Assembly: GCA_949290575.1 (NCBI GenBank)
Contig: CASESJ010000003.1
Coordinates: 124,001-188,000, forward strand
DNA length: 64,000 bases
Origin: an uncultured Clostridia bacterium
GTDB lineage: Bacteria; Bacillota; Clostridia; Christensenellales; Borkfalkiaceae
Reading direction: 5' to 3'
Each line of letters opens with the position of its first letter. The stretch's first letter is position 1. A model generated the notes under the pieces. It had not been told where the DNA came from. It saw only the letters and a list, made by a program, of their open reading frames with translations, and did no database searches. Positions 1 to 64,000 of the stretch are shown here, in pieces. The position numbers and the translations under genes were made by a program.

Positions 1-423
1 ATAGTAAAAAATTTCTTAAAGCCCTCGTCATCGGTGACATACAAAACTAAGTTGTATTTATAAGGGTAAAATAATTTTAATGATATTTATCTCAAAATTG
101 TACACCGTTTTAAAATTGAGTGTGATTTTATTGATTATTTTGTGAATTTATTCAAATTAACAGAGTGGAAAATTGTATCACGCAAAATACATATTTATAT
201 CAAAAAAACAGAAAATTGATTGACAAAACAGATATTATTTGTTACTATTCATATAACATTATTCACATGATTTTTAGATGGCTTTTTGTGCTCAGGACGG
301 GAAAAGCGGTGGATTAATCTTTGTCGGATTATCTGCAGAAACGAGAAAATCATGTGAGTAATGAAGTTGCTTTTTATGTTAAAGTAAAGAGTATTGATTT
401 TACACTAATTTTGGGAGGATTTT
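1..423. other. AT-rich intergenic region upstream of opp operon
   Basis: This stretch is AT-rich and I find no convincing gene in it. A 60-residue reading frame at 321-503 overlaps the oppA start in another frame and looks like chance. The only clear signals are a sigma-A type promoter at 220-248 and the oppA ribosome binding site at 413-419. The first 180 bases show no recognisable coding end or terminator. Confidence 0.6.
220..248 (+). promoter_or_regulatory. sigma-A promoter of opp operon
   Basis: TTGACA at 220-225, 17 bp spacer, TACTAT at 243-248. Transcription would start near 255, leaving an untranslated leader of about 170 nt before oppA. Confidence 0.6.
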
Positions 424-2505
424 ATGAAAAAAATTGTAAAATCAACAGTTGCAATCGCTTTGGGCTGTGTAATGACCCTCAGTATGGCTGCATGCGGAGA
501 TAGCGGTAACTCGAATAAAGTAGTTATTGGCAGCGTTACCGAAGCTTCCGGCGATTTCCGTTTCCCTGCGGCGTATGGTGGTTCGAGTGTTGGTGCGGCA
601 GATCAGGATATATCCGGAATGTCCAATGGCTATGAGACTATGTCTGTAAATCAGAATGGTTCTTATGTCTGGAACGAAACCGTTGTTAAGTCTCACAGTG
701 AAACCGAAAATCAAGACGGTACTTATACAATAGAGATGGAAATTAATCACGGACTGCTTATGAGCAACGGCGAAGAAGTAAAGGCTATAAATTACCTTGT
801 ATATTCGCTCGTTTTCTCTACGCCTGTTTCTAAGGCTGCCGGCGCAAGCGGTATGGCAGGTAATGTATTTGTCGGATTTGATGAATTCTCGGCATACACA
901 GGCAATGCAACAACGCCTGTCAAGTTTACAGGTCTCAAATTGCTCAGCGAATATAAGTTCTCTGTGACGATTTCGTCAGATTATTATCCTTATTACTTTG
1001 CTTATGTCTACGGTGCTATTTCGCCCTATGACCTTGAACTTACGGCAGGCGATGCTGACTATGTAAAGGCGGACGAGACAGGTGCTTGGCTCGATAATGA
1101 ATTCTATGCAAAGACGGGTGACACATATGACAGCGTAGCTCATCTGCAAAAAGCGAGATATGACATTTCCACATATCCTTATACAGGTGCATATGTCATA
1201 AGCAAATGGGATGCTGCGACTAAGGAGACGACTCTCACACTGAACCCTAATTTTGCAGGTAACTTCGAGGGACAGAAACCCCATATTGAAACTGTCGTTT
1301 ATAAATATGTTGTTTCAGAAACTCAGATTTCTCAGCTTAAATCAGGTCAGGTAGATATTATTGAAGGTATTACGGGCGGCGACGAGACAAAACAAGCTCT
1401 CGATGTAATAAATGAAAGTCCCGATAAGTTCAAGGAAAACCATTTTGACAGAGCAGGCTACGGTAAAATCCAGTTCGACTGTGACTTTGGTCCCACAATG
1501 TTTGCAGAAGTTCGTCAGGCAGTAGCTTACAGCTTTGACAGGAATGATTTCGCTCAGAGTTTCACCGGCGGCTATGGTGCTCTCGTAAACGGTCCTTATT
1601 CGACCAACTTTGAGGCATATATGAACAACGCTGAAGAAATCGAAGATAGCCTTAACTCGTATGCTTTCTCGGTAAACAATGCAAAGCAGGTGCTTATTGA
1701 TGGTGGTTGGATTTATAATTCCAAGGGTCAGTCCTTTGTGGAAGGTCAGTCAGGCGTTGACAGCGTAAGATATAAAAAACTTACAGCAGAAGAAGCTACT
1801 GATGTAAATAAAAACTATCAGTCGGTACGCAATGAAGACGGTATTGTCTATAAAACTGTCAACATAAACGGCGAATACTATATGCCACTGGTAATCAACT
1901 GGTTCTCGTCAGAAGATAACCCTGTATCCGACCTTCTCGTAACAATGCTTCAGAAAGCTTCGTCGCTCACATCTATTGGCATGGTTATCCGTCAGGAAGT
2001 CGGTTCGTTTACTCAGCTCACCGGTGAAATTTACAGAGAACCTACTTTTGGCTACAGCGGTACGCCCACTTACGGCATGTTTAACCTTGCAACGGGCTGG
2101 AATAGTGAAATCTACGATTACTCGTATAACTGGAGCCTTGATGAAACATGGTTTGATTACAGTGTAAACAAGCTGTATGATGAATATGACAAGGCATATC
2201 CTTACTACGATAATGACGGAAATCACGAAGTAAAGACATACGAAGAGGCTATGGAAGAATCCGATGGCAAACTCGGTATGGACTATATCTCCATGGCAAT
2301 GGTTTACGACGCAACTACCAAGGAAGAGTATGAAAAGTGGTTTGTAGCCTATATGCTTCGTTGGAACGAGCTGATGCCCGATATTCCTCTGTACAGCAAT
2401 ATCTACTACGACATATATAATGCGGATATTGTCGGCTATGAAACATCGCCTTTCTTTGGCGCTGCTGAAGCAATAATTTATTGCTCATTGGCATCTGCAC
2501 AGTGA
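424..2505 (+). CDS. oppA: oligopeptide ABC transporter substrate-binding lipoprotein
   Basis: A 693-residue extracytoplasmic solute-binding protein of the SBP_bac_5 (OppA/DppA) family, the peptide receptor of the importer encoded just downstream. The N-terminus is a lipoprotein signal: two lysines, a hydrophobic stretch and a lipobox ending MAAC with the modified cysteine at residue 24, so it should be tethered to the outer face of the membrane. It is somewhat longer than the usual 500-600 residues. The ATG is preceded by a good GGGAGGA site at 413-419. It is separated from oppB by 132 bases containing a hairpin, a common way to make the receptor more abundant than the permeases. Family is secure from context and fold-level similarity; peptide specificity is unknown. 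Confidence 0.9.
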   Translation: MKKIVKSTVAIALGCVMTLSMAACGDSGNSNKVVIGSVTEASGDFRFPAAYGGSSVGAADQDISGMSNGYETMSVNQNGSYVWNETVVKSHSETENQDGTYTIEMEINHGLLMSNGEEVKAINYLVYSLVFSTPVSKAAGASGMAGNVFVGFDEFSAYTGNATTPVKFTGLKLLSEYKFSVTISSDYYPYYFAYVYGAISPYDLELTAGDADYVKADETGAWLDNEFYAKTGDTYDSVAHLQKARYDISTYPYTGAYVISKWDAATKETTLTLNPNFAGNFEGQKPHIETVVYKYVVSETQISQLKSGQVDIIEGITGGDETKQALDVINESPDKFKENHFDRAGYGKIQFDCDFGPTMFAEVRQAVAYSFDRNDFAQSFTGGYGALVNGPYSTNFEAYMNNAEEIEDSLNSYAFSVNNAKQVLIDGGWIYNSKGQSFVEGQSGVDSVRYKKLTAEEATDVNKNYQSVRNEDGIVYKTVNINGEYYMPLVINWFSSEDNPVSDLLVTMLQKASSLTSIGMVIRQEVGSFTQLTGEIYREPTFGYSGTPTYGMFNLATGWNSEIYDYSYNWSLDETWFDYSVNKLYDEYDKAYPYYDNDGNHEVKTYEEAMEESDGKLGMDYISMAMVYDATTKEEYEKWFVAYMLRWNELMPDIPLYSNIYYDIYNADIVGYETSPFFGAAEAIIYCSLASAQ

Positions 2506-2549
2506 TAATATTCGCGTCTGAAAATATTATTATTTGTTAACAATTCAGT

Positions 2550-2582
2550 TGAGCCGCAATATACTGAGCATGTTGCGGCTCA
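2550..2582 (+). terminator. hairpin between oppA and oppB (partial terminator or mRNA stabiliser)
   Basis: A 10-bp perfect stem (TGAGCCGCAA at 2550-2559 with its complement at 2573-2582) around a 13-nt loop, followed by a weak T-rich stretch (ATAATATTTT). Since oppB-F follow without another obvious promoter, it probably reduces read-through or protects the oppA 3' end. Confidence 0.5.
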
Positions 2583-2637
2583 TAATATTTTATAATGTTA
2601 AAACTAACAATCCGCGCATGTGGAACAATGGTGAATT

Positions 2638-3669
2638 ATGGCTAAATATTTAATCAAACGAATACTTTATATGTTGCTTGTGATGATTATATTATCGCTG
2701 CTAATGTATGTAATTTTCAGTCTGATACCGTTTGACAGGGCGCGCGTTCTCGCGGATGCACAGAAAAATAATTTTAAAAACGACCCTGACGGTCCTGCAA
2801 AATTAGAGGCGTTGTATCAATCATATCGTGTGCAACTCGGTTTGGATAAAAATGTGTTGGAGCGTTATCTTATGTGGTTGGGGCTGATGCCTTTAAACGG
2901 AAAGTTTAATGGCATATTGCAGGGCAACCTCGGAACGAGTTACACTACCATTCAACAGCCTGTAATCGATGCTGTAAAAGAACCGATGCAGAATACAATT
3001 TTCATGAATATATTCGCAACTATCCTTGCGCTCGGGATAACTATACCGCTTGGCATATTTTGTGCGGTAAAAAAAGGTAGTAAGCGTGATACGGCTATTC
3101 AGGTTGGCACAATAATAGGTTATAGTATGCCTACATTCATAACGGCAATACTTTTCATTTTCCTTTTCGCTGTAGCAATTCCAATATTTCCTGTTTCCGG
3201 CATGCAAACAAGCGGAGCTGATTACACTGGTTTTAGAGCTTTTGCCGATAAATTATATTATCTTGCTCTGCCTTTGATAGTAATGACATTCTGTTCATTG
3301 GGCGGAATGACAAGATACGTGCGAGCGTCTATGATAGAGGCACTTTCTATGGACTGTATTCGTACGGCAAGAGCGAAAGGTTTGCGTGAGAGAACGGTTA
3401 TTTATTCTCATGCATGGAGAAATGCACTTGTACCGATTGTTACACTTATTATTGGTTGGTTCTTAAGCATATTCTCCGGCTCGATGATGATAGAAAATAT
3501 TTTTGGTATAAACGGCGTTGGTAAATTTTATATTACCGCGCTTACAGGAAACGATTACGATGTAGTGCTTGCCCTGCAGATGTTTTATGTCTTTATTGCT
3601 CTGCTCGGCAACCTGATTATAGATATAACTTATGGTCTTATAGACCCCCGCATAAGAATTTCTAAGTAA
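2638..3669 (+). CDS. oppB: oligopeptide ABC transporter permease OppB/DppB
   Basis: A 343-residue inner-membrane permease. The first transmembrane helix covers about residues 10-31 (ILYMLLVMIILSLLMYVIF), followed by an external loop containing the GNLGTSY segment typical of OppB, then five further helices. The cytoplasmic EAA coupling loop is visible as CIRTARAKGLRERTVI near residue 240, which docks to the ATPases. Length and architecture are normal, in contrast to the next gene, its partner permease. It starts with ATG; the ribosome binding site is poor. Third gene-order position and the short 11-base gap to the OppC gene support a single operon. Confidence 0.92.
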   Translation: MAKYLIKRILYMLLVMIILSLLMYVIFSLIPFDRARVLADAQKNNFKNDPDGPAKLEALYQSYRVQLGLDKNVLERYLMWLGLMPLNGKFNGILQGNLGTSYTTIQQPVIDAVKEPMQNTIFMNIFATILALGITIPLGIFCAVKKGSKRDTAIQVGTIIGYSMPTFITAILFIFLFAVAIPIFPVSGMQTSGADYTGFRAFADKLYYLALPLIVMTFCSLGGMTRYVRASMIEALSMDCIRTARAKGLRERTVIYSHAWRNALVPIVTLIIGWFLSIFSGSMMIENIFGINGVGKFYITALTGNDYDVVLALQMFYVFIALLGNLIIDITYGLIDPRIRISK

Positions 3670-3680
3670 CGAGGTAGATT

Positions 3681-6149
3681 GTGGATAAAAAAGATATGAA
3701 TACCGAAGAAAAACTTAATTCAACATCTACCGAGGCGCGCGAAGAGGTAAAAACTGCCAATGCTGCAGACCCTGTGCAGACGAAACCTGTGACAGGAACG
3801 CGCAAGAAGGCTGGTGTTGCAAAGAATAGTTCTCAGTCGAAGTCGGATGTTGCAGCGGAAGTCAGTGACCGTGAAGTGCAGGCTGAGAAAAAATCTGTTG
3901 ACGCTGCAGACCCTGCGCAGACGAAACCTGCGGCAGGAACGCGCAAGAAGGCTGGTGTTGCAAAGAAGAGTTCTCAGTCGAAGTCATATGTTGCGGAAGC
4001 AGACGTACAGGAAGCACAGTCCGAGGCAAATGTTGATGTGAAAGCAGACGTACAGGAAGCACAGTCCGAGGCAAATGTTGTTGCGGAAACAGAGGTCCCG
4101 GGTACGCAGATCCAGGAACAAAAAGCCCAGAGCAAATTTGTTTTATTCTTTAAGGCTCTCGGTAAAAATACGGTAAAGAATTTTAAACTTGCAGGCAAAA
4201 CTATTTGGCGTTGGGGCAAATATGCATTTGTGGGCGGTAAAGCAAAAGAACTTTCTATGGCGGAAAAACTTGCTGTAGAAAAAATCGAAAATCCTACAAA
4301 GATGATTGTTAAAAATTTCTTTAGCAGGAAGCTTTCAGTAATATCGCTTATATTCCTTGTGGCAATGTTTTTATTTGTGTTTATAGGTCCTGCTGTCAAT
4401 CCTATAGATCTTAGCTATACGGAATCACTGCATCAGAACCTTGCCCCCGGTTTTAGCATGCTGAGTGTTCCGAATGAGCTTAAAAACAATGTCGATACCA
4501 TATCATCTTTCAGCTTTTATTCCGTAGGACTTTCGGATGACGGCAAGGTATATACTTGGGGCAATACAGCTCTCATTAACTCGACGAACAATTCAGATAT
4601 GTCAAAACTTCCCTCGGAACTGACAAAAAGCAAAGTAAGATTTGTTTCTGCCGGTTATAATCATGCTATTGCTATCACGGAAGAAGGCAAGGTTGTAGGC
4701 TGGGGTGAAAAGGCTAACTCGCAGTACGGACATGGCGGCAGTATGTCTGGTACTTCTCAGGTAATAGAAATGCCCGATGAGCTGATTGAAGGAACCATAG
4801 ATGTCGATCAGGTCAAACAGCTGGAATGTGGCTATCAGGTTACGGCTATAGTTATGAAAGATGGAAGCTGTTACTACTGGGGCAACAAATCCGGCGCATC
4901 CAATTTAACACTTTTGCGCAATGGCAACATGGATTATGTTGCATTCACTAATTCATCGGTAGTTGCAGTTGATAAGGACGGCAAATTACAACTTGGCTCA
5001 AGCAAGTCTCAGTACGATAGTATAACTTTAACGGATGAAGATGGCAATACCATTCTTGACGAGAACGGTCAGGTTAAATTCTTCTCGCTGACAGAAGATT
5101 ACCTTGCTGATAAAACCATTAAAAAAATAGCTACTACAAGTACATCTATCGCTATACTCACCACTGATAATAAACTGATTGTTTCGGGTGTTGTCACGAG
5201 TTCAGCCAACAAGGTAATAAATCAGCCCTCGATTAAAGATGAAACAATAATCGACATTATGGGTGGTGCAAAGCATTATACTGTACTTACAGACAAAGGC
5301 AATATATATTCATGGGGTGATAATAACCTCGGTCAATGTAATTCACCGTCCTCTGTGTCAGGTGCGGCATCTCTTGAAGGCGGAGCTTTCCAGACTTATG
5401 TTCTTAACAAAGATGGCAAAATTCTCGAAAGTTGGGGTCTGAAAGGTTATCTTATGGGTACTGACGATCAGGGACGCGATGTTGCAACTCGTGTTATGAA
5501 CGGCGGTAAAATGACGATGACCATAGGTGCTGTGGCAGTTATTATTTCTTCGATCATCGGTATCATCGTCGGTTGTCTCGCGGGCTATTTCGGAGGTTGG
5601 GTAGATATGCTATTGATGAGAGTTACGGAAGTATTCTCTTCGCTGCCTTTCCTGCCGTTTGCGCTGATACTTTCTGCCGTTCTTGCGGGAAGCAGCGTAA
5701 GTGAAACAACGCGAATATTCATTATAATGGTAGTGTTAGGATTGCTATCATGGACAGGTCTTGCGCGTATGATCAGAGGTCAGGTTCTTGCTGAAAGAGA
5801 GAAAGAATTTGTAACTGCGGCAAAAGCGATGGGTGTAAAGGAATCCAAGATAGCTTTCAAGCACATTCTGCCTAATATAATATCTATAATTCTAGTGAGT
5901 ATGACGCTTGACTTTGCGGGCTGTATGCTTACTGAGGCGTCGCTGTCATATTTAGGATTCGGCGTTCGATTGCCAAGTCCTACATGGGGTAATATGCTTA
6001 ACGGTTGTAATAATGAAGTGGTTATCGCGAACTATTGGTGGAGATGGTTGTTCCCTGCGTTATTCCTTTTGCTCACAACTATAAGCATAAATATAATAGG
6101 TGACACTCTTAGGGATGTCATGGACCCTAAATCTTCATCTGAGAGGTAG
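3681..6149 (+). CDS. oppC: OppC-type permease with RCC1-like propeller inserted in its first external loop
   Basis: An 822-residue protein; ordinary OppC is about 300. Residues 1-150 are a hydrophilic, repeat-containing Ala/Lys/Glu-rich tail. A transmembrane helix follows at about 217-238 (FSRKLSVISLIFLVAMFLF). Residues about 272-588 hold seven RCC1-type repeats, recognisable by DGKVYTWG, EGKVVGWG, DGSCYYWG, DKDGKLQLG, DNKLIVSG, KGNIYSWGDNNLGQC and DGKILESWG, each preceded by a GYNHAIAI-like strand. The last repeat runs directly into LMGTDDQGRDV, the conserved OppC segment before helix 2. The remaining C-terminal part is a normal permease core with EAA loop EFVTAAKAMGVKESKI. The propeller therefore sits between helices 1 and 2, outside the cell. 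Start is GTG at 3681 behind GAGGT. One uninterrupted frame argues against an artefact. Confidence 0.9.
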   Translation: MDKKDMNTEEKLNSTSTEAREEVKTANAADPVQTKPVTGTRKKAGVAKNSSQSKSDVAAEVSDREVQAEKKSVDAADPAQTKPAAGTRKKAGVAKKSSQSKSYVAEADVQEAQSEANVDVKADVQEAQSEANVVAETEVPGTQIQEQKAQSKFVLFFKALGKNTVKNFKLAGKTIWRWGKYAFVGGKAKELSMAEKLAVEKIENPTKMIVKNFFSRKLSVISLIFLVAMFLFVFIGPAVNPIDLSYTESLHQNLAPGFSMLSVPNELKNNVDTISSFSFYSVGLSDDGKVYTWGNTALINSTNNSDMSKLPSELTKSKVRFVSAGYNHAIAITEEGKVVGWGEKANSQYGHGGSMSGTSQVIEMPDELIEGTIDVDQVKQLECGYQVTAIVMKDGSCYYWGNKSGASNLTLLRNGNMDYVAFTNSSVVAVDKDGKLQLGSSKSQYDSITLTDEDGNTILDENGQVKFFSLTEDYLADKTIKKIATTSTSIAILTTDNKLIVSGVVTSSANKVINQPSIKDETIIDIMGGAKHYTVLTDKGNIYSWGDNNLGQCNSPSSVSGAASLEGGAFQTYVLNKDGKILESWGLKGYLMGTDDQGRDVATRVMNGGKMTMTIGAVAVIISSIIGIIVGCLAGYFGGWVDMLLMRVTEVFSSLPFLPFALILSAVLAGSSVSETTRIFIIMVVLGLLSWTGLARMIRGQVLAEREKEFVTAAKAMGVKESKIAFKHILPNIISIILVSMTLDFAGCMLTEASLSYLGFGVRLPSPTWGNMLNGCNNEVVIANYWWRWLFPALFLLLTTISINIIGDTLRDVMDPKSSSER
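3762..3985 (+). repeat. direct repeat (83 bp, two copies) in the OppC N-terminal tail
   Basis: 3762-3844 and 3903-3985 are nearly identical, offset by 141 bp (47 codons). Both encode ADP-QTKP-GTRKKAGVAK-SSQSKS, a basic Ala/Lys/Ser-rich module. The exact multiple of three keeps the reading frame, suggesting recent in-frame duplication. Confidence 0.85.
3999..4080 (+). repeat. 45-bp tandem repeat in the OppC N-terminal tail
   Basis: The unit starting GCAGACGTACAGGAAGCACA at 3999 recurs at 4044, a period of 45 bp (15 residues, ADVQEAQSEANV plus three). It is acidic where the preceding repeat is basic. Confidence 0.85.
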
Positions 6150-6153
6150 TGCA

Positions 6154-7185
6154 ATGCCTTTATTAGAAGTTAAAAATCTCCACACCTATTTTAAAACCAA
6201 AAAGGGTATAGTCAAGGCGGTAAATGATGTATCATACACTCTTGAACCCGGTAAAACTATCGGCATAGTCGGTGAATCGGGCTCGGGAAAGAGCGTATCG
6301 GCAATGAGTATTTTGCGCTTGCTCGATGGCAACGGCTATATTGATGATGGAGAAATTCTTTTTGAAAATAATGGAACAGTAGAGGATTTGACAAAAATAC
6401 CTCTCAACAGAATGTATGAGATAAGAGGCAATCAGATTTCTGTAATATTTCAGGAACCGATGACATCTCTCAACCCTGTATTTTCAGTAAAGCGACAACT
6501 TTCCGAGCCATTCATAATACATCGTGGCATGAACAAGAAGCAGGCAGCTATAGAGGCGGTTAAAATGCTTGAAGCTGTGCAAATTCCCAATCCGGAAGCG
6601 GTGGCGAAGCAATATCCTCATCAGTTATCAGGCGGTATGCGACAGCGCGTAATGATTGCCATGGCGTTGGCTTGCAGACCTAAAATTCTTATTGCTGATG
6701 AGCCTACAACTGCGCTTGATGTAACGATACAGGCACAGATACTCAAGCTGATGAATGATCTTCAGCGCGAAAACGGCACTTCGATAATATTTATAACTCA
6801 CGATTTGGGCGTCATAAATGAAATGGCAGACGACGTGGTTGTAATGTATTGCGGACAGGTAGTAGAAAAGTCATCGGCAAGGAAGATATTTACCGATTGT
6901 AAGTTCAGTCATCCTTATACCGAAGGTTTGATGTATTCTATCCCCAGAATGGAAAATGTCGGACAAAAACTTGAACCCATCCCGGGTGCAGTTCCCCATC
7001 CGCTTGCCTTGCCTAAGGGTTGTAAATTTGCTCCCCGCTGCAAATATTGTACCAATAAGTGCATAGAGGAAGAACCGCAACTTAACGAATATGAGCCTGG
7101 TCAGCTTATAAGATGTTTCTATCCCAACAAGGAGGTGAGGAGAAGTGCCGAGCACAAAGAAATTACTGTCAATTACCAATCTTAA
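6154..7185 (+). CDS. oppD: oligopeptide ABC transporter ATP-binding protein OppD
   Basis: A 343-residue ABC ATPase that powers peptide import with OppF. Visible motifs in order: Walker [10 protein letters not shown]-loop [10 protein letters not shown], signature LSGGMRQRV, Walker [13 protein letters not shown], and switch histidine in FITHDLG. The C-terminal oligopeptide-transporter domain has a four-cysteine cluster ([14 protein letters not shown]), a motif that binds a [4Fe-4S] cluster in some OppD/DppD proteins. I chose the ATG at 6154, behind GAGAGGTAG at 6141-6149 and right after the oppC stop, rather than the upstream frame opening at 6100 inside oppC. Length is normal. Confidence 0.93.
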
Positions 7186-8797
7186 AAAATATTTTCCGAT
7201 AGCAAAGACTTCTCTTTTTCAGAAAGAACGCCTCTATGTCCGCGCGAACGAAGAAATAACGCTTGATATCAACGAAGGTGAAACCTTTGGTCTGGTAGGT
7301 GAGTCCGGGTGCGGAAAATCTACTCTTGGCAGGGTAATTTTGCAACTCTACGACCAGACCGCCGGTAATACCATGTATTACGGCAGGACGATATATGAAA
7401 TTGCTCCGAAGTATGTAAAGAAAACTTTGAAAAATGCTGAAAGGTATGTTTCGCTTTACAAAAATGCCCAGGCAAAGGCAGACAGACTTGTAAAAGAGTG
7501 TGAGGATTTGGGGGATGAGGCGACGTTTTTTCAGCTTCAGGAGAAAAATCTTGCTGTTGCAAATGCACAGTCTGCGCTTCAGAGAGTAGCCAAAATACTC
7601 GGCGGTTTCACTTTCGTTCCGGAAATAAAGCAGGGTGCGGCAATCTTGCTCAAAAAACACAGCAGCCATGTAGCAATTACGCGCTACAATAAAAAACTCC
7701 GCGTTATAGAGCTTAAAGTTGAAACTGTCAATGCACATATTGAAAAAAAGATCAGCAAAAACAGTAAAGCGCAGCTGGCGGAAAAGTGGTTGAATTATCT
7801 TACAGCTAAGAAATTGCATCTTGAGCATAAACTTGAAAAAGAACAAGCGCGGTGCAACAGCATAGAACAGGAATTGCAGGCACTCAAAGAAAAACTCAAG
7901 GATAATGCAGATTTTGTAGAGTATGAGAAGTATCTTGATGACGGTATAGACCTCTCCTGCTTGACATATAACGAAATGCGGTTTCTTAGAAAGGATTTGC
8001 AGATAATTTTTCAGGACCCGTACTCATCTCTTGATCCCAGAATGACCATAGGTCAGATAATCGAAGAAGGACTTGTTACACACAAGTTTTTCAGACATGG
8101 TTCTGCTAAGATGCGCGAATATATTCTGAAGACAATGAACGATTGCGGCTTGCAGGATTATATGCTTCACAGGTATCCCCATCAATTCTCAGGCGGACAG
8201 AGACAGCGTATATGCATTGCGAGAGCTCTTGCTGTTAAACCTAAGTTTATCGTGTGCGATGAATGCGTGTCCGCGCTGGATGTGTCAATACAATCGCAGA
8301 TAATTAACTTATTGCAGGAGTTGCAGAAACGGGAAAAATTCACATATCTTTTTATTTCGCATGACTTGTCTGTTGTAAGATATATATCTAACCGCATAGG
8401 CGTAATGTATCTCGGCAATATAGTAGAAATGTCGGATGCAGAAAGTATATTTAAAGACCCCAGACATCCTTACACTGTTGCGTTGCTTAGTTCCATACCA
8501 ACAACAGACCCGAACGATCTTCAAAAAGAAAGAATTATTCTTGAGGGAAATATACCTAGCCCCATACGCCCGCCTTCAGGTTGCAAGTTCCACACGAGAT
8601 GTTTCATGGCGTGCGAAAAGTGTAAGCGCGTCCCTCCTCCCGTAGTGGAAGTGAGTGAAGGGCATTTTGTGGCATGTCATTTCCCTGAGAGAAAAATTGA
8701 CGAAAACGGCAATTATCTTTTTGAAATTCCTAAGACTGAGAAGAAATCAACTAAGTTGGATGACCTTGACGATATGACTGCTAAGGTTAAAAATTGA
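7145..8797 (+). CDS. oppF: oligopeptide ABC transporter ATP-binding protein OppF with a long helical insertion
   Basis: A 550-residue ABC ATPase; OppF is normally about 320. Walker A (GESGCGKST) lies near residue 55 and the Q-loop [10 protein letters not shown] near 290, where a usual OppF has only about 45 residues between them. About 190 residues (roughly 80-272) are therefore inserted; they are rich in Lys, Glu, Gln and Leu with heptad-like spacing ([20 protein letters not shown]), suggesting a coiled coil. The rest is standard: signature FSGGQRQR, Walker [13 protein letters not shown] (Cys in place of the usual Pro region), switch histidine ISHDLS, and a C-terminal [14 protein letters not shown] cysteine group. 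GTG start at 7145 behind AAGGAGGTGAGG; it overlaps the oppD end by 41 bases. Confidence 0.9.
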
Positions 8798-9000
8798 CAA
8801 TGCTTTTTTGGAACAAATTAAAAAAATACGATAAAAAAGAGCAGGAAAAGAAAGAGGAAGAAATAGGTAAGCTCGGGCATCTTGAAAGAAAGGATATTTT
8901 TGCAATGATAATATCGGCATTATTTACGATAGTGCCTATATGTCTGCTTGTGCTTTTAGGTATTTCTTTCTTCTCGCTCTGGGTGTTTGGTTTGTTATAA
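8794..9000 (+). CDS. small single-span membrane protein, unknown function
   Basis: A 68-residue protein with a highly charged N-terminal half (KKYDKKEQEKKEEE) and one or two hydrophobic helices in the C-terminal half (about residues 36-67, ending at the stop). It begins with TTG at 8794, overlapping the oppF stop as TTGA, or with ATG at 8800; AAGGT at 8783-8787 fits the TTG better. Tight coupling to oppF and the position before the operon terminator suggest a role with the transporter, but I recognise no family. Confidence 0.6.
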   Translation: MTMLFWNKLKKYDKKEQEKKEEEIGKLGHLERKDIFAMIISALFTIVPICLLVLLGISFFSLWVFGLL

Positions 9001-9018
9001 TTTTATATCGGTTAAACT

Positions 9019-9050
9019 TAATGCGTCGCAAAATTTTTTGCGGCGCATTA
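9019..9050 (+). terminator. stem-loop ending the opp operon
   Basis: TAATGCGTCGCAAAA at 9019-9033 pairs with TTTTGCGGCGCATTA at 9036-9050, with one U-G pair. The tail is T-rich but not a clean U-run. Confidence 0.6.
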
Positions 9051-9402
9051 TTAATTATATAGTTTTTAAATATGTGTTTTAATAAATTATATAATAAACT
9101 AAACATAAGTAAAAACAACATATGGACAAACAGTATAAAAATTGATACAATAAGTTATATGAACAATGTGTGCGCGCTTATAAATATTTAACCTTAAAGA
9201 CTGTTCAATTGCTTTAACATTTTATCAGTATTTTCAGAATATAGAATAAAATATATTTAATAATTTTGAAATTAATTACAGTATGACCAGATGCTTTTTG
9301 TAAAAAATTTAAAAATTTTTGCGTTAAGTGACTAAGTTACAGAAAAGCGGGTTTTTCTCTGTTATAATGTCAGTGTAAATAACAGAAAGGAGAACTTTAA
9401 AT
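9051..9402. other. AT-rich intergenic region before trxA
   Basis: No gene is visible. It holds a TATAAT at 9363-9368, with no good -35 at normal spacing, and the trxA ribosome binding site AAAGGAGA. The composition changes here from the AT-rich opp cluster to the GC-rich remainder of the window. Confidence 0.5.
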
Positions 9403-9723
9403 ATGTCAGAACTTAAAATAACCAAAGATAACTTCGAACAGCAGGTACTCAGGTCGGAACTTCCCGTGCTTTTGGATTTCTGGGCACCCTGGTGCGGACC
9501 CTGCAGAATGCTCTCGCCCGTCATTTCGGAAGTGGCTGAAGAGTATGAAGGCGTCGTAAAGGTTGGCAAAGTCAACGTCGACGAGGAGGTCGAGCTCGCC
9601 TCGGCTTTCCGCGTGGCGAGCATACCCACGGTAGTCGTAATAAAGGACGGCAAGATTGTAAATACTTCGGTAGGTTACAAGGCAAAGCCTCAGATTGAGG
9701 CGTTGCTGGGATTACAGAAATGA
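9403..9723 (+). CDS. trxA: thioredoxin
   Basis: A 106-residue cytoplasmic thiol-disulfide reductant with the canonical WCGPC active site (Cys31, Cys34), the DFWAPW lead-in and the cis-proline loop SIPTVVV. Full length for the family. ATG with AAAGGAGA upstream. It opens a redox operon: its stop overlaps the next start as ATGA, and the rhodanese, CoA-disulfide reductase and superoxide reductase genes follow closely. No thioredoxin reductase is in the window. Confidence 0.97.
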   Translation: MSELKITKDNFEQQVLRSELPVLLDFWAPWCGPCRMLSPVISEVAEEYEGVVKVGKVNVDEEVELASAFRVASIPTVVVIKDGKIVNTSVGYKAKPQIEALLGLQK

Positions 9724-10040
9724 TTTTTTCCGCGCTTTTTAAAAAATCCGATACAGACGGCGAAGTGGCGCGCTGTCGCGGCACGGCGGGGTCAGTCCTG
9801 CTCGACGTCAGAACGCCCGCCGAATATGCTCAAGGGCACATAGAGGGCGCAATTAACCTGCCTCTCGACGCTCTTGAAGATATAGAAAATGCAGTACCCG
9901 ATAAAGACACTCCCGTCTTCGTGTATTGTCACAGCGGAGCGAGGAGCGGTCGCGCCGCGGCGTATCTTAAAGGTCGCGGCTATGCCGCCGTCAGAAATAT
10001 CGGCGGAATAATGTCTTATCATGGCAAGGTGGTGAAGTAA
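9720..10040 (+). CDS. single-domain rhodanese-like sulfurtransferase
   Basis: A 106-residue rhodanese domain with the motifs LLDVRTPAEYAQGHI and the active-site loop YCHSGARS, catalytic Cys70. It would accept and pass on persulfide sulfur in the cytoplasm. The ATGA overlap with trxA implies translational coupling, and the reductase encoded next carries a second rhodanese domain, so the two may act together on persulfides or on polysulfide. The physiological substrate is not readable from sequence. Confidence 0.92.
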   Translation: MIFSALFKKSDTDGEVARCRGTAGSVLLDVRTPAEYAQGHIEGAINLPLDALEDIENAVPDKDTPVFVYCHSGARSGRAAAYLKGRGYAAVRNIGGIMSYHGKVVK

Positions 10041-11723
10041 TTGAAGGTTTTAATCGTTGGCGGAGTTGCGGGCGGAGCGAGTGCCGCGGCAAGACTTCGC
10101 AGGCTTGACGAGAGCGCGGAAATTATAATTTTCGAACGCTCGGGGTATGTTTCGTATGCGAACTGCGGTCTGCCCTACTATATCGGCGGCGTGATAGAGG
10201 ACAGCGAAGAGCTGACTTTGCAGTCGCCGCAAAGTTTCAAAGAGCGGTTCAATATCGACGTGCGTATAAAGCAGGAGGTAACTGCCGTCGACCGCGCTAA
10301 AAAGCGGGTTGCCGTGCGCGATATCGCAACGGGCAAGGAATACTTCGAAAGCTACGATAAACTCATTCTCTCGCCCGGTGCGCGCCCCTTCGTGCCTGCG
10401 CTCAGGAGCGTTGATATGAAAAACATCTTCACCCTGCGCACGGTTGAGGATACCCTCGCCATCAGACAGGCGGCTACAAGACGGGGCGTAAAACGCGCCG
10501 TGGTCATAGGCGGCGGGTTCATAGGCGTGGAAACTGCCGAAAATCTAAAGGAAGCGGGGCTGGAAGTTTACTTAATTCAGCGCGGCGACCACATTCTTCC
10601 GCCCATAGACGGAGATATGGCGAGCATGCTGCACGCTCATATAATAAAAAATGGCGTCAACCTTATGCTCAACAGCGACGTGGAGTGCTTTGAGGAGAGC
10701 GGCTCTGAAATCAGGGTCATTCTTAAGGACGCGCAGCCCATCATGTGCGACATGGTCGTAATGGCGGTGGGGGTTATGCCCGACGCCACTCTTGCGGCGG
10801 AGGCGGGGCTCGGACTGGGCGCAAAGGGCAGCATAGCGGTGGACGAGCACATGCGCACCTCCGACCCCGACATATATGCCGTGGGCGACGCCGTCTCGAT
10901 AGTGAATACGGCGACGGGCAAAAGAGCCGTCATCGCGCTTGCAGGACCTGCCAACAAGCAGGGCAGAATTGCCGCCGACAACATTGCTGGAATTGAGAGG
11001 AGCTATCTCGGCTCGCCCGCCTCTTCGGTAATAAAGATATTCGATATGACAGCGGCGTTCGTCGGGCTGAACGAGGGTTCGGCAGCCGCCGCAGGCATAG
11101 CTTACGATAAAATCATAATCTCTCCCGCGTCGCACGCCTCGTACTACCCGGGCGGCAGAACTATGACTATAAAGGCATTGTTTGCGCGCGAAGATAACAG
11201 AATTCTCGGCGCGCAGATAGTCGGCTATGACGGCGTGGATAAAAGGCTGGATATAATTTCTGCCGCAATGCAGGCGGGACTTAAAATCACCGACCTTGCC
11301 GACCTCGACCTCGCATACGCCCCGCCATATGCCTCGGCTAAAGACCCCGTAAACATGCTCGGCTTTGTCGCGCAGAACGTAACAGAGGGCAGAATGAAGC
11401 AGTTTTTCGTCGAGGATATTCCCTCGCTGCCCGAGAGAGCAATTCTTCTCGACACCCGCACCCGCGAGGAGTACGAGGAGGGGCATGCAGAGGGATTTGA
11501 TAAAAACATTCCCGTCGACGAACTGCGTTCGCGCCTTTCGGAGCTCGACAGAACGCGACCCGTGTACGTAATGTGTCAGACGGGACTGCGCAGCTACATC
11601 GCCTGCAGAATACTTGCGCAGAACGGTTTCGATTGCTACAATTTTGCGGGCGGATACAGATTTTATCACTCGGTCAGACGGGGAGAAAATCTTAAAAACT
11701 GCTCAACCGATTGCGGAAAATGA
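10041..11723 (+). CDS. CoA-disulfide reductase / rhodanese fusion (FAD-dependent pyridine nucleotide-disulfide oxidoreductase)
   Basis: A 560-residue fusion. Residues 1-450 are a CoADR-type flavoprotein: N-terminal FAD dinucleotide fold GGVAGGASAAARLRRL, the single active-site cysteine in SYANCGLPYYIGG (Cys42), a second NAD(P)H fold (VVIGGGFIGVETAENL), and the C-terminal dimerisation domain. Residues about 465-545 are a rhodanese domain with LLDTRTREEYEEGH and active Cys512 in YVMCQTGLRS. Such CoADR-RHD fusions are known to reduce CoA persulfides, CoA disulfide or polysulfides. TTG start at 10041 directly after the preceding stop, behind AAGGTGGTG. It could also act as an NADH oxidase-like enzyme. 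Confidence 0.92.
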   Translation: MKVLIVGGVAGGASAAARLRRLDESAEIIIFERSGYVSYANCGLPYYIGGVIEDSEELTLQSPQSFKERFNIDVRIKQEVTAVDRAKKRVAVRDIATGKEYFESYDKLILSPGARPFVPALRSVDMKNIFTLRTVEDTLAIRQAATRRGVKRAVVIGGGFIGVETAENLKEAGLEVYLIQRGDHILPPIDGDMASMLHAHIIKNGVNLMLNSDVECFEESGSEIRVILKDAQPIMCDMVVMAVGVMPDATLAAEAGLGLGAKGSIAVDEHMRTSDPDIYAVGDAVSIVNTATGKRAVIALAGPANKQGRIAADNIAGIERSYLGSPASSVIKIFDMTAAFVGLNEGSAAAAGIAYDKIIISPASHASYYPGGRTMTIKALFAREDNRILGAQIVGYDGVDKRLDIISAAMQAGLKITDLADLDLAYAPPYASAKDPVNMLGFVAQNVTEGRMKQFFVEDIPSLPERAILLDTRTREEYEEGHAEGFDKNIPVDELRSRLSELDRTRPVYVMCQTGLRSYIACRILAQNGFDCYNFAGGYRFYHSVRRGENLKNCSTDCGK

Positions 11724-11787
11724 TTGCGGGCAGAGGCAAAGTTTCGCCACGGGACCCGTTTTATAAAAACACAAAAAGGAGTATGTT

Positions 11788-12165
11788 ATGTCAACTAAAT
11801 TTTATATCTGCCGCCGTTGCGGCAACCTTGCCGAACTTATAATTTCAAGCGGCGTAAACATGATGTGTTGCGGACAGAAAATGGAGGAGCTCGTGCCCAA
11901 CACGGTCGAAGCCTCCGGCGAAAAGCACTTGCCCGTCGTCAGCATTGCCGACGGAACTGCGCGCGTGGAAGTGGGCAGCGTGGCTCATCCCATGGCGGCA
12001 GAGCACTTCATAGAGTGGATATGCCTCGAGACGGAGAGCGGCGTACAGCGCAAGGCGTTGAAGTCTGGCGACGTGCCCGCCGCAACCTTTGCCGTAGGCA
12101 ACGAAAAGGTGATTGCGGCATACGCATACTGCAATCTGCACGGTCTCTGGAAGACAACCCTTTAA
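11788..12165 (+). CDS. dfx: desulfoferrodoxin (superoxide reductase, class I)
   Basis: A 125-residue superoxide reductase that converts superoxide to hydrogen peroxide without making oxygen. The N-terminal desulforedoxin domain has the four centre I cysteines (Cys8, Cys11, Cys27, Cys28). The catalytic Fe centre II ligands are His47 (in EKH, with Glu45), His67 (AHPM), His73, Cys115 and His118 (YCNLHGLW). ATG with AAAAAGGAG upstream. It is 64 bases after the CoADR gene and is followed by a strong terminator, so it closes the redox operon. Typical of anaerobes lacking superoxide dismutase. Confidence 0.97.
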   Translation: MSTKFYICRRCGNLAELIISSGVNMMCCGQKMEELVPNTVEASGEKHLPVVSIADGTARVEVGSVAHPMAAEHFIEWICLETESGVQRKALKSGDVPAATFAVGNEKVIAAYAYCNLHGLWKTTL

Positions 12166-12241
12166 ATACGCATTTTGCAATATGCAATAAATGCCGTTGC
12201 TTTGCAATGGTTTAAAGCGTTATAAATTGTGTTCAGATTTG

Positions 12242-12274
12242 AAAAATCGGCGCGCGTTGCGCGCCGATTTTTTG
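12242..12274 (+). terminator. intrinsic terminator of the trxA-dfx operon
   Basis: Perfect 11-bp stem AATCGGCGCGC (12245-12255) with its complement at 12259-12269, loop GTT, then TTTTTT. Confidence 0.9.
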
Positions 12275-12282
12275 TTATTGTA

Positions 12283-12320
12283 TAGACAAAACGGATGTGT
12301 TGTGGTATAATACGGCTATG
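12283..12320 (+). promoter_or_regulatory. promoter placed for leaderless transcription of the AraC-type gene
   Basis: TAGACA at 12283-12288, 17 bp, TATAAT at 12306-12311. The expected start of transcription, seven bases beyond the -10 box, is the A of the ATG at 12318. No Shine-Dalgarno sequence is present. Confidence 0.6.
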
Positions 12321-13046
12321 AATGATATAGTATATGCAGGCGTCGCTGCGGAATACGGTCGCGAGCACACCCATAAGGGTCTGGAGGCGGCAATCGCCTC
12401 AGCCGACGGAAAAATATACTGCGGTGGTAAGGATACGACCTTCTCCCGCGGAGACGCAATAATAATTCCCAGGCAGTGTTCTCATACAAATCCCGCATGG
12501 CAACTGTCCGCACTCATAGAAAATACGGTAGCTCCCGTAAGGGAGGTGTGCGTTGTGAGCGGCGAGGGCGCAGAGGACATCGCGTGGGTGCTCGCCAGAG
12601 CGCAGAGATATGTCGGCGCGGAGGGTGAAATGTCGGCTGTGGCAGAGGGGCTTGGAAGACTTCTGAACTCATTGATTACGGCATATTGCGGGGGTAACGG
12701 CTATTCGCCCGTCGTAAAGACGCTCATAAGGGAGCTGGATAAAAACCTATCCGACCCGACGTTTTCGCTCGAGTACAGTATATCTTCGCTGCCGCTCAAC
12801 TACGACTATGTGCGCAAACTCTTCAAAAAGGAAGTGGGGCTGACGCCCCTGGAGTATCTCACTTCGGCGCGCATGGCGAGGGCGAAGGATATTATGCTTT
12901 CGGGCGTGACCAACAGATTTTCGCGCTATACCGTATCGCAGATATCCGAAATGTGCGGCTATGCCGAGCCGCTGTATTTTTCGCGCGTGTTCAAAAAGTT
13001 TTACGGCGTATCGCCAACGGAATTTGCGGCAAATCTCAGAAAATAA
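12318..13046 (+). CDS. AraC family transcriptional regulator with cupin-like sensor domain
   Basis: A 242-residue regulator. The N-terminal part (about 1-75) has a small beta-rich cupin pattern with HTH and RGDAIIIPRQCSH, a probable ligand-binding barrel. The C-terminal 100 residues are the paired helix-turn-helix AraC DNA-binding domain: LNYDYVRKLFKKEVGLTPLEY then VSQISEMCGYAEPLYFSRVF and FKKFYGVSPTEF. The ATG at 12318 is preferred over the in-frame GTG at 12297, which lies inside the promoter. The gene stands alone between two terminators, and its target is unknown. Confidence 0.88.
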   Translation: MNDIVYAGVAAEYGREHTHKGLEAAIASADGKIYCGGKDTTFSRGDAIIIPRQCSHTNPAWQLSALIENTVAPVREVCVVSGEGAEDIAWVLARAQRYVGAEGEMSAVAEGLGRLLNSLITAYCGGNGYSPVVKTLIRELDKNLSDPTFSLEYSISSLPLNYDYVRKLFKKEVGLTPLEYLTSARMARAKDIMLSGVTNRFSRYTVSQISEMCGYAEPLYFSRVFKKFYGVSPTEFAANLRK

Positions 13047-13049
13047 CTC

Positions 13050-13085
13050 AAGGCGCGGCGGAAAAGTTTTCCGCCGCGCCTTTTA
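13050..13085 (+). terminator. intrinsic terminator after the AraC-type gene
   Basis: Long stem formed by AAGGCGCGGCGGAAAA (from 13050) and its complement ending at 13082, followed by TTTT. It may serve the convergent gene as well. Confidence 0.9.
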
Positions 13086-13182
13086 TGACTTTTACATCAA
13101 ATTTTCTCTCCCTCGTTCCTCGGGTGAGTAAGATAGTGAAAAGTTGCGCTTTCCAATCGCCTTTTTTGTCGGGCGCGAAAAA

Positions 13183-13623
13183 TCAGAGGTATTTTTTGAG
13201 GGCGCATTCACAGCTCTCCTCGAGGGTTATGAGCTGCTGCAAAAGATTTTTTACGTCCTCCGTCATAACCTTTTCGCCCTCGGTCATCGAGGTCTTTAAC
13301 GAGGTTATGCCGTTCACCGTGCCGCGTATCATCATCTGCGCAATGTTGGAGCGCGAGTTGTCGTTTGCGGCGTTCATCTTGATTGCCGACCACATCATAG
13401 CCTTCTTTATGGGCGAAGGCTCTTTGACTTCCATATCGTTCATTTTGGCTATGCGCGCAGCCTCGGCGCAGATTTTTTCGTATTCTTCGTGCTGGCGCAG
13501 TATTTCGTTTCTGATGTCCTCGTCGTCTATCGCGGGCAGAATATCGGCTATCGAGGTGAGCGCGAGCTGGGCGTTGCGGTAGATTTCTGCAAGAATTTCT
13601 TCGTTGCTCTTGGCGTTTTCCAT
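13183..13623 (-). CDS. helical protein of unknown function (ferritin-like bundle candidate)
   Basis: A 146-residue, strongly alpha-helical, acidic protein without signal peptide or membrane span. Conserved-looking segments are EILAEIYRNAQLALTSIADI, RQHEEYEKICAEA, KKAMMWSAIKMN and IAQMMIRGTVNGI. I think similar uncharacterised proteins exist in Clostridia, but I cannot name a family. The regularly spaced Glu/His in helices would suit a ferritin-like four-helix bundle, which is inference only. ATG at 13623 behind AAAGGAGA. Divergent from rplU. Confidence 0.75.
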   Translation of the reverse strand: MENAKSNEEILAEIYRNAQLALTSIADILPAIDDEDIRNEILRQHEEYEKICAEAARIAKMNDMEVKEPSPIKKAMMWSAIKMNAANDNSRSNIAQMMIRGTVNGITSLKTSMTEGEKVMTEDVKNLLQQLITLEESCECALKKYL

Positions 13624-13702
13624 AAAATATCTCCTTTAAAAAATATTTTTACAATTATTGTCCGCAAGAGCGTTAAAAATATTCGTTATGCGCATAAAAT
13701 GC

Positions 13703-13732
13703 TTGACTTTTGACTTTATTATATGCTAAATT
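13703..13732 (+). promoter_or_regulatory. probable promoter of rplU-rpmA
   Basis: TTGACT at 13703-13708, 18 bp spacer, TAAATT at 13727-13732. A second overlapping TTGACT lies at 13710-13715. Confidence 0.45.
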
Positions 13733-13736
13733 AATT

Positions 13737-13838
13737 GTCGAGCCGTTCGGAACGGGCACAAAAGCGCAAAATTTTTCTCAATGCCGCCCATGCCATTGGC
13801 ATAAGTATCCGACGAGACTGGTCAGAGGAGGACATTTT
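13737..13838 (+). promoter_or_regulatory. rplU 5' leader, candidate L21 leader element
   Basis: The about 100-nt leader between the promoter and the rplU start contains short pairing elements (CCGTTCGGAACGG at 13743-13755 and GCCATTGGC at 13791-13799). Firmicutes carry a structured L21 leader at this place; position and hairpins fit, but I cannot run a covariance model. Confidence 0.4.
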
Positions 13839-14270
13839 ATGTACGCTATTTTTGAAAACGGAAGCAAGCAGTACCGCGTTTCCGTAGGCGACGTCGTAAA
13901 GCTTGAAAAGCTCGACGCGCAGGTAGGCGCCGAAGTTACTTTCCCCGTAGTTATGTGTGCGGAAGAAGGCAGCATAAAGGTTGGCGCAGAAGTCGCAGAC
14001 ATGAAGGTTTGCGCACAAGTTGTTTGCCAGGGTAAGGACAAGAAGATTATCGTCTTCAAGTACAAGGCAAAGAAGAACGAAAGGAAGAAGCAGGGACACA
14101 GACAGCCTTTCACAACCGTAAAGATTACATCCATCGGCGGCGCACCTGTTGCAGAAAAACCCGCAGCAAAGAAAACTGCCGCAAAGAAGACGACCGCTGC
14201 AGGCGAAAAGAAGCCCGCAACGACGCGCGCAAAGAAAGCTCCTGCAAAGGACACGGCAGCAGCCGAATAA
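13839..14270 (+). CDS. rplU: 50S ribosomal protein L21 with Ala/Lys-rich C-terminal tail
   Basis: A 143-residue large-subunit protein. Residues 1-104 are the normal L21 (MYAIFENGSKQYRVSVGD, ending near GHRQPFTTVKITSIGG). About 40 further residues form a low-complexity basic tail built of AAKKTAAKKTTA-type units, longer than the usual 102-105 residue protein. I use the ATG at 13839, behind GAGGAGGAC, because the upstream frame extension lacks similarity. It is co-transcribed with rpmA 19 bases downstream. Confidence 0.97.
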   Translation: MYAIFENGSKQYRVSVGDVVKLEKLDAQVGAEVTFPVVMCAEEGSIKVGAEVADMKVCAQVVCQGKDKKIIVFKYKAKKNERKKQGHRQPFTTVKITSIGGAPVAEKPAAKKTAAKKTTAAGEKKPATTRAKKAPAKDTAAAE

Positions 14271-14289
14271 TTAAAGGAGGACAGGTTGA

Positions 14290-14568
14290 ATGTTGTTTAT
14301 TAAGTTATTCGCTCACAAGAAGGGCGGCGGTTCCACCGATAACGGCAGAGACAGTAACGCCAAGCGTCTCGGCGTAAAGCGCGCTGACGGACAGTTCGTT
14401 CTTGCGGGAAACATCCTCGTAAGACAGCGCGGTTCTAAATTCAAGGCAGGCAACAACGTAGGCATGGGCAAGGACGACACGCTCTTCGCTCTCTCCGACG
14501 GCGTTGTAAGATTTGAAAGAGTGGGCAAGGACGGAAAGCAGGTTTCCGTTTACCCCAAGGCAGAATAA
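14290..14568 (+). CDS. rpmA: 50S ribosomal protein L27 with cleavable-type N-terminal extension
   Basis: A 92-residue large-subunit protein reaching the peptidyl-transferase centre. The mature core starts [15 protein letters not shown]; the preceding MLFIKLF resembles the Firmicutes extension that is removed by the Prp cysteine protease before assembly, though shorter by about two residues. The prp (ysxB) gene that normally sits between rplU and rpmA is missing here: only 19 bases separate them. AAAGGAGG lies upstream of the ATG. Confidence 0.97.
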
Positions 14569-14577
14569 AAAAATACG

Positions 14578-14612
14578 GGCGGAAGTTGCTTATTTGCGAC
14601 TTTCGCCTTTAT
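14578..14612 (+). terminator. terminator after rpmA
   Basis: GGCGGAAGTTGC (14578-14589) pairs with GCGACTTTCGCC (14596-14607) with G-U pairs, then TTTATTTTA. Confidence 0.65.
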
Positions 14613-14628
14613 TTTACGGAGGTTTTTT

Positions 14629-15117
14629 ATGGTCAGGTGCTATTCTCTCACGGATGACGGCTGCAGACAATTTTACAAACTCTTTTCCGACTACTATCAG
14701 GAGCTCGGCTGCGACGAGGACACGGAGCATCTGCTCGACGAATACGTCGTCGCGGACTGCAAGGCGGGGCTGCTTTCAATCTGTCTTATCGACGATGATG
14801 AAGAGACTGTCGGGTTTGCAATCTATCAGACCGACCGACCCGAAAACGAGTGGTGCGAAAAGGAGGGCTGGGGCAACATCCGCGAACTGTATATTGCGCC
14901 CGCCTCGCGCGGCAAGGGGTTGGGCACATTCCTTTTAAAGACCTGCGAAATGTTTCTTGGCGAGAGCGGGGCGAAAAACTGTTACTGCCTGCCCGCCGAG
15001 GGGACGGAGGGCTTCTTCATCTCCTGCGGTTATGCGGAGAGCGAGGAGAGGTGCGAAGAGCTGGACTGCCCCTTCTTCATAAAGGAACTCGGGAAAACGC
15101 AGTGCTGCAATCACTGA
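14629..15117 (+). CDS. GNAT family N-acetyltransferase
   Basis: A 162-residue acyl-CoA-dependent N-acetyltransferase. The acetyl-CoA loop is visible as LYIAPASRGKGLGTFLL near residues 85-105, preceded by the strand ETVGFAIYQTD. The end is cysteine-containing (CCNH). ATG behind ACGGAGG. It stands where obg usually follows rpmA in Firmicutes. Substrate is unknown. Confidence 0.85.
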   Translation: MVRCYSLTDDGCRQFYKLFSDYYQELGCDEDTEHLLDEYVVADCKAGLLSICLIDDDEETVGFAIYQTDRPENEWCEKEGWGNIRELYIAPASRGKGLGTFLLKTCEMFLGESGAKNCYCLPAEGTEGFFISCGYAESEERCEELDCPFFIKELGKTQCCNH

Positions 15118-15137
15118 AGAGCTTAAATTTCAGAAAG

Positions 15138-15178
15138 TCAAGCTGCCCGATGCGAAAACGCATCGGGCAGCTTTTAAT
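15138..15178. terminator. bidirectional terminator between convergent genes
   Basis: Perfect 15-bp stem AAGCTGCCCGATGCG (15140-15154) with complement at 15159-15173, loop AAAA, T-rich on both outer sides. Confidence 0.85.
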
Positions 15179-15188
15179 TTTATTTAGA

Positions 15189-15527
15189 TTATATCATGTG
15201 TATAATATACCGCACAATGATTGCGCAGAATGCGCATAAGAGGAATACGATATCTGCAATAAAGAGCTTTCTGTGTCCGCGCAGCGTGTCGATAAGGGCA
15301 ATGCCGCAGAGTACGGGCACGCCGAGAAAGAACAGCTCGTTGTATTCCATCGCCTCGGCAAACCTGCCGCTGAAAAAGGCGAGGTGCGCTCTGGTCATGC
15401 CGCAGAACGGGCAATCGAAACCTGTCAGCCTCTTTATGGGACAGCCGACGGTAAAGGTGAATATTGCAACCGCTGCGACAATTATTATTACGCTTACAGC
15501 CGCGCGCACCGCGGCACGCTTATTCAT
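15189..15527 (-). CDS. DUF2752 family membrane protein
   Basis: A 112-residue membrane protein with three hydrophobic helices. It shows the DUF2752 hallmark GCPIKRLTGFDCPFCGMTRA, with its cysteine pairs, followed by a helix containing FLGVPVLCGIALID. Function of the family is unknown. The start overlaps the last base of the upstream TM2-domain gene, so the two are co-translated. Confidence 0.85.
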   Translation of the reverse strand: MNKRAAVRAAVSVIIIVAAVAIFTFTVGCPIKRLTGFDCPFCGMTRAHLAFFSGRFAEAMEYNELFFLGVPVLCGIALIDTLRGHRKLFIADIVFLLCAFCAIIVRYIIHMI

Positions 15528-15865
15528 TATAAGAGCAGCATTACCTTTTCGAAGTTCTTTTCTTTAGTGCGCTTGGAGATGAGGAACAGGTCTATGAACC
15601 ACCACAGACCGCAGGTCGCCCAGCCAAGGAGCAGTTTGCCTACGCCCAGTCCGGTATCGCCTATTACAAATCTGTCTACTCCGAGACCTCCGAAGAATAT
15701 AGAGAGCAACAGTATGTTCACGGGCTTGTGCAGCTCGAGCATCATTATGTCGTCGGCGCGTTCGTCCGAAGCGTCCTTGAGTTTGTTCTTCAGAACGAGC
15801 AGTTTGTCGTTGGGTAACTCATCGCCAAGAGCCGCGATGACGGCACTTATTTTTTCTTCAGTCAT
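15527..15865 (-). CDS. TM2 domain membrane protein
   Basis: A 112-residue protein with a soluble helical N-terminus (about 1-45) and a C-terminal TM2 domain: HKPVNILLLSIFFGGLGVDR, then GVGKLLLGWATCGLWWFIDL, two helices joined by a short DRFVIGD loop. TM2 proteins are small membrane proteins of unclear role. ATG behind GAGGAGA. A near-perfect promoter lies upstream on the minus strand. Confidence 0.88.
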   Translation of the reverse strand: MTEEKISAVIAALGDELPNDKLLVLKNKLKDASDERADDIMMLELHKPVNILLLSIFFGGLGVDRFVIGDTGLGVGKLLLGWATCGLWWFIDLFLISKRTKEKNFEKVMLLL

Positions 15866-15913
15866 TTTTCTCTCCTCAGGTTATATTGAACTCTATGCAG
15901 TTCATATGTTTAC

Positions 15914-15942
15914 ATTTTACATTAACTGTCAAGCAGTGTCAA
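15914..15942 (-). promoter_or_regulatory. sigma-A promoter of the TM2/DUF2752 pair
   Basis: On the minus strand TTGACA (15942-15937), 17 bp, TAAAAT (15919-15914). Confidence 0.7.
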
Positions 15943-16006
15943 TAGTTTTGCATAAATAGTTAAAATATTTTATAATTATGCCTTTTAATGCCTGAATAAT
16001 GTGTTA

Positions 16007-16043
16007 AAGCGCGGGCGCGCCCTTGAAAGGGCGCGCCCGCGCT
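16007..16043 (-). terminator. hairpin downstream of RNase G operon
   Basis: A 17-bp perfect GC-rich stem (16008-16024 with 16027-16043, loop GA). The following minus-strand bases TTAACAC are only weakly T-rich, so termination may be imperfect. Confidence 0.6.
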
Positions 16044-16050
16044 TATGGTA

Positions 16051-17550
16051 TCAGTACAGAAGGGTAGCCTCCTGCGGGATGGCGAATATTGCCGAGCGTT
16101 CGGCGCGGAAGGTTGAATTTTCCTCGTGATAGGTGCGGTGGGGGACGATATAAATGCGGGCGAGCGGGTACATCTCTTTCAGTCCTTCGACGAGAGTGTT
16201 CCATGCAATCATCTTTCTGGCGATTTCGGCGTTCATGTCTATGCAGATGAAGCTGTTGCCCTCGGAGAGAAGCTCTAAAAGTCTTGCGCGTATCTTCATT
16301 ATCGTCAGTTGCGGAGCGCACGCTCTGCCCGTGCCGCCGCAGTGTCGGCAGGGCTCTACGAGCTGTGCGGAGACGGACGGACCCGTGCGCTTTCTCGTAA
16401 ACTCCACCAGCCCGAATTTGGACATCGGCAGCACGTTGCACTTGGTCTTGTCTCCGTCCAGGGCGTTCTCCAGCTCGGCGACGATTGCGTCGCGGTGTTT
16501 TTCGTCCGACATGTCTATGAAGTCGACTACGATTATGCCGCCTATGTTGCGCAGACGCACCTGCCTTGCGATTTCCCTCGCGGCGAGTATATTGGTATAG
16601 TAAACGGTGTGCTCCAGACTGTCGTCGCCCGTAAAGCTGCCCGTGTTGACGTCGATTACGGTCAGAGCCTCGGTCTTTTCAATGACGAGGTATGCGCCGT
16701 TGTCCAGCTCGGCGCGTGTGGAGGTAAGGGCGGCAATCTGTTCGGTTATGCCGAGGTCGCTGTACATATCCCGCTTTTCGTCGTGCACCTCAAAGCTCTT
16801 TATGCGCGCGCCCGTAAGTTTTATTACTTCCTGAACGTTTTCTGCAAGCTGTCTGTTCCCCACGCATATTTTTTCCACGTCGAATAACAGATTGTCGCGC
16901 AGCACACGCATATACAGGGGGTAATCGGAGTAGAGCAGATCGCCCACCTGCGCCGAGGCGAAGTGCGATTTGATTGAGCGGTAGAGCTTGCGGAAGTAGT
17001 TCAGTTCCTCGGTTTTTTCCTTTCTGTTGGCGTAGGGCGCGGCGGTGCGGATAATCATGCCCTCGCTGCCCTTTCTCATGCGGGCTGCGCCGAAGGCGAG
17101 GTTCTTTCTCAGTTCGGCGTCGTGAATTTTTCTCGACACGCCTATAAAGGGCACTGTGGGCAGGAATATCGTGTATTTTCCGACGAAGGAGAGGTTGGTC
17201 GTCACTTTCGCGCCCTTCTTGCCGACGGGTGCTTTTACCACCTGAACGAGAATTTCGTCGCCGGGCTTGAGATCGAGCACGGAGGGCGCGTCTATGTCCT
17301 CGCCCTCGTACTTGTTGCGGTCGGGTATGAGGTCCTCTACCGAGAGGTAACAGTTGCGTTCAAGTCCGCAGTTTACAAACGCCGCCTGCATTCCGCCGTG
17401 CACGTCGCACACTTTGCCCTTATATATGTTGCCTACAATATTTTTGCGGTCTTCGGATTCATAGCTGAATTCCGTAAGCTTGCCGTCCTGCGTGACGGCA
17501 TAAGATTCCATGCCGCAGGAGTTATCAAAGTAAACGGTCTTTTTTCCCAT
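16051..17550 (-). CDS. rng: ribonuclease G/E family endoribonuclease
   Basis: A 499-residue RNase G/E-type enzyme for rRNA maturation and mRNA decay. An S1 RNA-binding domain lies at about 35-125 (NIVGNIYKGKVCDVHGGMQA, LSVEDLIPD), the catalytic DNase I-like region holds the two conserved aspartate motifs VIDVNTGSFTG and IVVDFIDMSDEKHRD, and the zinc-link is CRHCGGTGRAC. There is no C-terminal degradosome scaffold, so it is RNase G-like. I prefer the ATG at 17550 with GGAAC upstream over TTG at 17562. It is the last gene of the radical SAM operon. Confidence 0.93.
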   Translation of the reverse strand: MGKKTVYFDNSCGMESYAVTQDGKLTEFSYESEDRKNIVGNIYKGKVCDVHGGMQAAFVNCGLERNCYLSVEDLIPDRNKYEGEDIDAPSVLDLKPGDEILVQVVKAPVGKKGAKVTTNLSFVGKYTIFLPTVPFIGVSRKIHDAELRKNLAFGAARMRKGSEGMIIRTAAPYANRKEKTEELNYFRKLYRSIKSHFASAQVGDLLYSDYPLYMRVLRDNLLFDVEKICVGNRQLAENVQEVIKLTGARIKSFEVHDEKRDMYSDLGITEQIAALTSTRAELDNGAYLVIEKTEALTVIDVNTGSFTGDDSLEHTVYYTNILAAREIARQVRLRNIGGIIVVDFIDMSDEKHRDAIVAELENALDGDKTKCNVLPMSKFGLVEFTRKRTGPSVSAQLVEPCRHCGGTGRACAPQLTIMKIRARLLELLSEGNSFICIDMNAEIARKMIAWNTLVEGLKEMYPLARIYIVPHRTYHEENSTFRAERSAIFAIPQEATLLY

Positions 17551-17571
17551 AATCTGTTCCAAAAAAATGTT

Positions 17572-18168
17572 TTATACGAACTGTCCGCCGCTGACGTGCG
17601 CGGCGGTCTTTAAAATATCCGTCGTCCGCCCGCCGTAGCGCGAACAAAGATACGAACAGATAAGGTCGCATCTCAAGTTGTTCTCGCCGCTGCCGAGGGT
17701 GAGAAAGAGGCAGTCATTTCGCCATTCGAGGGCATATATTCTGGGTCGGATGTCGACTTCCCGCCCGCGGGTATCGGTTATTACTATGCTCTTTTCAGCC
17801 ATAAACTGCTCTGCGTCGAAGTGCGCTATGCCGCTTGCGACATAGTCGCACGCCGTTATGCAGTTGGCGTAGTTCTGATTTTCCCTGACCTCGGCGTAAG
17901 ACGCACACTTTATGCCGTTCGGCGAAAACCTGTTGAACAGGGTCATGAAATCTCCCGCAAAGGGCGTGTCTACAGTCGCATATTCGGCTACGGACTTTAT
18001 GCCCGTGCCGAGGGGGTTGTTGAGAAATATTTTGGGGTGCTTGTGAAAGCCCTCGCTGAATTCAAGCGGAATTCGCGCTCTTCTCAGCGTGCGGTAGATG
18101 TGTCTTAAGAGGTCGAGGTGGGAAATGTATTCCGCGCCGTCGGTCTTGGTGTATCTGAAAGCTATCAT
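17572..18168 (-). CDS. DUF2344 (TIGR03936) radical SAM-linked protein
   Basis: A 198-residue protein with the family start FRYTKTDGAEYISHLDLLRH and the segment PLEFSEGFHKHPKIFLNNPLG. It always accompanies or is fused to the TIGR03960 radical SAM protein encoded immediately upstream; their stop and start overlap as ATGA. Start ATG 18168 is behind AAAGGGGGA. The joint function is not established; the neighbourhood with RNase G and ribosomal proteins suggests rRNA or tRNA modification, which is inference. Confidence 0.9.
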   Translation of the reverse strand: MIAFRYTKTDGAEYISHLDLLRHIYRTLRRARIPLEFSEGFHKHPKIFLNNPLGTGIKSVAEYATVDTPFAGDFMTLFNRFSPNGIKCASYAEVRENQNYANCITACDYVASGIAHFDAEQFMAEKSIVITDTRGREVDIRPRIYALEWRNDCLFLTLGSGENNLRCDLICSYLCSRYGGRTTDILKTAAHVSGGQFV

Positions 18169-19961
18169 CTTTCCCCCTTTGCGGCGGGGCAGACTTTCTG
18201 CAGCCCGCAGCCCGAGCATTTACTTGCGCAGCTTCCCGTAACCTTTCCCTCGTATGCGCGCTTTCTCTCGGAAAGGAAGAATTTTTTGCCTATGCCGACG
18301 TCTATAAATTCCCACGGCAGAATTTCGTCCTCGCCGCGCTCGCGCGTGTATTCGTCCATGGATATGCCGCAGTCGTCGAACGCGCGCTGCCACGCGTCCT
18401 TTTTCAGGTCCTTGCCCCAGCCGTCAAAGCGACAGCCGTAAATATATGCCCTTTCAATGACGTCGCACAGCTTTCTGTCGCCGCGCGCCAGCACAGCCTC
18501 GAGCCGCGAGGTGAAATAGTCGCTCCAGCTCAAAGATACGCCCTTTATATACAGCTTGTCTTTAAGAAGTTTCTGCTTTGCCCCGACTTCGCTCTCGGTC
18601 GCCTGTCTCTCCCATTGAAAGGGGGTGAAGGGCTTGGGAATAAAGGTGGATACGGACACGGAAATTCTTAAAGATTTTGCTCTCTTTTTGCTGTTGTAGA
18701 CGCCCTTGATTTTGTCGCATATGGTGCGTATCGCGGCGAGGTCGTCGTCCGTTTCGGTGGGCAGTCCGAGCATGAAATACAGCTTGACGGCGGAATATCC
18801 CCCGTCGAACGCGCTCGCGGCGGCGCGAAGTATCTCGTCTTCGGTTATATCTTTGTTTATAACGTCCCTCAGCCTCTGACTGCCTGCCTCGGGCGCGAAC
18901 GTCAGAGAAATCTTGCGCGCGTCCTGGGCGAAATCTGCGTCGAAGCTGTCTGCGCGCAGCGAGGGCAGCGCGAGCGTTACGTCGGGCGGCAGAGAGCTTT
19001 TGAGACTGCGTATGAGCTCGCGAAGATGGGGGTAGTCGCCCGTCGAGAGGGAATTGAGGCTGACTTCCTCGTAGCCCGTCGAGGCAATGAGCGAGCACGC
19101 CTGTTCTGTCAGCGTTTTAACGCTTCTCTTGCGCACGGGGCGGTAGATAAAGCCCGCCTGGCAGAACCTGCACCCGCGGTAGCAGCCGCGCATTACCTCT
19201 ATAATCGAGCGGTCGAAGACGCTCTCGCAGTTGGGCACGGGCTGGCTCATGGGAAAGACGGCGTTGTCCAGATCTTCTGTTATCGCCCTCTTGGGGGTAT
19301 ATCTGCTCTCGAACGAGGCTATGCGCCCGTCGGCGGAGTAATTGACTTTCATTAAAGCGGGCACATATACGCCCTCGATCTGCGCCGCTCTTTCAAAAAA
19401 TTCGTCCGTCGCGCCGCCGCACTTTATATAAAGTTCGGCAACGTCCGCGTCTGCGCTCTCGCCGTCGCCTATGAAGGCTATGTCGATGAAGTCGGCGAGC
19501 GGTTCGGGGTTTACCGTGCAGGGACCGCCCACGGCAATCAGCGGATAGTTTCCGCCCTTGCGGTCGGCTCGGCGCAGAGGTATGCCTGCGAGGTCGAGCA
19601 TGTACAAGACATTGGTGTAGCACAGCTCGAACTGCAGCGAAAAACCTATCATGTCGAATTCCCTGAGCGGCTTTTTAAGCTCGAGGGAGTAGAGGGGTAT
19701 GCCCGCTTTTTTAATTTCGTCGCCGAAATCGGTGTAGGGTGCAAAGCAGTAGTCTGCGGCGTAGCCCCTTTTGATAAAGCTCTCGGCAACTATCTTTATA
19801 CCGAGGTTGCTCATGCCCACTTCATACAGGTCGGGGAATGCCATGCAGAAAAAGAACGGCGAAGGACCGCATTTGACGCTCCCGAATTCGCCGCCCGTAT
19901 AGCGCGCGGGCTTTTCCACGCGCGAGAGTATTTCTTTTAAATCGTCAGTATTTACCGTCAT
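18165..19961 (-). CDS. radical SAM protein, TIGR03960 family
   Basis: A 598-residue iron-sulfur enzyme. The N-terminal 200 residues look like a B12-binding-type Rossmann region (FPDLYEVGMSNLGIKIVAES, AVGGPCTVNPEPLADFID). The radical SAM cluster motif is CYRGCRFCQAGF, preceded by IIEVMRG. A C-terminal cysteine group CASKCSGCGLQKVC suggests an additional iron-sulfur cluster. It heads the operon with the DUF2344 protein and RNase G. ATG at 19961 behind AGGA. Substrate is unknown. Confidence 0.92.
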   Translation of the reverse strand: MTVNTDDLKEILSRVEKPARYTGGEFGSVKCGPSPFFFCMAFPDLYEVGMSNLGIKIVAESFIKRGYAADYCFAPYTDFGDEIKKAGIPLYSLELKKPLREFDMIGFSLQFELCYTNVLYMLDLAGIPLRRADRKGGNYPLIAVGGPCTVNPEPLADFIDIAFIGDGESADADVAELYIKCGGATDEFFERAAQIEGVYVPALMKVNYSADGRIASFESRYTPKRAITEDLDNAVFPMSQPVPNCESVFDRSIIEVMRGCYRGCRFCQAGFIYRPVRKRSVKTLTEQACSLIASTGYEEVSLNSLSTGDYPHLRELIRSLKSSLPPDVTLALPSLRADSFDADFAQDARKISLTFAPEAGSQRLRDVINKDITEDEILRAAASAFDGGYSAVKLYFMLGLPTETDDDLAAIRTICDKIKGVYNSKKRAKSLRISVSVSTFIPKPFTPFQWERQATESEVGAKQKLLKDKLYIKGVSLSWSDYFTSRLEAVLARGDRKLCDVIERAYIYGCRFDGWGKDLKKDAWQRAFDDCGISMDEYTRERGEDEILPWEFIDVGIGKKFFLSERKRAYEGKVTGSCASKCSGCGLQKVCPAAKGER

Positions 19962-20007
19962 TGAGTTCCTGCCCGAAAAAATTCATAATTATGCACAGTT
20001 TGATAAT

Positions 20008-20035
20008 ATTATAACATATCGCGCGCATTAATCAA
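20008..20035 (-). promoter_or_regulatory. promoter of the radical SAM - rng operon
   Basis: Minus strand TTGATT (20035-20030), 16 bp, TATAAT (20013-20008). Confidence 0.65.
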
Positions 20036-20044
20036 GCGTTTTTT

Positions 20045-20070
20045 GCCGCCGCGTGCGCGCACGCGGCGGC
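20045..20070. repeat. 26-bp perfect GC-rich palindrome
   Basis: GCCGCCGCGTGCG at 20045-20057 is followed directly by its reverse complement to 20070. It lies between divergent promoters and is not followed by a U-run on either strand, so it is not an ordinary terminator. Confidence 0.8.
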
Positions 20071-20138
20071 TCTTGACCCGCCTTTGAAAATATTGTGCGG
20101 GCGGAGGCGAATTTTCGCACAAAATTCATTTGCAGGCA

Positions 20139-20167
20139 TTGACAAAAATGTGCCTGTTTGGTAAAAT
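20139..20167 (+). promoter_or_regulatory. sigma-A promoter of the SecB-like gene
   Basis: TTGACA (20139-20144), 17 bp, TAAAAT (20162-20167). Confidence 0.75.
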
Positions 20168-20199
20168 AAAGGGGTAAATTTTAAAAAATCAGGAGTATA

Positions 20200-20631
20200 A
20201 TGATGAAATACGATTTTAAAGGCATCACAACCGAGCAGCTCTCTTTCAAACTCAACAGAGTAAAGCTCGAACCCAACCAGCGTCTCGATATCAAACCCCA
20301 GTTCTCAAGGCAGGTAAGAAAGTCCAACGATAACCCCAAGCTCATGTTTGTCAACCTCAAGGTTGCCATTCTGACCAACGATAAAGAACCCAAACCCTTC
20401 GATATCGAAGTCTCCATCGTCGGCGTTTACGAGCTCGAAACCGCTCCCAACCCTCAGCAGGAGAGAGATTTCGTAATCGAGGCTACGGGCATGCTCTATC
20501 CCTACCTCCGCACGGCCGTTACCAACATCACGGCTCAGGCTTACATCACGCCGCTCAATCTTCCCGTCATCACGGGTCCTCTCTTCCCCGAGGACAGAGA
20601 TACCTACGCTTTCAGCGTGAGCGACAACTGA
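20200..20631 (+). CDS. SecB-like chaperone (protein-export chaperone fold)
   Basis: A 143-residue soluble protein. The N-terminal half has alternating beta strands (QLSFKLNRVKLEP, LMFVNLKVAILT, FDIEVSIVGVYEL) and the C-terminal part shows the SecB family pattern: ATGMLYPYLRTAVTNITA followed by PLNLPVITG, matching the FPYAR..VS..T....PP.NLP stretch of SecB. It would bind unfolded substrates, perhaps for export or for a toxin-antitoxin partner, but no toxin gene is adjacent. Monocistronic, with its own promoter and terminator; AGGAG precedes ATGATG. The family match is by eye and moderately strong. Confidence 0.65.
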   Translation: MMKYDFKGITTEQLSFKLNRVKLEPNQRLDIKPQFSRQVRKSNDNPKLMFVNLKVAILTNDKEPKPFDIEVSIVGVYELETAPNPQQERDFVIEATGMLYPYLRTAVTNITAQAYITPLNLPVITGPLFPEDRDTYAFSVSDN

Positions 20632-20659
20632 TAAATCGCAAACTGCATAGCAATTATCC

Positions 20660-20691
20660 GGGAGCGCGGAATTTTTCCGCGCTCTTTTTTC
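20660..20691 (+). terminator. terminator of the SecB-like gene
   Basis: GAGCGCGGAA (20662-20671) pairs with TTCCGCGCTC (20675-20684), followed by TTTTTT. Confidence 0.9.
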
Positions 20692-21055
20692 GTTCTTTCG
20701 CGCCTTTGCGTTTGAATATGCCTGCGGAATGCGTTCGCGCTCGCAACCGACGGACTGCGCGTTAGGCGAAACAACAGATGAGCGCGACATACATACGTGC
20801 GGCGCGCCCGTGCGGGCGCGCCGCGTTTAGCGCAATCGCGCCGCGTTTCAATCTGCGTCGGCGTATTGCGAAAGCCCGCTATGTCTCAACTGCACAATCG
20901 CGCCGCGTTTCAAATCTCGCAGGCGCAATGCGTTCCGCTCCGCACAGGTGGACTGCGTTTCAGTCTGCCAGCCCGCACGTGCGCGCAGGGGCGCAATATT
21001 TTATCGTTATTATATATTAGTAAAGAAAAAATTTACAAAATAGTTCAAAAAACGA
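20692..21055. repeat. intergenic region with GC-rich repeats and a palindrome
   Basis: No believable gene. It contains an 11-bp stem palindrome (20799-20809 with 20814-20824, loop GTGC), and two copies of a repeat sharing CAATCGCGCCGCGTTTCAA, at 20833 and 20895 (62 bp apart), plus partial copies near 20818 and 20951. The 80-residue frames here are rich in Arg and Ala with no family resemblance. The last 60 bases turn AT-rich before the rpmG promoter. Confidence 0.6.
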
Positions 21056-21084
21056 TTGACAAGCCTTTGCAATAATGATAATAT
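21056..21084 (+). promoter_or_regulatory. sigma-A promoter of rpmG-secE-nusG-rplK-rplA
   Basis: TTGACA (21056-21061), 17 bp, TAATAT (21079-21084). Confidence 0.75.
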
Positions 21085-21136
21085 CTTAACACACACCAAA
21101 CAGGGGTGTAATTTTTTTGTACGGAGTTTTCCAGAT

Positions 21137-21298
21137 ATGAAAGCAACATCGAGGGCAAAAATAACGTTTGAATGCACCGAGTGCAAGCACAGAAATTATG
21201 ACAGCTACAAGAACAAGCGTAACGATCCCGACAGACTTACCATTTCCAAGTACTGCCCTTTCTGCAAGAAGCACACCGAACACAAGGAAACCAAGTAA
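21137..21298 (+). CDS. rpmG: 50S ribosomal protein L33, zinc-binding form
   Basis: A 53-residue ribosomal protein with two CxxC pairs ([11 protein letters not shown] and [11 protein letters not shown]), the zinc-ribbon (C+) form. I take the ATG at 21137 giving [11 protein letters not shown]; the frame opens earlier at 21056 but that part overlaps the promoter. ACGGAG lies upstream. Next to secE, as in many Firmicutes. Confidence 0.95.
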
Positions 21299-21401
21299 TA
21301 TAAAATTTCCTTACAGCCTTGCCGCTTAAGCGCGGCGGGGCATATTGCGCTTTAAGGCGCAGCTGTAACCTAAAAGCCGAAAGGCGTTTTAAGGAGAATT
21401 T

Positions 21402-21629
21402 ATGGCTAACAAAAACGAAGCAAAGAGACCCAATATTTTCGTGAGAATGGGCAGAAAGATAAAGGAAACCTTTTCCGAACTCAAAAGAGTGACATGGCCC
21501 ACCTTCCCCAAGGTAGTCAAGTCCACCTGCGTGGTACTCGTCGTAGTGCTGGTATTCCTCGTGGTAATCACGGGCATAAACCAGGGTCTGCAGGCACTTT
21601 TGGAACTTTTGACCAGCATAGGAGAATAA
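21402..21629 (+). CDS. secE: preprotein translocase subunit SecE
   Basis: A 75-residue single-span membrane protein that clamps SecY in the translocon. It shows the family segment IKETFSELKRVTWPTFPKVV followed by a hydrophobic helix (about 42-62) and a short tail. TAAGGAG precedes the ATG. It is three bases from nusG, the standard arrangement. Confidence 0.95.
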   Translation: MANKNEAKRPNIFVRMGRKIKETFSELKRVTWPTFPKVVKSTCVVLVVVLVFLVVITGINQGLQALLELLTSIGE

Positions 21630-21632
21630 CAA

Positions 21633-22166
21633 ATGTCAGAGACACGCGAACAACCCTGCTGGTACATTCTGCATACCTATTCGGGCTACGAGATGATGGT
21701 CAAGGATTCGTTGCAGAGGTTAATTGAAAACAACAATCTGCAGGACCAGATTTTTGACGTAAAAATCCCCATGGAACAGACCATAGAGGAAAAGAACGGC
21801 AAAAGAAAGGTGGTGGAACGCAAGCTTCTGCCCTGCTATATATTCATAAAGATGATATATTCCAACCAGCTGTGGTATCTCGTGACGAGTACGCGCGGCG
21901 TGACGGGATTTGTCGGACCTCAGGGCAGACCCATACCCATGAAGGAGGACGAAATCCGCAAGATGCGCCTCGAAGAGGTGGTTGTGGATGCAGATTTCGC
22001 AGTCGGCGACCGCGTCAATATCGACGCAGGACCTCTGGAAGGCTTTGACGGCGTAATAACCGAGCTCAACGACCTTGCGCAGAAAGCGACTGTGAACATT
22101 CAGATGTTCGGACGTTCTACCGACGTCGAAGTGGAATATATTCAGATTAAGAAGATTGAAGCATAA
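21633..22166 (+). CDS. nusG: transcription termination/antitermination factor NusG
   Basis: A 177-residue RNA polymerase-associated factor. The N-terminal NGN domain begins CWYILHTYSGYE and contains LLPCYIFIKM and the RGVTGFVG motif; the C-terminal KOW domain is at about 125-177 (FAVGDRVNIDAGPLEGFDGV). Normal length. It couples transcription to translation or termination. AGGAG upstream of ATG 21633. Confidence 0.97.
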   Translation: MSETREQPCWYILHTYSGYEMMVKDSLQRLIENNNLQDQIFDVKIPMEQTIEEKNGKRKVVERKLLPCYIFIKMIYSNQLWYLVTSTRGVTGFVGPQGRPIPMKEDEIRKMRLEEVVVDADFAVGDRVNIDAGPLEGFDGVITELNDLAQKATVNIQMFGRSTDVEVEYIQIKKIEA

Positions 22167-22277
22167 AATGCTTTAATCTCAATGCGCATAAACCGCGCTT
22201 TAAGGCGTCGTACGGCGGCAGATATTGACCGCAAGGCGCGATAAAAAAGGATAAACCGCCAGACGGCGATTTACATA

Positions 22278-22325
22278 TGTGGGAGAGCGGGTTAAATCTT
22301 TCATGGCCCATTCGTTATCACCACA
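22278..22325 (+). promoter_or_regulatory. leader hairpin before rplK
   Basis: TGTGG (22278-22282) can pair with CCACA (22321-22325), enclosing GGG (22289-22291) with CCC (22307-22309). It ends just before the AGGAGG of rplK. A very similar layout precedes rplA, which suggests a shared regulatory RNA element such as an L1-binding mimic. Confidence 0.4.
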
Positions 22326-22344
22326 TCAGGAGGATTATTTAATT

Positions 22345-22770
22345 ATGGCAAAAAAGATTACTGCGGTAGTTAAATTGCAGCTTCCGGCAGGTAAGGCAAC
22401 CCCTGCGCCCCCCGTAGGTTCTACGCTCGGCCCCCACGGTATCAATATACCCGGCTTTACCAAGGAATTCAACGCAAAGACTTCGGCTCAGGCAGGACTT
22501 ATCATTCCCTGCATAGTAACCATTTATCAGGACAGAAGCTTCACTTTCATCTTGAAGACGCCTCCCACACCCGTACTTATCAAGAAGGCTCTGGGAATTG
22601 AAACTGCTTCCGCTCGTCCCAACAGGGATAAGGTCGGCAAGCTCACCAAAGCTCAGGTGGAAGAGATTGCAAAGACAAAGCTCCCCGACCTCAACTGCTC
22701 CGACCTCGAAACGGCAAAGAGCATGGTAAAGGGTACCGCTCGTTCTATGGGCGTTACGGTGGAAGAGTAA
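22345..22770 (+). CDS. rplK: 50S ribosomal protein L11
   Basis: A 141-residue protein of the GTPase-associated centre, binding 23S rRNA and the L10-L12 stalk. The N-terminal domain has [20 protein letters not shown] and [10 protein letters not shown], the C-terminal RNA-binding domain has [14 protein letters not shown] and [12 protein letters not shown]. Start ATG at 22345 behind CAGGAGG; the upstream in-frame extension to 22279 is the leader. Canonical length. Confidence 0.98.
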
Positions 22771-22791
22771 CGGGCTTAAAAAAGCCCAAAA

Positions 22792-22841
22792 GTGGGAGAG
22801 GGATAATAAAATAAACAAAGTCGACCCCTCGGATGTACCAC
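22792..22841 (+). promoter_or_regulatory. leader hairpin before rplA
   Basis: GTGG (22792-22795) pairs with CCAC (22838-22841), enclosing GAGGG (22798-22802) with CCCTC (22825-22829). It is followed at once by the ACGGAGG of rplA. Both this and the rplK leader start GTGGGAGAG. Confidence 0.45.
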
Positions 22842-22857
22842 ACGGAGGATTAAATTA

Positions 22858-23547
22858 ATGAAAGTTGGCAAGAAATACGCTGAAAGCGTAAAATCTTATG
22901 ACCATTTGAAGGCATATGACCCTGCCGAAGCGGTAAACATCGTTCTTTCTACCGCAAAGGCAAAGTTCGACGAAACCATCGAACTCCACGTTCGTCTGGG
23001 CGTAGACCCTCGTCAGGCTGACCAGCAGGTCCGCGGCGTTCTGGTATTGCCCAACGGTACAGGTAAGGACAAGAAGGTTCTCGTCGTTGCAAAGGGCGAC
23101 AAGGCAGACCAGGCTCTCGCTGCAGGCGCAGATTACGTCGGCGCAGAAGAGATGATCCAGAAAATCCAGAAGGAAAACTGGTTCGACTTCGACGTAATGA
23201 TTACCACGCCCGACATGATGGGCGTCGTAGGACGTATCGGTCGCGTTCTCGGTCCTAAGGGTCTCATGCCCAACCCCAAGAGCGGCACGGTTACGATGGA
23301 CGTTGTAAAGGCAGTCAAGGAAGTAAAAGCAGGTAAGGTTGAATACCGCCTCGACAAGACCGCCATCATTCACTGCCCCATCGGCAAGAAGAGCTTCGGC
23401 GCAGATAAAATCGTCGAAAACTTCAACGCGCTTATGGATGCTATCGTAAAGGCTAAGCCCGCAACCGCAAAGGGACAGTACGTAAAGAGCGTCACCGTCA
23501 CCTCTACAATGGGTCCCGGCGTCAAGGTTTACTTCAACAAGGGTTAA
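22858..23547 (+). CDS. rplA: 50S ribosomal protein L1
   Basis: A 229-residue protein of the ribosomal L1 stalk, which helps release deacylated tRNA and often represses its own operon by binding the mRNA. Recognisable segments: [40 protein letters not shown] and the C-terminal [11 protein letters not shown]. Normal length. It is followed by a strong terminator rather than by rplJ-rplL. Confidence 0.98.
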
Positions 23548-23556
23548 TCTGAAAAT

Positions 23557-23590
23557 TAAAAAACCCGTCCGTTTCAGGACGGGTTTTTTT
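23557..23590 (+). terminator. terminator after rplA
   Basis: AAACCCGTCC (23561-23570) pairs with GGACGGGTTT (23577-23586), then TTTTT. Confidence 0.92.
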
Positions 23591-24020
23591 ATGCCCTTTT
23601 TTATACCCCGTCATTTATCTTCCTGCCGTGCGGCGTGACGCAAAATCATTGTTTGCGCGCAATGCGGCATGGCGCAGAATAATTGCCCGTGCCTGTGAGA
23701 GAGTATACGGAATAATTGCCGTGCATAGAGCAATATAACGCAAAATAACTGCTCGACGCGCCGCCCCGTAACCTGTCGGCAAACTGAATTCGCGCGGCAA
23801 TATGCGCCATATAATCGGTCGGATATATAGTCGGTAGCTGAGTGCGGCAAAGCAGATAATACGCGGTTGGAGCGGGCATATGCCCGCTCCAACCGCGTTC
23901 TGCGCCTTATATTGTCAGATGAAAAAGCCTGCCATTTGATTTGCCGTCACGCACTCAGTTGCAATGTCGCATAGGCGCGCGTTCCGTTTGTTGGTTGAGC
24001 TGCGTTTTCAGTTTACTGAA
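23591..24020. repeat. gene-free region with phased short repeats and a 38-bp palindrome
   Basis: No gene is supported. Four copies of a degenerate AATAATTG core, each following a GC-rich stretch such as GCGCAG, lie at 23644, 23678, 23711 and 23744, with periods of 34, 33 and 33 bp. Further on is a perfect 38-bp palindrome (23861-23898). Both flanking genes end toward this region, so it is not a promoter region for either. Confidence 0.65.
23861..23898. repeat. perfect 38-bp palindrome
   Basis: The half-site ACGCGGTTGGAGCGGGCAT (23861-23879) is followed without spacer by its exact reverse complement (23880-23898). No U-run follows on either strand. It could be a protein-binding dyad, a cruciform or a stable RNA hairpin with a four-base loop. 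Confidence 0.85.
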
Positions 24021-24056
24021 TAAATAAGCGCGCGGCACTTACAAAGTGCCGCGCGC
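24021..24056 (-). terminator. terminator of hppA
   Basis: A 13-bp stem (24028-24040 with 24044-24056, loop ACA); on the minus strand it is followed by TTATTTATT. Confidence 0.75.
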
Positions 24057-24082
24057 GATTTTACTTTTTAAACCGCATCGGT

Positions 24083-26251
24083 TTACTGACCGAGCAGAGT
24101 CATGAGGTTGAACTGATTGAATACGACTACGCAGACGAGGGATACCGTGCTCATAATCTTGATGAGGATGTCGAGGGAAGGACCGACCGTATCCTTGAGG
24201 GGGTCGCCGACGGTATCGCCGACGATAGCCGCGTCGTGCGCGGGCGAGCCCTTGCCGCAGCCTTCCACGCCGCCTGCCTCTATGTATTTCTTTGCGTTAT
24301 CCCATGCGCCGCCCGCATTGCCCGTATATATTGCCAGCATTATCGCCGAAACGGTCGCGCCGAACAGCACGCCGCCCACAAAGTATGCGCCGAAAATAAA
24401 TCCGCATATAACGGGGAATGCTATGGATATGAGTGCGGGCACAACCATCTCCTTGAGCGCGCCCTGCGAAGATATGGTTATGCAGGTCTTGTAGTCGGGT
24501 CTGGTTTCGCCCGTAAGAATGCCGGGCATTTCGGTGAACTGTCTTCTGACTTCGCTGACCATCTTTCTCGCAGCCTTTGCAACGGCGTTTATGAGCATGC
24601 CGCTGAACATGAAGGGCAGTGCCGCGCCGACAATCGCGCCGACGAGAACGTCCTTCGAGAACAGGTTGAGGAGGAGGTCGCTCATGAATGTGTACAGATA
24701 GCTCGAAAGCATCGAGACGGTAGCCAGAGCCGCCGAGCCGATTGCAAAGCCTTTACCTATAGCCGCTGTGGTGTTGCCGACGCTGTCAAGCTTGTCGGTT
24801 ATGGCGCGCACTTCCTTATCAAGTCCGCTCATCTCCGCAATGCCGCCCGCGTTGTCGCTTATGGGACCGTATGTATCTACAGAGACGGTAGCGGCAACGA
24901 ACGAGAGCATGCCCATTGCGCCGCAGCCGACGCCGTACATGCCGCCGACCACGAAGCAGAGGTAAATTGCTATGCCGAGGATGATTACGGGAAGCATGCA
25001 CGAAATCATGCCCGTAGCCATACCCTGCGTAACCGTGAGCGCGCTGCCTTCCTTGCTCGCCTGAGCAATGGACCTGGTGGGCTTATAGTCATAGCTTGTA
25101 TAATATTCGGAGACCACGCCGATGAGTATGCCGGCAATAATGCCGATTGCCGCTGCGACCCAGGGCGAAACTCTGCCTATTTCAAAACCTGCAAGTTTAA
25201 GCTGGTCCTCGGCTTCGCCTTCGAAGAGGAACCAGCACAGCAGGAAGCCGAATATTATGGTTACGCCCGCAGAAATCCAGGTGGCTAAATTCAGCTCGAG
25301 GTGCGGGTTATCTGAAAGTTTTCTCTTGATAAGGGGGAAGGAGATGCCTGCTATGCATCCGAACAACCCGATAGCCGCAAACAGAATGGGGAATGCGACC
25401 ATTTTCGCATAGAGCGTTGTAGAGACAAAGGTGTTGTGCGTGAAGATTTCAATCGCGAGTATCGCGCAGGAAAGTATTGCGCCTACGTAGCTCTCGAGCA
25501 GGTCCGAGCCAAGTCCCGCAACGTCGCCCACGTTGTCGCCTACGTTGTCCGCAATCGTGGCGGGGTTTCTGGGGTCGTCTTCGGGAATGTGAGCCTCGGT
25601 CTTGCCCACGAGGTCGGCACCCATGTCAGCAGCCTTGGTGTATATGCCGCCGCCTACGCGGTTGAACATAGCAATTACGCTGCAGCCGAGGGCATAGCCC
25701 GAGAGTATGAGCGAGAGCGAGTAGTACTGTCCGGTGATGGGGTTGAGGTTTGTGGGAAGCGCGCCCTCGTCATTGAGTACGAGCATTCCCTCCCAGAGAC
25801 CGAACACGAGGTATACTATGAGTATGCCCAGAAGCGCGAAGCCCGCAACGCACAGACCCATGACGCTGCCGCCGCGGAAAGCGACTTTGAGCGTCTTGCC
25901 CGTGTTGCGCGTTTCGTCGGCAGTCTTTGTAACGCGCACGTTGGCGTAAGTTGCTATCTTCATGCCCACGAAGCCCGCGCTCGAGCTCATGATTGCGCCG
26001 ATTAAGAAGGCTACCATCGTCTCCCAGGAAATTACAATTCCCAGGATGCCGGCGATGACAAGTCCTATGATTGCTACAATTTTGTACTCGTATCTGATGA
26101 ACGCGTTCGCGCCTTCGCGTATGGCAGCCGCAATTTCCTGCATCTTCTCGTTGCCCTCTTTGAGCTTACGGACGAGGAAGAAATTGAGCGCGGCATAAGC
26201 GAGTGCAAACAACGCTGCGAACAACACGAGTAACATCAACAGGTTGTTCAT
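24083..26251 (-). CDS. hppA: membrane-bound ion-pumping pyrophosphatase (K+-dependent, Na+-pump type)
   Basis: A 722-residue multi-span membrane enzyme that hydrolyses pyrophosphate and exports Na+ and/or H+. The substrate-binding signature DNVGDNVGDVAGLGSDLLES follows GADLVGKTEAHIPEDDPRNP, and a second set of acidic residues lies in GGAWDNAKKYIEAG. In GNTTAAIGKGF the alanine where potassium-independent enzymes have lysine marks it as the K+-dependent class, in which Na+ pumping is common. About 16 hydrophobic segments are visible. I take the ATG at 26251 behind AAGGAGA (MNNLLMLLVLFAALF), not the earlier frame opening at 26311. Monocistronic. Confidence 0.95.
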   Translation of the reverse strand: MNNLLMLLVLFAALFALAYAALNFFLVRKLKEGNEKMQEIAAAIREGANAFIRYEYKIVAIIGLVIAGILGIVISWETMVAFLIGAIMSSSAGFVGMKIATYANVRVTKTADETRNTGKTLKVAFRGGSVMGLCVAGFALLGILIVYLVFGLWEGMLVLNDEGALPTNLNPITGQYYSLSLILSGYALGCSVIAMFNRVGGGIYTKAADMGADLVGKTEAHIPEDDPRNPATIADNVGDNVGDVAGLGSDLLESYVGAILSCAILAIEIFTHNTFVSTTLYAKMVAFPILFAAIGLFGCIAGISFPLIKRKLSDNPHLELNLATWISAGVTIIFGFLLCWFLFEGEAEDQLKLAGFEIGRVSPWVAAAIGIIAGILIGVVSEYYTSYDYKPTRSIAQASKEGSALTVTQGMATGMISCMLPVIILGIAIYLCFVVGGMYGVGCGAMGMLSFVAATVSVDTYGPISDNAGGIAEMSGLDKEVRAITDKLDSVGNTTAAIGKGFAIGSAALATVSMLSSYLYTFMSDLLLNLFSKDVLVGAIVGAALPFMFSGMLINAVAKAARKMVSEVRRQFTEMPGILTGETRPDYKTCITISSQGALKEMVVPALISIAFPVICGFIFGAYFVGGVLFGATVSAIMLAIYTGNAGGAWDNAKKYIEAGGVEGCGKGSPAHDAAIVGDTVGDPLKDTVGPSLDILIKIMSTVSLVCVVVFNQFNLMTLLGQ

Positions 26252-26327
26252 TTTTTCTATTTTCTCCTTATCATGTATCTGAGATTTCTGTCGTCTGGCA
26301 TTTAAAGACAAAAATTCGTCTTTTTAT

Positions 26328-26356
26328 ATTATAACAGAGCGTCGCCGACTTGTCTA
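26328..26356 (-). promoter_or_regulatory. promoter of hppA
   Basis: Minus strand TAGACA (26356-26351), 17 bp, TATAAT (26333-26328). The leader contains a small AAAGAC/GTCTTT hairpin. Confidence 0.7.
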
Positions 26357-26571
26357 TACCTTTTTTAAATTTTTATAATATGTGCGCGCGGGCACGCACG
26401 CGTATGCCCCGCCCGTGCTAGGAAAAAAGGCAGAGGCGCGCTTTTTTTGCGCGCCGCACAAAAAAAGCGCGCCTTCGTCGCAGGCAAAAATTTCCGTTTT
26501 CGCAGGCAATGCGCATTTTGCGCCCGTTTTTGCTCAAAAAACGGCTTAAAACGCGCAAAAACAGCGGACTT

Positions 26572-26620
26572 CCACAATATATTGTTAAAATGTTAAAAAC
26601 TTTCATACAATATGTTGTGT
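26572..26620 (+). promoter_or_regulatory. NrdR box pair 1
   Basis: Two 16-bp sites resembling the NrdR consensus acaCwAtATaTwgtgt: 26572-26587 (core CAATATATTG) and 26605-26620 (ATACAATATGTTGTGT). Their starts are 33 bp apart, about three helical turns. The second ends 8 bp before the -35 of promoter 1. Confidence 0.7.
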
Positions 26621-26628
26621 TACATTGC

Positions 26629-26658
26629 TTGACTTTGCCTTCGGGTCAAGGTTATAAT
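26629..26658 (+). promoter_or_regulatory. promoter 1 of nrdD
   Basis: TTGACT (26629-26634), 18 bp, TATAAT (26653-26658). Confidence 0.65.
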
Positions 26659-26728
26659 GATTGAGCTTTCGCCAAAAAGCGGACAGGCGTCGAGGCGTCG
26701 CCGCGGACGCGCGGACTTTATCGACAAA

Positions 26729-26774
26729 ACACAAATTATTGTGGAAAAACGCGAAAATTATCAATATATTGTGT
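26729..26774 (+). promoter_or_regulatory. NrdR box pair 2
   Basis: Sites at 26729-26744 (ACACAAATTATTGTGG) and 26759-26774 (core CAATATATTG then TGT), starts 30 bp apart. The second ends 8 bp before the -35 of promoter 2, the same distance as in pair 1. Confidence 0.65.
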
Positions 26775-26782
26775 TTTCGGTA

Positions 26783-26811
26783 TTGACAAAACGCAAGGTG
26801 AGGCGTAGAAT
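26783..26811 (+). promoter_or_regulatory. promoter 2 of nrdD
   Basis: TTGACA (26783-26788), 17 bp, TAGAAT (26806-26811). Confidence 0.75.
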
Positions 26812-26895
26812 AGTATATGTAGAACTTTCCGCTCTTTATAAGGGGGCGACAAAGATAAAAATTCTGTTTCAGGAAAGCGGAAGAGAGGTAGAGAA

Positions 26896-29022
26896 ATGAA
26901 AGTTATAAAGAGAGACGGCACGACCGTAGATTTCGACAGAAGCAAGATAGCGACCGCTATAAGGAAGGCGAACGAATCTGTCGACTTCGAGGACAGAATA
27001 GACGATGCCCAGATAGAAAAGATAGTAGACGACATCTCTTCGCGTCACAGAACGCGTCTGCTCGTCGAAGATATTCAGGATATGGTGGAAGAGAAGCTGA
27101 TGGAATTGCAGAAATATCAGCTTATGAAGTCATACATTCTCTACCGCTACGAGCGTGCGCTCATCCGTAAGGCAAACACCACGGACGAGAGCATACTTTC
27201 GCTCATCAAAAACGCCAACAAGGACGTAATGGAGGAGAATTCCAACAAGAACGCGCGCACTGCGTCGACGCAGCGCGACCTCATAGCAGGCGAAGTTTCC
27301 AAGGACCTCACCCGCAGAATTCTTCTGCCCGAATACATCTCCAAAGCTCACGACGAGGGTGCAATTCACTTCCACGACGCCGACTATTTCCTTCAGCCCA
27401 TTTTCAACTGCTGCCTTGTCAACATCAAGGACATGCTCGAAAACGGCACGGTAATGAACGGCAAGATGATTGAAAGCCCCAAGTCCTTCCAGGTTGCCTG
27501 CACGATTGTCACGCAGATAATAGCGTCTGTCGCGTCCTCGCAGTACGGCGGACAGTCCGTAAACGTTGCGCACCTCGGCAAGTATCTGCGCCGCACCCGC
27601 GAAAAGTATATGAAGCAGTGCGACGAAAAGTTCGGCGATAAGATTTCCGAGGAAGAGAAGAAGCAGATTGTCGACATGCGCCTCAAGGACGAGCTCAAGG
27701 CGGGCGTTCAGACCATACAGTATCAGATTAACACCCTCATGACGACCAACGGACAGTCTCCATTCGTCACGCTCTTCATGTATCTCGACGAAAACGACGA
27801 GTATATCGAAGAGAACGCTATGATTATCGAAGAAATTCTCCGTCAGCGTTATCAGGGCATAAAGAACGAAGTGGGCGTCTACGTCACTCCCGCATTCCCC
27901 AAGCTCATATACGTACTTGACGAAAACAACTGCCTCAAGGGCGGCAAGTACGACTACCTCACAAGGCTCGCAGTAAAGTGCTCTTCGAAGCGTCTCTATC
28001 CCGACTACATCTCGGCGAAGAAGATGCGCGAAAATTACGAGGGCAACGTGTTCTCGCCCATGGGCTGCCGCTCCTTCCTGTCCCCCTGGAAGGATGAAAA
28101 CGGCAACTATAAGTTCGAAGGTCGTTTCAATCAGGGCGTAGTTTCCATAAATCTGCCCCAGTGCGGCATACTCGCAAAGGGTGACGAAAAGAAATTCTGG
28201 GAAATTCTCGAAGAGAGACTTCAGCTCTGCTACGACGCGTTGATGGTGCGCCACAACGCGCTCATGGGCACGCTCTCGGACGTATCCCCCGTGCACTGGC
28301 AGTACGGCGCAATCGCGCGCCTCGGCAAGGGCGAGAAGATAGATAAATACCTGCTCGACGGTTACTCTACAATATCCCTCGGCTATATCGGACTTTACGA
28401 AGTCACCAAGCTCGTCAAGGGCGTGTCGCATACCGACCCCGAAGGACTTAAATTCGCGCTCAAGGTAATGCGCACTCTGCGCGAGCACTGCGAAAAGTGG
28501 AAGAAGGAGACGGGTATAGGTTTCGGTCTGTACGGCACTCCCGCAGAGAGCCTCTGCTACCGCTTCGCAAGAATTGACAAGGAACGCTTTGGCACAATTC
28601 CCGACGTCACCGACAAGGGTTACTACACCAACAGCTACCATGTCGACGTGCGCGAAAAGATTGACGCGTTCTCAAAGTTCACGTTCGAGAGCCAGTTCCA
28701 GCAGATTTCCTCGGGCGGCGCGATATCCTATGTAGAAATTCCCAACATGCGCAATAACCTGACGGCTATGGAGGACGTCGTAAGATTTATTTACGACAAT
28801 ATCCAGTATGCCGAATTCAACACCAAGTCGGACTATTGCCACGTCTGCGGTTTCGACGGAGAGATTATAATCAACGACAACAACGAATGGGAATGCCCCG
28901 TCTGCCACAACAAGGACCAGCGCAAGATGAACGTCACCCGCCGCACCTGCGGATATCTGGGCGAGAACTTCTGGAACGTCGGCAAGACCAAGGAAATAAA
29001 AGCCAGAGTGCTTCATCTCTGA
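26896..29022 (+). CDS. nrdD: anaerobic ribonucleoside-triphosphate reductase (class III)
   Basis: A 708-residue glycyl-radical enzyme making dNTPs without oxygen. An N-terminal ATP-cone (about 1-95, VIKRDGTTVDFDRSKIATAI) gives allosteric control. Near the C-terminus a zinc site CHVCGF...CPVC is followed by the glycyl-radical loop RRTCGYLGENFWNVG. Full length. Start ATG behind GAGGTAGAG. Upstream are two promoters with paired NrdR-type boxes, so repression by NrdR is likely although nrdR is not in the window. The activase gene nrdG follows after a hairpin. Confidence 0.97.
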   Translation: MKVIKRDGTTVDFDRSKIATAIRKANESVDFEDRIDDAQIEKIVDDISSRHRTRLLVEDIQDMVEEKLMELQKYQLMKSYILYRYERALIRKANTTDESILSLIKNANKDVMEENSNKNARTASTQRDLIAGEVSKDLTRRILLPEYISKAHDEGAIHFHDADYFLQPIFNCCLVNIKDMLENGTVMNGKMIESPKSFQVACTIVTQIIASVASSQYGGQSVNVAHLGKYLRRTREKYMKQCDEKFGDKISEEEKKQIVDMRLKDELKAGVQTIQYQINTLMTTNGQSPFVTLFMYLDENDEYIEENAMIIEEILRQRYQGIKNEVGVYVTPAFPKLIYVLDENNCLKGGKYDYLTRLAVKCSSKRLYPDYISAKKMRENYEGNVFSPMGCRSFLSPWKDENGNYKFEGRFNQGVVSINLPQCGILAKGDEKKFWEILEERLQLCYDALMVRHNALMGTLSDVSPVHWQYGAIARLGKGEKIDKYLLDGYSTISLGYIGLYEVTKLVKGVSHTDPEGLKFALKVMRTLREHCEKWKKETGIGFGLYGTPAESLCYRFARIDKERFGTIPDVTDKGYYTNSYHVDVREKIDAFSKFTFESQFQQISSGGAISYVEIPNMRNNLTAMEDVVRFIYDNIQYAEFNTKSDYCHVCGFDGEIIINDNNEWECPVCHNKDQRKMNVTRRTCGYLGENFWNVGKTKEIKARVLHL

Positions 29023-29041
29023 TATAAGAAGACAAAACTTG

Positions 29042-29075
29042 TTACCGCCGCGGCAGTCAACTGCCGCGGCGGTAA
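29042..29075 (+). terminator. hairpin between nrdD and nrdG
   Basis: Perfect 15-bp stem (29042-29056 with 29061-29075, loop TCAA) with no U-run after it; probably an mRNA stabiliser or processing site that sets nrdD above nrdG. Confidence 0.6.
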
Positions 29076-29122
29076 GCGACAGAGCATAAATAAAGAGGTC
29101 GGCAGAGCCTCAGAATACAGTT

Positions 29123-29656
29123 ATGAATTACGCAACAATCAAATGGTATGACATCTCAAACGGTCCCGGCGTGCGCGTGTCGCTGTACGTCAGCGGTTGC
29201 CGCAATCACTGCAAGGGCTGTTTCAATCCCGAAACGTGGGACTTTTGCTACGGCGAACCCTTCACGCCCGAGGTTGAAGAAAAAATAATCAAGGGTCTCG
29301 AGCCCGACTACATAAAGGGCTTCACGCTGCTCGGCGGAGACCCGTTCGAACCCGAAAATCAGAAGGTGCTCGCACCCTTTTTAAAGAGGCTGCGCGCGCG
29401 CTACCCCGATAAGTCTTTCTGGTGCTTTACGGGCTACGACTACGAAGCCGACCTGCTCACCGGCAAGCTGGGCGACGGCGACCTCGTAATGGATATGCTG
29501 TCCTGTCTGGACGTGCTTGTCGACGGCAGGTTCGTCGAGGAGCTCAAAGACCTGAACCTCAAGTTCAAGGGCTCTTCCAACCAGCGCACCATACTCGTTC
29601 AGCCCTCGCTCGAAAAGGACGAGGTTGTTCTCTGGGACGAACAGACGGTGGTATAA
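29123..29656 (+). CDS. nrdG: anaerobic ribonucleotide reductase activating protein
   Basis: A 177-residue radical SAM activase that installs the glycyl radical on NrdD. The cluster-binding motif is SGCRNHCKGCFNPETWDF with Cys26, Cys30 and Cys33, and TLLGGDPFEPEN is the SAM-binding GGD region. Normal length. ATG at 29123; the upstream ribosome binding site is weak. Partner of nrdD in the same transcription unit. Confidence 0.96.
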   Translation: MNYATIKWYDISNGPGVRVSLYVSGCRNHCKGCFNPETWDFCYGEPFTPEVEEKIIKGLEPDYIKGFTLLGGDPFEPENQKVLAPFLKRLRARYPDKSFWCFTGYDYEADLLTGKLGDGDLVMDMLSCLDVLVDGRFVEELKDLNLKFKGSSNQRTILVQPSLEKDEVVLWDEQTVV

Positions 29657-29807
29657 ATCTTTGCTAATATATATTCGCCGCGGTATATCCCCGCGCAAAC
29701 TGCTGTTTTTGCGCGCAGATAACGGTTCGGAGCGGCGGCGCGCTGCCTGAAAGCAGGGCGAAAAAATGCCATAATAAAAAGTTTAAATTTCTTTACGCGA
29801 GGATAAA

Positions 29808-30245
29808 ATGAAAGTCAACGTAAAAAAACTCAACGACAAAGCGCGTCTGCCCGTCTACGGCAGTCAGTATGCCGCGGGAGCTGACCTGTGCGCATGCACG
29901 GACGGCGACGTAACAATTCTTCCGCACGAAACCGCAATGATACCTACGGGGCTGGCAATCGAGTTGCCCGTGGGCTATGCGGGTCTGATATATGCACGCA
30001 GCGGTCTGGCTTCAAAGAAGGGACTTGCCCCCGCCAACAAGGTGGGCGTGGTCGACTGCGACTACCGCGGAGAGGTCAAGGTAGCCCTGCACAATCACGG
30101 CAGCGTTCCTCAGACAATTTCCGACGGCGAGCGCATTGCCCAGCTCGTCATTGCGCCCTACCTTACGGCGCAGTTCGAGGAGGCTGAGGAACTCTCTTCA
30201 ACCGTGCGCGGCGAGGGCGGTTTCGGCTCTACGGGCACAAAATAA
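29808..30245 (+). CDS. dut: dUTP diphosphatase
   Basis: A 145-residue trimeric dUTPase that removes dUTP and supplies dUMP for thymidylate. The five family motifs are visible: AAGADLCA, ARSGLASKKGL, NKVGVVDCDYRGEV, GERIAQLVI and RGEGGFGSTG. GCGAGGAT precedes the ATG. Following nrdDG, it groups dNTP metabolism genes. A weak hairpin terminator follows. Confidence 0.96.
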   Translation: MKVNVKKLNDKARLPVYGSQYAAGADLCACTDGDVTILPHETAMIPTGLAIELPVGYAGLIYARSGLASKKGLAPANKVGVVDCDYRGEVKVALHNHGSVPQTISDGERIAQLVIAPYLTAQFEEAEELSSTVRGEGGFGSTGTK

Positions 30246-30252
30246 TGGCTTA

Positions 30253-30290
30253 ATGCGCCGCGACGTTATCGTCGCGGCGCAAAAATTTTG
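30253..30290 (+). terminator. hairpin after dut
   Basis: TGCGCCGCGAC (30254-30264) pairs with GTCGCGGCGCA (30271-30281), followed by AAAATTTTG. Confidence 0.6.
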
Positions 30291-30299
30291 CGGGCGGTA

Positions 30300-30328
30300 T
30301 TGACAGTAAGTCAAGTTTGTAATACAAT
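30300..30328 (+). promoter_or_regulatory. promoter of the ROK kinase - rex unit
   Basis: TTGACA (30300-30305), 17 bp, TACAAT (30323-30328). Confidence 0.75.
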
Positions 30329-30365
30329 ATATAATAAGTATAAATTTAGCTAAAGAGGGTAAAGC

Positions 30366-31304
30366 ATGAAATATTATATCGGAATAGACATAGGCGGAGC
30401 TACAATCAAAGCCATGTGCCTGACTGTTCGCGGAAGGGTTCTGAGCGAAGCAAGCTGCCCCACGGAAAGCCAGCGCGGAGGTCAGGTTATGTGCGACAAC
30501 ATAGTCGCGCTCTTCAACAAGGTGCGCGCGGGCATTGACGGCGAACTGGTCGGCATAGGCGTGGGTTGTCCAGGCATGATAAATACCCTCGAAGGCGTAG
30601 TCAAGTTTGCGGGCAACCTCGGGCTGAGGGATTTTCCTCTCGGCGCGGAGCTCGAAAAGAGGCTCGGCATGCCCGTAAAGATGACAAACGACGCAAATGC
30701 GGCGGCTCTCGGCGAGGCTAAGTTCGGCGCGGGCAAGCATCGCAAGAATTCCATACTCGTCACGCTCGGCACGGGCGTCGGCGGCGGCATAGTTCTCGGC
30801 GGCAGGATTTTCGAAGGTAACATGTCTGCCGGCGCGGAGATAGGACATATGGTCATTGAGACCAACGGCGATAGGTGCACCTGCGGCAGAAAGGGCTGTT
30901 TTGAAGTGTACTCTTCTGCGACTGCGCTCATGCGCAGGACGCGCAGCGCGATGGAGGAGGACAAGAGCTCTGCGATGTGGGGCAAATACAACTCCCGCGA
31001 CTGCACGGGCAGGACGGCATTCGACTTTATGGACAGCGATAAGTCGGCAAAGGAAGTTGTCGACTGGTACATAAAATATCTCGGCTGCGGACTTGTCAAC
31101 CTTGCAAACATCTTCCGTCCCGAGGTAATAATGCTGGGCGGCGGAGTTGCGGCGCAAGGCGAAAAACTTACAAAGCCCCTGCAGGAAATAATGGATAAAA
31201 AGGTCTTTGGCGGCAACGACTACGCCAGAGTAGAGGTGGTAACGGCTTCGCTTGGCAACAAGGCTGGCTGTATGGGCGCAGCCGTGCTTGCCATGAACAA
31301 GTAA
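30366..31304 (+). CDS. ROK family sugar kinase (probable glucokinase)
   Basis: A 312-residue cytoplasmic kinase. N-terminal phosphate-binding loop GIDIGGATIKAM, the central catalytic MTNDANAAALGEAKFGAG, LGTGVGGGIV, and the zinc-binding ROK signature GHMVIETNGDRCTCGRKGCF. No helix-turn-helix is fused at the N-terminus, so it is an enzyme and not a NagC/XylR-type repressor. Glucose is the likeliest substrate but other hexoses or N-acetyl sugars are possible. GAGGGT precedes the ATG. The rex gene follows 21 bases later. Confidence 0.9.
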   Translation: MKYYIGIDIGGATIKAMCLTVRGRVLSEASCPTESQRGGQVMCDNIVALFNKVRAGIDGELVGIGVGCPGMINTLEGVVKFAGNLGLRDFPLGAELEKRLGMPVKMTNDANAAALGEAKFGAGKHRKNSILVTLGTGVGGGIVLGGRIFEGNMSAGAEIGHMVIETNGDRCTCGRKGCFEVYSSATALMRRTRSAMEEDKSSAMWGKYNSRDCTGRTAFDFMDSDKSAKEVVDWYIKYLGCGLVNLANIFRPEVIMLGGGVAAQGEKLTKPLQEIMDKKVFGGNDYARVEVVTASLGNKAGCMGAAVLAMNK

Positions 31305-31325
31305 GTCGTTTCAAAGGGGAAAATT

Positions 31326-31943
31326 ATGAACAAAGCTATACCCGTATTTTCGTTGCAGAGGTTGCCCGTCTACCTCAATTATCTTCGCGGGCTGACGGAT
31401 GACGACGAAAACAACTTCATCTCTTCGGGCAGAATTGCAACTGCTCTTGGCTTCGGCGAAGTGCTGGTCAGAAAAGACCTCGCTTACACCGGCTGTGCGG
31501 GCAGACCCAAGGTGGGCTACCCCCGCGCAGAGCTTATAGCCGCTCTGGAAGAGTTCCTCTGCGTCAACGCCCGCAAGACGGCGGTCATAATAGGCGTGGG
31601 CGGGCTGGGCAGCGCGCTTTTAAGCTACGGCGGTTTCGAGCATTACGGCTTTCAGGTGCCCGTCGCATTCGACAGCGACCCCGCAAAGATAGGCACATAT
31701 ATATCGGGCAAGCCCGTGCTGGACGTGAACGACCTTGAAAAGGGCTGTAAGGATGTCGGCGCGGTGCTGGCGATAATCGCCGTCCCCGCCTCGGCTGCTC
31801 ACAGCGTGGGCGAACAGCTCAGGCTGGCGGGAATTAAAGCCATACTCAACTTCGCGCCCGTTCAGCTAAATCTGGGCGAAGAGGTAAAGGTCATAAATAT
31901 GGACGTAGCAGCTAACCTCGCCGTTCTTTCGGCAATGATTTAA
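31326..31943 (+). CDS. rex: redox-sensing transcriptional repressor Rex
   Basis: A 205-residue repressor that leaves DNA when NADH binds. N-terminal winged helix (LQRLPVYLNYLRGLTDDDEN, ISSGRIATALGFGEVLVRKD) and a C-terminal Rossmann domain starting VIIGVGGLGSALL; the terminal helix supports domain-swapped dimers. In anaerobes Rex controls hydrogenase and fermentation genes, so the hydrogenase operon at 41.4 kb is a plausible target. AAAGGGG precedes the ATG; a strong terminator follows. Confidence 0.96.
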   Translation: MNKAIPVFSLQRLPVYLNYLRGLTDDDENNFISSGRIATALGFGEVLVRKDLAYTGCAGRPKVGYPRAELIAALEEFLCVNARKTAVIIGVGGLGSALLSYGGFEHYGFQVPVAFDSDPAKIGTYISGKPVLDVNDLEKGCKDVGAVLAIIAVPASAAHSVGEQLRLAGIKAILNFAPVQLNLGEEVKVINMDVAANLAVLSAMI

Positions 31944-31951
31944 TTGTTTAT

Positions 31952-31988
31952 ACAGCCGCTCTACCGACGGTAGAGCGGCTTTTTTTTA
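31952..31988 (+). terminator. terminator of rex
   Basis: AGCCGCTCTACC (31954-31965) pairs with GGTAGAGCGGCT (31969-31980), then TTTTTTT. Confidence 0.93.
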
Positions 31989-32036
31989 TAGTAGAGTGCG
32001 CCGTTAAATCGTAGATTTAAAGTAATCGGCATTTTA

Positions 32037-32065
32037 TTGACTTTGCTTTCGCGCTTTTGTAAACT
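32037..32065 (+). promoter_or_regulatory. promoter of the DegV gene
   Basis: TTGACT (32037-32042), 17 bp, TAAACT (32060-32065) with an upstream TG. Confidence 0.55.
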
Positions 32066-32126
32066 TCATATGTAAATAAAATTTTATCGGTTGCGCCTGA
32101 AGGCGCGCATACGGAGGCAACTTAAA

Positions 32127-33017
32127 ATGTCACAGTACAAGATAACCTGTTGTTCCACATGCGATCTGTCCGCCGAGCACCTCAGAGCTCTCGGCGTGCC
32201 CTTCGCAAAATATCACTATATAATAGACGGCGTCGACTATTCCGACGACCTCTTTTCCACATCCACGCCAGAAGAATTCTACGGCAAAATAGACGGCGGC
32301 GCAATGCCCACCACCTCGCAGGTGACGCCCGAAGAGCTTATATCTCTCTGGAAACCCATCCTTGACGGCGGAGAGGACATACTTCACATAGAATTTTCCT
32401 CGGGGCTTTCGGGCGGATTTACCTCGGCAAAGCTTGCAAAAGCCGAAATCGAAAAGGACTATAAGGGCAGAAAAATCATACTCGTAGACTCGCTCGCCGC
32501 GTCGTCGGGCTACGGACTGCTCGTGGATAAGGCTGTGGAACTCAAAGAGGGCGGCATGTCTATGGAGGAGCTCGCCGACTGGCTGGAGGAAAACAAACTC
32601 CGCCTGCGCCACTGGTTCTTTTCGACCAATCTTCAGCACTTCAAGCGCGGCGGCAGAATTTCCGCGACGGCGGCGGCAGTGGGCTCTGTGCTCAATATCT
32701 GTCCCGTAATGGACGTCAATTCGGAGGGCAAGCTTATAGTCCGCAAGAAGGCTCTCGGCAAGAAAAAGGCAATAAGAGAGATGTTCAACATTATGAGCGA
32801 ACAGGCAGAGGGCGGTCAGGACTACAACGGCAAGTGCTTCATTTCCCACTCGCGCGTTCCCGTCGACGCTCTGGCTCTCGCCTCGCTCATAGAGGAGAAT
32901 TTCCCCTCGTTGTGCGGCAAGGTCGAAATCGACAATATCGGCACGGTAATAGGCTCGCACACCGGTCCCGGTTGCGTCGCGCTCTTCTTCTTCAGCTCGG
33001 ACAAGCGCACTCTCTGA
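32127..33017 (+). CDS. DegV family fatty-acid-binding protein
   Basis: A 296-residue cytoplasmic DegV/FakB-type protein, which holds a fatty acid for phosphorylation by the FakA kinase. Visible: STCDLSAEHL at the N-terminus, TSQVTPEEL, the fatty acid head-group loop SSGLSGGFTSAKLA, RGGRISATAAAVGSVLNICP and a late HTGPGCVALFF. ATG at 32127 behind ACGGAGG; the frame upstream to 32091 is leader. No fakA gene is nearby. Confidence 0.92.
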   Translation: MSQYKITCCSTCDLSAEHLRALGVPFAKYHYIIDGVDYSDDLFSTSTPEEFYGKIDGGAMPTTSQVTPEELISLWKPILDGGEDILHIEFSSGLSGGFTSAKLAKAEIEKDYKGRKIILVDSLAASSGYGLLVDKAVELKEGGMSMEELADWLEENKLRLRHWFFSTNLQHFKRGGRISATAAAVGSVLNICPVMDVNSEGKLIVRKKALGKKKAIREMFNIMSEQAEGGQDYNGKCFISHSRVPVDALALASLIEENFPSLCGKVEIDNIGTVIGSHTGPGCVALFFFSSDKRTL

Positions 33018-33338
33018 TTGCTTGCTCTGCATAAAATTTTCATTTTTTGGCTCAGACCGAAAAGCCGCCCGACAGTTCTGCTGTCGGGCGGCTCTGTTTT
33101 TAAAAATTGTTCTGCAAAGTCATTGCGCTGCCTCAAATATGCGAATGTTTTTTGCATACAAATTCAGTATCCGACGCATGAGCGGCGAGACGGGCACGAT
33201 GACGGGCGGCGTCGGAGAACAGGAGGAATCATTTAACGGGGCTTTTGAATTTTTAATGTTTTGTCGTAAAGAGACGTTTCAATGGTCGGCAGAGCGCAAA
33301 GGGGGCATACTTTGCAATATTCAAAATAAATATATAAA
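33018..33338. other. intergenic region with terminator, otherwise empty
   Basis: The first part holds the terminator at 33063-33101. The remaining about 240 bases have no recognisable gene; a 106-residue frame (33022-33342) runs through the terminator and has no family features. No clear promoter for the following transporter gene. Confidence 0.5.
33063..33101 (+). terminator. terminator of the DegV gene
   Basis: AGCCGCCCGACAG (33063-33075) pairs with its complement at 33081-33093, then CTGTTTTT. Confidence 0.88.
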
Positions 33339-34535
33339 GTGAAAGATTGCAGGACGGGTACACAATTTGTTTTCGTTGCTCTGGGCGCGGCGTTCGGGCT
33401 GGGCAACGCAATGCGCTTTCCCGCGCTCTGTCTGTACTATGGCGGGGCGTTCGTCATAGCGTATGTAATAGTGCTTGCGGCATTTGCTCTGCCCCTTCTG
33501 AGCGCGGAGCTGTATATCGGCGGCAGGATGAAAAATTTCTCCCGTCGTCCCGCGGGAATGTGTCGTGCGTGGGGAGCGGTCAGGGACGCTGCGTGTATAA
33601 ACTCCGCAGCGATAACAATATATTACATAACAATAATTTCGCTGCTTGCCGTGCGCGTCTGTACGTTCTACGGCAGCATTAACGCAGGTTACCCCTCGGA
33701 TATTCCCGAGGCAACGCCCTTTTTTGCCGCGCTGTGCTGTTGCGCACTCGCCTTCATGCTTACGAGGAAATCTCAGAGCCGCGCCCGCCTCGCCGCGCTT
33801 TCGGTGTGTATGCAGGTTGTATTTTTTGCTGCTATGGCGGTCAGAGGAATGGCGGAGGAGGGCAGCCTTTCCGCGCTTTCGTACATCTTCCGCACGGACG
33901 AAGGCGCGTTCGCCGACTGCGAACTGTGGTTCTCCGCGCTCGGGCAGGCATTGCTTTCGCTGTCGCTGGCGGCGGGAGTAATGCCCTGCCTCGCTTCGGA
34001 AATGCCCGAAGGCAGCCGTCCCGCCCGATTTACGGCTATAATTCTCTGCGCAAATTTCGTCGGCGGAATTCTGTCCTCAATAGCAACTCTGTCGCTCGCC
34101 TACTCCTGCGGACTGCTCGACGGAATAACCAACTCGGGCATAGACAACGCCTTCAATATATTTCCCGCCGCGCTCTCGGCGGCGTTCGGCAGAGGCGCGG
34201 TTGCAGGCGTCGTCGGCAGTATGTTCTATGCCGTGCTCACCCTGACAGCCTTCGTCTCGGCGTTGTCGCTCGTCCGCCCGCTCTTTTTAAGGCTTACAGC
34301 AGAGCTCTCCGCCCGCTCGGCTGCCATGACGCTCTGTGCCTGCATATTCGCGCTCGGACTGCCCTTTTCCCTGGGCGCAGACTATTCCGTTGCCGACTAT
34401 GTGTGCTGCAATATCGTCGCGCCTGTCGTGGCGGCGTGCGAATGTATGTGCGTTGCCTCGGCATACCTGCGCAAAAACGCACCCCTTTCGCGCTTTTTTG
34501 GCGCGGCGCGCAGATTTACGCGCTTAAACAGATAA
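33339..34535 (+). CDS. neurotransmitter:sodium symporter (NSS) family transporter
   Basis: A 398-residue membrane protein that probably imports an amino acid with sodium. The first helix carries the family core ALGAAFGLGNAMRFPAL followed by YYGGAFVIAYVI and ELYIGG, matching the LeuT TM1-TM2 region with its unwound sodium site. About ten helices can be traced. It is shorter than the usual 440-510 residues, so the C-terminal one or two helices seem absent; 11-helix bacterial members are known. The start GTG at 33339 lacks a recognisable ribosome binding site. Confidence 0.85.
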   Translation: MKDCRTGTQFVFVALGAAFGLGNAMRFPALCLYYGGAFVIAYVIVLAAFALPLLSAELYIGGRMKNFSRRPAGMCRAWGAVRDAACINSAAITIYYITIISLLAVRVCTFYGSINAGYPSDIPEATPFFAALCCCALAFMLTRKSQSRARLAALSVCMQVVFFAAMAVRGMAEEGSLSALSYIFRTDEGAFADCELWFSALGQALLSLSLAAGVMPCLASEMPEGSRPARFTAIILCANFVGGILSSIATLSLAYSCGLLDGITNSGIDNAFNIFPAALSAAFGRGAVAGVVGSMFYAVLTLTAFVSALSLVRPLFLRLTAELSARSAAMTLCACIFALGLPFSLGADYSVADYVCCNIVAPVVAACECMCVASAYLRKNAPLSRFFGAARRFTRLNR

Positions 34536-34584
34536 TGGCGCGGCGCAGAATGCTGTATTAAGGTTGAAAACTTTATAGAAAAAA

Positions 34585-34622
34585 ACAGGCGGAGCGCGTA
34601 AAGATTACGCGCTCCGCCTTGA
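34585..34622. terminator. terminator between convergent NSS and glycosyltransferase genes
   Basis: A 15-bp stem (34587-34601 with 34605-34619, loop AGA). The minus strand shows a good U-run (GTTTTTTTC), the plus strand only a weak one. Confidence 0.8.
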
Positions 34623-34654
34623 AATATTATTCTTAAATGTTAATCATCAGGCAT

Positions 34655-35815
34655 TCAGATTTCTGTCTGAATTGCGGGAACAAAATTTATGTTCCCGTCT
34701 GTGCGTGGGTCCCGTATTTCGTCGGCGAACATCCTTTCAGCCTTTTCGAGCGACAGCTCGAGGCTGTATTTTTTAGCCGATTCGGCATAAACTTTGCCCA
34801 TGACCTCGCGTTCGGCGTCGCGTTCGTACCAGTAGTCGATTTTTTCGGCGAGCGAAAATTCGTTGTTGTCGGTGAAAAGCGAGCGTTCGTCCAGAGCGAA
34901 CTGGGGAGTGGCGGAGGCTGCGCTGTCTGCAATTACGGGCACAAGTCCGCAGGCGATTGCTTCGAGTGCGGCAATGGCTTCAATCTCCACAGACGCCGCG
35001 TGAACGTACAAATCGCCGCTCTGCAGTTTCTTTATCAGGTCTTCCTTTTTGAGGAAGTCAAACGTTACGTCTACGTCAAGTTTCTGCGCAAGTTTTTTAA
35101 GAGCCTTCTTTCTCGGTCCGTTTCCGAGCAGGGTGAGGTGAATATCCTGCTTGTGTCTGGAATTTGCGATGGCTTTTATGAGCACCTGCTGATTTTTTTC
35201 GGGCGCGAGCCTGCCGGTCATAATAATTTCGAACTTATCGTTTGCAACTTTCTTCGGCGCGGGAACGAAGGCGGGGTCATAGCCGTTGGATATGACGTAA
35301 AGTTCGTTGCCGTAGCCGTGTTCGGCAAGCTGCCTTGCGATAAAGGCGGAGGGGCAGTGTATGCGCCTGAATTTTTTATAGAACGTGTGCTTCAGGTAGA
35401 AGTACACGAGGGTGTTGAAGGGTTTGCACCAGCTCAGGTGAGCGTTGTACGAGACGTTTTCGGGCTGAACGTGGAATGCCGCCGTGGTGGGAATGCCCAT
35501 TTCGTCGGCGAGCTCCTTGCATTTCTTTTCGAGCTTGAAGGGGAAGATGAAGTGCACTATGTCCACGCCTTCGAACGCCTTGCGTATGCGCTTTTTATCG
35601 AACTTGCCGAATTTTATCTGATTGAGGGCGGAGACCTCGGTCAGAACGGGAACATAGCGTTCCTTTACGTTGCAGTCGTCAGGACCGTCCGCGCCTATGG
35701 CGACAAGGCGCACCTCGTGTCCGCGTGCGCGCAGTCCCTCGGTAAAGCGCAGAGCGGTTATCACCGAGCCGTTTGTTTTGTTGTCGATTAAGTCGATTAC
35801 TATCGCAATTACCAT
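34655..35815 (-). CDS. glycosyltransferase family 4 protein
   Basis: A 386-residue retaining GT-B enzyme, probably attaching a sugar to a lipid or glycan precursor at the cytoplasmic membrane face. The N-terminal acceptor domain starts MVIAIVIDLIDNKTNGSV and the donor domain shows EIIMTGRLAPEKNQQVLIKA, LTLLGNGP and the nucleotide-sugar motif VEIEAIAALEAIACGLVPVI with an E-x7-E pattern. Family members include monoglucosyldiacylglycerol synthases, and the substrate here is unknown. ATG 35815 behind AAAGG. Divergent from the two-component system, with overlapping promoters. Confidence 0.88.
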   Translation of the reverse strand: MVIAIVIDLIDNKTNGSVITALRFTEGLRARGHEVRLVAIGADGPDDCNVKERYVPVLTEVSALNQIKFGKFDKKRIRKAFEGVDIVHFIFPFKLEKKCKELADEMGIPTTAAFHVQPENVSYNAHLSWCKPFNTLVYFYLKHTFYKKFRRIHCPSAFIARQLAEHGYGNELYVISNGYDPAFVPAPKKVANDKFEIIMTGRLAPEKNQQVLIKAIANSRHKQDIHLTLLGNGPRKKALKKLAQKLDVDVTFDFLKKEDLIKKLQSGDLYVHAASVEIEAIAALEAIACGLVPVIADSAASATPQFALDERSLFTDNNEFSLAEKIDYWYERDAEREVMGKVYAESAKKYSLELSLEKAERMFADEIRDPRTDGNINFVPAIQTEI

Positions 35816-35861
35816 AATTTTACCTTTTACTGTCTATATGTTAAGCGACAAAAGTAAATTG

Positions 35862-35890
35862 ATTATAAACTAACTGTTGATTTTTTCCAA
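35862..35890 (-). promoter_or_regulatory. promoter of the glycosyltransferase gene
   Basis: Minus strand TTGGAA (35890-35885), 17 bp, TATAAT (35867-35862). Confidence 0.55.
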
Positions 35891-35905
35891 AAAATATTAT
35901 ATACT
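35877..35905 (+). promoter_or_regulatory. promoter of the two-component/ABC operon
   Basis: TTGATT (35877-35882), 17 bp, TATACT (35900-35905). It physically overlaps the divergent glycosyltransferase promoter. Confidence 0.65.
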
Positions 35906-35951
35906 CATCTAAGCTGATAAAAGCTTTTTTCAGATATTTCAGGGTGAATAA

Positions 35952-36623
35952 ATGGCAAAAATTCTCATAGTCGAAGACGACGTCAATCTGCGCATGCTTA
36001 TGACGCTCCGTCTTAAAAGCAAATACGAGGTCGAGGCGGTTTCAAACGGAGCCGAGGCACTTAAAAAGTGCGAGGAGGGCGGCACAGACCTCATTGTCAC
36101 GGACATTATGATGCCCGTCATGGACGGCTATGCCCTCGTGGAAAATCTGCGCTCTACGGGCAATCTCACACCCGTCATAATGCTCACCGCCAAGGACGCT
36201 ATGAACGACAAGGGCAGAGGCTTTGCCGCAGGTACGGACGATTACCTCACCAAGCCCGTCAACTTCGAGGAGCTGACGTGGCGCATAGACGCGCTTTTGA
36301 GGCGCAGCAAAATAGCAAACGAGGGCAAAATCACGATAGGCGAGGTCGTCGTGGACAAACAGTCCTTCACGGTGACGCGCGGCGAGATTTCCTACGAGCT
36401 TCCCACTAAGGAATTTCAGCTTCTGTATCTCCTTTTGTCCTATCCGGGCAAGATATTCACCAAGGAAAATATACTCGACAGCGTGTGGGGATATTCTTCG
36501 GAAAGCGACGAATATACCGTCCGCACGCACATAAACAGACTGAGAAACAAGTTCGAAAATTTCCCCGAGTTCGAAATCACGACGATACGCGGAGTGGGAT
36601 ATAAGGCGGTGATTAAAAAATGA
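35952..36623 (+). CDS. OmpR/PhoB family response regulator
   Basis: A 223-residue DNA-binding response regulator. The receiver domain has the acidic pocket ED-D (residues 8-10), phosphoacceptor Asp51 in DLIVTDIMMPVMDG, and conserved Thr and Lys in MLTAKD and LTKPVNFEEL. The C-terminal winged helix is shown by LPTKEFQLLYLLLSYPGKIF, VWGY and RTHINRLRNK. Its gene overlaps the sensor kinase gene as ATGA, and two ABC exporter genes follow, the likely targets. Confidence 0.95.
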   Translation: MAKILIVEDDVNLRMLMTLRLKSKYEVEAVSNGAEALKKCEEGGTDLIVTDIMMPVMDGYALVENLRSTGNLTPVIMLTAKDAMNDKGRGFAAGTDDYLTKPVNFEELTWRIDALLRRSKIANEGKITIGEVVVDKQSFTVTRGEISYELPTKEFQLLYLLLSYPGKIFTKENILDSVWGYSSESDEYTVRTHINRLRNKFENFPEFEITTIRGVGYKAVIKK

Positions 36624-37645
36624 GCGATAAAAAAGGCGGAAAAAAGCGCGCTCTGCCCGTTCACGGACTGATAATAGCTGCGCTCAGTTTTATACTCGTG
36701 CTCATTGTGGGCGAGATAGTCGTCTACGTCGTGCAGACAGTCGCCTCAAAGACTGCGGGCGTGGCGGAAGGTTCGATAATCACGCTCTTTGTGATACCTT
36801 CCATCGCGCTGCTCATAACCTGTGCGGTAATATATCTTAACCACCGCACGCTTCAGACCTCAAAGACGCTCATAGACGCGCTCAACAGAGTGGCGGACGG
36901 CGACTATAACGCAAAAATACCCTACAAGCGTCTCGACGGATTCAACTCGGTCTATGAAAATTTCAACAAAATGACCGAAGAACTCAAGAGCGTCAAGGCT
37001 CTGAGGGAGGATTTCGTGCACGATTTTTCGCACGAATTCAAGACGCCCATAGCCTCGATAAACGGCTTTGCAAATCTCCTTCTCGAGGACGGCGTAAGCG
37101 AGGACGAACGCCGTCAGATAATAAAGATTATCGCCGACGAATCGGACAGACTTTCCCGCCTTGCGGAGAGCATGCTCGCCCTTTCGAAGATAGAAAATCA
37201 GCAATTCCTCGGCGAGAGCAAAAAGTTCCGTCTGGATCTGCAGATAAAAGATTGCATAATCCTTCTTCAGCGGCAGTGGGAGGAAAAGAACATAGAAATT
37301 TCTTCGTCCCTCGCGCGCATAGCGTATACGGGCGACGAAAATCTTTTAAAGCAGGTGTGGCTCAATCTTCTGTCCAACGCAATAAAGTATACGCCGCAGG
37401 GCGGCAGAATAGAGGTCGGGCTGAAGCGCGAGAACGGAAACATAGTTGCCTGCGTGAAGGACAGCGGCATAGGTATTCCGCAGGAGGCGATACCCAAGAT
37501 ATTCGAAAAGTACTACCAGGTATCTTCCGGCTCGGGCAACGGGCTGGGACTTGCCATATGTAAGCGCATCTGCGAGCTCAGCGGCGGACAGATAAGCGTA
37601 ACGAGCGAGGTCGGAAAGGGTTCGGTGTTCACGGTTACCCTCTGA
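36620..37645 (+). CDS. sensor histidine kinase
   Basis: A 341-residue membrane kinase. Two transmembrane helices (about 15-39 and 51-73) are separated by only about a dozen residues, so there is almost no external sensor domain; such kinases often sense signals within the membrane or through a partner transporter. A HAMP-like linker follows, then the phosphoacceptor His138 in DFSHEFKTPI, N-box NLLSNAIKYTPQGG, and G-boxes DSGIGIPQEAI and GNGLGLAICK. Coupled to the regulator by the ATGA overlap and followed by the exporter genes. Confidence 0.94.
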   Translation: MSDKKGGKKRALPVHGLIIAALSFILVLIVGEIVVYVVQTVASKTAGVAEGSIITLFVIPSIALLITCAVIYLNHRTLQTSKTLIDALNRVADGDYNAKIPYKRLDGFNSVYENFNKMTEELKSVKALREDFVHDFSHEFKTPIASINGFANLLLEDGVSEDERRQIIKIIADESDRLSRLAESMLALSKIENQQFLGESKKFRLDLQIKDCIILLQRQWEEKNIEISSSLARIAYTGDENLLKQVWLNLLSNAIKYTPQGGRIEVGLKRENGNIVACVKDSGIGIPQEAIPKIFEKYYQVSSGSGNGLGLAICKRICELSGGQISVTSEVGKGSVFTVTL

Positions 37646-37678
37646 TTTTTCCCGCGCGTCGCATGAGCGGAGGCTGAA

Positions 37679-39373
37679 ATGAAAAAGACGCTCGTATATC
37701 TGAAACCATATTCGGCAACGGCAATCCAGGGACTGATAGTAAAGTTTGTGGGTTCTATTGCCGAACTTTTTTTACCCCTGCTTTTAGAGTACATAATAGA
37801 CGAAGTCGTCCCGACGGGCGACCTCAATATGGTGCTGTGGATGGGGCTTGCCATGCTCGTATGTTCGCTCGTCGCGCTGTTCGGCAACATACTTGCCAAC
37901 AGGCTTTCCGTAAAGGCGGCGGCAAATATGACGCACGATTTGAGGTACGACCTCTTTGCCAAGACCTCGCGCTTAAAGAGCGGTCAGGTCGACGAAATAA
38001 CCGTGCCCTCGCTCGTTTCGAGGCTGACTTCGGACAGTTACTACGTCAATCAGATGGTTGCCCGTTCCCTGAGGCTGGGAATAAGAGCTCCCATACTGCT
38101 CATAGGCGGAATAATTCTGACGTTCATAATCGACTGGAGGCTGGCTCTCGTGCTGTTGGCGTGCGTGCCCTTCGTCATCGTGGCGATAGCGCTTATAACC
38201 CGTCAGAGCATACCCTGCTACTTCAACCTGCAGCGCAGCGGAGACGACATGGTGCGCGCCATGCAGGAGAATATTTCGGGCGTCAGGGTGGTAAAGGCAC
38301 TCTCCAAAGAGGAGTACGAAACGCGCAAATTCCACGAAGTGAGCGACCGCCTCGCCCGCACGGAGCTGAGGGCGAACAAGATAATGTCGCTCACCAACCC
38401 GCTCGCCACGCTCATACTCAACCTCGGTCTGGTTGCGGTAATAGTCGTCGGCGCGCTCATCTCGAGCGGCGCGGGCGTCGTGCTGGCATTTCTCTCATAC
38501 TTCACGATAATTTTAAACGCCATGCTCGGACTTTCAAAAATCTTTGTCGTGCTGTCGCGCGGCATCGCGTCTGCGGACAGAATAGAGAAGGTGCTCGAGA
38601 TGGACGAAAGGCAGGAGGTCGAGGACCGTCCCCGTGACGAGAGCGGCTGCGCCGTCGCGTTCAGGGATGTCTGCTTTTCGTATAACGGCGTGGAGGATAA
38701 CCTCACGGACATCAATTTCGAGGTCGGCAGGGGTCAGACGCTGGGCATAATAGGAGCTACGGGCAGCGGCAAGACTACGATAATAAACCTTATGATGCGC
38801 TTTTACGACGTCCGTTCGGGCGGCGTCTACATAGACGGCGACGACGTGCGTTCGGTTGCGCCCGAGCTTCTCAGGGCGAAGTTCGGCGTCACCTTTCAGA
38901 ACGACTTTCTGATGGCGGCGACGGTCAGACAGAACATAGATTACGGCAGAAACCTTTCGGAAGAGGATATACAAAAGGGCATAGAGTGCGCGCAGGCGCA
39001 GTTTGTGTATACGCTCGAGGGCGGGCTTGAATACAGCCTCGCTCAGAAGGCGGCAAACCTCTCTGGCGGACAGAAACAGCGACTTACGGTTGCGCGCGCC
39101 CTTGCGGGCAATCCGGAGATACTTGTGCTCGACGACAGTTCCTCCGCGCTCGACTACGAGACGGACGCCGCCATGCGCAAGGCGATAGCCGCGGAATATC
39201 CCGACACTACAAAGATAATCATAGCGCAGAGGGTGAGCTCGGTCATGAACGCAGACAAGATACTCGTTCTGGACGACGGGAAGCAGATAGGCTACGGCAC
39301 GCATGCCGAGCTTATGGAAGGCTGCGAGGAATACCGTCTCATCTATCGTTCGCAGATGGGGGAGGATATATGA
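37679..39373 (+). CDS. ABC exporter half-transporter with degenerate ATPase site
   Basis: A 564-residue exporter subunit with six transmembrane helices (about 1-310) and a C-terminal nucleotide-binding domain. Walker A is GATGSGKT, signature LSGGQKQR, but Walker B is ILVLDDSSSALD with Asp486 where the catalytic glutamate should be, and the switch histidine is Gln517 (IIAQRVSSV). These are the marks of the non-catalytic member of a heterodimer such as TM287/288 or BmrC-D. Its gene overlaps the next one as ATGA. Substrate may be a drug, peptide or lipid. Confidence 0.94.
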   Translation: MKKTLVYLKPYSATAIQGLIVKFVGSIAELFLPLLLEYIIDEVVPTGDLNMVLWMGLAMLVCSLVALFGNILANRLSVKAAANMTHDLRYDLFAKTSRLKSGQVDEITVPSLVSRLTSDSYYVNQMVARSLRLGIRAPILLIGGIILTFIIDWRLALVLLACVPFVIVAIALITRQSIPCYFNLQRSGDDMVRAMQENISGVRVVKALSKEEYETRKFHEVSDRLARTELRANKIMSLTNPLATLILNLGLVAVIVVGALISSGAGVVLAFLSYFTIILNAMLGLSKIFVVLSRGIASADRIEKVLEMDERQEVEDRPRDESGCAVAFRDVCFSYNGVEDNLTDINFEVGRGQTLGIIGATGSGKTTIINLMMRFYDVRSGGVYIDGDDVRSVAPELLRAKFGVTFQNDFLMAATVRQNIDYGRNLSEEDIQKGIECAQAQFVYTLEGGLEYSLAQKAANLSGGQKQRLTVARALAGNPEILVLDDSSSALDYETDAAMRKAIAAEYPDTTKIIIAQRVSSVMNADKILVLDDGKQIGYGTHAELMEGCEEYRLIYRSQMGEDI

Positions 39374-41169
39374 AAGAACCGAGAATGCATATTTCCGATA
39401 CCCGACAGATAGGCAGGCGCAAGGTTGACACGAAGTACGTCATAGTCAACCTGTTCGCATACTTGAAGCCGTGGCTGCCCCTCTTTCTGCTGGTGTTTAC
39501 CGCCAACATAGTCGCGGGCGTACTGTCGCTCGTCGGACCCAAGATAAGCGGTCAGGCAATCGACCTCATACACACCGACGGCAGTACGGACATGGGTCAG
39601 ATATACTACTACTGCGCATTGCTCGCGGGGGTATATGTGCTGTCGGGCGTCATAAACTATCTTTCGACCATCGGCATAGCCTATGTGGCGCGTCTGATGG
39701 TGCGCAAGATGCGCAACGACACCTTTGAAAAGCTCATATCCCTGCCCGTAAGCTATTTCGACAGCCGTCAGGCTGGCGACATAATTTCCGTGCTTTCCTA
39801 CGACATAGACACGGTCGGCGAATCGCTCGCCAACGACGTGGTGCTCGTTTTAAACAGCGTCGTCATGATTGTCGGCTCGCTCGTCATGATGCTGACGATT
39901 GCACCTCTCCTGGTGCTGGTGTTCGTCGTGACCATACCCGTATCCATACTTATAACGCGCTACCTCGCAAAAAAAGTTCACCCGCTCTTCCGCAAGCGCA
40001 GCGCAAAGCTGGGCGAGCTAAACGGCTTCGTCGAGGAGATGATAGCCGGGCAGAAGACGACAAAGGCATACGACTGCGAGCAGGTCGTCATAGACGCCTT
40101 CGAGAAGAAGAACGACGAGGCAATAGAGGCGTATGCCAATTCCGAATACCTTTCGACGGTGACGGGACCTACTTCCAACTTCATGAACAACATCGCCCTG
40201 ACGCTCATTTCGGTGTTCGGCGCGCTTATGTACATGTACTCGTTCGGCGGCGTGACGGTGGGACAGATTTCCTCGTTCGTGCTGTATTCGCGCAAGTTCT
40301 CGGGTCCCATAAACGAAATCGCCAACGTCTTCGGCGAGTTCCAGTCTGCGCTCGCCGCAGCCGAGAGAGTTTTCCGCGTGCTCGAGGAGCTGCCCGAAAA
40401 ACCCGACAGCGAGGACGCAGTCGAGCCGCAGGACGTGCAGGGCAATGTAGAGATAAGTCACCTCGCGTTCAGCTATGTCGAGGGCAAGGAGATAATACAC
40501 GATTTTTCGCTCTCTGCGAAGAAGGGCAACATAATCGCCGTAGTCGGGCGCACGGGCGCGGGCAAGACGACGATAATAAATCTTTTAATGCGCTTCTACG
40601 ACCCCGACAGCGGCACAATTTCGATAGACGGCAGAGATATTATGACGCTCACGCGCTCGGGGCTGCGCGGCTGTTTCACAATGGTCCTGCAGGACACGTG
40701 GCTGTTTGCCGGCACGGTGTACGAAAATATCGCCTACGGCAAGGAGGGCGCGACGCGCGAAGAGGTGGAAAGGGTGTGCAGAGCCGCCAAAATCCACTCG
40801 TTCATAACCAAGCTGCCGCAGGGCTACGATACATATCTTTCTGACAGCGCGGTCAATATTTCCAAGGGGCAGAAACAGCTTCTTACAATCGCCCGCGCAA
40901 TGCTCATGGACAGTCCCATGCTCATTCTCGACGAGGCGACCTCCAACGTCGACACCCGCACAGAGCACATAATTCAGCAGGCAATGACGACTTTAATGCA
41001 GGGCAGAACGTGCTTTGTAATAGCGCACAGACTTTCGACCATAAGAAACGCGGATAAAATTCTCGTAATGGAGCAGGGCGACGTCGTCGAACAGGGTACT
41101 CACGCCGAGCTGATGTCAAGGCGCGGGGCATACTACAAACTCTATCGTTCGCAGTTCGAAAGTTACTGA
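39370..41169 (+). CDS. ABC exporter half-transporter, catalytic partner
   Basis: A 599-residue exporter subunit with a slightly longer N-terminus, six helices and a nucleotide-binding domain. Walker A GRTGAGKT, Walker B LILDEATSNVD with the catalytic glutamate, and switch histidine in FVIAHRLSTI are intact; the signature is altered to ISKGQKQLL (residues 498-501 SKGQ instead of SGGQ). In the heterodimer this altered signature faces the degenerate Walker site of the partner, so exactly one site is catalytic. Control by the upstream two-component system is likely. Confidence 0.95.
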   Translation: MKEPRMHISDTRQIGRRKVDTKYVIVNLFAYLKPWLPLFLLVFTANIVAGVLSLVGPKISGQAIDLIHTDGSTDMGQIYYYCALLAGVYVLSGVINYLSTIGIAYVARLMVRKMRNDTFEKLISLPVSYFDSRQAGDIISVLSYDIDTVGESLANDVVLVLNSVVMIVGSLVMMLTIAPLLVLVFVVTIPVSILITRYLAKKVHPLFRKRSAKLGELNGFVEEMIAGQKTTKAYDCEQVVIDAFEKKNDEAIEAYANSEYLSTVTGPTSNFMNNIALTLISVFGALMYMYSFGGVTVGQISSFVLYSRKFSGPINEIANVFGEFQSALAAAERVFRVLEELPEKPDSEDAVEPQDVQGNVEISHLAFSYVEGKEIIHDFSLSAKKGNIIAVVGRTGAGKTTIINLLMRFYDPDSGTISIDGRDIMTLTRSGLRGCFTMVLQDTWLFAGTVYENIAYGKEGATREEVERVCRAAKIHSFITKLPQGYDTYLSDSAVNISKGQKQLLTIARAMLMDSPMLILDEATSNVDTRTEHIIQQAMTTLMQGRTCFVIAHRLSTIRNADKILVMEQGDVVEQGTHAELMSRRGAYYKLYRSQFESY

Positions 41170-41202
41170 TATCTTTCTGCCGACCATAAGTAATAAAATT
41201 TC

Positions 41203-41246
41203 AGGCGCGCCGACCCGCATCCGCGGGTCGGCGCGCCTTCTTTTTT
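41203..41246 (+). terminator. terminator of the two-component/ABC operon
   Basis: A 16-bp perfect stem (41203-41218 with 41223-41238, loop ATCC), then TCTTTTTT. Confidence 0.92.
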
Positions 41247-41317
41247 GAATTTGCCCGCATTTTCGGCTCGTATGGCGGCGATAAAAAAGCTTTTTGTCGA
41301 TAAAAGCCCTCAATCGT

Positions 41318-41346
41318 TTGCCATTAAACTATAAATATGTTATAAT
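41318..41346 (+). promoter_or_regulatory. promoter of the hydrogenase operon
   Basis: TTGCCA (41318-41323), 17 bp, TATAAT (41341-41346). Confidence 0.7.
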
Positions 41347-41349
41347 ATC

Positions 41350-41382
41350 GGCTGTTATTGATATTATTTTATCGAAACAGCC
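41350..41382 (+). promoter_or_regulatory. inverted repeat at the hydrogenase transcription start
   Basis: GGCTGTT (41350-41356) and AACAGCC (41376-41382) flank an AT-rich centre, placing a 33-bp dyad exactly over the expected start site. It could be an operator or a 5' hairpin. It does not match the TTGTTAANNNNTTAACAA Rex site well. Confidence 0.45.
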
Positions 41383-41419
41383 CTTACGGGGCTTGAATAA
41401 AAAATACAGGAGTGAAAAG

Positions 41420-41908
41420 ATGACAACAATGACCTTCGAGGGCACGAGCGAGCAGGAAGCCGCCCTCAAAAAGGTAATAGAAGAACATCGCGGCGAGCGC
41501 GGCTGTCTGATGCCGGTATTGCACGCGGCGCAGGACATCTACGGATATCTTCCCGTCGAGGTGCAGTCGCTCATAGCCGAAGAACTTTGCGTGCCTTTGG
41601 CAGAAGTTTACGGCGTGGCAACCTTCTATTCTCAATTCAGCCTCAATCCCAAGGGCAAGCACAAAATTTCGGTGTGTCTGGGCACGGCGTGCTATGTAAA
41701 GGGAGCGGATAAACTGCTCTCCGCGCTCGAGCACGAACTGCACATAACGTGCGGACAGTGCACGCCCGACAGAAAATTTTCTATAGACAGCTGTCGCTGC
41801 GTGGGCGCGTGCGGACTTGCGCCCGTAATCATCATCGACGGCGAAGTATACGGAAGACTTACCGAGGGCGACGTCAAAAAAGTGCTCGATAAGTATATGA
41901 AGGACTAA
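41420..41908 (+). CDS. hydC: NADH-dependent [FeFe] hydrogenase gamma subunit (NuoE-like)
   Basis: A 162-residue thioredoxin-like [2Fe-2S] protein. The cluster ligands are Cys86 and Cys91 (CLGTAC) with Cys127 and Cys131 (RCVGAC). The N-terminal helical region LMPVLHAAQDIYGYLPVEVQ is typical of NuoE/HydC. I use ATG 41420 behind CAGGAG; the frame opening at 41294 runs through the promoter. It is the first gene of the trimeric hydrogenase, passing electrons within the HydABC complex. Confidence 0.94.
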   Translation: MTTMTFEGTSEQEAALKKVIEEHRGERGCLMPVLHAAQDIYGYLPVEVQSLIAEELCVPLAEVYGVATFYSQFSLNPKGKHKISVCLGTACYVKGADKLLSALEHELHITCGQCTPDRKFSIDSCRCVGACGLAPVIIIDGEVYGRLTEGDVKKVLDKYMKD

Positions 41909-41922
41909 GGGGGGGGTAAGCT

Positions 41923-43815
<1,893 letters not shown>

Positions 43816-43827
43816 CGGAGGGGTAAT

Positions 43828-45543
43828 ATGGTAAATCTTAAAATCAACGGCATCGCCGTCAGCGTGCCCGAAGGTTCGACTATACTGCAGGCGGCAAAGG
43901 CGGCAAACGTCCGCATACCCACCCTGTGCTATCTCAAGGACGTGCAGTGCGTGGGCTCTTGCAGAATGTGCCTCGTCGAGGCGACGGGAGCTAAAGGACT
44001 TGTAGCCGCGTGCGTCTATCCCGTAGCCGAGGGTATGGAGGTTCGCACCAACACGCCCCGCGTCAGGAAATCGCGCAAGACTACGCTCGAACTCATACTT
44101 TCCACGCATAAAAAGAAGTGCCTCTCCTGCGTTCGCTCGATGAATTGCGAATTGCAGAAGCTCGCGCTCGAATACAACGCCGAAGAGGATAAATTCGGCA
44201 CAGACCACGACCTCAAACCCATTGACGACCTGTCTGCGTCCGTCGTGAGGGACAATTCCAAGTGCATACTCTGCACAAGGTGCGTTGCCGCCTGCGAAAA
44301 GCAGACGATAGGCGCGATAGGCGCAAAGAACAGGGGCTATGCCAAGGTAATAGGCTCGCCCTTCGACGTATCGCTGGCATTCACGCCCTGCGTAAACTGC
44401 GGACAGTGCGTCGTTGCCTGCCCCGTAGGCGCGCTCTATGAAAAGAGTGCGGTTGCGGACGTCTGGGGAGCGATAGTCGACCCCGAAAAGAAAGTAGTAT
44501 TCTTCACCGCGCCCTCGGTGCGCGCAACCATAGGCGAGGCGTTCGGACTGCCCGTAGGCTACAACGCCGAAGGCAAGATGGTAACGGCGATAAAGCAGCT
44601 GGGCGACGTAAAGTGTTTCAATATGGATACGACCGCCGACCTCACTATTATGGAGGAGGCGGCAGAGCTGATAGAGAGAGTGCAGAACGGAGGCAAGCTG
44701 CCCATGTTCACGAGCTGCTGCCCCGGCTGGATAAAGTTCTGCGAACACTACTATCCCGAACTTCTTCCCAACATATCCTCGTGCAAATCGCCTCAGGAAA
44801 TGTTCTCTGCGGTGCTCAAGACCTACTACTGCGAGAGGGAGGGCATAGACCCCGACAAACTCTACGTGGTGTCGGTAATACCCTGCACGGCGAAGAAGTA
44901 CGAAGTTCAGCGCGAGGAGCTCGGCGGCTATACGGACGCGGCAATCACCACGCGCGAGCTCGCCAAGATGATAAAGGAAGCGGGCATAGATTTTGTCAAC
45001 CTGCCCGAGGGCGAGTTCGATAATCCCTTCGGCGAGGCGTCAGGCGCGGGCGCGATATTCGGCGCGACGGGCGGCGTAATGGAGGCGGCTTTGAGAACTG
45101 CGGCGTCAAAGCTGGGCGGCGAGGGTTCGCCCATAGAGTTCAGAGAAGTTCGCGGCATGGACGGCGTCAAGGAGGCGGAATACGACCTCGGCGTGGCAAA
45201 AGTAAAGGTTGCCGTGGCTTCGGGACTTGCCTGCGCGAGAAAGGTCATCGACGACGTGAAGAGCGGCAGAAAGGACTACACCTTCGTCGAAATTATGGCT
45301 TGCCCGGGCGGCTGCATAAACGGCGGCGGTCAGCCTTACGTGCACGACGAGGTGCGCAACAACGTCGATCTGAAGACGCTGCGCGCTCAGGCTCTCTATG
45401 ATTACGACAGGGACAGCGAGGTGCGTTGCTCGCACGAAAACGCAAACGTCACGAGACTTTATATGGAGTATTTCGGACGTCCCAATTCGGAAAAGGCGCA
45501 CGAACTTCTGCATACGTCCTACTACAACAGACCTAAATATTGA
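43828..45543 (+). CDS. hydA: [FeFe] hydrogenase catalytic alpha subunit
   Basis: A 571-residue hydrogen-evolving or -oxidising subunit. N-terminal [2Fe-2S] (CYLKDVQCVGSCRMC), His-ligated [4Fe-4S] (HKKKCLSCVRSMNC), two ferredoxin clusters (CILCTRCVAAC, CVNCGQCVVACPVG). The H-cluster motifs are TSCCPGW (Cys297 proton relay, Cys298 ligand), IPCTAKKYE (Cys353; the usual preceding methionine is isoleucine), and EIMACPGGCINGGGQP (Cys492, Cys496). The C-terminal small-subunit tail ends HTSYYNRPKY. The maturases HydE, HydF and HydG are not in this window. Terminator follows. Confidence 0.96.
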   Translation: MVNLKINGIAVSVPEGSTILQAAKAANVRIPTLCYLKDVQCVGSCRMCLVEATGAKGLVAACVYPVAEGMEVRTNTPRVRKSRKTTLELILSTHKKKCLSCVRSMNCELQKLALEYNAEEDKFGTDHDLKPIDDLSASVVRDNSKCILCTRCVAACEKQTIGAIGAKNRGYAKVIGSPFDVSLAFTPCVNCGQCVVACPVGALYEKSAVADVWGAIVDPEKKVVFFTAPSVRATIGEAFGLPVGYNAEGKMVTAIKQLGDVKCFNMDTTADLTIMEEAAELIERVQNGGKLPMFTSCCPGWIKFCEHYYPELLPNISSCKSPQEMFSAVLKTYYCEREGIDPDKLYVVSVIPCTAKKYEVQREELGGYTDAAITTRELAKMIKEAGIDFVNLPEGEFDNPFGEASGAGAIFGATGGVMEAALRTAASKLGGEGSPIEFREVRGMDGVKEAEYDLGVAKVKVAVASGLACARKVIDDVKSGRKDYTFVEIMACPGGCINGGGQPYVHDEVRNNVDLKTLRAQALYDYDRDSEVRCSHENANVTRLYMEYFGRPNSEKAHELLHTSYYNRPKY

Positions 45544-45548
45544 CATAT

Positions 45549-45579
45549 AAAAAAAGCGGGGTTTCCCCGCTTTTTTTTG
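45549..45579 (+). terminator. terminator of the hydrogenase operon
   Basis: AAAAAGCGGGG (45551-45561) pairs with CCCCGCTTTTT (from 45565), followed by further T residues. Confidence 0.93.
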
Positions 45580-45881
45580 TGTCTTTTATTGAGTTTTAAG
45601 GTTATGCAGAGCATTTTCAAAGCTGAATGGCGGACAAAAAAATTGCCGCGCGGCGACACGTTCTGTCGCCGCGCGGTCAGCCTGACGCATGCATAAAAAA
45701 TAAGGAGTAAATATTTCTGCGAACAAAAAGGCATGCGTAAAATGTGGTACAAAGTTATTTTTGACCCGATTTGGTATAATTATATTAACAGGTTTTAATC
45801 GCTATGTCAATAGCGATTTCAATTTTTTACGGCGTATTTACAAAAAGTTTAAATCGCTCTGTTTATTTGCGTCGGACTTTG
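45580..45881. other. intergenic region with palindrome and possible attenuator
   Basis: No gene. A 13-bp stem palindrome (45646-45658 with 45664-45676, loop CGTTC) lacks a U-run. Further on, an extended -10 (TGGTATAAT, 45772-45780) is followed within 20 bases by a hairpin, AATCGCTAT (45797-45805) with ATAGCGATT (45810-45818), and TCAATTTTTT. A third AAATCGCT at 45850-45857 could compete for the same pairing. Confidence 0.45.
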
Positions 45882-45910
45882 TTGAATTGCGTGTCGTTTT
45901 ATTGTATAAT
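45882..45910 (+). promoter_or_regulatory. promoter of the GNAT gene
   Basis: TTGAAT (45882-45887), 17 bp, TATAAT (45905-45910). Confidence 0.65.
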
Positions 45911-45992
45911 CTTTTCGATGCTGCGCGCCGCGCATTGCATTTTTGTCTGTTGCGCGCCGCCGCGCCATGAGTAAATCGGAGGATTTTCTGGT

Positions 45993-46493
45993 ATGGTCAT
46001 AAGGCGTTACTCCCCGTCCGACTGCGGGGAAATTTTAAAACTCTTTTACAATACCGTTCACACCGTCAATTCGCGCGACTATACCGAGGGACAGCTGTAC
46101 GCCTGGGCGACGGGCGAAGAGGACGCGGAGGCATGGAACAGGGCTCTTTCGCAAAGTTATGCCCTCGTCGCAACAGAAAACGGAGAGGTAATCGGCTTCG
46201 GGAATATCTGTGCAGACGGATACCTCGACAGGCTTTACGTCGCCGCAGACGCGCAGGGGCGCGGCACGGGCACGGCTCTGTGCGACGCGCTCGAGAGCTG
46301 TGCCTCAGGAAGGATAACCGTTCACGCTTCGATTACTGCAAGAGGTTTTTTTCTCGCCAGAGGTTACAGGGAAATCAGACGTCAGACCGTAAAAAGGCGG
46401 GGCGAAGAGCTCGTGAACTATGTGATGGAAAAGACGGTCCGCGCGCAGGACGCCCTCTGCGACGGGGACTGCACGCGTAAAGAAGAAAAGTAA
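45993..46493 (+). CDS. GNAT family N-acetyltransferase
   Basis: A 166-residue acetyltransferase with the N-terminal IRRYSPSDCGEILKLFYNTV, the substrate segment YTEGQLYAWATGE, and the acetyl-CoA loop LYVAADAQGRGTGTALCDAL. The C-terminal 20 residues are Asp/Cys/Lys-rich without homology. ATG behind CGGAGGA. Substrate unknown; similar proteins act on small amines or protein termini. Closes with a terminator shared with the convergent lipoprotein gene. Confidence 0.87.
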   Translation: MVIRRYSPSDCGEILKLFYNTVHTVNSRDYTEGQLYAWATGEEDAEAWNRALSQSYALVATENGEVIGFGNICADGYLDRLYVAADAQGRGTGTALCDALESCASGRITVHASITARGFFLARGYREIRRQTVKRRGEELVNYVMEKTVRAQDALCDGDCTRKEEK

Positions 46494-46496
46494 AAA

Positions 46497-46537
46497 AATC
46501 AACCCGCCGCATCGTCAGGATGCGGCGGGTTTTATCA
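46497..46537. terminator. bidirectional terminator
   Basis: AACCCGCCGCATC (46501-46513) pairs with GATGCGGCGGGTT (46519-46531), with T-rich plus-strand tail and AAAAATC preceding (U-run for the minus strand). Confidence 0.9.
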
Positions 46538-46563
46538 ATTCTGAAAGCGCGTGGCTCTATTTT

Positions 46564-47655
46564 TTAAATTTCAACGTATGTGAGCGAGGAGAGCGAGTAT
46601 ACCAGCGAGCCGAGCCCGAAGGGTATGGTTTCGCTCACTCTTATGAGTGCGGCTCTGCAGGTATTGAGGTCGCTGTTGGAGACGTGTGCATACCAGTATG
46701 CAGAGGAGGGACCGGGCATGTCCGAAGAGAGACCGAGCGTGAGCTGGTTGTAGGTATAATTTATGACGCCGTCCTCGTCCGCGCCTGCGATGAGGTAGCC
46801 GCTTTCAACCGCGCTGTCGAGCGCGGAGACAATAGCTGCATACTCTTCGTCCTCTCTGTCGAGTTTGGTCTTGCCGCCGCACGACGCCGTGAAGCGGGAG
46901 GTCTGTTCTTCAACCGCTCTCATGAGGTCGAATGTGTGCGTGCCGCTGAAGGTCATCGAGCGCATAGCCACAGCAACGTAGCTCGCGTCGAATACCGAGT
47001 AATCCGAACCGACGGAAACTTTTTTCTCTGTCGTTTCGGGCTGGGAAGAGGAGCGGTCGGTGGTGCTCACAATCGCCGACTTTCCGTTGCGGCTGTAATA
47101 AATTTCATATACGCAGTCCATCTCGATATACGCGCTCGCAAGGTCTGCGGGCGTGAGCGAGTTGGGCGAAGTGCACACTATGTCCTGCTTTGAATATACG
47201 GGCGTAAGGTTGTCGTTTGCCGAACGGAAATAACTTATCGTCGTCACGGTATTTTCAAACGTGCGCTTCGCGCCCTTGACGGTTATTGTGCCGCTAAGTG
47301 AAAGCGCGGTTTTGTATACGTAAACTATGTCGGTTGTGTCGGCAACTCTGAACTCTTCGGGTACGGAGGAGGAGTTCCAGTCGTACTCTTTTGCATAGAA
47401 AGATGTCGTGTACGAGCCGCCTTCGCTGTATTCGAAATACGTGTTTGTGCCCTTTTCGTGCTTTATTTCGTAAGCGGCAACTTCCTTGTGCGTAAGGCGT
47501 TCGCTGTCCGAAGTCAGTTCGCTGCCTGCGGAATTTCTTATTTCCCAGTTGGGCGAGGTGGTCGTCTTGTAGCTGATCGTTCCGCCGCACGCCGCCATGA
47601 GCACTGTGCTGCCTGCGCATAATGCGAGAGCAAGAACTTTGATTGTTTTTTTCAT
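46564..47655 (-). CDS. lipoprotein of unknown function
   Basis: A 363-residue secreted lipoprotein: signal peptide MKKTIKVLALALCAGSTV with lipobox LMAAC, lipidated Cys23. The mature part is rich in Ser, Thr and Tyr, beta-strand-like, with no motif I recognise. It has no Shine-Dalgarno sequence; a TTTACA-17-TATAAT promoter on the minus strand would start transcription one base before the ATG, so the mRNA is predicted to be leaderless. Divergent from addB. Confidence 0.85.
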   Translation of the reverse strand: MKKTIKVLALALCAGSTVLMAACGGTISYKTTTSPNWEIRNSAGSELTSDSERLTHKEVAAYEIKHEKGTNTYFEYSEGGSYTTSFYAKEYDWNSSSVPEEFRVADTTDIVYVYKTALSLSGTITVKGAKRTFENTVTTISYFRSANDNLTPVYSKQDIVCTSPNSLTPADLASAYIEMDCVYEIYYSRNGKSAIVSTTDRSSSQPETTEKKVSVGSDYSVFDASYVAVAMRSMTFSGTHTFDLMRAVEEQTSRFTASCGGKTKLDREDEEYAAIVSALDSAVESGYLIAGADEDGVINYTYNQLTLGLSSDMPGPSSAYWYAHVSNSDLNTCRAALIRVSETIPFGLGSLVYSLSSLTYVEI

Positions 47656-47662
47656 ACTCGCT

Positions 47663-47691
47663 ATTATAGCATATAAATTTACAATTGTAAA
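47663..47691 (-). promoter_or_regulatory. leaderless-type promoter of the lipoprotein gene
   Basis: Minus strand TTTACA (47691-47686), 17 bp, TATAAT (47668-47663). Predicted start of transcription is 47656; the ATG begins at 47655. Confidence 0.65.
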
Positions 47692-47734
47692 AACTTTTAT
47701 GCTACAAAATATTTAAAAAATCCGTGCGATATGT

Positions 47735-47750
47735 TATAATTTGTAATATG
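47735..47750 (+). promoter_or_regulatory. leaderless-type promoter of addB
   Basis: TATAAT at 47735-47740; predicted start of transcription 47747, ATG at 47748. The -35 (TTTAAA at 47712-47717) is weak. No Shine-Dalgarno sequence. Confidence 0.55.
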
Positions 47751-50700
47751 ATAACTTCCTATACCGCGCCCACGACGGGTGCGGCTCTCGAAAAACTCAA
47801 AGAAATAGTTGCGCGCAACGAAGGCGCGGGCAAAAAGACCGTCATCTTCTGCGAGGACAGACTGACCCTCGCCGCCGAGCGCGCCGTGTGCGCCGCCGCG
47901 GGGGGAACTTTTTCCTCTTCGGTGTATACTTTTGCGCGCTTTCTCTCGGCAGAGAGGGGCAAATGCTCCAATATACTTTCCAGTCAGGGCTCTGCAATGG
48001 TCATCCGCAAGCTCATAGAGCAGATGCGCGGAGAGCTCACCATGTTCAAAAAACTGTCCTCGCCCACGGCTGCGCAGGACATCTACGATACAATCGCGCT
48101 GTTGTATTCCTCCCGCGTCACGCCCGACGACCTTTCAGGCGTAAGCGCGCCCTCTGTCGTTCTCGAGGGCAAGATACGCGACCTTGAAAAGCTCTACCGC
48201 GCTTATTCCGACTATCTCGAAGAGAGCGGCAGCATGGACAGAAACCGCTATCTTGCCATTCTGCCCGAAGTTATATTAAAAAGCCCCGCCATAATCGGCG
48301 CGGAGGTGATATTTTTAGGCTTTCAGGCGTTCACTCATTCGGTTTCGGAGTGCGCCTCCGCCTGCATGGAGGCGGCTAAAAACGTCACGGGACTGTTCAT
48401 AGGCGGGAGTGCGGAAGTGTACGTCAACGAAGCGGCGGCGTCCTTTCAGTACGCGGCAAAGGCTTTCGGCGGCTGCAACGTAAAGACGATAAAATCTGCC
48501 CTCGGCGCAGAGGCGGAGCGCATGCGCTCGTACATATTCGACCCCGACGCGTTTCATCTCGGCAACCCGCCGCCTACAAGTGCCGTGACCATTTTCGAGG
48601 GTCGCGACGAGGAGGACGAGGTTGAGTTCATCGCCTCGAGCATAATAAAACACGTGTTTGAAGAGGGCGTGCGCTATCAGGCGATTTCCGTAATGCTGCC
48701 CGATATGTCGGCATATTGCCCCGTCATCGAGCGTGTGTTTTCGCAGTACAACATACCCTATTACCTCGATAAGACCTATCCCTTATCCGAGCACCCCGTG
48801 TGCGCCTTTTTAGATGGCTACCTCAACTGCGCCCGCGACGGCTGCACGGCGCAGAGCCTGTTTTCTGTAGTCACTTCGCCCCTCTTCATCACAGACGCGG
48901 GCGAACAGGGCAAAAAGTCGGGCGAGGGCGAAAGGCGCAAAGTAAAAGATTTGTTCGTAAACTATATCTTAAGGCTCGCCGCCTATCGCGGCGGCGTAAG
49001 GCGTCAGCCCGACGAGAATATTTTAGCCTCTCTCGGTCTGGACGCGCAGGCCGTAAAGGCGGTCAGAGAGCCCTTCTTGCGCAGTCTCAAGCGCATACCC
49101 TCAAGGGGCAAGGGCGAAAATTTCTGCGCCGCCCTGCGCGGTATTTTAAGCGACTTTGACGCTCAGACCACCTTAAAGGAGATGAGCGCAGGTTTCAGCG
49201 AAACTTACCCCTCGCTTTCAAAGCTCTCGGAGAGGGCGTACGAGAGCGTGTTGTCCGTCCTCGACGAGGCAGAACGGCTTACGCTCGGTCAGGAGATGAG
49301 CGTAAAGGAGTTCGCTGCCGTGCTTAAGAGCGGTTTTTCGGCGGCGGAACTTGCGTTAATTCCGCCCAAACAGGACGCCGTCTTTGTCAGCGACCTGCTC
49401 TCAACAAACAATATCGGCAGCAGAATAATCTTTGCGGCGGGGCTGACGGGTGACGTGCCCGCAAACAGTCAGGATACCGCCGTGCTCACGGACAGAGATC
49501 TGGACAGCCTGGACGAACTCAATATAAAAATCTCGCCCAAAATTTCGCAGGTGAACAACCGCTCGCGCGAGACGACGGGGCTCAACCTGTGTGCGTTCAG
49601 AGATAAATTATACCTCACATATCCCGTCAGGAAGGGGGGTGAAGAGAGCGGCGTGAGCGAGGCGGTGCTCTATGCGCAGGCACTCTTTTGCCTGCCCAAC
49701 GGCGAAAAACTGCGCCCCGTGACGGCGAGGATGGCGGCTAAAAATGCGAATAACTTAAAATACCTCTGCGCCCGCCCCGTGCCCGCCATAAAGAGGCTGG
49801 TTTATGAAACTTCGCCCGTCGTGCGCTCTTCGGTATTCAGACTTTTGCAGGATAACGGCTACGGAGACGAGGCGGCAGGCGCGGTGGAGAGCCCCGCCGA
49901 GGGCGTAAAGGTTACAAAGGCAGCCGCGCTGTACGGCAACAGTTTCACGCCGACCGCGCTCGAAAGCTATTTTGCCTGCCCGTACAAGTGCTTTATGCTC
50001 AGGGGACTTAAACTTTCGGAGCGCGAAGAGGGCGTAATGCGCCCGCTCGATTGCGGCAACTTCATACACGCCGTGCTGCAGAAGGTCTTTGCGCCTGCCG
50101 TGAACGAGCTTCAGGACGCAGCCGCGGTGGAGGCGAGGGCGAAGGAGGAGTGCAGAAAACTTCTCGCCTCGCCCAAGTATTCCGCGCTCACTTCGGACAA
50201 GCGCGGACAGTACTCTGCGGACGCGCTCACGGAGGAGGCGGTCGAAGTCTGTCTCGGCGCGTTCGAACAGCTCAGAAATTCTTCCTTCCGCGTGGCGGAA
50301 GTCGAAAAGACCTGCCGCCTCGTTCTGGACGGAGGCGCGACGCTCTTCGGCAGAATAGACCGCGTCGACGACTGTGACGACATGGTGCGAGTAATCGACT
50401 ACAAGACGGGCTCGACGGACAACAGCGCGGCGTCCTACTATATGGGGCTCAAACTGCAGTTGCCCGTCTATCTTCTCGCCTCGTCGGAGGGCAGAAGAGC
50501 GGTGGGCGCGTACTATTTCCCCGCAAAGGTGGAGTACGAGGAGGAGCACGACGGCGTGTTCAGGCTCAAGGGCTATATGGACGGCAGCGAGGACGTGGTC
50601 AGAAGTTCGGACAGCGAAGTCAAGGAAAAGCAGAAGAGCCGCTACGTCGACGCCTACCTCAACGGCAGGCAGGTCGAGAGCGCGCTCTCAAAGGACGATT

Positions 50701-50933
50701 TTGCTGATTTTCTGCTGTATTCCTCTCTCGTAGCCCGTCAGGGAGCTAAGGAGATGGCTGAGGGCAACGCCTCGCCCTCGCCCGCAGAGGGCGCGTGCAA
50801 ACGCTGTCAGCTGGCGGGCAGCTGCGGCTTTGCGCTCGGATTGGACGGCGAGGAACGCAAAAAGGCAAATGTAGATTGCCGCACGATTGCCGGCATAGTC
50901 AGAAAGCAGAGGGGGGATACGGATGGCGACTAA
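47748..50933 (+). CDS. addB: ATP-dependent helicase/deoxyribonuclease subunit B
   Basis: A 1061-residue subunit of the AddAB (RexAB) complex that resects double-strand breaks and loads RecA. The N-terminal half is an inactivated UvrD-like helicase fold. The C-terminal nuclease domain has the catalytic VRVIDYKTGS motif and the framing iron-sulfur cysteines: one in FACPYKCFML and three in CKRCQLAGSC, the AddB cluster pattern. I use ATG 47748 rather than the frame opening at 47724, which lies inside the promoter. The start of addA overlaps its end by 11 bases. Order addB-addA is as in Bacillus. Confidence 0.93.
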   Translation: MITSYTAPTTGAALEKLKEIVARNEGAGKKTVIFCEDRLTLAAERAVCAAAGGTFSSSVYTFARFLSAERGKCSNILSSQGSAMVIRKLIEQMRGELTMFKKLSSPTAAQDIYDTIALLYSSRVTPDDLSGVSAPSVVLEGKIRDLEKLYRAYSDYLEESGSMDRNRYLAILPEVILKSPAIIGAEVIFLGFQAFTHSVSECASACMEAAKNVTGLFIGGSAEVYVNEAAASFQYAAKAFGGCNVKTIKSALGAEAERMRSYIFDPDAFHLGNPPPTSAVTIFEGRDEEDEVEFIASSIIKHVFEEGVRYQAISVMLPDMSAYCPVIERVFSQYNIPYYLDKTYPLSEHPVCAFLDGYLNCARDGCTAQSLFSVVTSPLFITDAGEQGKKSGEGERRKVKDLFVNYILRLAAYRGGVRRQPDENILASLGLDAQAVKAVREPFLRSLKRIPSRGKGENFCAALRGILSDFDAQTTLKEMSAGFSETYPSLSKLSERAYESVLSVLDEAERLTLGQEMSVKEFAAVLKSGFSAAELALIPPKQDAVFVSDLLSTNNIGSRIIFAAGLTGDVPANSQDTAVLTDRDLDSLDELNIKISPKISQVNNRSRETTGLNLCAFRDKLYLTYPVRKGGEESGVSEAVLYAQALFCLPNGEKLRPVTARMAAKNANNLKYLCARPVPAIKRLVYETSPVVRSSVFRLLQDNGYGDEAAGAVESPAEGVKVTKAAALYGNSFTPTALESYFACPYKCFMLRGLKLSEREEGVMRPLDCGNFIHAVLQKVFAPAVNELQDAAAVEARAKEECRKLLASPKYSALTSDKRGQYSADALTEEAVEVCLGAFEQLRNSSFRVAEVEKTCRLVLDGGATLFGRIDRVDDCDDMVRVIDYKTGSTDNSAASYYMGLKLQLPVYLLASSEGRRAVGAYYFPAKVEYEEEHDGVFRLKGYMDGSEDVVRSSDSEVKEKQKSRYVDAYLNGRQVESALSKDDFADFLLYSSLVARQGAKEMAEGNASPSPAEGACKRCQLAGSCGFALGLDGEERKKANVDCRTIAGIVRKQRGDTDGD

Positions 50934-53900
50934 ATTCACGGACGAACAGCTCGCGGCGATAGAGGCGCGCGGCAAAGTCATAGTTTCCGCCTCGGCAGGC
51001 TCGGGCAAGACGTCGGTAATGATAGAAAAAATCTGCCGCTACCTCATAGACGGCGGCAGTCTGGACAACGTCCTTGCAGTCACCTTTACAAAAAAGGCTG
51101 CGGGACAGATTAAGGAAAAACTGCGCTCCGCACTTATAAAAAAGCTGGCGGACTGCGACGATAATACAAGGTTGCACCTCAAAAGGGAGCTTTCCAAAAT
51201 TTCTTCGGCGGATATTTCGACCATACATTCCTTCTGCGCGCGCCTCGTGCGTTCTTACTTCTATGTGCTCGGCGTGGACCGCTCGTTCGACATAATCGCC
51301 GCGGACGACGCCCTCGCGCTCACCTACAAGGAGCGCGCGGCGGACAATCTCTTCGACAAGCTGTATGAAGAGGGCGACCCCGATTTTCTTTTAGTGCTGT
51401 CCTGCCTGAGGCGCAACCGCAGCGACGACAGCATACGTCGGCTCATTTTTGAGGCGCACTCTTCAATCTGCAACGTCGTCGACTACGCCGATAAAATCAA
51501 CGGCGCGGCTTCGCTCTATACAAGGGAGGGCTTTGATAAGGTCTGCGCCGAATACGCCTCTGTCATAGCCGAAAAGTGCGCGGCTCTATCGCGCTCTTTA
51601 AATGACTTCAGAGAAAATTTTGTCATTCCCGAGGGCTGCGAAAAACTCAAAGTCATAATGGACGAAATGCAGGTCTCGCTCTCGTCGGCGGGCGAAGTGC
51701 CGCTGTTTGCGGCTCTGCCTCCCCTTTCGACTGTCAGACGCCCGTCGGCAAAGGAGCACACGCGCGAGGCTCTCGAAGAGTTCGACGCCTTCCGCACGAG
51801 AATAAAGAAGAAGTACGACGACTTAAAGAAGGACCTCTCGGACGAGCAGACCGAGTACGACCGCTTTATAGCAAGCGGTCAGCTTGCTCAAGCTTTCGGC
51901 AGGCTGGTTTTAAGGTTCGACGAGGAATATGCCGCCGTCAAGCGGGACGAGGGCAAGCTCGACTACAACGATTTAGAGCATTTTTCCCTGCGCCTTTTAA
52001 AGACGGACGAGGTGCGCGAGCAGGTCAATGCCAGATACAGGAGCGTGTACGTCGACGAATATCAGGACGTCAACCCCGTTCAGGAGCGCATACTGACGCT
52101 CGCGGGCGCGGGCGACAACTTCACCGTGGGCGACGTAAAGCAGGCTATATACGGCTTCCGCGGCAGCAAGTCGGTGTTTTTTTCCAGGAAGTACGAGAGC
52201 ATGCTCTCAACCGACGGCTCGAAGAGGCTTTCTGTAAACTTCCGCTCGTCGGGCGCGGTGATAGATTTCGTAAATAAACTCTTCGGCGATATGATGACGC
52301 CGTCCGCCTGCGGCTTTTCGTATGCAACAGACGGCTTTATGAACGCGGGCGGCAAGTACCCCGACGGTAGCGGACTTGCAGAGCTCGTCGTCTTCGGCGA
52401 GGACGAGCGCGAGCGCGAGCAGGCGGAGGGGATTTATTCTGTCGCGGACCATGTCAGCGAGGAGGTCGGTCACACCCGCGAGAGCAGGGCGGTTCTCGAC
52501 ATTGTTAGAAGAGAGCTCTCGGGCAAACATTACAGCGTGGAGGAAGGGGGGCTTGTAGACACTCAGCCCGGCGATATCTGCATACTTACGCGCAAGCGCG
52601 CAGACGACAGCGCGCAGAGCATAGTGCGCGCCCTTACAGACGCGGGCTACAGCGTGGAGAGCTCGGGCGAGAGCAACATCTTCTCCCGTCCGGAGATACG
52701 CGCACTTTTGGACATTCTGTCGCTCATAGATAATTGTCAGCAGGATATCCCCCTTTCAACGGCAATGCTCTCGCCGATAGGCGGCTTTACGCACGACGAA
52801 CTCGCCGCCGTCAGAATTGCGCAGAAAAACAGCGCGGCAAAGTTGTCTTTCCGCGCATGTCTTGTCGAATACCGCAAGCACAGGACGGACGAACTTGCCT
52901 ATAAGATCGGCGCGTTCTTTGCAAAGATAAACCGCTACCGCAAGCTGTCCGATATTCTCGGAGCGGCACAGCTCATAGACGCGGTCATCTCCGACTGCGG
53001 TCTGGCTGCGAGGTATGCGTCGGGCGGAGGCGGAGTGCTCGCCGCCGTGAGAAGGCTTCAGCGCGAGGCGTATTCGCCCTCGGGCGAGCTCAGGCTCAAC
53101 GCCTTTTTGCAGAAACTCAAGGCTGGCGGATACAATATCGCCGCGCCTTCGTCCTCTTCGTCGGACAGCATAAAGGTGATGACGATGCACTCGTCAAAGG
53201 GTCTGGAATTCCCCGTCGTCATAATCGCGGATATCGCCTCGTCGTTTGTCGGCAGGGACTACAGCGATATGCCCTTCGACGACGACTACGGCTTCGCGCC
53301 AAAATTTTACGATATTGACAGAAAGCTGACGGCGCAGACAATTTTAAGAAAGCTCTGCGTGCTCCGTCGCAAGCGCGAGAACATAAAGAACGAACTCAAT
53401 CTCTTTTACGTCGCCTGCACGCGCGCGATGTGCAATCTGCACGTGCTCTGCAGCGCGCCCGAGGACTACGACTACACCTCGCTCTACGACGCCGACTGCT
53501 ATGCAAAGCTCTTCGACGTGCGCGCTTATTCGCCCGCATTTACCGAAGTTTCCGAGGATTTCTCCTCGGCTCAGCCCGAGCAGAAGATAGTTGCCGCGGC
53601 GGACGAAAAACTCGTGTCGGAGATGAACGCGCTCTTCAATGCGCGCTACGGCTACGAGGCGAGCGTCTCTCTTCCCGTCAAGAGTTCGGCTTCGGGGCTT
53701 CTGAATATGGAAGAGGAAACTTTTGCGCAGAACGTGCTCTTCGACGATTTGGACGAGAGCGACGAAAAGGGCGGCGCGGAAACGGGCACGGCATATCACA
53801 AATTTTTGCAGCTGTGCGATTTTTCGCGGCGCGACGACAAGGCGATAGAGGAGCAGATAAAATCATTCGTCGGCAGCGGACAGATGAGCGAAGAGCAGGC

Positions 53901-54267
53901 AAAGCTTTTAAATGTCGGGCGGCTCAAAGATATACTTGCCATGTCGGTATTTTCGCAGCTCGACGGCGCGCTGTTATATCGCGAGCGCGAGTTTTTATGC
54001 CGTCTGCCCGCAAACGCATTTCTTCCGACGGAGGCGACGGACGACGTGCTTGTGCAGGGCGCGATAGACCTGCTCGCCGTAAGGGGCGGGGATATCTCGG
54101 TTATCGATTACAAATATTCCGCTCTTGGCGACAGCGACCTGAAAAATAAGTACACGCCCCAGCTCGAGCTGTACAAAAAGGCTGTGGCGCGCATACTCGG
54201 CAGGGAGGAAAGCTCAATTTCAGCCACTATAATAAATATAAGAAGGTGTCGCGAAATAAACCTCTAA
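50923..54267 (+). CDS. addA: ATP-dependent helicase/nuclease subunit A
   Basis: A 1114-residue UvrD-type helicase-nuclease, motor of AddAB. Walker A SASAGSGKTS, motif Ia VTFTKKAAGQIKEKLR, Walker B VYVDEYQDVNPVQ, motif III GDVKQAIYGFRGS, motif V VMTMHSSKGLEFPVV, and a C-terminal RecB-like nuclease domain with DLLAVRGGDISVIDYKYS. Slightly shorter than Bacillus AddA (about 1230). Start ATG 50923 lies in the end of addB, behind AGGGGGGA. Confidence 0.95.
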   Translation: MATKFTDEQLAAIEARGKVIVSASAGSGKTSVMIEKICRYLIDGGSLDNVLAVTFTKKAAGQIKEKLRSALIKKLADCDDNTRLHLKRELSKISSADISTIHSFCARLVRSYFYVLGVDRSFDIIAADDALALTYKERAADNLFDKLYEEGDPDFLLVLSCLRRNRSDDSIRRLIFEAHSSICNVVDYADKINGAASLYTREGFDKVCAEYASVIAEKCAALSRSLNDFRENFVIPEGCEKLKVIMDEMQVSLSSAGEVPLFAALPPLSTVRRPSAKEHTREALEEFDAFRTRIKKKYDDLKKDLSDEQTEYDRFIASGQLAQAFGRLVLRFDEEYAAVKRDEGKLDYNDLEHFSLRLLKTDEVREQVNARYRSVYVDEYQDVNPVQERILTLAGAGDNFTVGDVKQAIYGFRGSKSVFFSRKYESMLSTDGSKRLSVNFRSSGAVIDFVNKLFGDMMTPSACGFSYATDGFMNAGGKYPDGSGLAELVVFGEDEREREQAEGIYSVADHVSEEVGHTRESRAVLDIVRRELSGKHYSVEEGGLVDTQPGDICILTRKRADDSAQSIVRALTDAGYSVESSGESNIFSRPEIRALLDILSLIDNCQQDIPLSTAMLSPIGGFTHDELAAVRIAQKNSAAKLSFRACLVEYRKHRTDELAYKIGAFFAKINRYRKLSDILGAAQLIDAVISDCGLAARYASGGGGVLAAVRRLQREAYSPSGELRLNAFLQKLKAGGYNIAAPSSSSSDSIKVMTMHSSKGLEFPVVIIADIASSFVGRDYSDMPFDDDYGFAPKFYDIDRKLTAQTILRKLCVLRRKRENIKNELNLFYVACTRAMCNLHVLCSAPEDYDYTSLYDADCYAKLFDVRAYSPAFTEVSEDFSSAQPEQKIVAAADEKLVSEMNALFNARYGYEASVSLPVKSSASGLLNMEEETFAQNVLFDDLDESDEKGGAETGTAYHKFLQLCDFSRRDDKAIEEQIKSFVGSGQMSEEQAKLLNVGRLKDILAMSVFSQLDGALLYREREFLCRLPANAFLPTEATDDVLVQGAIDLLAVRGGDISVIDYKYSALGDSDLKNKYTPQLELYKKAVARILGREESSISATIINIRRCREINL

Positions 54268-54290
54268 ATGCGAGTTAATTCGACAATATA

Positions 54291-54322
54291 TCCGCCCGTT
54301 TGCACAGACGGGCGGATATAAT
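54291..54322 (+). terminator. weak hairpin after addA, joined to a -10 like sequence
   Basis: TCCGCCCGT (54291-54299) pairs with ACGGGCGGA (54308-54316). TATAAT at 54317-54322 follows, in place of a U-run, and could be the -10 of the next gene. Confidence 0.5.
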
Positions 54323-54331
54323 TTGTATGCT

Positions 54332-54949
54332 ATGGATAAACTCGGACAGTATTTTCGCGCGGCATACGAATACATCTCTTCACTGCCGTTCGAAAGATTA
54401 ATGTTGATATCTCTCTGCTCGGCGGGCGGCGTCTTCGCGCTCGCGACGGTGCTGTGCATATTTTCCTCAAGGGTGCGCCGCGCCGATAAAAAGCCGCTTT
54501 TATACCTTCTGAACGCGTTTACGGCGGCAATGGTCGCGCTCTTTTCCATGGGCTTCGAAACAAACGCCGCGCTCTTCTTTTCCGCCCTCTTCTGGCTGGC
54601 GGGGTATCTTGTCTACGGACTTTTAACCCTGTTTACAAGGTCAAAGCCCGTAGTTACTCCTGCAAGGGTCAACGCCGTTTCCTCTCTGCCCGGCCGCCCC
54701 GCGCAGAGGGAGGAGGAATGCCTCGTTCTTCCCGCGGCAAAGAGCACCGTCAGGCTGGAGCACGCCCTCTCAATCGCGGATAAACTGCTTTTGTGTCAGC
54801 TCACGCGCACGGACAGGCAGGAGGTGGAAAAGATTAAAACCACTCTCACGATTCTCCAGGTCAAGGGCAATCTCTCCCCTCAGGAGGGCGAAATTTTAAA
54901 CGAAAATTTCAACGCCATTCTGAAATTTATGGCAAAATACCATATATAA
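54332..54949 (+). CDS. membrane protein of unknown function
   Basis: A 205-residue protein with three hydrophobic helices in the N-terminal half (about 20-45, 55-72 and 75-100) and a soluble helical C-terminal domain (about 130-205, VEKIKTTLTILQVKGNLSPQ). No known family recognised. ATG at 54332; an in-frame TTG at 54323 is the alternative. No ribosome binding site is apparent and a TATAAT ends ten bases upstream, so this may be another near-leaderless mRNA. Confidence 0.7.
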   Translation: MDKLGQYFRAAYEYISSLPFERLMLISLCSAGGVFALATVLCIFSSRVRRADKKPLLYLLNAFTAAMVALFSMGFETNAALFFSALFWLAGYLVYGLLTLFTRSKPVVTPARVNAVSSLPGRPAQREEECLVLPAAKSTVRLEHALSIADKLLLCQLTRTDRQEVEKIKTTLTILQVKGNLSPQEGEILNENFNAILKFMAKYHI

Positions 54950-54956
54950 CAAATGC

Positions 54957-54990
54957 AAAAAGACGCGCTCGCAGCGCGTCTTTTTTATTT
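54957..54990 (+). terminator. terminator after the membrane protein gene
   Basis: AGACGCGCT (54961-54969) pairs with AGCGCGTCT (54973-54981), loop CGC, then TTTTT. Confidence 0.9.
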
Positions 54991-55008
54991 TGCGGAACTT
55001 AAATTTTA

Positions 55009-55051
55009 TCATGGCGCAGCTCCGCGCCGCAAGCGCGGAGCTGCGCCATGA
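55009..55051. repeat. long inverted repeat, 18-bp perfect arms
   Basis: TCATGGCGCAGCTCCGCG (55009-55026) pairs exactly with 55034-55051 across a 7-nt spacer. AAATTT-like sequence flanks both sides. No U-run. It could end minus-strand transcripts of the next gene weakly, or be a protein site. Confidence 0.8.
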
Positions 55052-55135
55052 AATTTGCCATAAACAGGCAAAAGCGGCACGGCGAGCCGCACTCGCTTTT
55101 TTAAGCAATGGGTTAAAGCAGGCCGGCTGGCGCAA

Positions 55136-55579
55136 TTATTCGCCGACGATTGCGGATAAAAACATATCCTTGGCGGCGAGTGCGGCGGGCGCGGTCGTTC
55201 TGTCGCAGAATACGGCGATATCCTTTACTCTCAGTCTGTCGAAGGGCAGTTTTCTGCCGCAGATTATCGCGCTCGTCACGCGGAAGCGGGTTAAGGCGTA
55301 GTCGTTTATCATTCCGAGGAACTTGCCCCGCTCGTCGAAGCACGCCGTGCCCGCGCGCAGAGCGTTTCTGCGCGCGGGCTTGGGGCACTCGCGCTCGTAC
55401 ACTATGCGCCCGTCGGAATTTATTATTTTGTCCGTGTCTATGGCGAACTCGCGTTCGTCCTCGTCGGCGCAGACCAGAGTGCGTATGTCCGTTCCCTCGG
55501 CGAGCGCGCGCAGAATGTATCCGCTGCGCCTGCCGTCCATTCGTTCTACTTTCATTCGGTAAAGCTCGTTGAGTGTCAT
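55136..55579 (-). CDS. PRC-barrel-like protein
   Basis: A 147-residue protein that looks like two PRC-barrel-type units: one beginning ELYRMKVERMDGRRSGYILR with VCADEDEREFAIDTDKI, the other with AGTACFDERGKFLGMINDY and SAIICGRKLPFDRLRVKDI. PRC-barrel proteins occur in RNA processing and in sporulation-related YlmC/YmxH proteins. The family assignment is by pattern only. ATG 55579 behind AAAGGAGA. Confidence 0.65.
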   Translation of the reverse strand: MTLNELYRMKVERMDGRRSGYILRALAEGTDIRTLVCADEDEREFAIDTDKIINSDGRIVYERECPKPARRNALRAGTACFDERGKFLGMINDYALTRFRVTSAIICGRKLPFDRLRVKDIAVFCDRTTAPAALAAKDMFLSAIVGE

Positions 55580-55727
55580 AATTTTCCTATCTCCTTTTGC
55601 TCTATCCTATTTGTCCTCAGGCGCGCACATTCCCGCGTTTAATGCATAATTTTGTCGGTTAATGGCTTTTTTGTCGGCGTGAAAGTCTGGTCGGACTTTG
55701 TATGAATTTTAATTTTATGAATTTTAA

Positions 55728-55756
55728 TTGACGGAGCTTTTCTGCCGTGTTATAAT
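55728..55756 (+). promoter_or_regulatory. promoter of ruvX
   Basis: TTGACG (55728-55733), 17 bp, TATAAT (55751-55756). Confidence 0.65.
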
Positions 55757-55784
55757 TTTTTCATAAAAAGTTTCGGAGGCGTTT

Positions 55785-56210
55785 TTGGAAAGATACGTAG
55801 CATTCGATATAGGCGATAAGCGCATAGGCGTGGCGATTTCCGACCCGTTCAATACCTATGCTCTGCCGTCGGAAACTTACTTCCGCAAGGGCTTTGCCGC
55901 CGACGTCGCCGCAATAGCTAAAATTGCAAAGGACAAGGGCGCAACCACAATCGTGTGCGGTCTGCCCGTCAATTTCGACGGAAGTCAGTCTGTGCAGACG
56001 GTCAAGGCGGAGAGGTTTATCGAGGAGCTTAAAAGAGCCACCGATATCCCCGTTGTCTGTGCGGACGAACGCTTTACCACGATGATGGCGCACGAAACTC
56101 TTATATCCGAGGGAATGAGCAGGCAAAAGCGCAAAAATTATGTAGACGCGCTCGCCGCGGCTAACATTCTCGACGGATATCTCAATGCAAAAAATAAAAA
56201 AGGGGACTGA
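55785..56210 (+). CDS. ruvX: Holliday junction resolvase-like protein RuvX/YqgF
   Basis: A 141-residue RNase H-fold nuclease implicated in pre-16S rRNA processing and recombination. The catalytic loop is AFDIGDKRIGVAISDP, followed by IVCGLPVNFDGSQSVQT, DERFTTMMAHETL and the late DALAAANILDGYL with an acidic residue of the active site. Starts with TTG at 55785 behind CGGAGG. Followed closely by the DUF1292 gene, as is usual in Firmicutes. Confidence 0.95.
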   Translation: MERYVAFDIGDKRIGVAISDPFNTYALPSETYFRKGFAADVAAIAKIAKDKGATTIVCGLPVNFDGSQSVQTVKAERFIEELKRATDIPVVCADERFTTMMAHETLISEGMSRQKRKNYVDALAAANILDGYLNAKNKKGD

Positions 56211-56214
56211 AGTT

Positions 56215-56502
56215 ATGCAGGACAATCAAATCAACGAAGAAGAGGAAGAAATTATCGAGCTCGTCGACGACGAAGGAAAGATAATAAAGTTCAGACTGCT
56301 CGACGTAACCGAATATAAGGGAGAAAAGTACACCCTTCTGCTCGCCGCCGAGCCCAACGACGAAGTGGCGGACGACGAAGTCGTAATATTCCGTTACAAC
56401 GAGGAAGAGCAGACGCTCGACCCGATAGAGGACGACAATCTGTTGCAGGAAGTCTTTGACTTCTATCAGAACGAAGACCTCGACGAAGACGACGACAACT
56501 GA
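56215..56502 (+). CDS. DUF1292 family protein
   Basis: A 95-residue very acidic protein, typical of the family: EEIIELVDDEGKIIKFRLL, then YKGEKYTLLLAAEP, EVVIFRYNEE and a poly-acidic C-terminus. It commonly follows ruvX (yrrK-yrzB in Bacillus). ATG 56215 behind AGGGGACTG. Function unknown. Confidence 0.92.
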   Translation: MQDNQINEEEEEIIELVDDEGKIIKFRLLDVTEYKGEKYTLLLAAEPNDEVADDEVVIFRYNEEEQTLDPIEDDNLLQEVFDFYQNEDLDEDDDN

Positions 56503-56512
56503 TATTCATCTG

Positions 56513-56548
56513 AAACAGCCCGCGCAATCTGCGCGGGCTGTTTTTTTG
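56513..56548 (+). terminator. terminator of ruvX-DUF1292
   Basis: ACAGCCCGCGCA (56515-56526) pairs with TGCGCGGGCTGT (56530-56541), then TTTTTT. Confidence 0.93.
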
Positions 56549-56613
56549 TTAAATTGCATTAATTCAGTTATTGCATGCCTGTGCGGAATTTGTCAAAAAA
56601 AGTAAAATGTATA

Positions 56614-56642
56614 TTGACAAAATAATAGACATACTGTATAAT
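56614..56642 (+). promoter_or_regulatory. consensus sigma-A promoter of small lipoprotein gene
   Basis: Perfect hexamers: TTGACA (56614-56619), 17 bp, TATAAT (56637-56642). Leader of about 135 nt. Confidence 0.85.
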
Positions 56643-56749
56643 ATTTTCAAATGCGTGAATTTGCGTTGACGGAGTTTGCGGTCTGCGCCGTGAAATGACT
56701 TATTAAGTCATAAATGCAATTAAAATTTATGTAAGGAAAAATTATTTAT

Positions 56750-56766
56750 GGGCACTTATAGTGCCC
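56750..56766 (+). promoter_or_regulatory. hairpin abutting the ribosome binding site of the small lipoprotein gene
   Basis: GGGCACT (56750-56756) pairs with AGTGCCC (56760-56766), three-base loop, immediately before AAAGGAGAG. It could control translation initiation or protect the 5' end. Confidence 0.5.
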
Positions 56767-56782
56767 AAAGGAGAGATAAAAA

Positions 56783-57187
56783 ATGAAAAAAATTTTAACA
56801 GTCGTAAGCGCAACTATAGCTGCGGTTGTAATTGCAGTGCTCTTTGCTGCCTGCTCTGCGAATTATGCGGGAACGTATAAGTTCAGCTCCATGAAAATGG
56901 ATATGGGCGGAGCAATTGTCGAAGTTGAAGCAGGCAAACCTTTCCAGGGAGTTACAATTACTGAAGACTATGTAGTTCTTGAAATAAAAGATGACGAAAC
57001 GTGGGTAATGACGACAAAAATGAGCTCGTCGTCAACTTCCCAGGAAGGTACGTGGACTACGAACAGCGAAGGTATAGTTCTTAAGGCTTCCGACGGTTCT
57101 GAAATTATCGGTAAACTCAGCGGCAACGTTCTCACCCTCAGCGAGAGTGAGGATGGTATGACGATGACCATCAATTTAAAGAAATAA
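56783..57187 (+). CDS. small lipoprotein of unknown function
   Basis: A 134-residue lipoprotein: signal peptide MKKILTVVSATIAAVVIAV, lipobox LFAAC, lipidated Cys24. The mature domain looks like a small beta barrel with GTYKFSSMKMDMGG, TWVMTTKM, EGTWTTNSEGIVLKASDG and LSGNVLTLSE, a lipocalin-like pattern seen in small Gram-positive lipoproteins of unknown role. Expressed from a consensus promoter, so probably abundant. Strong AAAGGAGAG site. Monocistronic, between two terminators. Confidence 0.85.
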   Translation: MKKILTVVSATIAAVVIAVLFAACSANYAGTYKFSSMKMDMGGAIVEVEAGKPFQGVTITEDYVVLEIKDDETWVMTTKMSSSSTSQEGTWTTNSEGIVLKASDGSEIIGKLSGNVLTLSESEDGMTMTINLKK

Positions 57188-57201
57188 CAGGTTTTTAAAA
57201 A

Positions 57202-57238
57202 CAAAGCGCGGAACTGCGGTTCCGCGCTTATTTTTATT
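57202..57238 (+). terminator. terminator of the small lipoprotein gene
   Basis: AAGCGCGGAAC (57204-57214) pairs with GTTCCGCGCTT (57219-57229), then ATTTTTATTT. Confidence 0.9.
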
Positions 57239-57334
57239 TGTTGATGTATAAGCTTAAAACAGATGTTAAATTTATTTTTTCAATCATAAACAGCAATTTT
57301 AATGATATTAATGCTTTTTCGGGCTGTTTTTTGC

Positions 57335-57363
57335 TTTACAACTATTATAAATTCTGCTAAAAT
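57335..57363 (+). promoter_or_regulatory. promoter of rpsB-tsf
   Basis: TTTACA (57335-57340), 17 bp, TAAAAT (57358-57363) with upstream TGC. The 115-nt leader that follows is GC-rich and likely structured, as expected for S2 autoregulation. Confidence 0.6.
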
Positions 57364-57486
57364 ATCAAAGCTATAAAAATTCACACCCGCAAGGCTGGCG
57401 ACCCGTGGCGGAAAAATTCTTTTTCAGTTCCGCAATAATCGCCGCAAAAAACTGTGCTTGCGGGGAGGTTTAACGGAGGAATTAAA

Positions 57487-58254
57487 ATGGCAGTTATCAC
57501 TATGAAACAGCTCCTCGAAGCAGGCGTTCACTTCGGTCATCAGACCAGAAAGTGGAACCCCAAGATGAGCAAGTACATCTATGCGGCACGCAACGACATT
57601 CACATCATCGACCTTCAGCTCACCGTCGGTCTCGTCGAAGAGGCATACAAGTTCGTGGTCGAAACCGTAAAGGAAGGCAAGACCATTCTCTTTGTCGGCA
57701 CGAAGAAGCAGGCTCAGGACGCCATCAAGGAAGAGGCTGAGCGTTGCGGCATGTACTATGTAAATTCCCGTTGGCTGGGCGGCACGCTCACCAACTTCAA
57801 GACCATCCGTTCGAGAATTGACAGAATGGTCAAGCTCGAAAAGATGGAAGAGAGCGGCGAATTCGACCTTCTTCCCAAGAAGGAAGTCGCAAAGCTCAAG
57901 GAAGAGATGGAAAAGCTTCAGACCAACCTCGGCGGCATCAGAAACATGACCAAGATGCCCGGCGCAATGTTCATCGTTGACCCTCATAACGAAGACATCG
58001 CTGTATCCGAAGCCCGCAAGCTCAATATTCCCATCGTGGCTATCACCGATACCAACTGCGACCCCGACCTCATCGACTACGTCATTCCCGGCAACGACGA
58101 CGCAATCCGCGCAATCAAGCTCATTGCAGGCGTAATGGCAAATGCCGTAATAGAGGCTAACCAGGGCGAAACTCCCGTAGTTGAAGAGATGGCTGCGGCA
58201 GACGGCGAAGAAGAGCCCTCTTCTATCGAAGAAGTTGTCGCAAACGAAGAGTAA
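57487..58254 (+). CDS. rpsB: 30S ribosomal protein S2
   Basis: A 255-residue small-subunit protein. Family segments: [56 protein letters not shown], and [20 protein letters not shown]. The last 25 residues are an acidic tail. ATG at 57487 behind ACGGAGG; the in-frame extension to 57454 is leader. First gene of the widespread rpsB-tsf pair. Confidence 0.98.
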
Positions 58255-58323
58255 TTTTCTGCGGCAGACAAAAGTAACATCCGCGGGCGACCGCAATAAA
58301 TAAAATAAATCAGGAGAATGACA

Positions 58324-59226
58324 ATGGCTTTCACAGCAAAGGACGTTATGACTCTGCGCGATAAGAGCGGCGCAGGCATGTTGGATTGCAAAAAGGCACT
58401 CACCGACGCCGACGGCGATATGGAAAAGGCAGCCGAGCTGCTCAGAGAGAGAGGAATAGCAAAGGCAGTCAAGAAGGAATCGAGAATAGCAGCAGAGGGC
58501 GCAGTAGGCGCATATGTCTGCCCCGAATGCGGAGTGGGCGTTCTGCTTGAAATCAACTGCGAATCCGACTTCGTATCCAAGGGCGACAAGTTCCAGGGCA
58601 TAGTAGCGAGCGTTGCAAAGGTTATCGCCGAGAACAAGCCCGCAGACCTTGAAGCATTGAACGCTTGCGCAATCGGCGGCGAGACGGTCAAAGATTACAT
58701 CACTTCCAATACGGCGGTAATCGGCGAAAAGATTTCCATCCGTCGTTTCGAAATCTATGAAACGAGCGGCAAAATCGAAACGTATATCCACATGGGCGGC
58801 AAGGTCGGCGTCATGGTTGAAGCAACCGACTTCATTGCAGGCAGCGAAGAGACCCTTCACGACATAGCCCTTCAGATTGCAGCATCCAAGCCTTCGTATG
58901 TAACCGAGGAGGAAGTTCCCGCCGAAGTTATCGCAAAGGAAAAGGAAATCATGCTCGTTCAGATGCAGAACGATGAGAAGAACGCTAAAAAGCCCAAGGA
59001 AATCCTCGAAAAAATCGTCATGGGCAAGATGGGCAAGTTCTATTCCGAAAACTGCCTCTTGAAGCAGCCCTTCGTCAAGGACGACAGCCTTACGGTATCC
59101 CAGGTAATCGGCAGCAAATTCAAGGTTGCCCGCTTCGTTCGCTGGGAAATGGGCGAAGGCATAGAAAAGAAGAGCGAAGACCTGTCCGAAGAAGTTGCAA
59201 AACAGGTTGCAGCAATGAAAAAGTAA
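58324..59226 (+). CDS. tsf: translation elongation factor Ts
   Basis: A 300-residue nucleotide exchange factor for EF-Tu. The N-terminal UBA-like domain MAFTAKDVMTLRDKSGAGML contains LDCKKALTDADGDMEKA, and the core has LLEINCESDFVSKG with an upstream CPEC pair that is not usual. I choose ATG 58324 because AGGAG at 58312-58316 is properly spaced from it and too close to the ATG at 58318. Terminator follows. Confidence 0.98.
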   Translation: MAFTAKDVMTLRDKSGAGMLDCKKALTDADGDMEKAAELLRERGIAKAVKKESRIAAEGAVGAYVCPECGVGVLLEINCESDFVSKGDKFQGIVASVAKVIAENKPADLEALNACAIGGETVKDYITSNTAVIGEKISIRRFEIYETSGKIETYIHMGGKVGVMVEATDFIAGSEETLHDIALQIAASKPSYVTEEEVPAEVIAKEKEIMLVQMQNDEKNAKKPKEILEKIVMGKMGKFYSENCLLKQPFVKDDSLTVSQVIGSKFKVARFVRWEMGEGIEKKSEDLSEEVAKQVAAMKK

Positions 59227-59240
59227 TTTTACTTTAATTT

Positions 59241-59275
59241 TAAAGCGTTCCGCGGTCAGCGGAACGCTTTTTTTC
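59241..59275 (+). terminator. terminator of rpsB-tsf
   Basis: AAAGCGTTCCGC (59242-59253) pairs with GCGGAACGCTTT (59259-59270), then TTTT. Confidence 0.93.
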
Positions 59276-59425
59276 GCGCTTTTAACTTGTCGGAGCGCGC
59301 TCTTATCTTGCTTTTAGCGAAGTTGCGGGCTCTTGCGCGCCGCGAAAGTTTTTCCGCGGCGCGCAAAAGCCCCTTTTATTCACGGCTGTGTGACAATTTT
59401 TTCATCTTCAAAAAGGTAAATAGTA

Positions 59426-59454
59426 TTGTCAAACGGCGCGAGGTATGGTATAAT
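59426..59454 (+). promoter_or_regulatory. promoter of the pyrH operon
   Basis: TTGTCA (59426-59431), 17 bp, TATAAT (59449-59454), with an extended -10 (TGG). Confidence 0.75.
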
Positions 59455-59517
59455 CTAAAGGATACAATAATGGGGCAGGGTACAGCTTTGCGCCGTAAAT
59501 ACCTTATGGAGGGTTTT

Positions 59518-60228
59518 ATGCAGCCTAAATACAAAAGAGTATTAATCAAACTTTCAGGCGAAGCTCTTGCGGGACAGGCGGGACACGGTCTGGACGAAAA
59601 CGTCATTTCCTATGTGGTCAATCAGATTGTCACGATAAGGAATATGGGCGTGGAAGTGGCACTCGTAATAGGCGGCGGCAACTTCTGGCGCGGTCGTCAG
59701 GGCAAGAACATGGACAGAACTACTGCCGATCACATGGGTATGCTCGCCACGGTTATGAACTCGCTCGCAATGATGGACGCGCTCGAACAGCGCGGCATTC
59801 CCACGAGGGTGCAGACGGCTCTCATAATGACGTCTGTCGCCGAGCCCTATATTTTAAGGAAGGCTCTGCACCACTTCGAAAAGGGCAGGGTAGTCATAAT
59901 GGCATGCGGCACGGGCAACCCCTATTGCTCGACGGATACGGCAGCTGCGCAGCGCGCCTGCGAAATTCAGGCGGAGGTACTCATGATGGCGAAGAATATC
60001 GACGGTATCTACGACAGCGACCCCAAGCTCAATCCTTCGGCTAAGAAATACGACCATATAAACTATATGGACATAATCAAAAACGGCATAAAGGCGATGG
60101 ATACAACCGCCGCCACTATGTGCATGGAAAACGACATTCCCGTCCTTGCATTCGGACTGGACGAGCCAAACTCCATAGTCCGCGCGGTCTGCGGCGAAAA
60201 GCTTGGCACAATAATCGACAATAATTGA
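59518..60228 (+). CDS. pyrH: UMP kinase
   Basis: A 236-residue hexameric amino-acid-kinase-fold enzyme making UDP. YKRVLIKLSGEALAG at the start, VALVIGGGNFWRGRQGKN, DHMGMLATVMNSLAM, GTGNPYCSTDTAAAQRA and the late MDTTAATMCMENDIPV are all family segments. ATG at 59518 behind TGGAGGG; the longer frame from 59287 crosses the promoter and is rejected. Followed by frr, the standard order. Confidence 0.97.
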   Translation: MQPKYKRVLIKLSGEALAGQAGHGLDENVISYVVNQIVTIRNMGVEVALVIGGGNFWRGRQGKNMDRTTADHMGMLATVMNSLAMMDALEQRGIPTRVQTALIMTSVAEPYILRKALHHFEKGRVVIMACGTGNPYCSTDTAAAQRACEIQAEVLMMAKNIDGIYDSDPKLNPSAKKYDHINYMDIIKNGIKAMDTTAATMCMENDIPVLAFGLDEPNSIVRAVCGEKLGTIIDNN

Positions 60229-60241
60229 GAGGTATATATTT

Positions 60242-60814
60242 ATGGTAGACAACGGACAGGCAGAGGAAATAATCTTAATCCTCGACGACAAACTCGGCAA
60301 AACAATCTCTGTGCTTGAAGAAGACTATTCTGCAATCCGCGCAGGCAGAGCCAACCCCCACATTCTGGATAAGGTAATGGTCGATTATTACGGCGCGATG
60401 ACGCCCGTTTCGCAGACTTCCAACATATCCGTGCAGGAGGGCAGGTGTCTGGTGATATCGCCTTGGGACGTATCCATTTTAAAGGCAATCGAAAAGGCAA
60501 TTCAGGTCTCCAACATAGGCATAACGCCCACCAACGACGGCAAGGTGATAAGACTTGTCTTCCCCGAGCTCACCGAAGAGCGCAGAAAGGACCTCGTCAA
60601 GCAGATAAAGAAGATGGGCGAGGACGCAAAGGTGGCGCAGCGCAACGTCCGCCGCGACGCGATGGACGCGCTCAAAAAGCTCAAGACGGACAAAGTCCTC
60701 TCCGAAGACGAGTTCTCAGGCTACGAAAAGGATGTCGAAAAGCTCGTTTCCGACGCCGTTGCCAAGATAGATACCGTTATGGCAGCTAAGGAAAAGGAAA
60801 TTCTCACCATCTGA
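60242..60814 (+). CDS. frr: ribosome recycling factor
   Basis: A 190-residue factor that splits post-termination ribosomes with EF-G. The three-helix bundle is marked by YSAIRAGRANPHILDKVMVD near the N-terminus and FPELTEERRKDLVKQIKKMG, NVRRDAMDALKKLK in the C-terminal half; the small beta domain holds ISPWDVSILKAIEKAI. Start ATG 60242, 13 bases after pyrH, behind GAGAGGTA. Confidence 0.97.
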   Translation: MVDNGQAEEIILILDDKLGKTISVLEEDYSAIRAGRANPHILDKVMVDYYGAMTPVSQTSNISVQEGRCLVISPWDVSILKAIEKAIQVSNIGITPTNDGKVIRLVFPELTEERRKDLVKQIKKMGEDAKVAQRNVRRDAMDALKKLKTDKVLSEDEFSGYEKDVEKLVSDAVAKIDTVMAAKEKEILTI

Positions 60815-60836
60815 TGCGCGTAAAGAGCGGCAAACA

Positions 60837-61529
60837 ATGAAAGAAAACATAACCAACATACCCCGCCACGTAGCCGTCATAATGGACGGCAACGGCAGGT
60901 GGGCAAAAAAACGCCTCATGCCCCGCACGTTCGGACACGGAGCGGGCATGAACGCCATGATTGCCATGGCGCGCAAGGCCAAGGCTATGGGCATCAGGTA
61001 TCTGACGGTATATGCCCTGTCTACCGAAAACCTTGCACGACCTAAGGAAGAGCTCGAAGGGCTCTACACGCTCATAAGAAAGTACTTTACAAAGAATGTA
61101 AAGGAACTCTATGCCGAGGGTGCGGCGGTCAGGGTGATAGGCGACATAACCGCGCTGCCTGCGGGCGTGCAGCAGCTGATAAGAGAGGGAGTGGAAAATT
61201 CCCCCGATGACGCGCAGTTTTTCGTCATTCTCGCGCTCAACTACGGTGCGAGGGCGGAGATCGTCCGCGCGGTCAATGCGGCAATATCCCGCGGCGAACG
61301 CGTTACGGAGAGCGAACTCGGCAAACTTCTGGATACCGCCGACATGCCCGACCCCGACCTTATTATCCGCACGGGCGGAGAGATAAGGCTTTCCAACTTT
61401 CTTTTATGGCAGGCGGCGTATGCCGAAATGTATTTTACGGACGTGCTTTTCCCCGACTTTGACGAAAAGGAATTCGAAAAGGCGATAGCCGACTATTCGC
61501 GGCGCAACCGCAGGTTCGGCAATGTATAA
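60837..61529 (+). CDS. uppS: isoprenyl transferase (undecaprenyl diphosphate synthase)
   Basis: A 230-residue cis-prenyltransferase producing the C55 carrier lipid for cell wall synthesis. Motifs: HVAVIMDGNGRWAKKR (catalytic Asp), YLTVYALSTENLARP, ILALNYGARAEIVRAV, and the substrate-binding LIIRTGGEIRLSNFLLWQ with YAEMYFTDVLFPDF. Normal length. Ribosome binding site is weak. Clustered with cdsA and dxr for lipid and isoprenoid synthesis. Confidence 0.97.
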   Translation: MKENITNIPRHVAVIMDGNGRWAKKRLMPRTFGHGAGMNAMIAMARKAKAMGIRYLTVYALSTENLARPKEELEGLYTLIRKYFTKNVKELYAEGAAVRVIGDITALPAGVQQLIREGVENSPDDAQFFVILALNYGARAEIVRAVNAAISRGERVTESELGKLLDTADMPDPDLIIRTGGEIRLSNFLLWQAAYAEMYFTDVLFPDFDEKEFEKAIADYSRRNRRFGNV

Positions 61530-61557
61530 GGCGCGAGCGGTTTTATAGAGGAAATTT

Positions 61558-62505
61558 ATGCAAGACAACACACAAACAGAGGCGACGGAAGTCAAGTGTC
61601 CGCCCAAAGAAAATATGAAGGCGCGCACCGCCACCGCGGCGATCTATCTCGCGGTGCTTGCAGGTCTGATTGCGCTCAAATTCTATTTTCCTGTATTCGG
61701 TTCGATAGGTTTCGACGTGCTCTTCTGGCTGATATCGGTCATAGGCGCATACGAATTCATGCGCGCCGTCGGGTGCATTTCCCGCGTACAGTGGTGGACA
61801 ACCATGCTTACGTGCGCGCTGATAATACCTGCTTTCGTCGCAACGAAAATAGCGGGCGTATTCTTTGAAAAGCCCGACGCGTGGCTGACTTCGCTCATGG
61901 TGCTGATGACGGTCTCGTCCATAGGCGCAATGGTCACGGCGGCGTTTCTCGTATTTGACTTCGGCAAGAGCAGCATACAGAGCACGGCTTATTCGCTCTT
62001 CTGCATTCTCTATTGCGGCGTGCTCGGCTGCGTAAGCGCGAATATCAACCACATGGACTCAAACGCCCTGCAGGCGGTAACTCTGATGTTCGCCACGACG
62101 GTCGCGGTGGATACGTTCGCGCTCATAGTGGGCAAGCTGCTCGGCAGATTTATTCCCTTCAAGCTCGCCCCTCATACAAGTCCCAACAAGACGGTCATCG
62201 GCTTTATCGGCGGCATACTCGGCGGCATACTTGCTGCGGTTTTCGTATGGGGACTGTGCTTTATTCCCGGGTTTGAGCTCGAATACGGCGGTCCGCTCGA
62301 CACGCTCTCGCTGCTCATACTCATTTCCCTTCCCACGTCCGTGCTCGCACAGATAGGCGACCTGTTCGAAAGCGCGATAAAGCGCGGTTGCGGCATAAAG
62401 GATATGGGCAAACTTCTGCCCGGACACGGCGGCATGCTCGACAGGTTCGACAGCATGCTCTTCGCGTCCGTCGCCATTGTAATCTGCTTTATCGTCGTTC
62501 GCTGA
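61558..62505 (+). CDS. cdsA: phosphatidate cytidylyltransferase
   Basis: A 315-residue membrane enzyme making CDP-diacylglycerol. The N-terminal 20 residues are hydrophilic; about eight hydrophobic helices follow, and the family signature near the C-terminus is SAIKRGCGIKDMGKLLPGHG followed by GMLDRFDS, with the metal-binding aspartates. GAGGAAAT lies before the ATG. Canonical place between uppS and dxr. Confidence 0.95.
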   Translation: MQDNTQTEATEVKCPPKENMKARTATAAIYLAVLAGLIALKFYFPVFGSIGFDVLFWLISVIGAYEFMRAVGCISRVQWWTTMLTCALIIPAFVATKIAGVFFEKPDAWLTSLMVLMTVSSIGAMVTAAFLVFDFGKSSIQSTAYSLFCILYCGVLGCVSANINHMDSNALQAVTLMFATTVAVDTFALIVGKLLGRFIPFKLAPHTSPNKTVIGFIGGILGGILAAVFVWGLCFIPGFELEYGGPLDTLSLLILISLPTSVLAQIGDLFESAIKRGCGIKDMGKLLPGHGGMLDRFDSMLFASVAIVICFIVVR

Positions 62506-62517
62506 AAAAATTATTTC

Positions 62518-62549
62518 AAAGCCTCACGCTGCACGCGGAGGCTTTTTGT
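62518..62549 (+). terminator. terminator after cdsA
   Basis: AGCCTC (62520-62525) pairs with GAGGCT (62538-62543), with further pairing inside the loop, then TTTTGTC. It separates dxr from the pyrH operon. Confidence 0.65.
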
Positions 62550-62570
62550 CATTAATCTGATTTTTACGGG

Positions 62571-62584
62571 TATAATAGTAAATG
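62571..62584 (+). promoter_or_regulatory. leaderless-type promoter of dxr
   Basis: TATAAT at 62571-62576, ATG at 62582. A TTGTCA lies at 62546-62551 with a long 19-bp spacer. No Shine-Dalgarno sequence. Confidence 0.5.
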
Positions 62585-63718
62585 AAAAAGATAGCTCTTG
62601 TAGGAAGTACGGGTTCGATAGGCGTCCAGACGCTGTCAGTCGTCGCCGCTCATCCCGATATGTTTGAAATCTGCGCGCTCGTCGCGCATTCTTCCGTCGA
62701 AAAATGGCTCTCGCAGGTCGCGCGCTTCAAGCCGCGCTATGCCGCGCTCGTCGGCGGGGAAGTGCCTTCGGCTCTCAGCGGCACAAGCTTTTACTTCGGA
62801 GAAGAGGGCGCGCTGCGCGCCGTCGAAGAGAGCGGGGCTGACATAGTCGTCGTGGCTTGCGGCGGCTTTGCAGGGCTCAAATATTCCCTTCTCGCGCTCA
62901 GAATGGGCGCAAGGCTCGCCCTTGCCAACAAGGAGACGCTTGTGTGCGGCGGCGATATCGTAATGCCGCTCGGCGGAGAGATTGTGCCCGTCGACAGCGA
63001 ACATTCGGCTATCTGGCAGTGCCTTTCGTTCAGAAGGGACGCAAAGTTCACAAATCTCATAATAACGGCGAGCGGCGGACCTTTCAGAAATATGGAATTT
63101 TCCGAGCTCGAGGGCGTGACTGCGGCTCAGGCTCTGGCGCATCCGACGTGGAATATGGGCGCGAAGATAACCATAGACAGCGCAACTCTGCTCAATAAGG
63201 GCTACGAAGTCATAGAGGCTCACCATCTCTACGCCGCGCCTTACGACAGGATAAAGACGGTCATACAGCCGCAGAGCATAGTTCATTCGCTTGTGGAGTT
63301 CGAGGACGGCGCGCTGCTTGCGCAGATGTCCTATCCGACGATGGAAGTGCCCATTCAGCTCGCTCTGACTTATCCTGACAGAGTGTCGAGCTCAGTCGGC
63401 AGAATGACCTTCGACGAGCCTGTTTCGCTCACATTCGAGCCGCTCGTAAGAAAGAGATACCCGCTCTACGACCTCGCGCTCTGGTGCGGCGAGCGGGGCG
63501 GACTGCTTCCCGCCGCGCTCAATGCGGCGAGCGAGGAGGCGGTGCACGCGTTTTTAAGGGATAAAATCGGCTTCTGCGACATCTTCAGAGTGGCGGAGGA
63601 GGTCGTTTCCACCGTCAGAAACTGTGCGGCGGAGAGCTATCTTCAGCTCGCCGAAGAGGACGCGCGTTGCCGCGCCGAGGCGCAAAAAATAATAAAAAAG
63701 AGGTATAATGGCAATTAA
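62582..63718 (+). CDS. dxr: 1-deoxy-D-xylulose-5-phosphate reductoisomerase
   Basis: A 378-residue NADPH-dependent enzyme committing carbon to the MEP isoprenoid pathway. N-terminal dinucleotide fold ALVGSTGSIGVQTL, ALANKETLVCGG, metal-site residues in VDSEHSAIWQ, TASGGPFRNMEFSE, and MGAKITIDSATLLNKGYEVI with the following EAHHLY. Normal length. No ribosome binding site; a -10 box ends six bases before the ATG. Its last 11 bases overlap the rseP start. Confidence 0.97.
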   Translation: MKKIALVGSTGSIGVQTLSVVAAHPDMFEICALVAHSSVEKWLSQVARFKPRYAALVGGEVPSALSGTSFYFGEEGALRAVEESGADIVVVACGGFAGLKYSLLALRMGARLALANKETLVCGGDIVMPLGGEIVPVDSEHSAIWQCLSFRRDAKFTNLIITASGGPFRNMEFSELEGVTAAQALAHPTWNMGAKITIDSATLLNKGYEVIEAHHLYAAPYDRIKTVIQPQSIVHSLVEFEDGALLAQMSYPTMEVPIQLALTYPDRVSSSVGRMTFDEPVSLTFEPLVRKRYPLYDLALWCGERGGLLPAALNAASEEAVHAFLRDKIGFCDIFRVAEEVVSTVRNCAAESYLQLAEEDARCRAEAQKIIKKRYNGN

Positions 63719-64000
63719 TCTGTTGACGGGCGGCGTGCTGGGAACTGTCTGGTCCGTCGTTCTGGCAATACTGATACTGCTTGCAATGATAACCGTCCAC
63801 GAGTTCGGTCACTACGCGGCGGGCAAAGCTCTTGGCTTCGGCATAAACGAGTTTTCTATAGGTTTCGGACCTGCAATCTTCAAGCGCAGGAGCAAAAAAA
63901 GCGGCGAACTCTTCGCCGTGCGCGTCATTCCGCTCGGCGGATACTGTGCGTTCGAGGGCGAGGATGAGGAGAGCGGAGGCGAGCGCGCCTTCAACAATCA
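63708..64000 (+). CDS. rseP: site-2 zinc metalloprotease RseP (5' part, cut by window end)
   Basis: The first 97 codons of a membrane-embedded regulated intramembrane protease. A hydrophobic helix (about 12-35) contains the zinc-binding TVHEFGHYAAGK (HExxH), followed by INEFSIGFGP and VRVIPLGGYCAFEGEDEE, all family marks. ATG at 63708 behind AGAGG inside the end of dxr, so the two are translationally coupled. The remainder lies outside the window. Confidence 0.93.
   Translation, partial: MAINLLTGGVLGTVWSVVLAILILLAMITVHEFGHYAAGKALGFGINEFSIGFGPAIFKRRSKKSGELFAVRVIPLGGYCAFEGEDEESGGERAFNN

Follow-up and report, generated by a model that had tools for sequence, protein, structure and literature searches.

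The question raised by this locus is what an RCC1-type domain does in the middle of an oligopeptide permease. The window, a stretch of 64,000 nucleotides of contig CASESJ010000003.1, contains an operon-like run of five genes, all on the forward strand, in the order oppA-oppB-oppC-oppD-oppF (424-8797; Table 1). By family, this is a peptide ABC importer of the Opp/Dpp type, its substrate class being read from homology. The set is complete, since a binding protein, a second permease and two ATPases with the oligo_HPY domain accompany oppC, and the gene order is the same in related loci. The oppC frame starts with GTG, 5 nt downstream of a GAGGT, and has no inner stop. Its product is longer than most of the listed homologues (about 600-720 residues); its N-terminal extension contains two near-copies of the Lys/Ala-rich motif TKPxxGTRKKAGVAK, as seen by eye.

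Table 1. Features of the oppABCDF locus (positions in the window; residue numbers of the blades are those of the model).
Feature	Position	Strand	Basis or remark
Promoter-like site 5' of oppA, TTGACA-17-TACTAT	220..248	+	consensus match only
oppA, substrate-binding protein family 5, 693 aa	424..2505	+	PF00496 3.7e-22; proposed propeller partner (covariation)
13-pair hairpin, oppA/oppB gap	2550..2582	+	
oppB permease	2638..3669	+	PF00528 3e-36, PF19300
oppC gene with RCC1 propeller insert	3681..6149	+	822 aa; frame and Pfam
N-terminal extension, residues 1-204	3681..4292	+	predicted cytosolic; Lys/Ala-rich, with repeated stretch
OppC_N / TM1, residues 205-256	4293..4448	+	Pfam PF12911 2e-8; helix in AF2 model
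RCC1-like propeller with entry linker, residues 257-588, predicted seven-bladed	4449..5444	+	Pfam, DSSP, structure alignment
Blade 1	4491..4562	+	DSSP strands, model residues 87-110
Blade 2	4635..4706	+	model residues 135-158
Blade 3	4812..4886	+	model residues 194-218
Blade 4, degenerate, no WG	4929..4991	+	model residues 233-253
Blade 5, degenerate, no WG	5118..5189	+	model residues 296-319
Blade 6	5247..5321	+	model residues 339-363
Blade 7	5370..5438	+	model residues 380-402
Conserved junction WGLKGYLMGTDDQGRD	5433..5480	+	near-identical in 23 printed loci; conserved columns of alignment A1
OppC permease core, TM2-TM6	5457..6146	+	
oppD ATPase, ATG at 6154	6154..7185	+	PF00005 1e-28, PF08352
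oppF ATPase with ~190-residue insert between Walker A and Q-loop	7145..8797	+	PF00005 in two stretches
14-pair terminator-like hairpin 3' of oppF	9019..9050	+	consensus match only

Four Pfam models match this single chain above their cut-offs: OppC_N (34.4 bits, cut-off 23.9), RCC1_2 (84.8 bits, cut-off 22; E-value 2.4e-24), RCC1 (25.9 bits, cut-off 21.7) and BPD_transp_1 (residues 627-817; 120.7 bits, cut-off 26.4; E-value 7.6e-35). With such E-values, the domain matches are not due to chance. The best NCBIfam model is Opp4C (298.9 bits, below its cut-off of 350), and matches are also obtained with nickel-type models of this superfamily. The first-pass annotation had placed an RCC1 insert after TM1 and before the permease core, and this layout is confirmed; the insert is indeed large, its length being of about 325 residues (264-588) instead of the 315 proposed. 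The OppC core is predicted to be intact, whole OppC and DppC chains of about 280 residues being alignable with the model of the window OppC, and homology to OppC of known topology predicts that the propeller is on the extracellular side.

Seven repeats are present in the insert as had been claimed, but the exact motif DGKxxxWG is found by eye only in repeat 1. The WG end is conserved in repeats 1, 2, 3, 6 and 7 and is absent from repeats 4 (DGKLQLGS) and 5 (DNKLIVSG); a strict seven-fold motif was consequently rejected. The count of seven blades agrees with the AF2 model, where DSSP assigns seven sets of three strands, the third strand of blade 4 being of two residues. The predicted propeller was aligned with BLIP-II (residues 52-311) at an rmsd of 2.5 and with UVR8 (residues 15-366) at an rmsd of 3.3, Foldseek alignments of the same chains giving 6.6 to 8.6, and these alignments would be in keeping with a closed ring. 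A seven-bladed RCC1-like fold is a strong prediction of the model. The domain differs from the RCC1 family (BLIP-II, UVR8, RCC1, HERC2) in that it is located inside a polytopic permease, in that blades 4 and 5 are degenerate and in that the WD40_RLD (RCC1-like domain) model, which also matches from residue 264 with an E-value of 1.2e-34, scores 120.7 bits, under its cut-off of 150. There is no ground for expecting Ran exchange or beta-lactamase inhibition from the propeller.

The models RCC1 and BPD_transp_1, which the first-pass annotation proposed to search on one chain, are both present in 110 of 117 homologues among the matches listed, while P0110 combines OppC_N and RCC1. The architecture is thus visible in domain annotation, and those database entries that bear a name have that of "ABC transporter permease subunit". 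A single genome-collection scan recovered 23 loci in named records, including Acetatifactor muris DSM 23669, and the junction [WF]-G-L-[KD]-G-Y-[LI]-[MF]-G-T-D is found in all 23 printed loci. Since the architecture recurs in these loci and in the single-contig genomes G496 and G514, an assembly chimera was rejected. At E<=1e-100 and with the window genome included, matches were detected in 34 of 396 genomes (24 of 142 genera) in the survey of the order, in 17 of 391 genomes (12 of 222 genera) in that of the class and in 7 of 299 genomes in that of the phylum, five of which lie outside the class. No propeller-less close relative was seen at this threshold: the matches all lie in open frames, none shorter than 609 residues (two or three candidates scored per genome, so that a shorter second copy could be missed). 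The window's genome has one match at E<=0.001, its own oppC, among four candidates scored. A distribution throughout the genus was rejected: among 150 relatives, the window's genome is the sole member of its genus with a match covering the propeller, and the remaining same-genus genomes either match in the permease core or have no match (at most six candidates scored per genome). Three alignments were used, A1 combining the window piece with 91 of the 117 listed homologues, A2 with the window OppA and 50 of 64 listed frames, and A3 with seven loci and 57 of 120 listed homologues. The propeller OppC is a real and widespread variant of the Opp importer, common to many gut Clostridia, and its architecture is firmly established. 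Neither a described ABC importer with this arrangement, of which the first-pass annotation knew none, nor any account of an OppC with an RCC1 propeller was found in the open-access literature searched.

Among 73 stretches with a propeller OppC, 60 contain all five opp genes at full length; the 13 others were left out, their genes being incomplete, split, short or cut by the end of the contig or locus. OppA-type matches without a propeller OppC match occur in three genomes (two candidates scored per genome), at a contig edge in G202 and as weak, solitary matches in G123 and G145, and a second OppA-type gene stands alone in G232 (L169). The co-occurrence of OppA and propeller, which one operon would lead one to expect, says little by itself. 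Beside its first opp genes, Acetatifactor muris possesses another oppABC group in divergent orientation, whose propeller OppC is truncated by the end of the stretch (L051:1-4669, reverse strand), and a similar OppA is found in L043:95-2452 (reverse strand). A far more distant OppC with RCC1 repeats (108 bits to the query) lies beside its own OppA and OppB in L168:1-1266 (reverse strand), cut by the contig end; since the main lineage is present in that genome too, this OppC may represent another propeller lineage of deeper origin. In L170:2962-7279, two tandem OppA-type genes precede one propeller permease, so that one propeller platform may serve two binding proteins.

A tree of the permease core was obtained after removal of the insert, four OppCs without the motif (L111, L114, L115 and L097) being left out. 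The 41 propeller rows are separated from the 18 non-propeller rows by one branch with a support of 100/100, which fits a single origin of the propeller OppC; secondary loss elsewhere is possible, since the non-propeller rows sampled are distant. The sequences place both domains in a single frame, with conserved junctions, within an oppABCDF operon and in one clade. The window operon forms a low-GC island (positions 1-9300; GC 0.42 vs 0.53 for 9300-64000), the shift being near the operon borders. By path, the window OppC core is nearest to L102-L104, from other families (f19, f24); its two family-mates L109 and L113 belong to a supported set of six rows that excludes the window, which is itself in no supported small set. 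The operon was probably, but not certainly, acquired by transfer, and vertical descent is doubtful. No mobile gene was seen in the 12 kb upstream, by eye on frame starts.

The rates of the importer parts were compared in 48 non-redundant operons (the 60 complete ones minus 12 near-copies), with branch lengths fitted per part on one fixed tree from OppB, the OppC core, OppD and the OppF core; this set excludes five loci whose sole OppA stands alone or is very distant (L168, L169 and L171-L173). Over 93 branches, taken as independent in the p-values, three pairs have partial correlations of 0.84 (OppD-OppF), 0.60 (OppB-OppC core) and 0.60 (OppA-propeller), OppA-OppB gives 0.37, and the propeller and its own permease core give 0.09. 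The OppA-propeller value is 0.60 on logs and 0.53 on ranks; it is 0.55, 0.58 and 0.48 for middle, end and inner branches, and 0.51, 0.52 and 0.36 on three other topologies. On the least favourable of these, from OppD and OppF, it is lower than OppA-OppB (0.36 vs 0.51), and propeller-OppF is 0.28. Depending on the variant, propeller-core takes values of 0.03 to 0.25; ranks give 0.27 for propeller-OppB, and logs lower the control pair OppB-core to 0.34. The OppF insert, fast and cytosolic, gives 0.51 with OppF, 0.32 with OppD, -0.03 with OppA and 0.15 with the propeller; as it follows neither of the last two, speed alone is not the cause of the OppA-propeller signal. When OppB is split, the propeller tracks its outside segment (0.27 to 0.28) and not its helices (0.05). 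It also tracks both lobes of OppA (0.40 for lobe 1 and 0.28 for lobe 2, with lobe limits taken over from the binding-protein family), and a search for lobe-specific docking gave no localisation.

This pattern defines an outside module composed of OppA, the propeller and the OppB segment. Direct contact between OppA and the propeller is its plain reading. The main alternative is shared selection on the outside: all members of the module are extracellular, and pressures such as host, pH or proteolysis could make their rates covary without contact. In the solved DppABCDF (PMC12136057), the counterparts of OppD-OppF and OppB-OppC sit side by side and the DppB scoop enters the DppA cleft, with which the OppA-OppB value agrees.

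From the covariation and from two precedents, Ami and MalF-P2, we infer that the propeller is somewhat more likely than not a docking platform, on which OppA would be received and oriented above the OppB/OppC pore; the support is independent but indirect. The propeller would hold OppA on the OppC side, the OppB TM1-TM2 segment would enter the OppA cleft like the DppB scoop in E. coli, and ATP-driven opening would then let the peptide through. AmiC is taken here as the OppB-side subunit, and MalF-P2 belongs to another importer family, with another loop and another fold. For pneumococcus, AF-Multimer led to the proposal that ECD1 and ECD2 of AmiC clamp the binding protein, with the TM1-TM2 coil of AmiD modelled against its lobe 2 (PMC11192437); MalF-P2, a periplasmic domain within the permease, contacts the binding protein MalE (PMC3150292). 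As a working analogy that implies no homology, the propeller would play on OppC the part proposed for ECD1/ECD2 on AmiC and played by MalF-P2 towards MalE. Ami is alike in that it imports peptides and one of its permeases bears large extracellular domains, and the AmiD coil is in the place where the propeller sits in the window OppC; Ami differs in that its domains are on AmiC (residues 31-278), whereas the insert is here on OppC and is RCC1-like. Further points count against docking: lobe 1 covaries somewhat more than lobe 2, yet the pneumococcal model puts the OppC-side coil on lobe 2, and E. coli Dpp docks its binding protein without any such domain (PMC12136057).

The propeller could instead bind something outside the importer (a cell-wall polymer, a host glycan or a mucus protein) and anchor it where peptides are released. 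Propellers often bind ligands, and this one is the fastest of the six parts (tree length 23.9 vs 10.0 for the OppC core), which would suit an outward receptor; but its changes go with those of OppA, whose tree length is nearly as great (21.1), and none of the five operon proteins has a Pfam domain for cell-wall or carbohydrate binding, so that we consider such an anchor unlikely. A role as second peptide receptor or gatekeeper, with the substrate in the tunnel or on the rim and passed to OppA or the pore, or with long peptides excluded, appears decidedly unlikely. Covariation of OppA and propeller would likewise follow from a substrate common to both, and near-invariant residues occupy one loop position in five neighbouring blades (Y280, H328, Q386, H532 and Q571; in 92 rows, the position of Y280 is F in 87 and each of the four others is kept in at least 89). 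The argument of a conserved face is ambiguous, since these residues are partly the usual ones, His being usual at that position in RCC1; blades 4 and 5 are variable there, and the RCC1 fold is not known to take part in import. A neutral or structural ornament, tolerated in a loop which is permissive since it takes other large inserts in related OppCs and without role beyond stability, is very improbable given the strong co-rates with OppA, the retention by one clade across many families and the lack of any loss among the E<=1e-100 matches (frames of at least 609 residues; two or three candidates scored per genome).

The docking platform remains our preferred reading and lends support to the interpretation of the first-pass annotation, which counted OppA among the possible ligands. 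In the Opp and Dpp importers of E. coli and M. tuberculosis (OppABCDF, DppABCDF, OppABCD), the TM1-TM2 segment is short and there is no propeller; contact with the binding protein in solved relatives is made by a short stretch of one permease, larger examples being MalF-P2 and the domains proposed in AmiC. A propeller kept in a permease across many families and in step with OppA would mean that the outer face of these importers can take on whole binding domains, and with the propeller OppC, recognition of the binding protein by a permease can be examined directly. We see about an even chance that the propeller is a built-in binding-protein receptor across this clostridial importer clade and that the OppC TM1-TM2 loop is a general landing site for at least two unrelated large ectodomains, docking being rebuilt lineage by lineage and not fixed.

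An ectodomain of about 200-290 residues, unannotated, occupies the same OppC loop in L093:3593-5359 and also in L086, L085, L099, L090, L091 and L094. It differs from the propeller in its predicted alpha-beta-beta(-beta) units (prediction for L093), in having no Pfam domain and in belonging to another OppC clade. The 50 matches listed for the L093 ectodomain are all importer permeases and reveal no known fold, which does not make the fold new. This uncharacterised ectodomain is found in at least 120 OppC records, perhaps thousands. Larger inserts are estimated at about 530 residues in L096 and 400 in L097.

Concerning the surroundings of the genes, terminator-like sites are no commoner than in shuffles (7 vs 7.4), which applies to both hairpins of Table 1, and PADLOC gave no match. 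The OppF insert (residues ~74-264) is charged by eye and is present in 44 of the 48 propeller operons compared; its absence from others such as L047-L050, where OppF has 337-355 residues, indicates that it is separable from the propeller.
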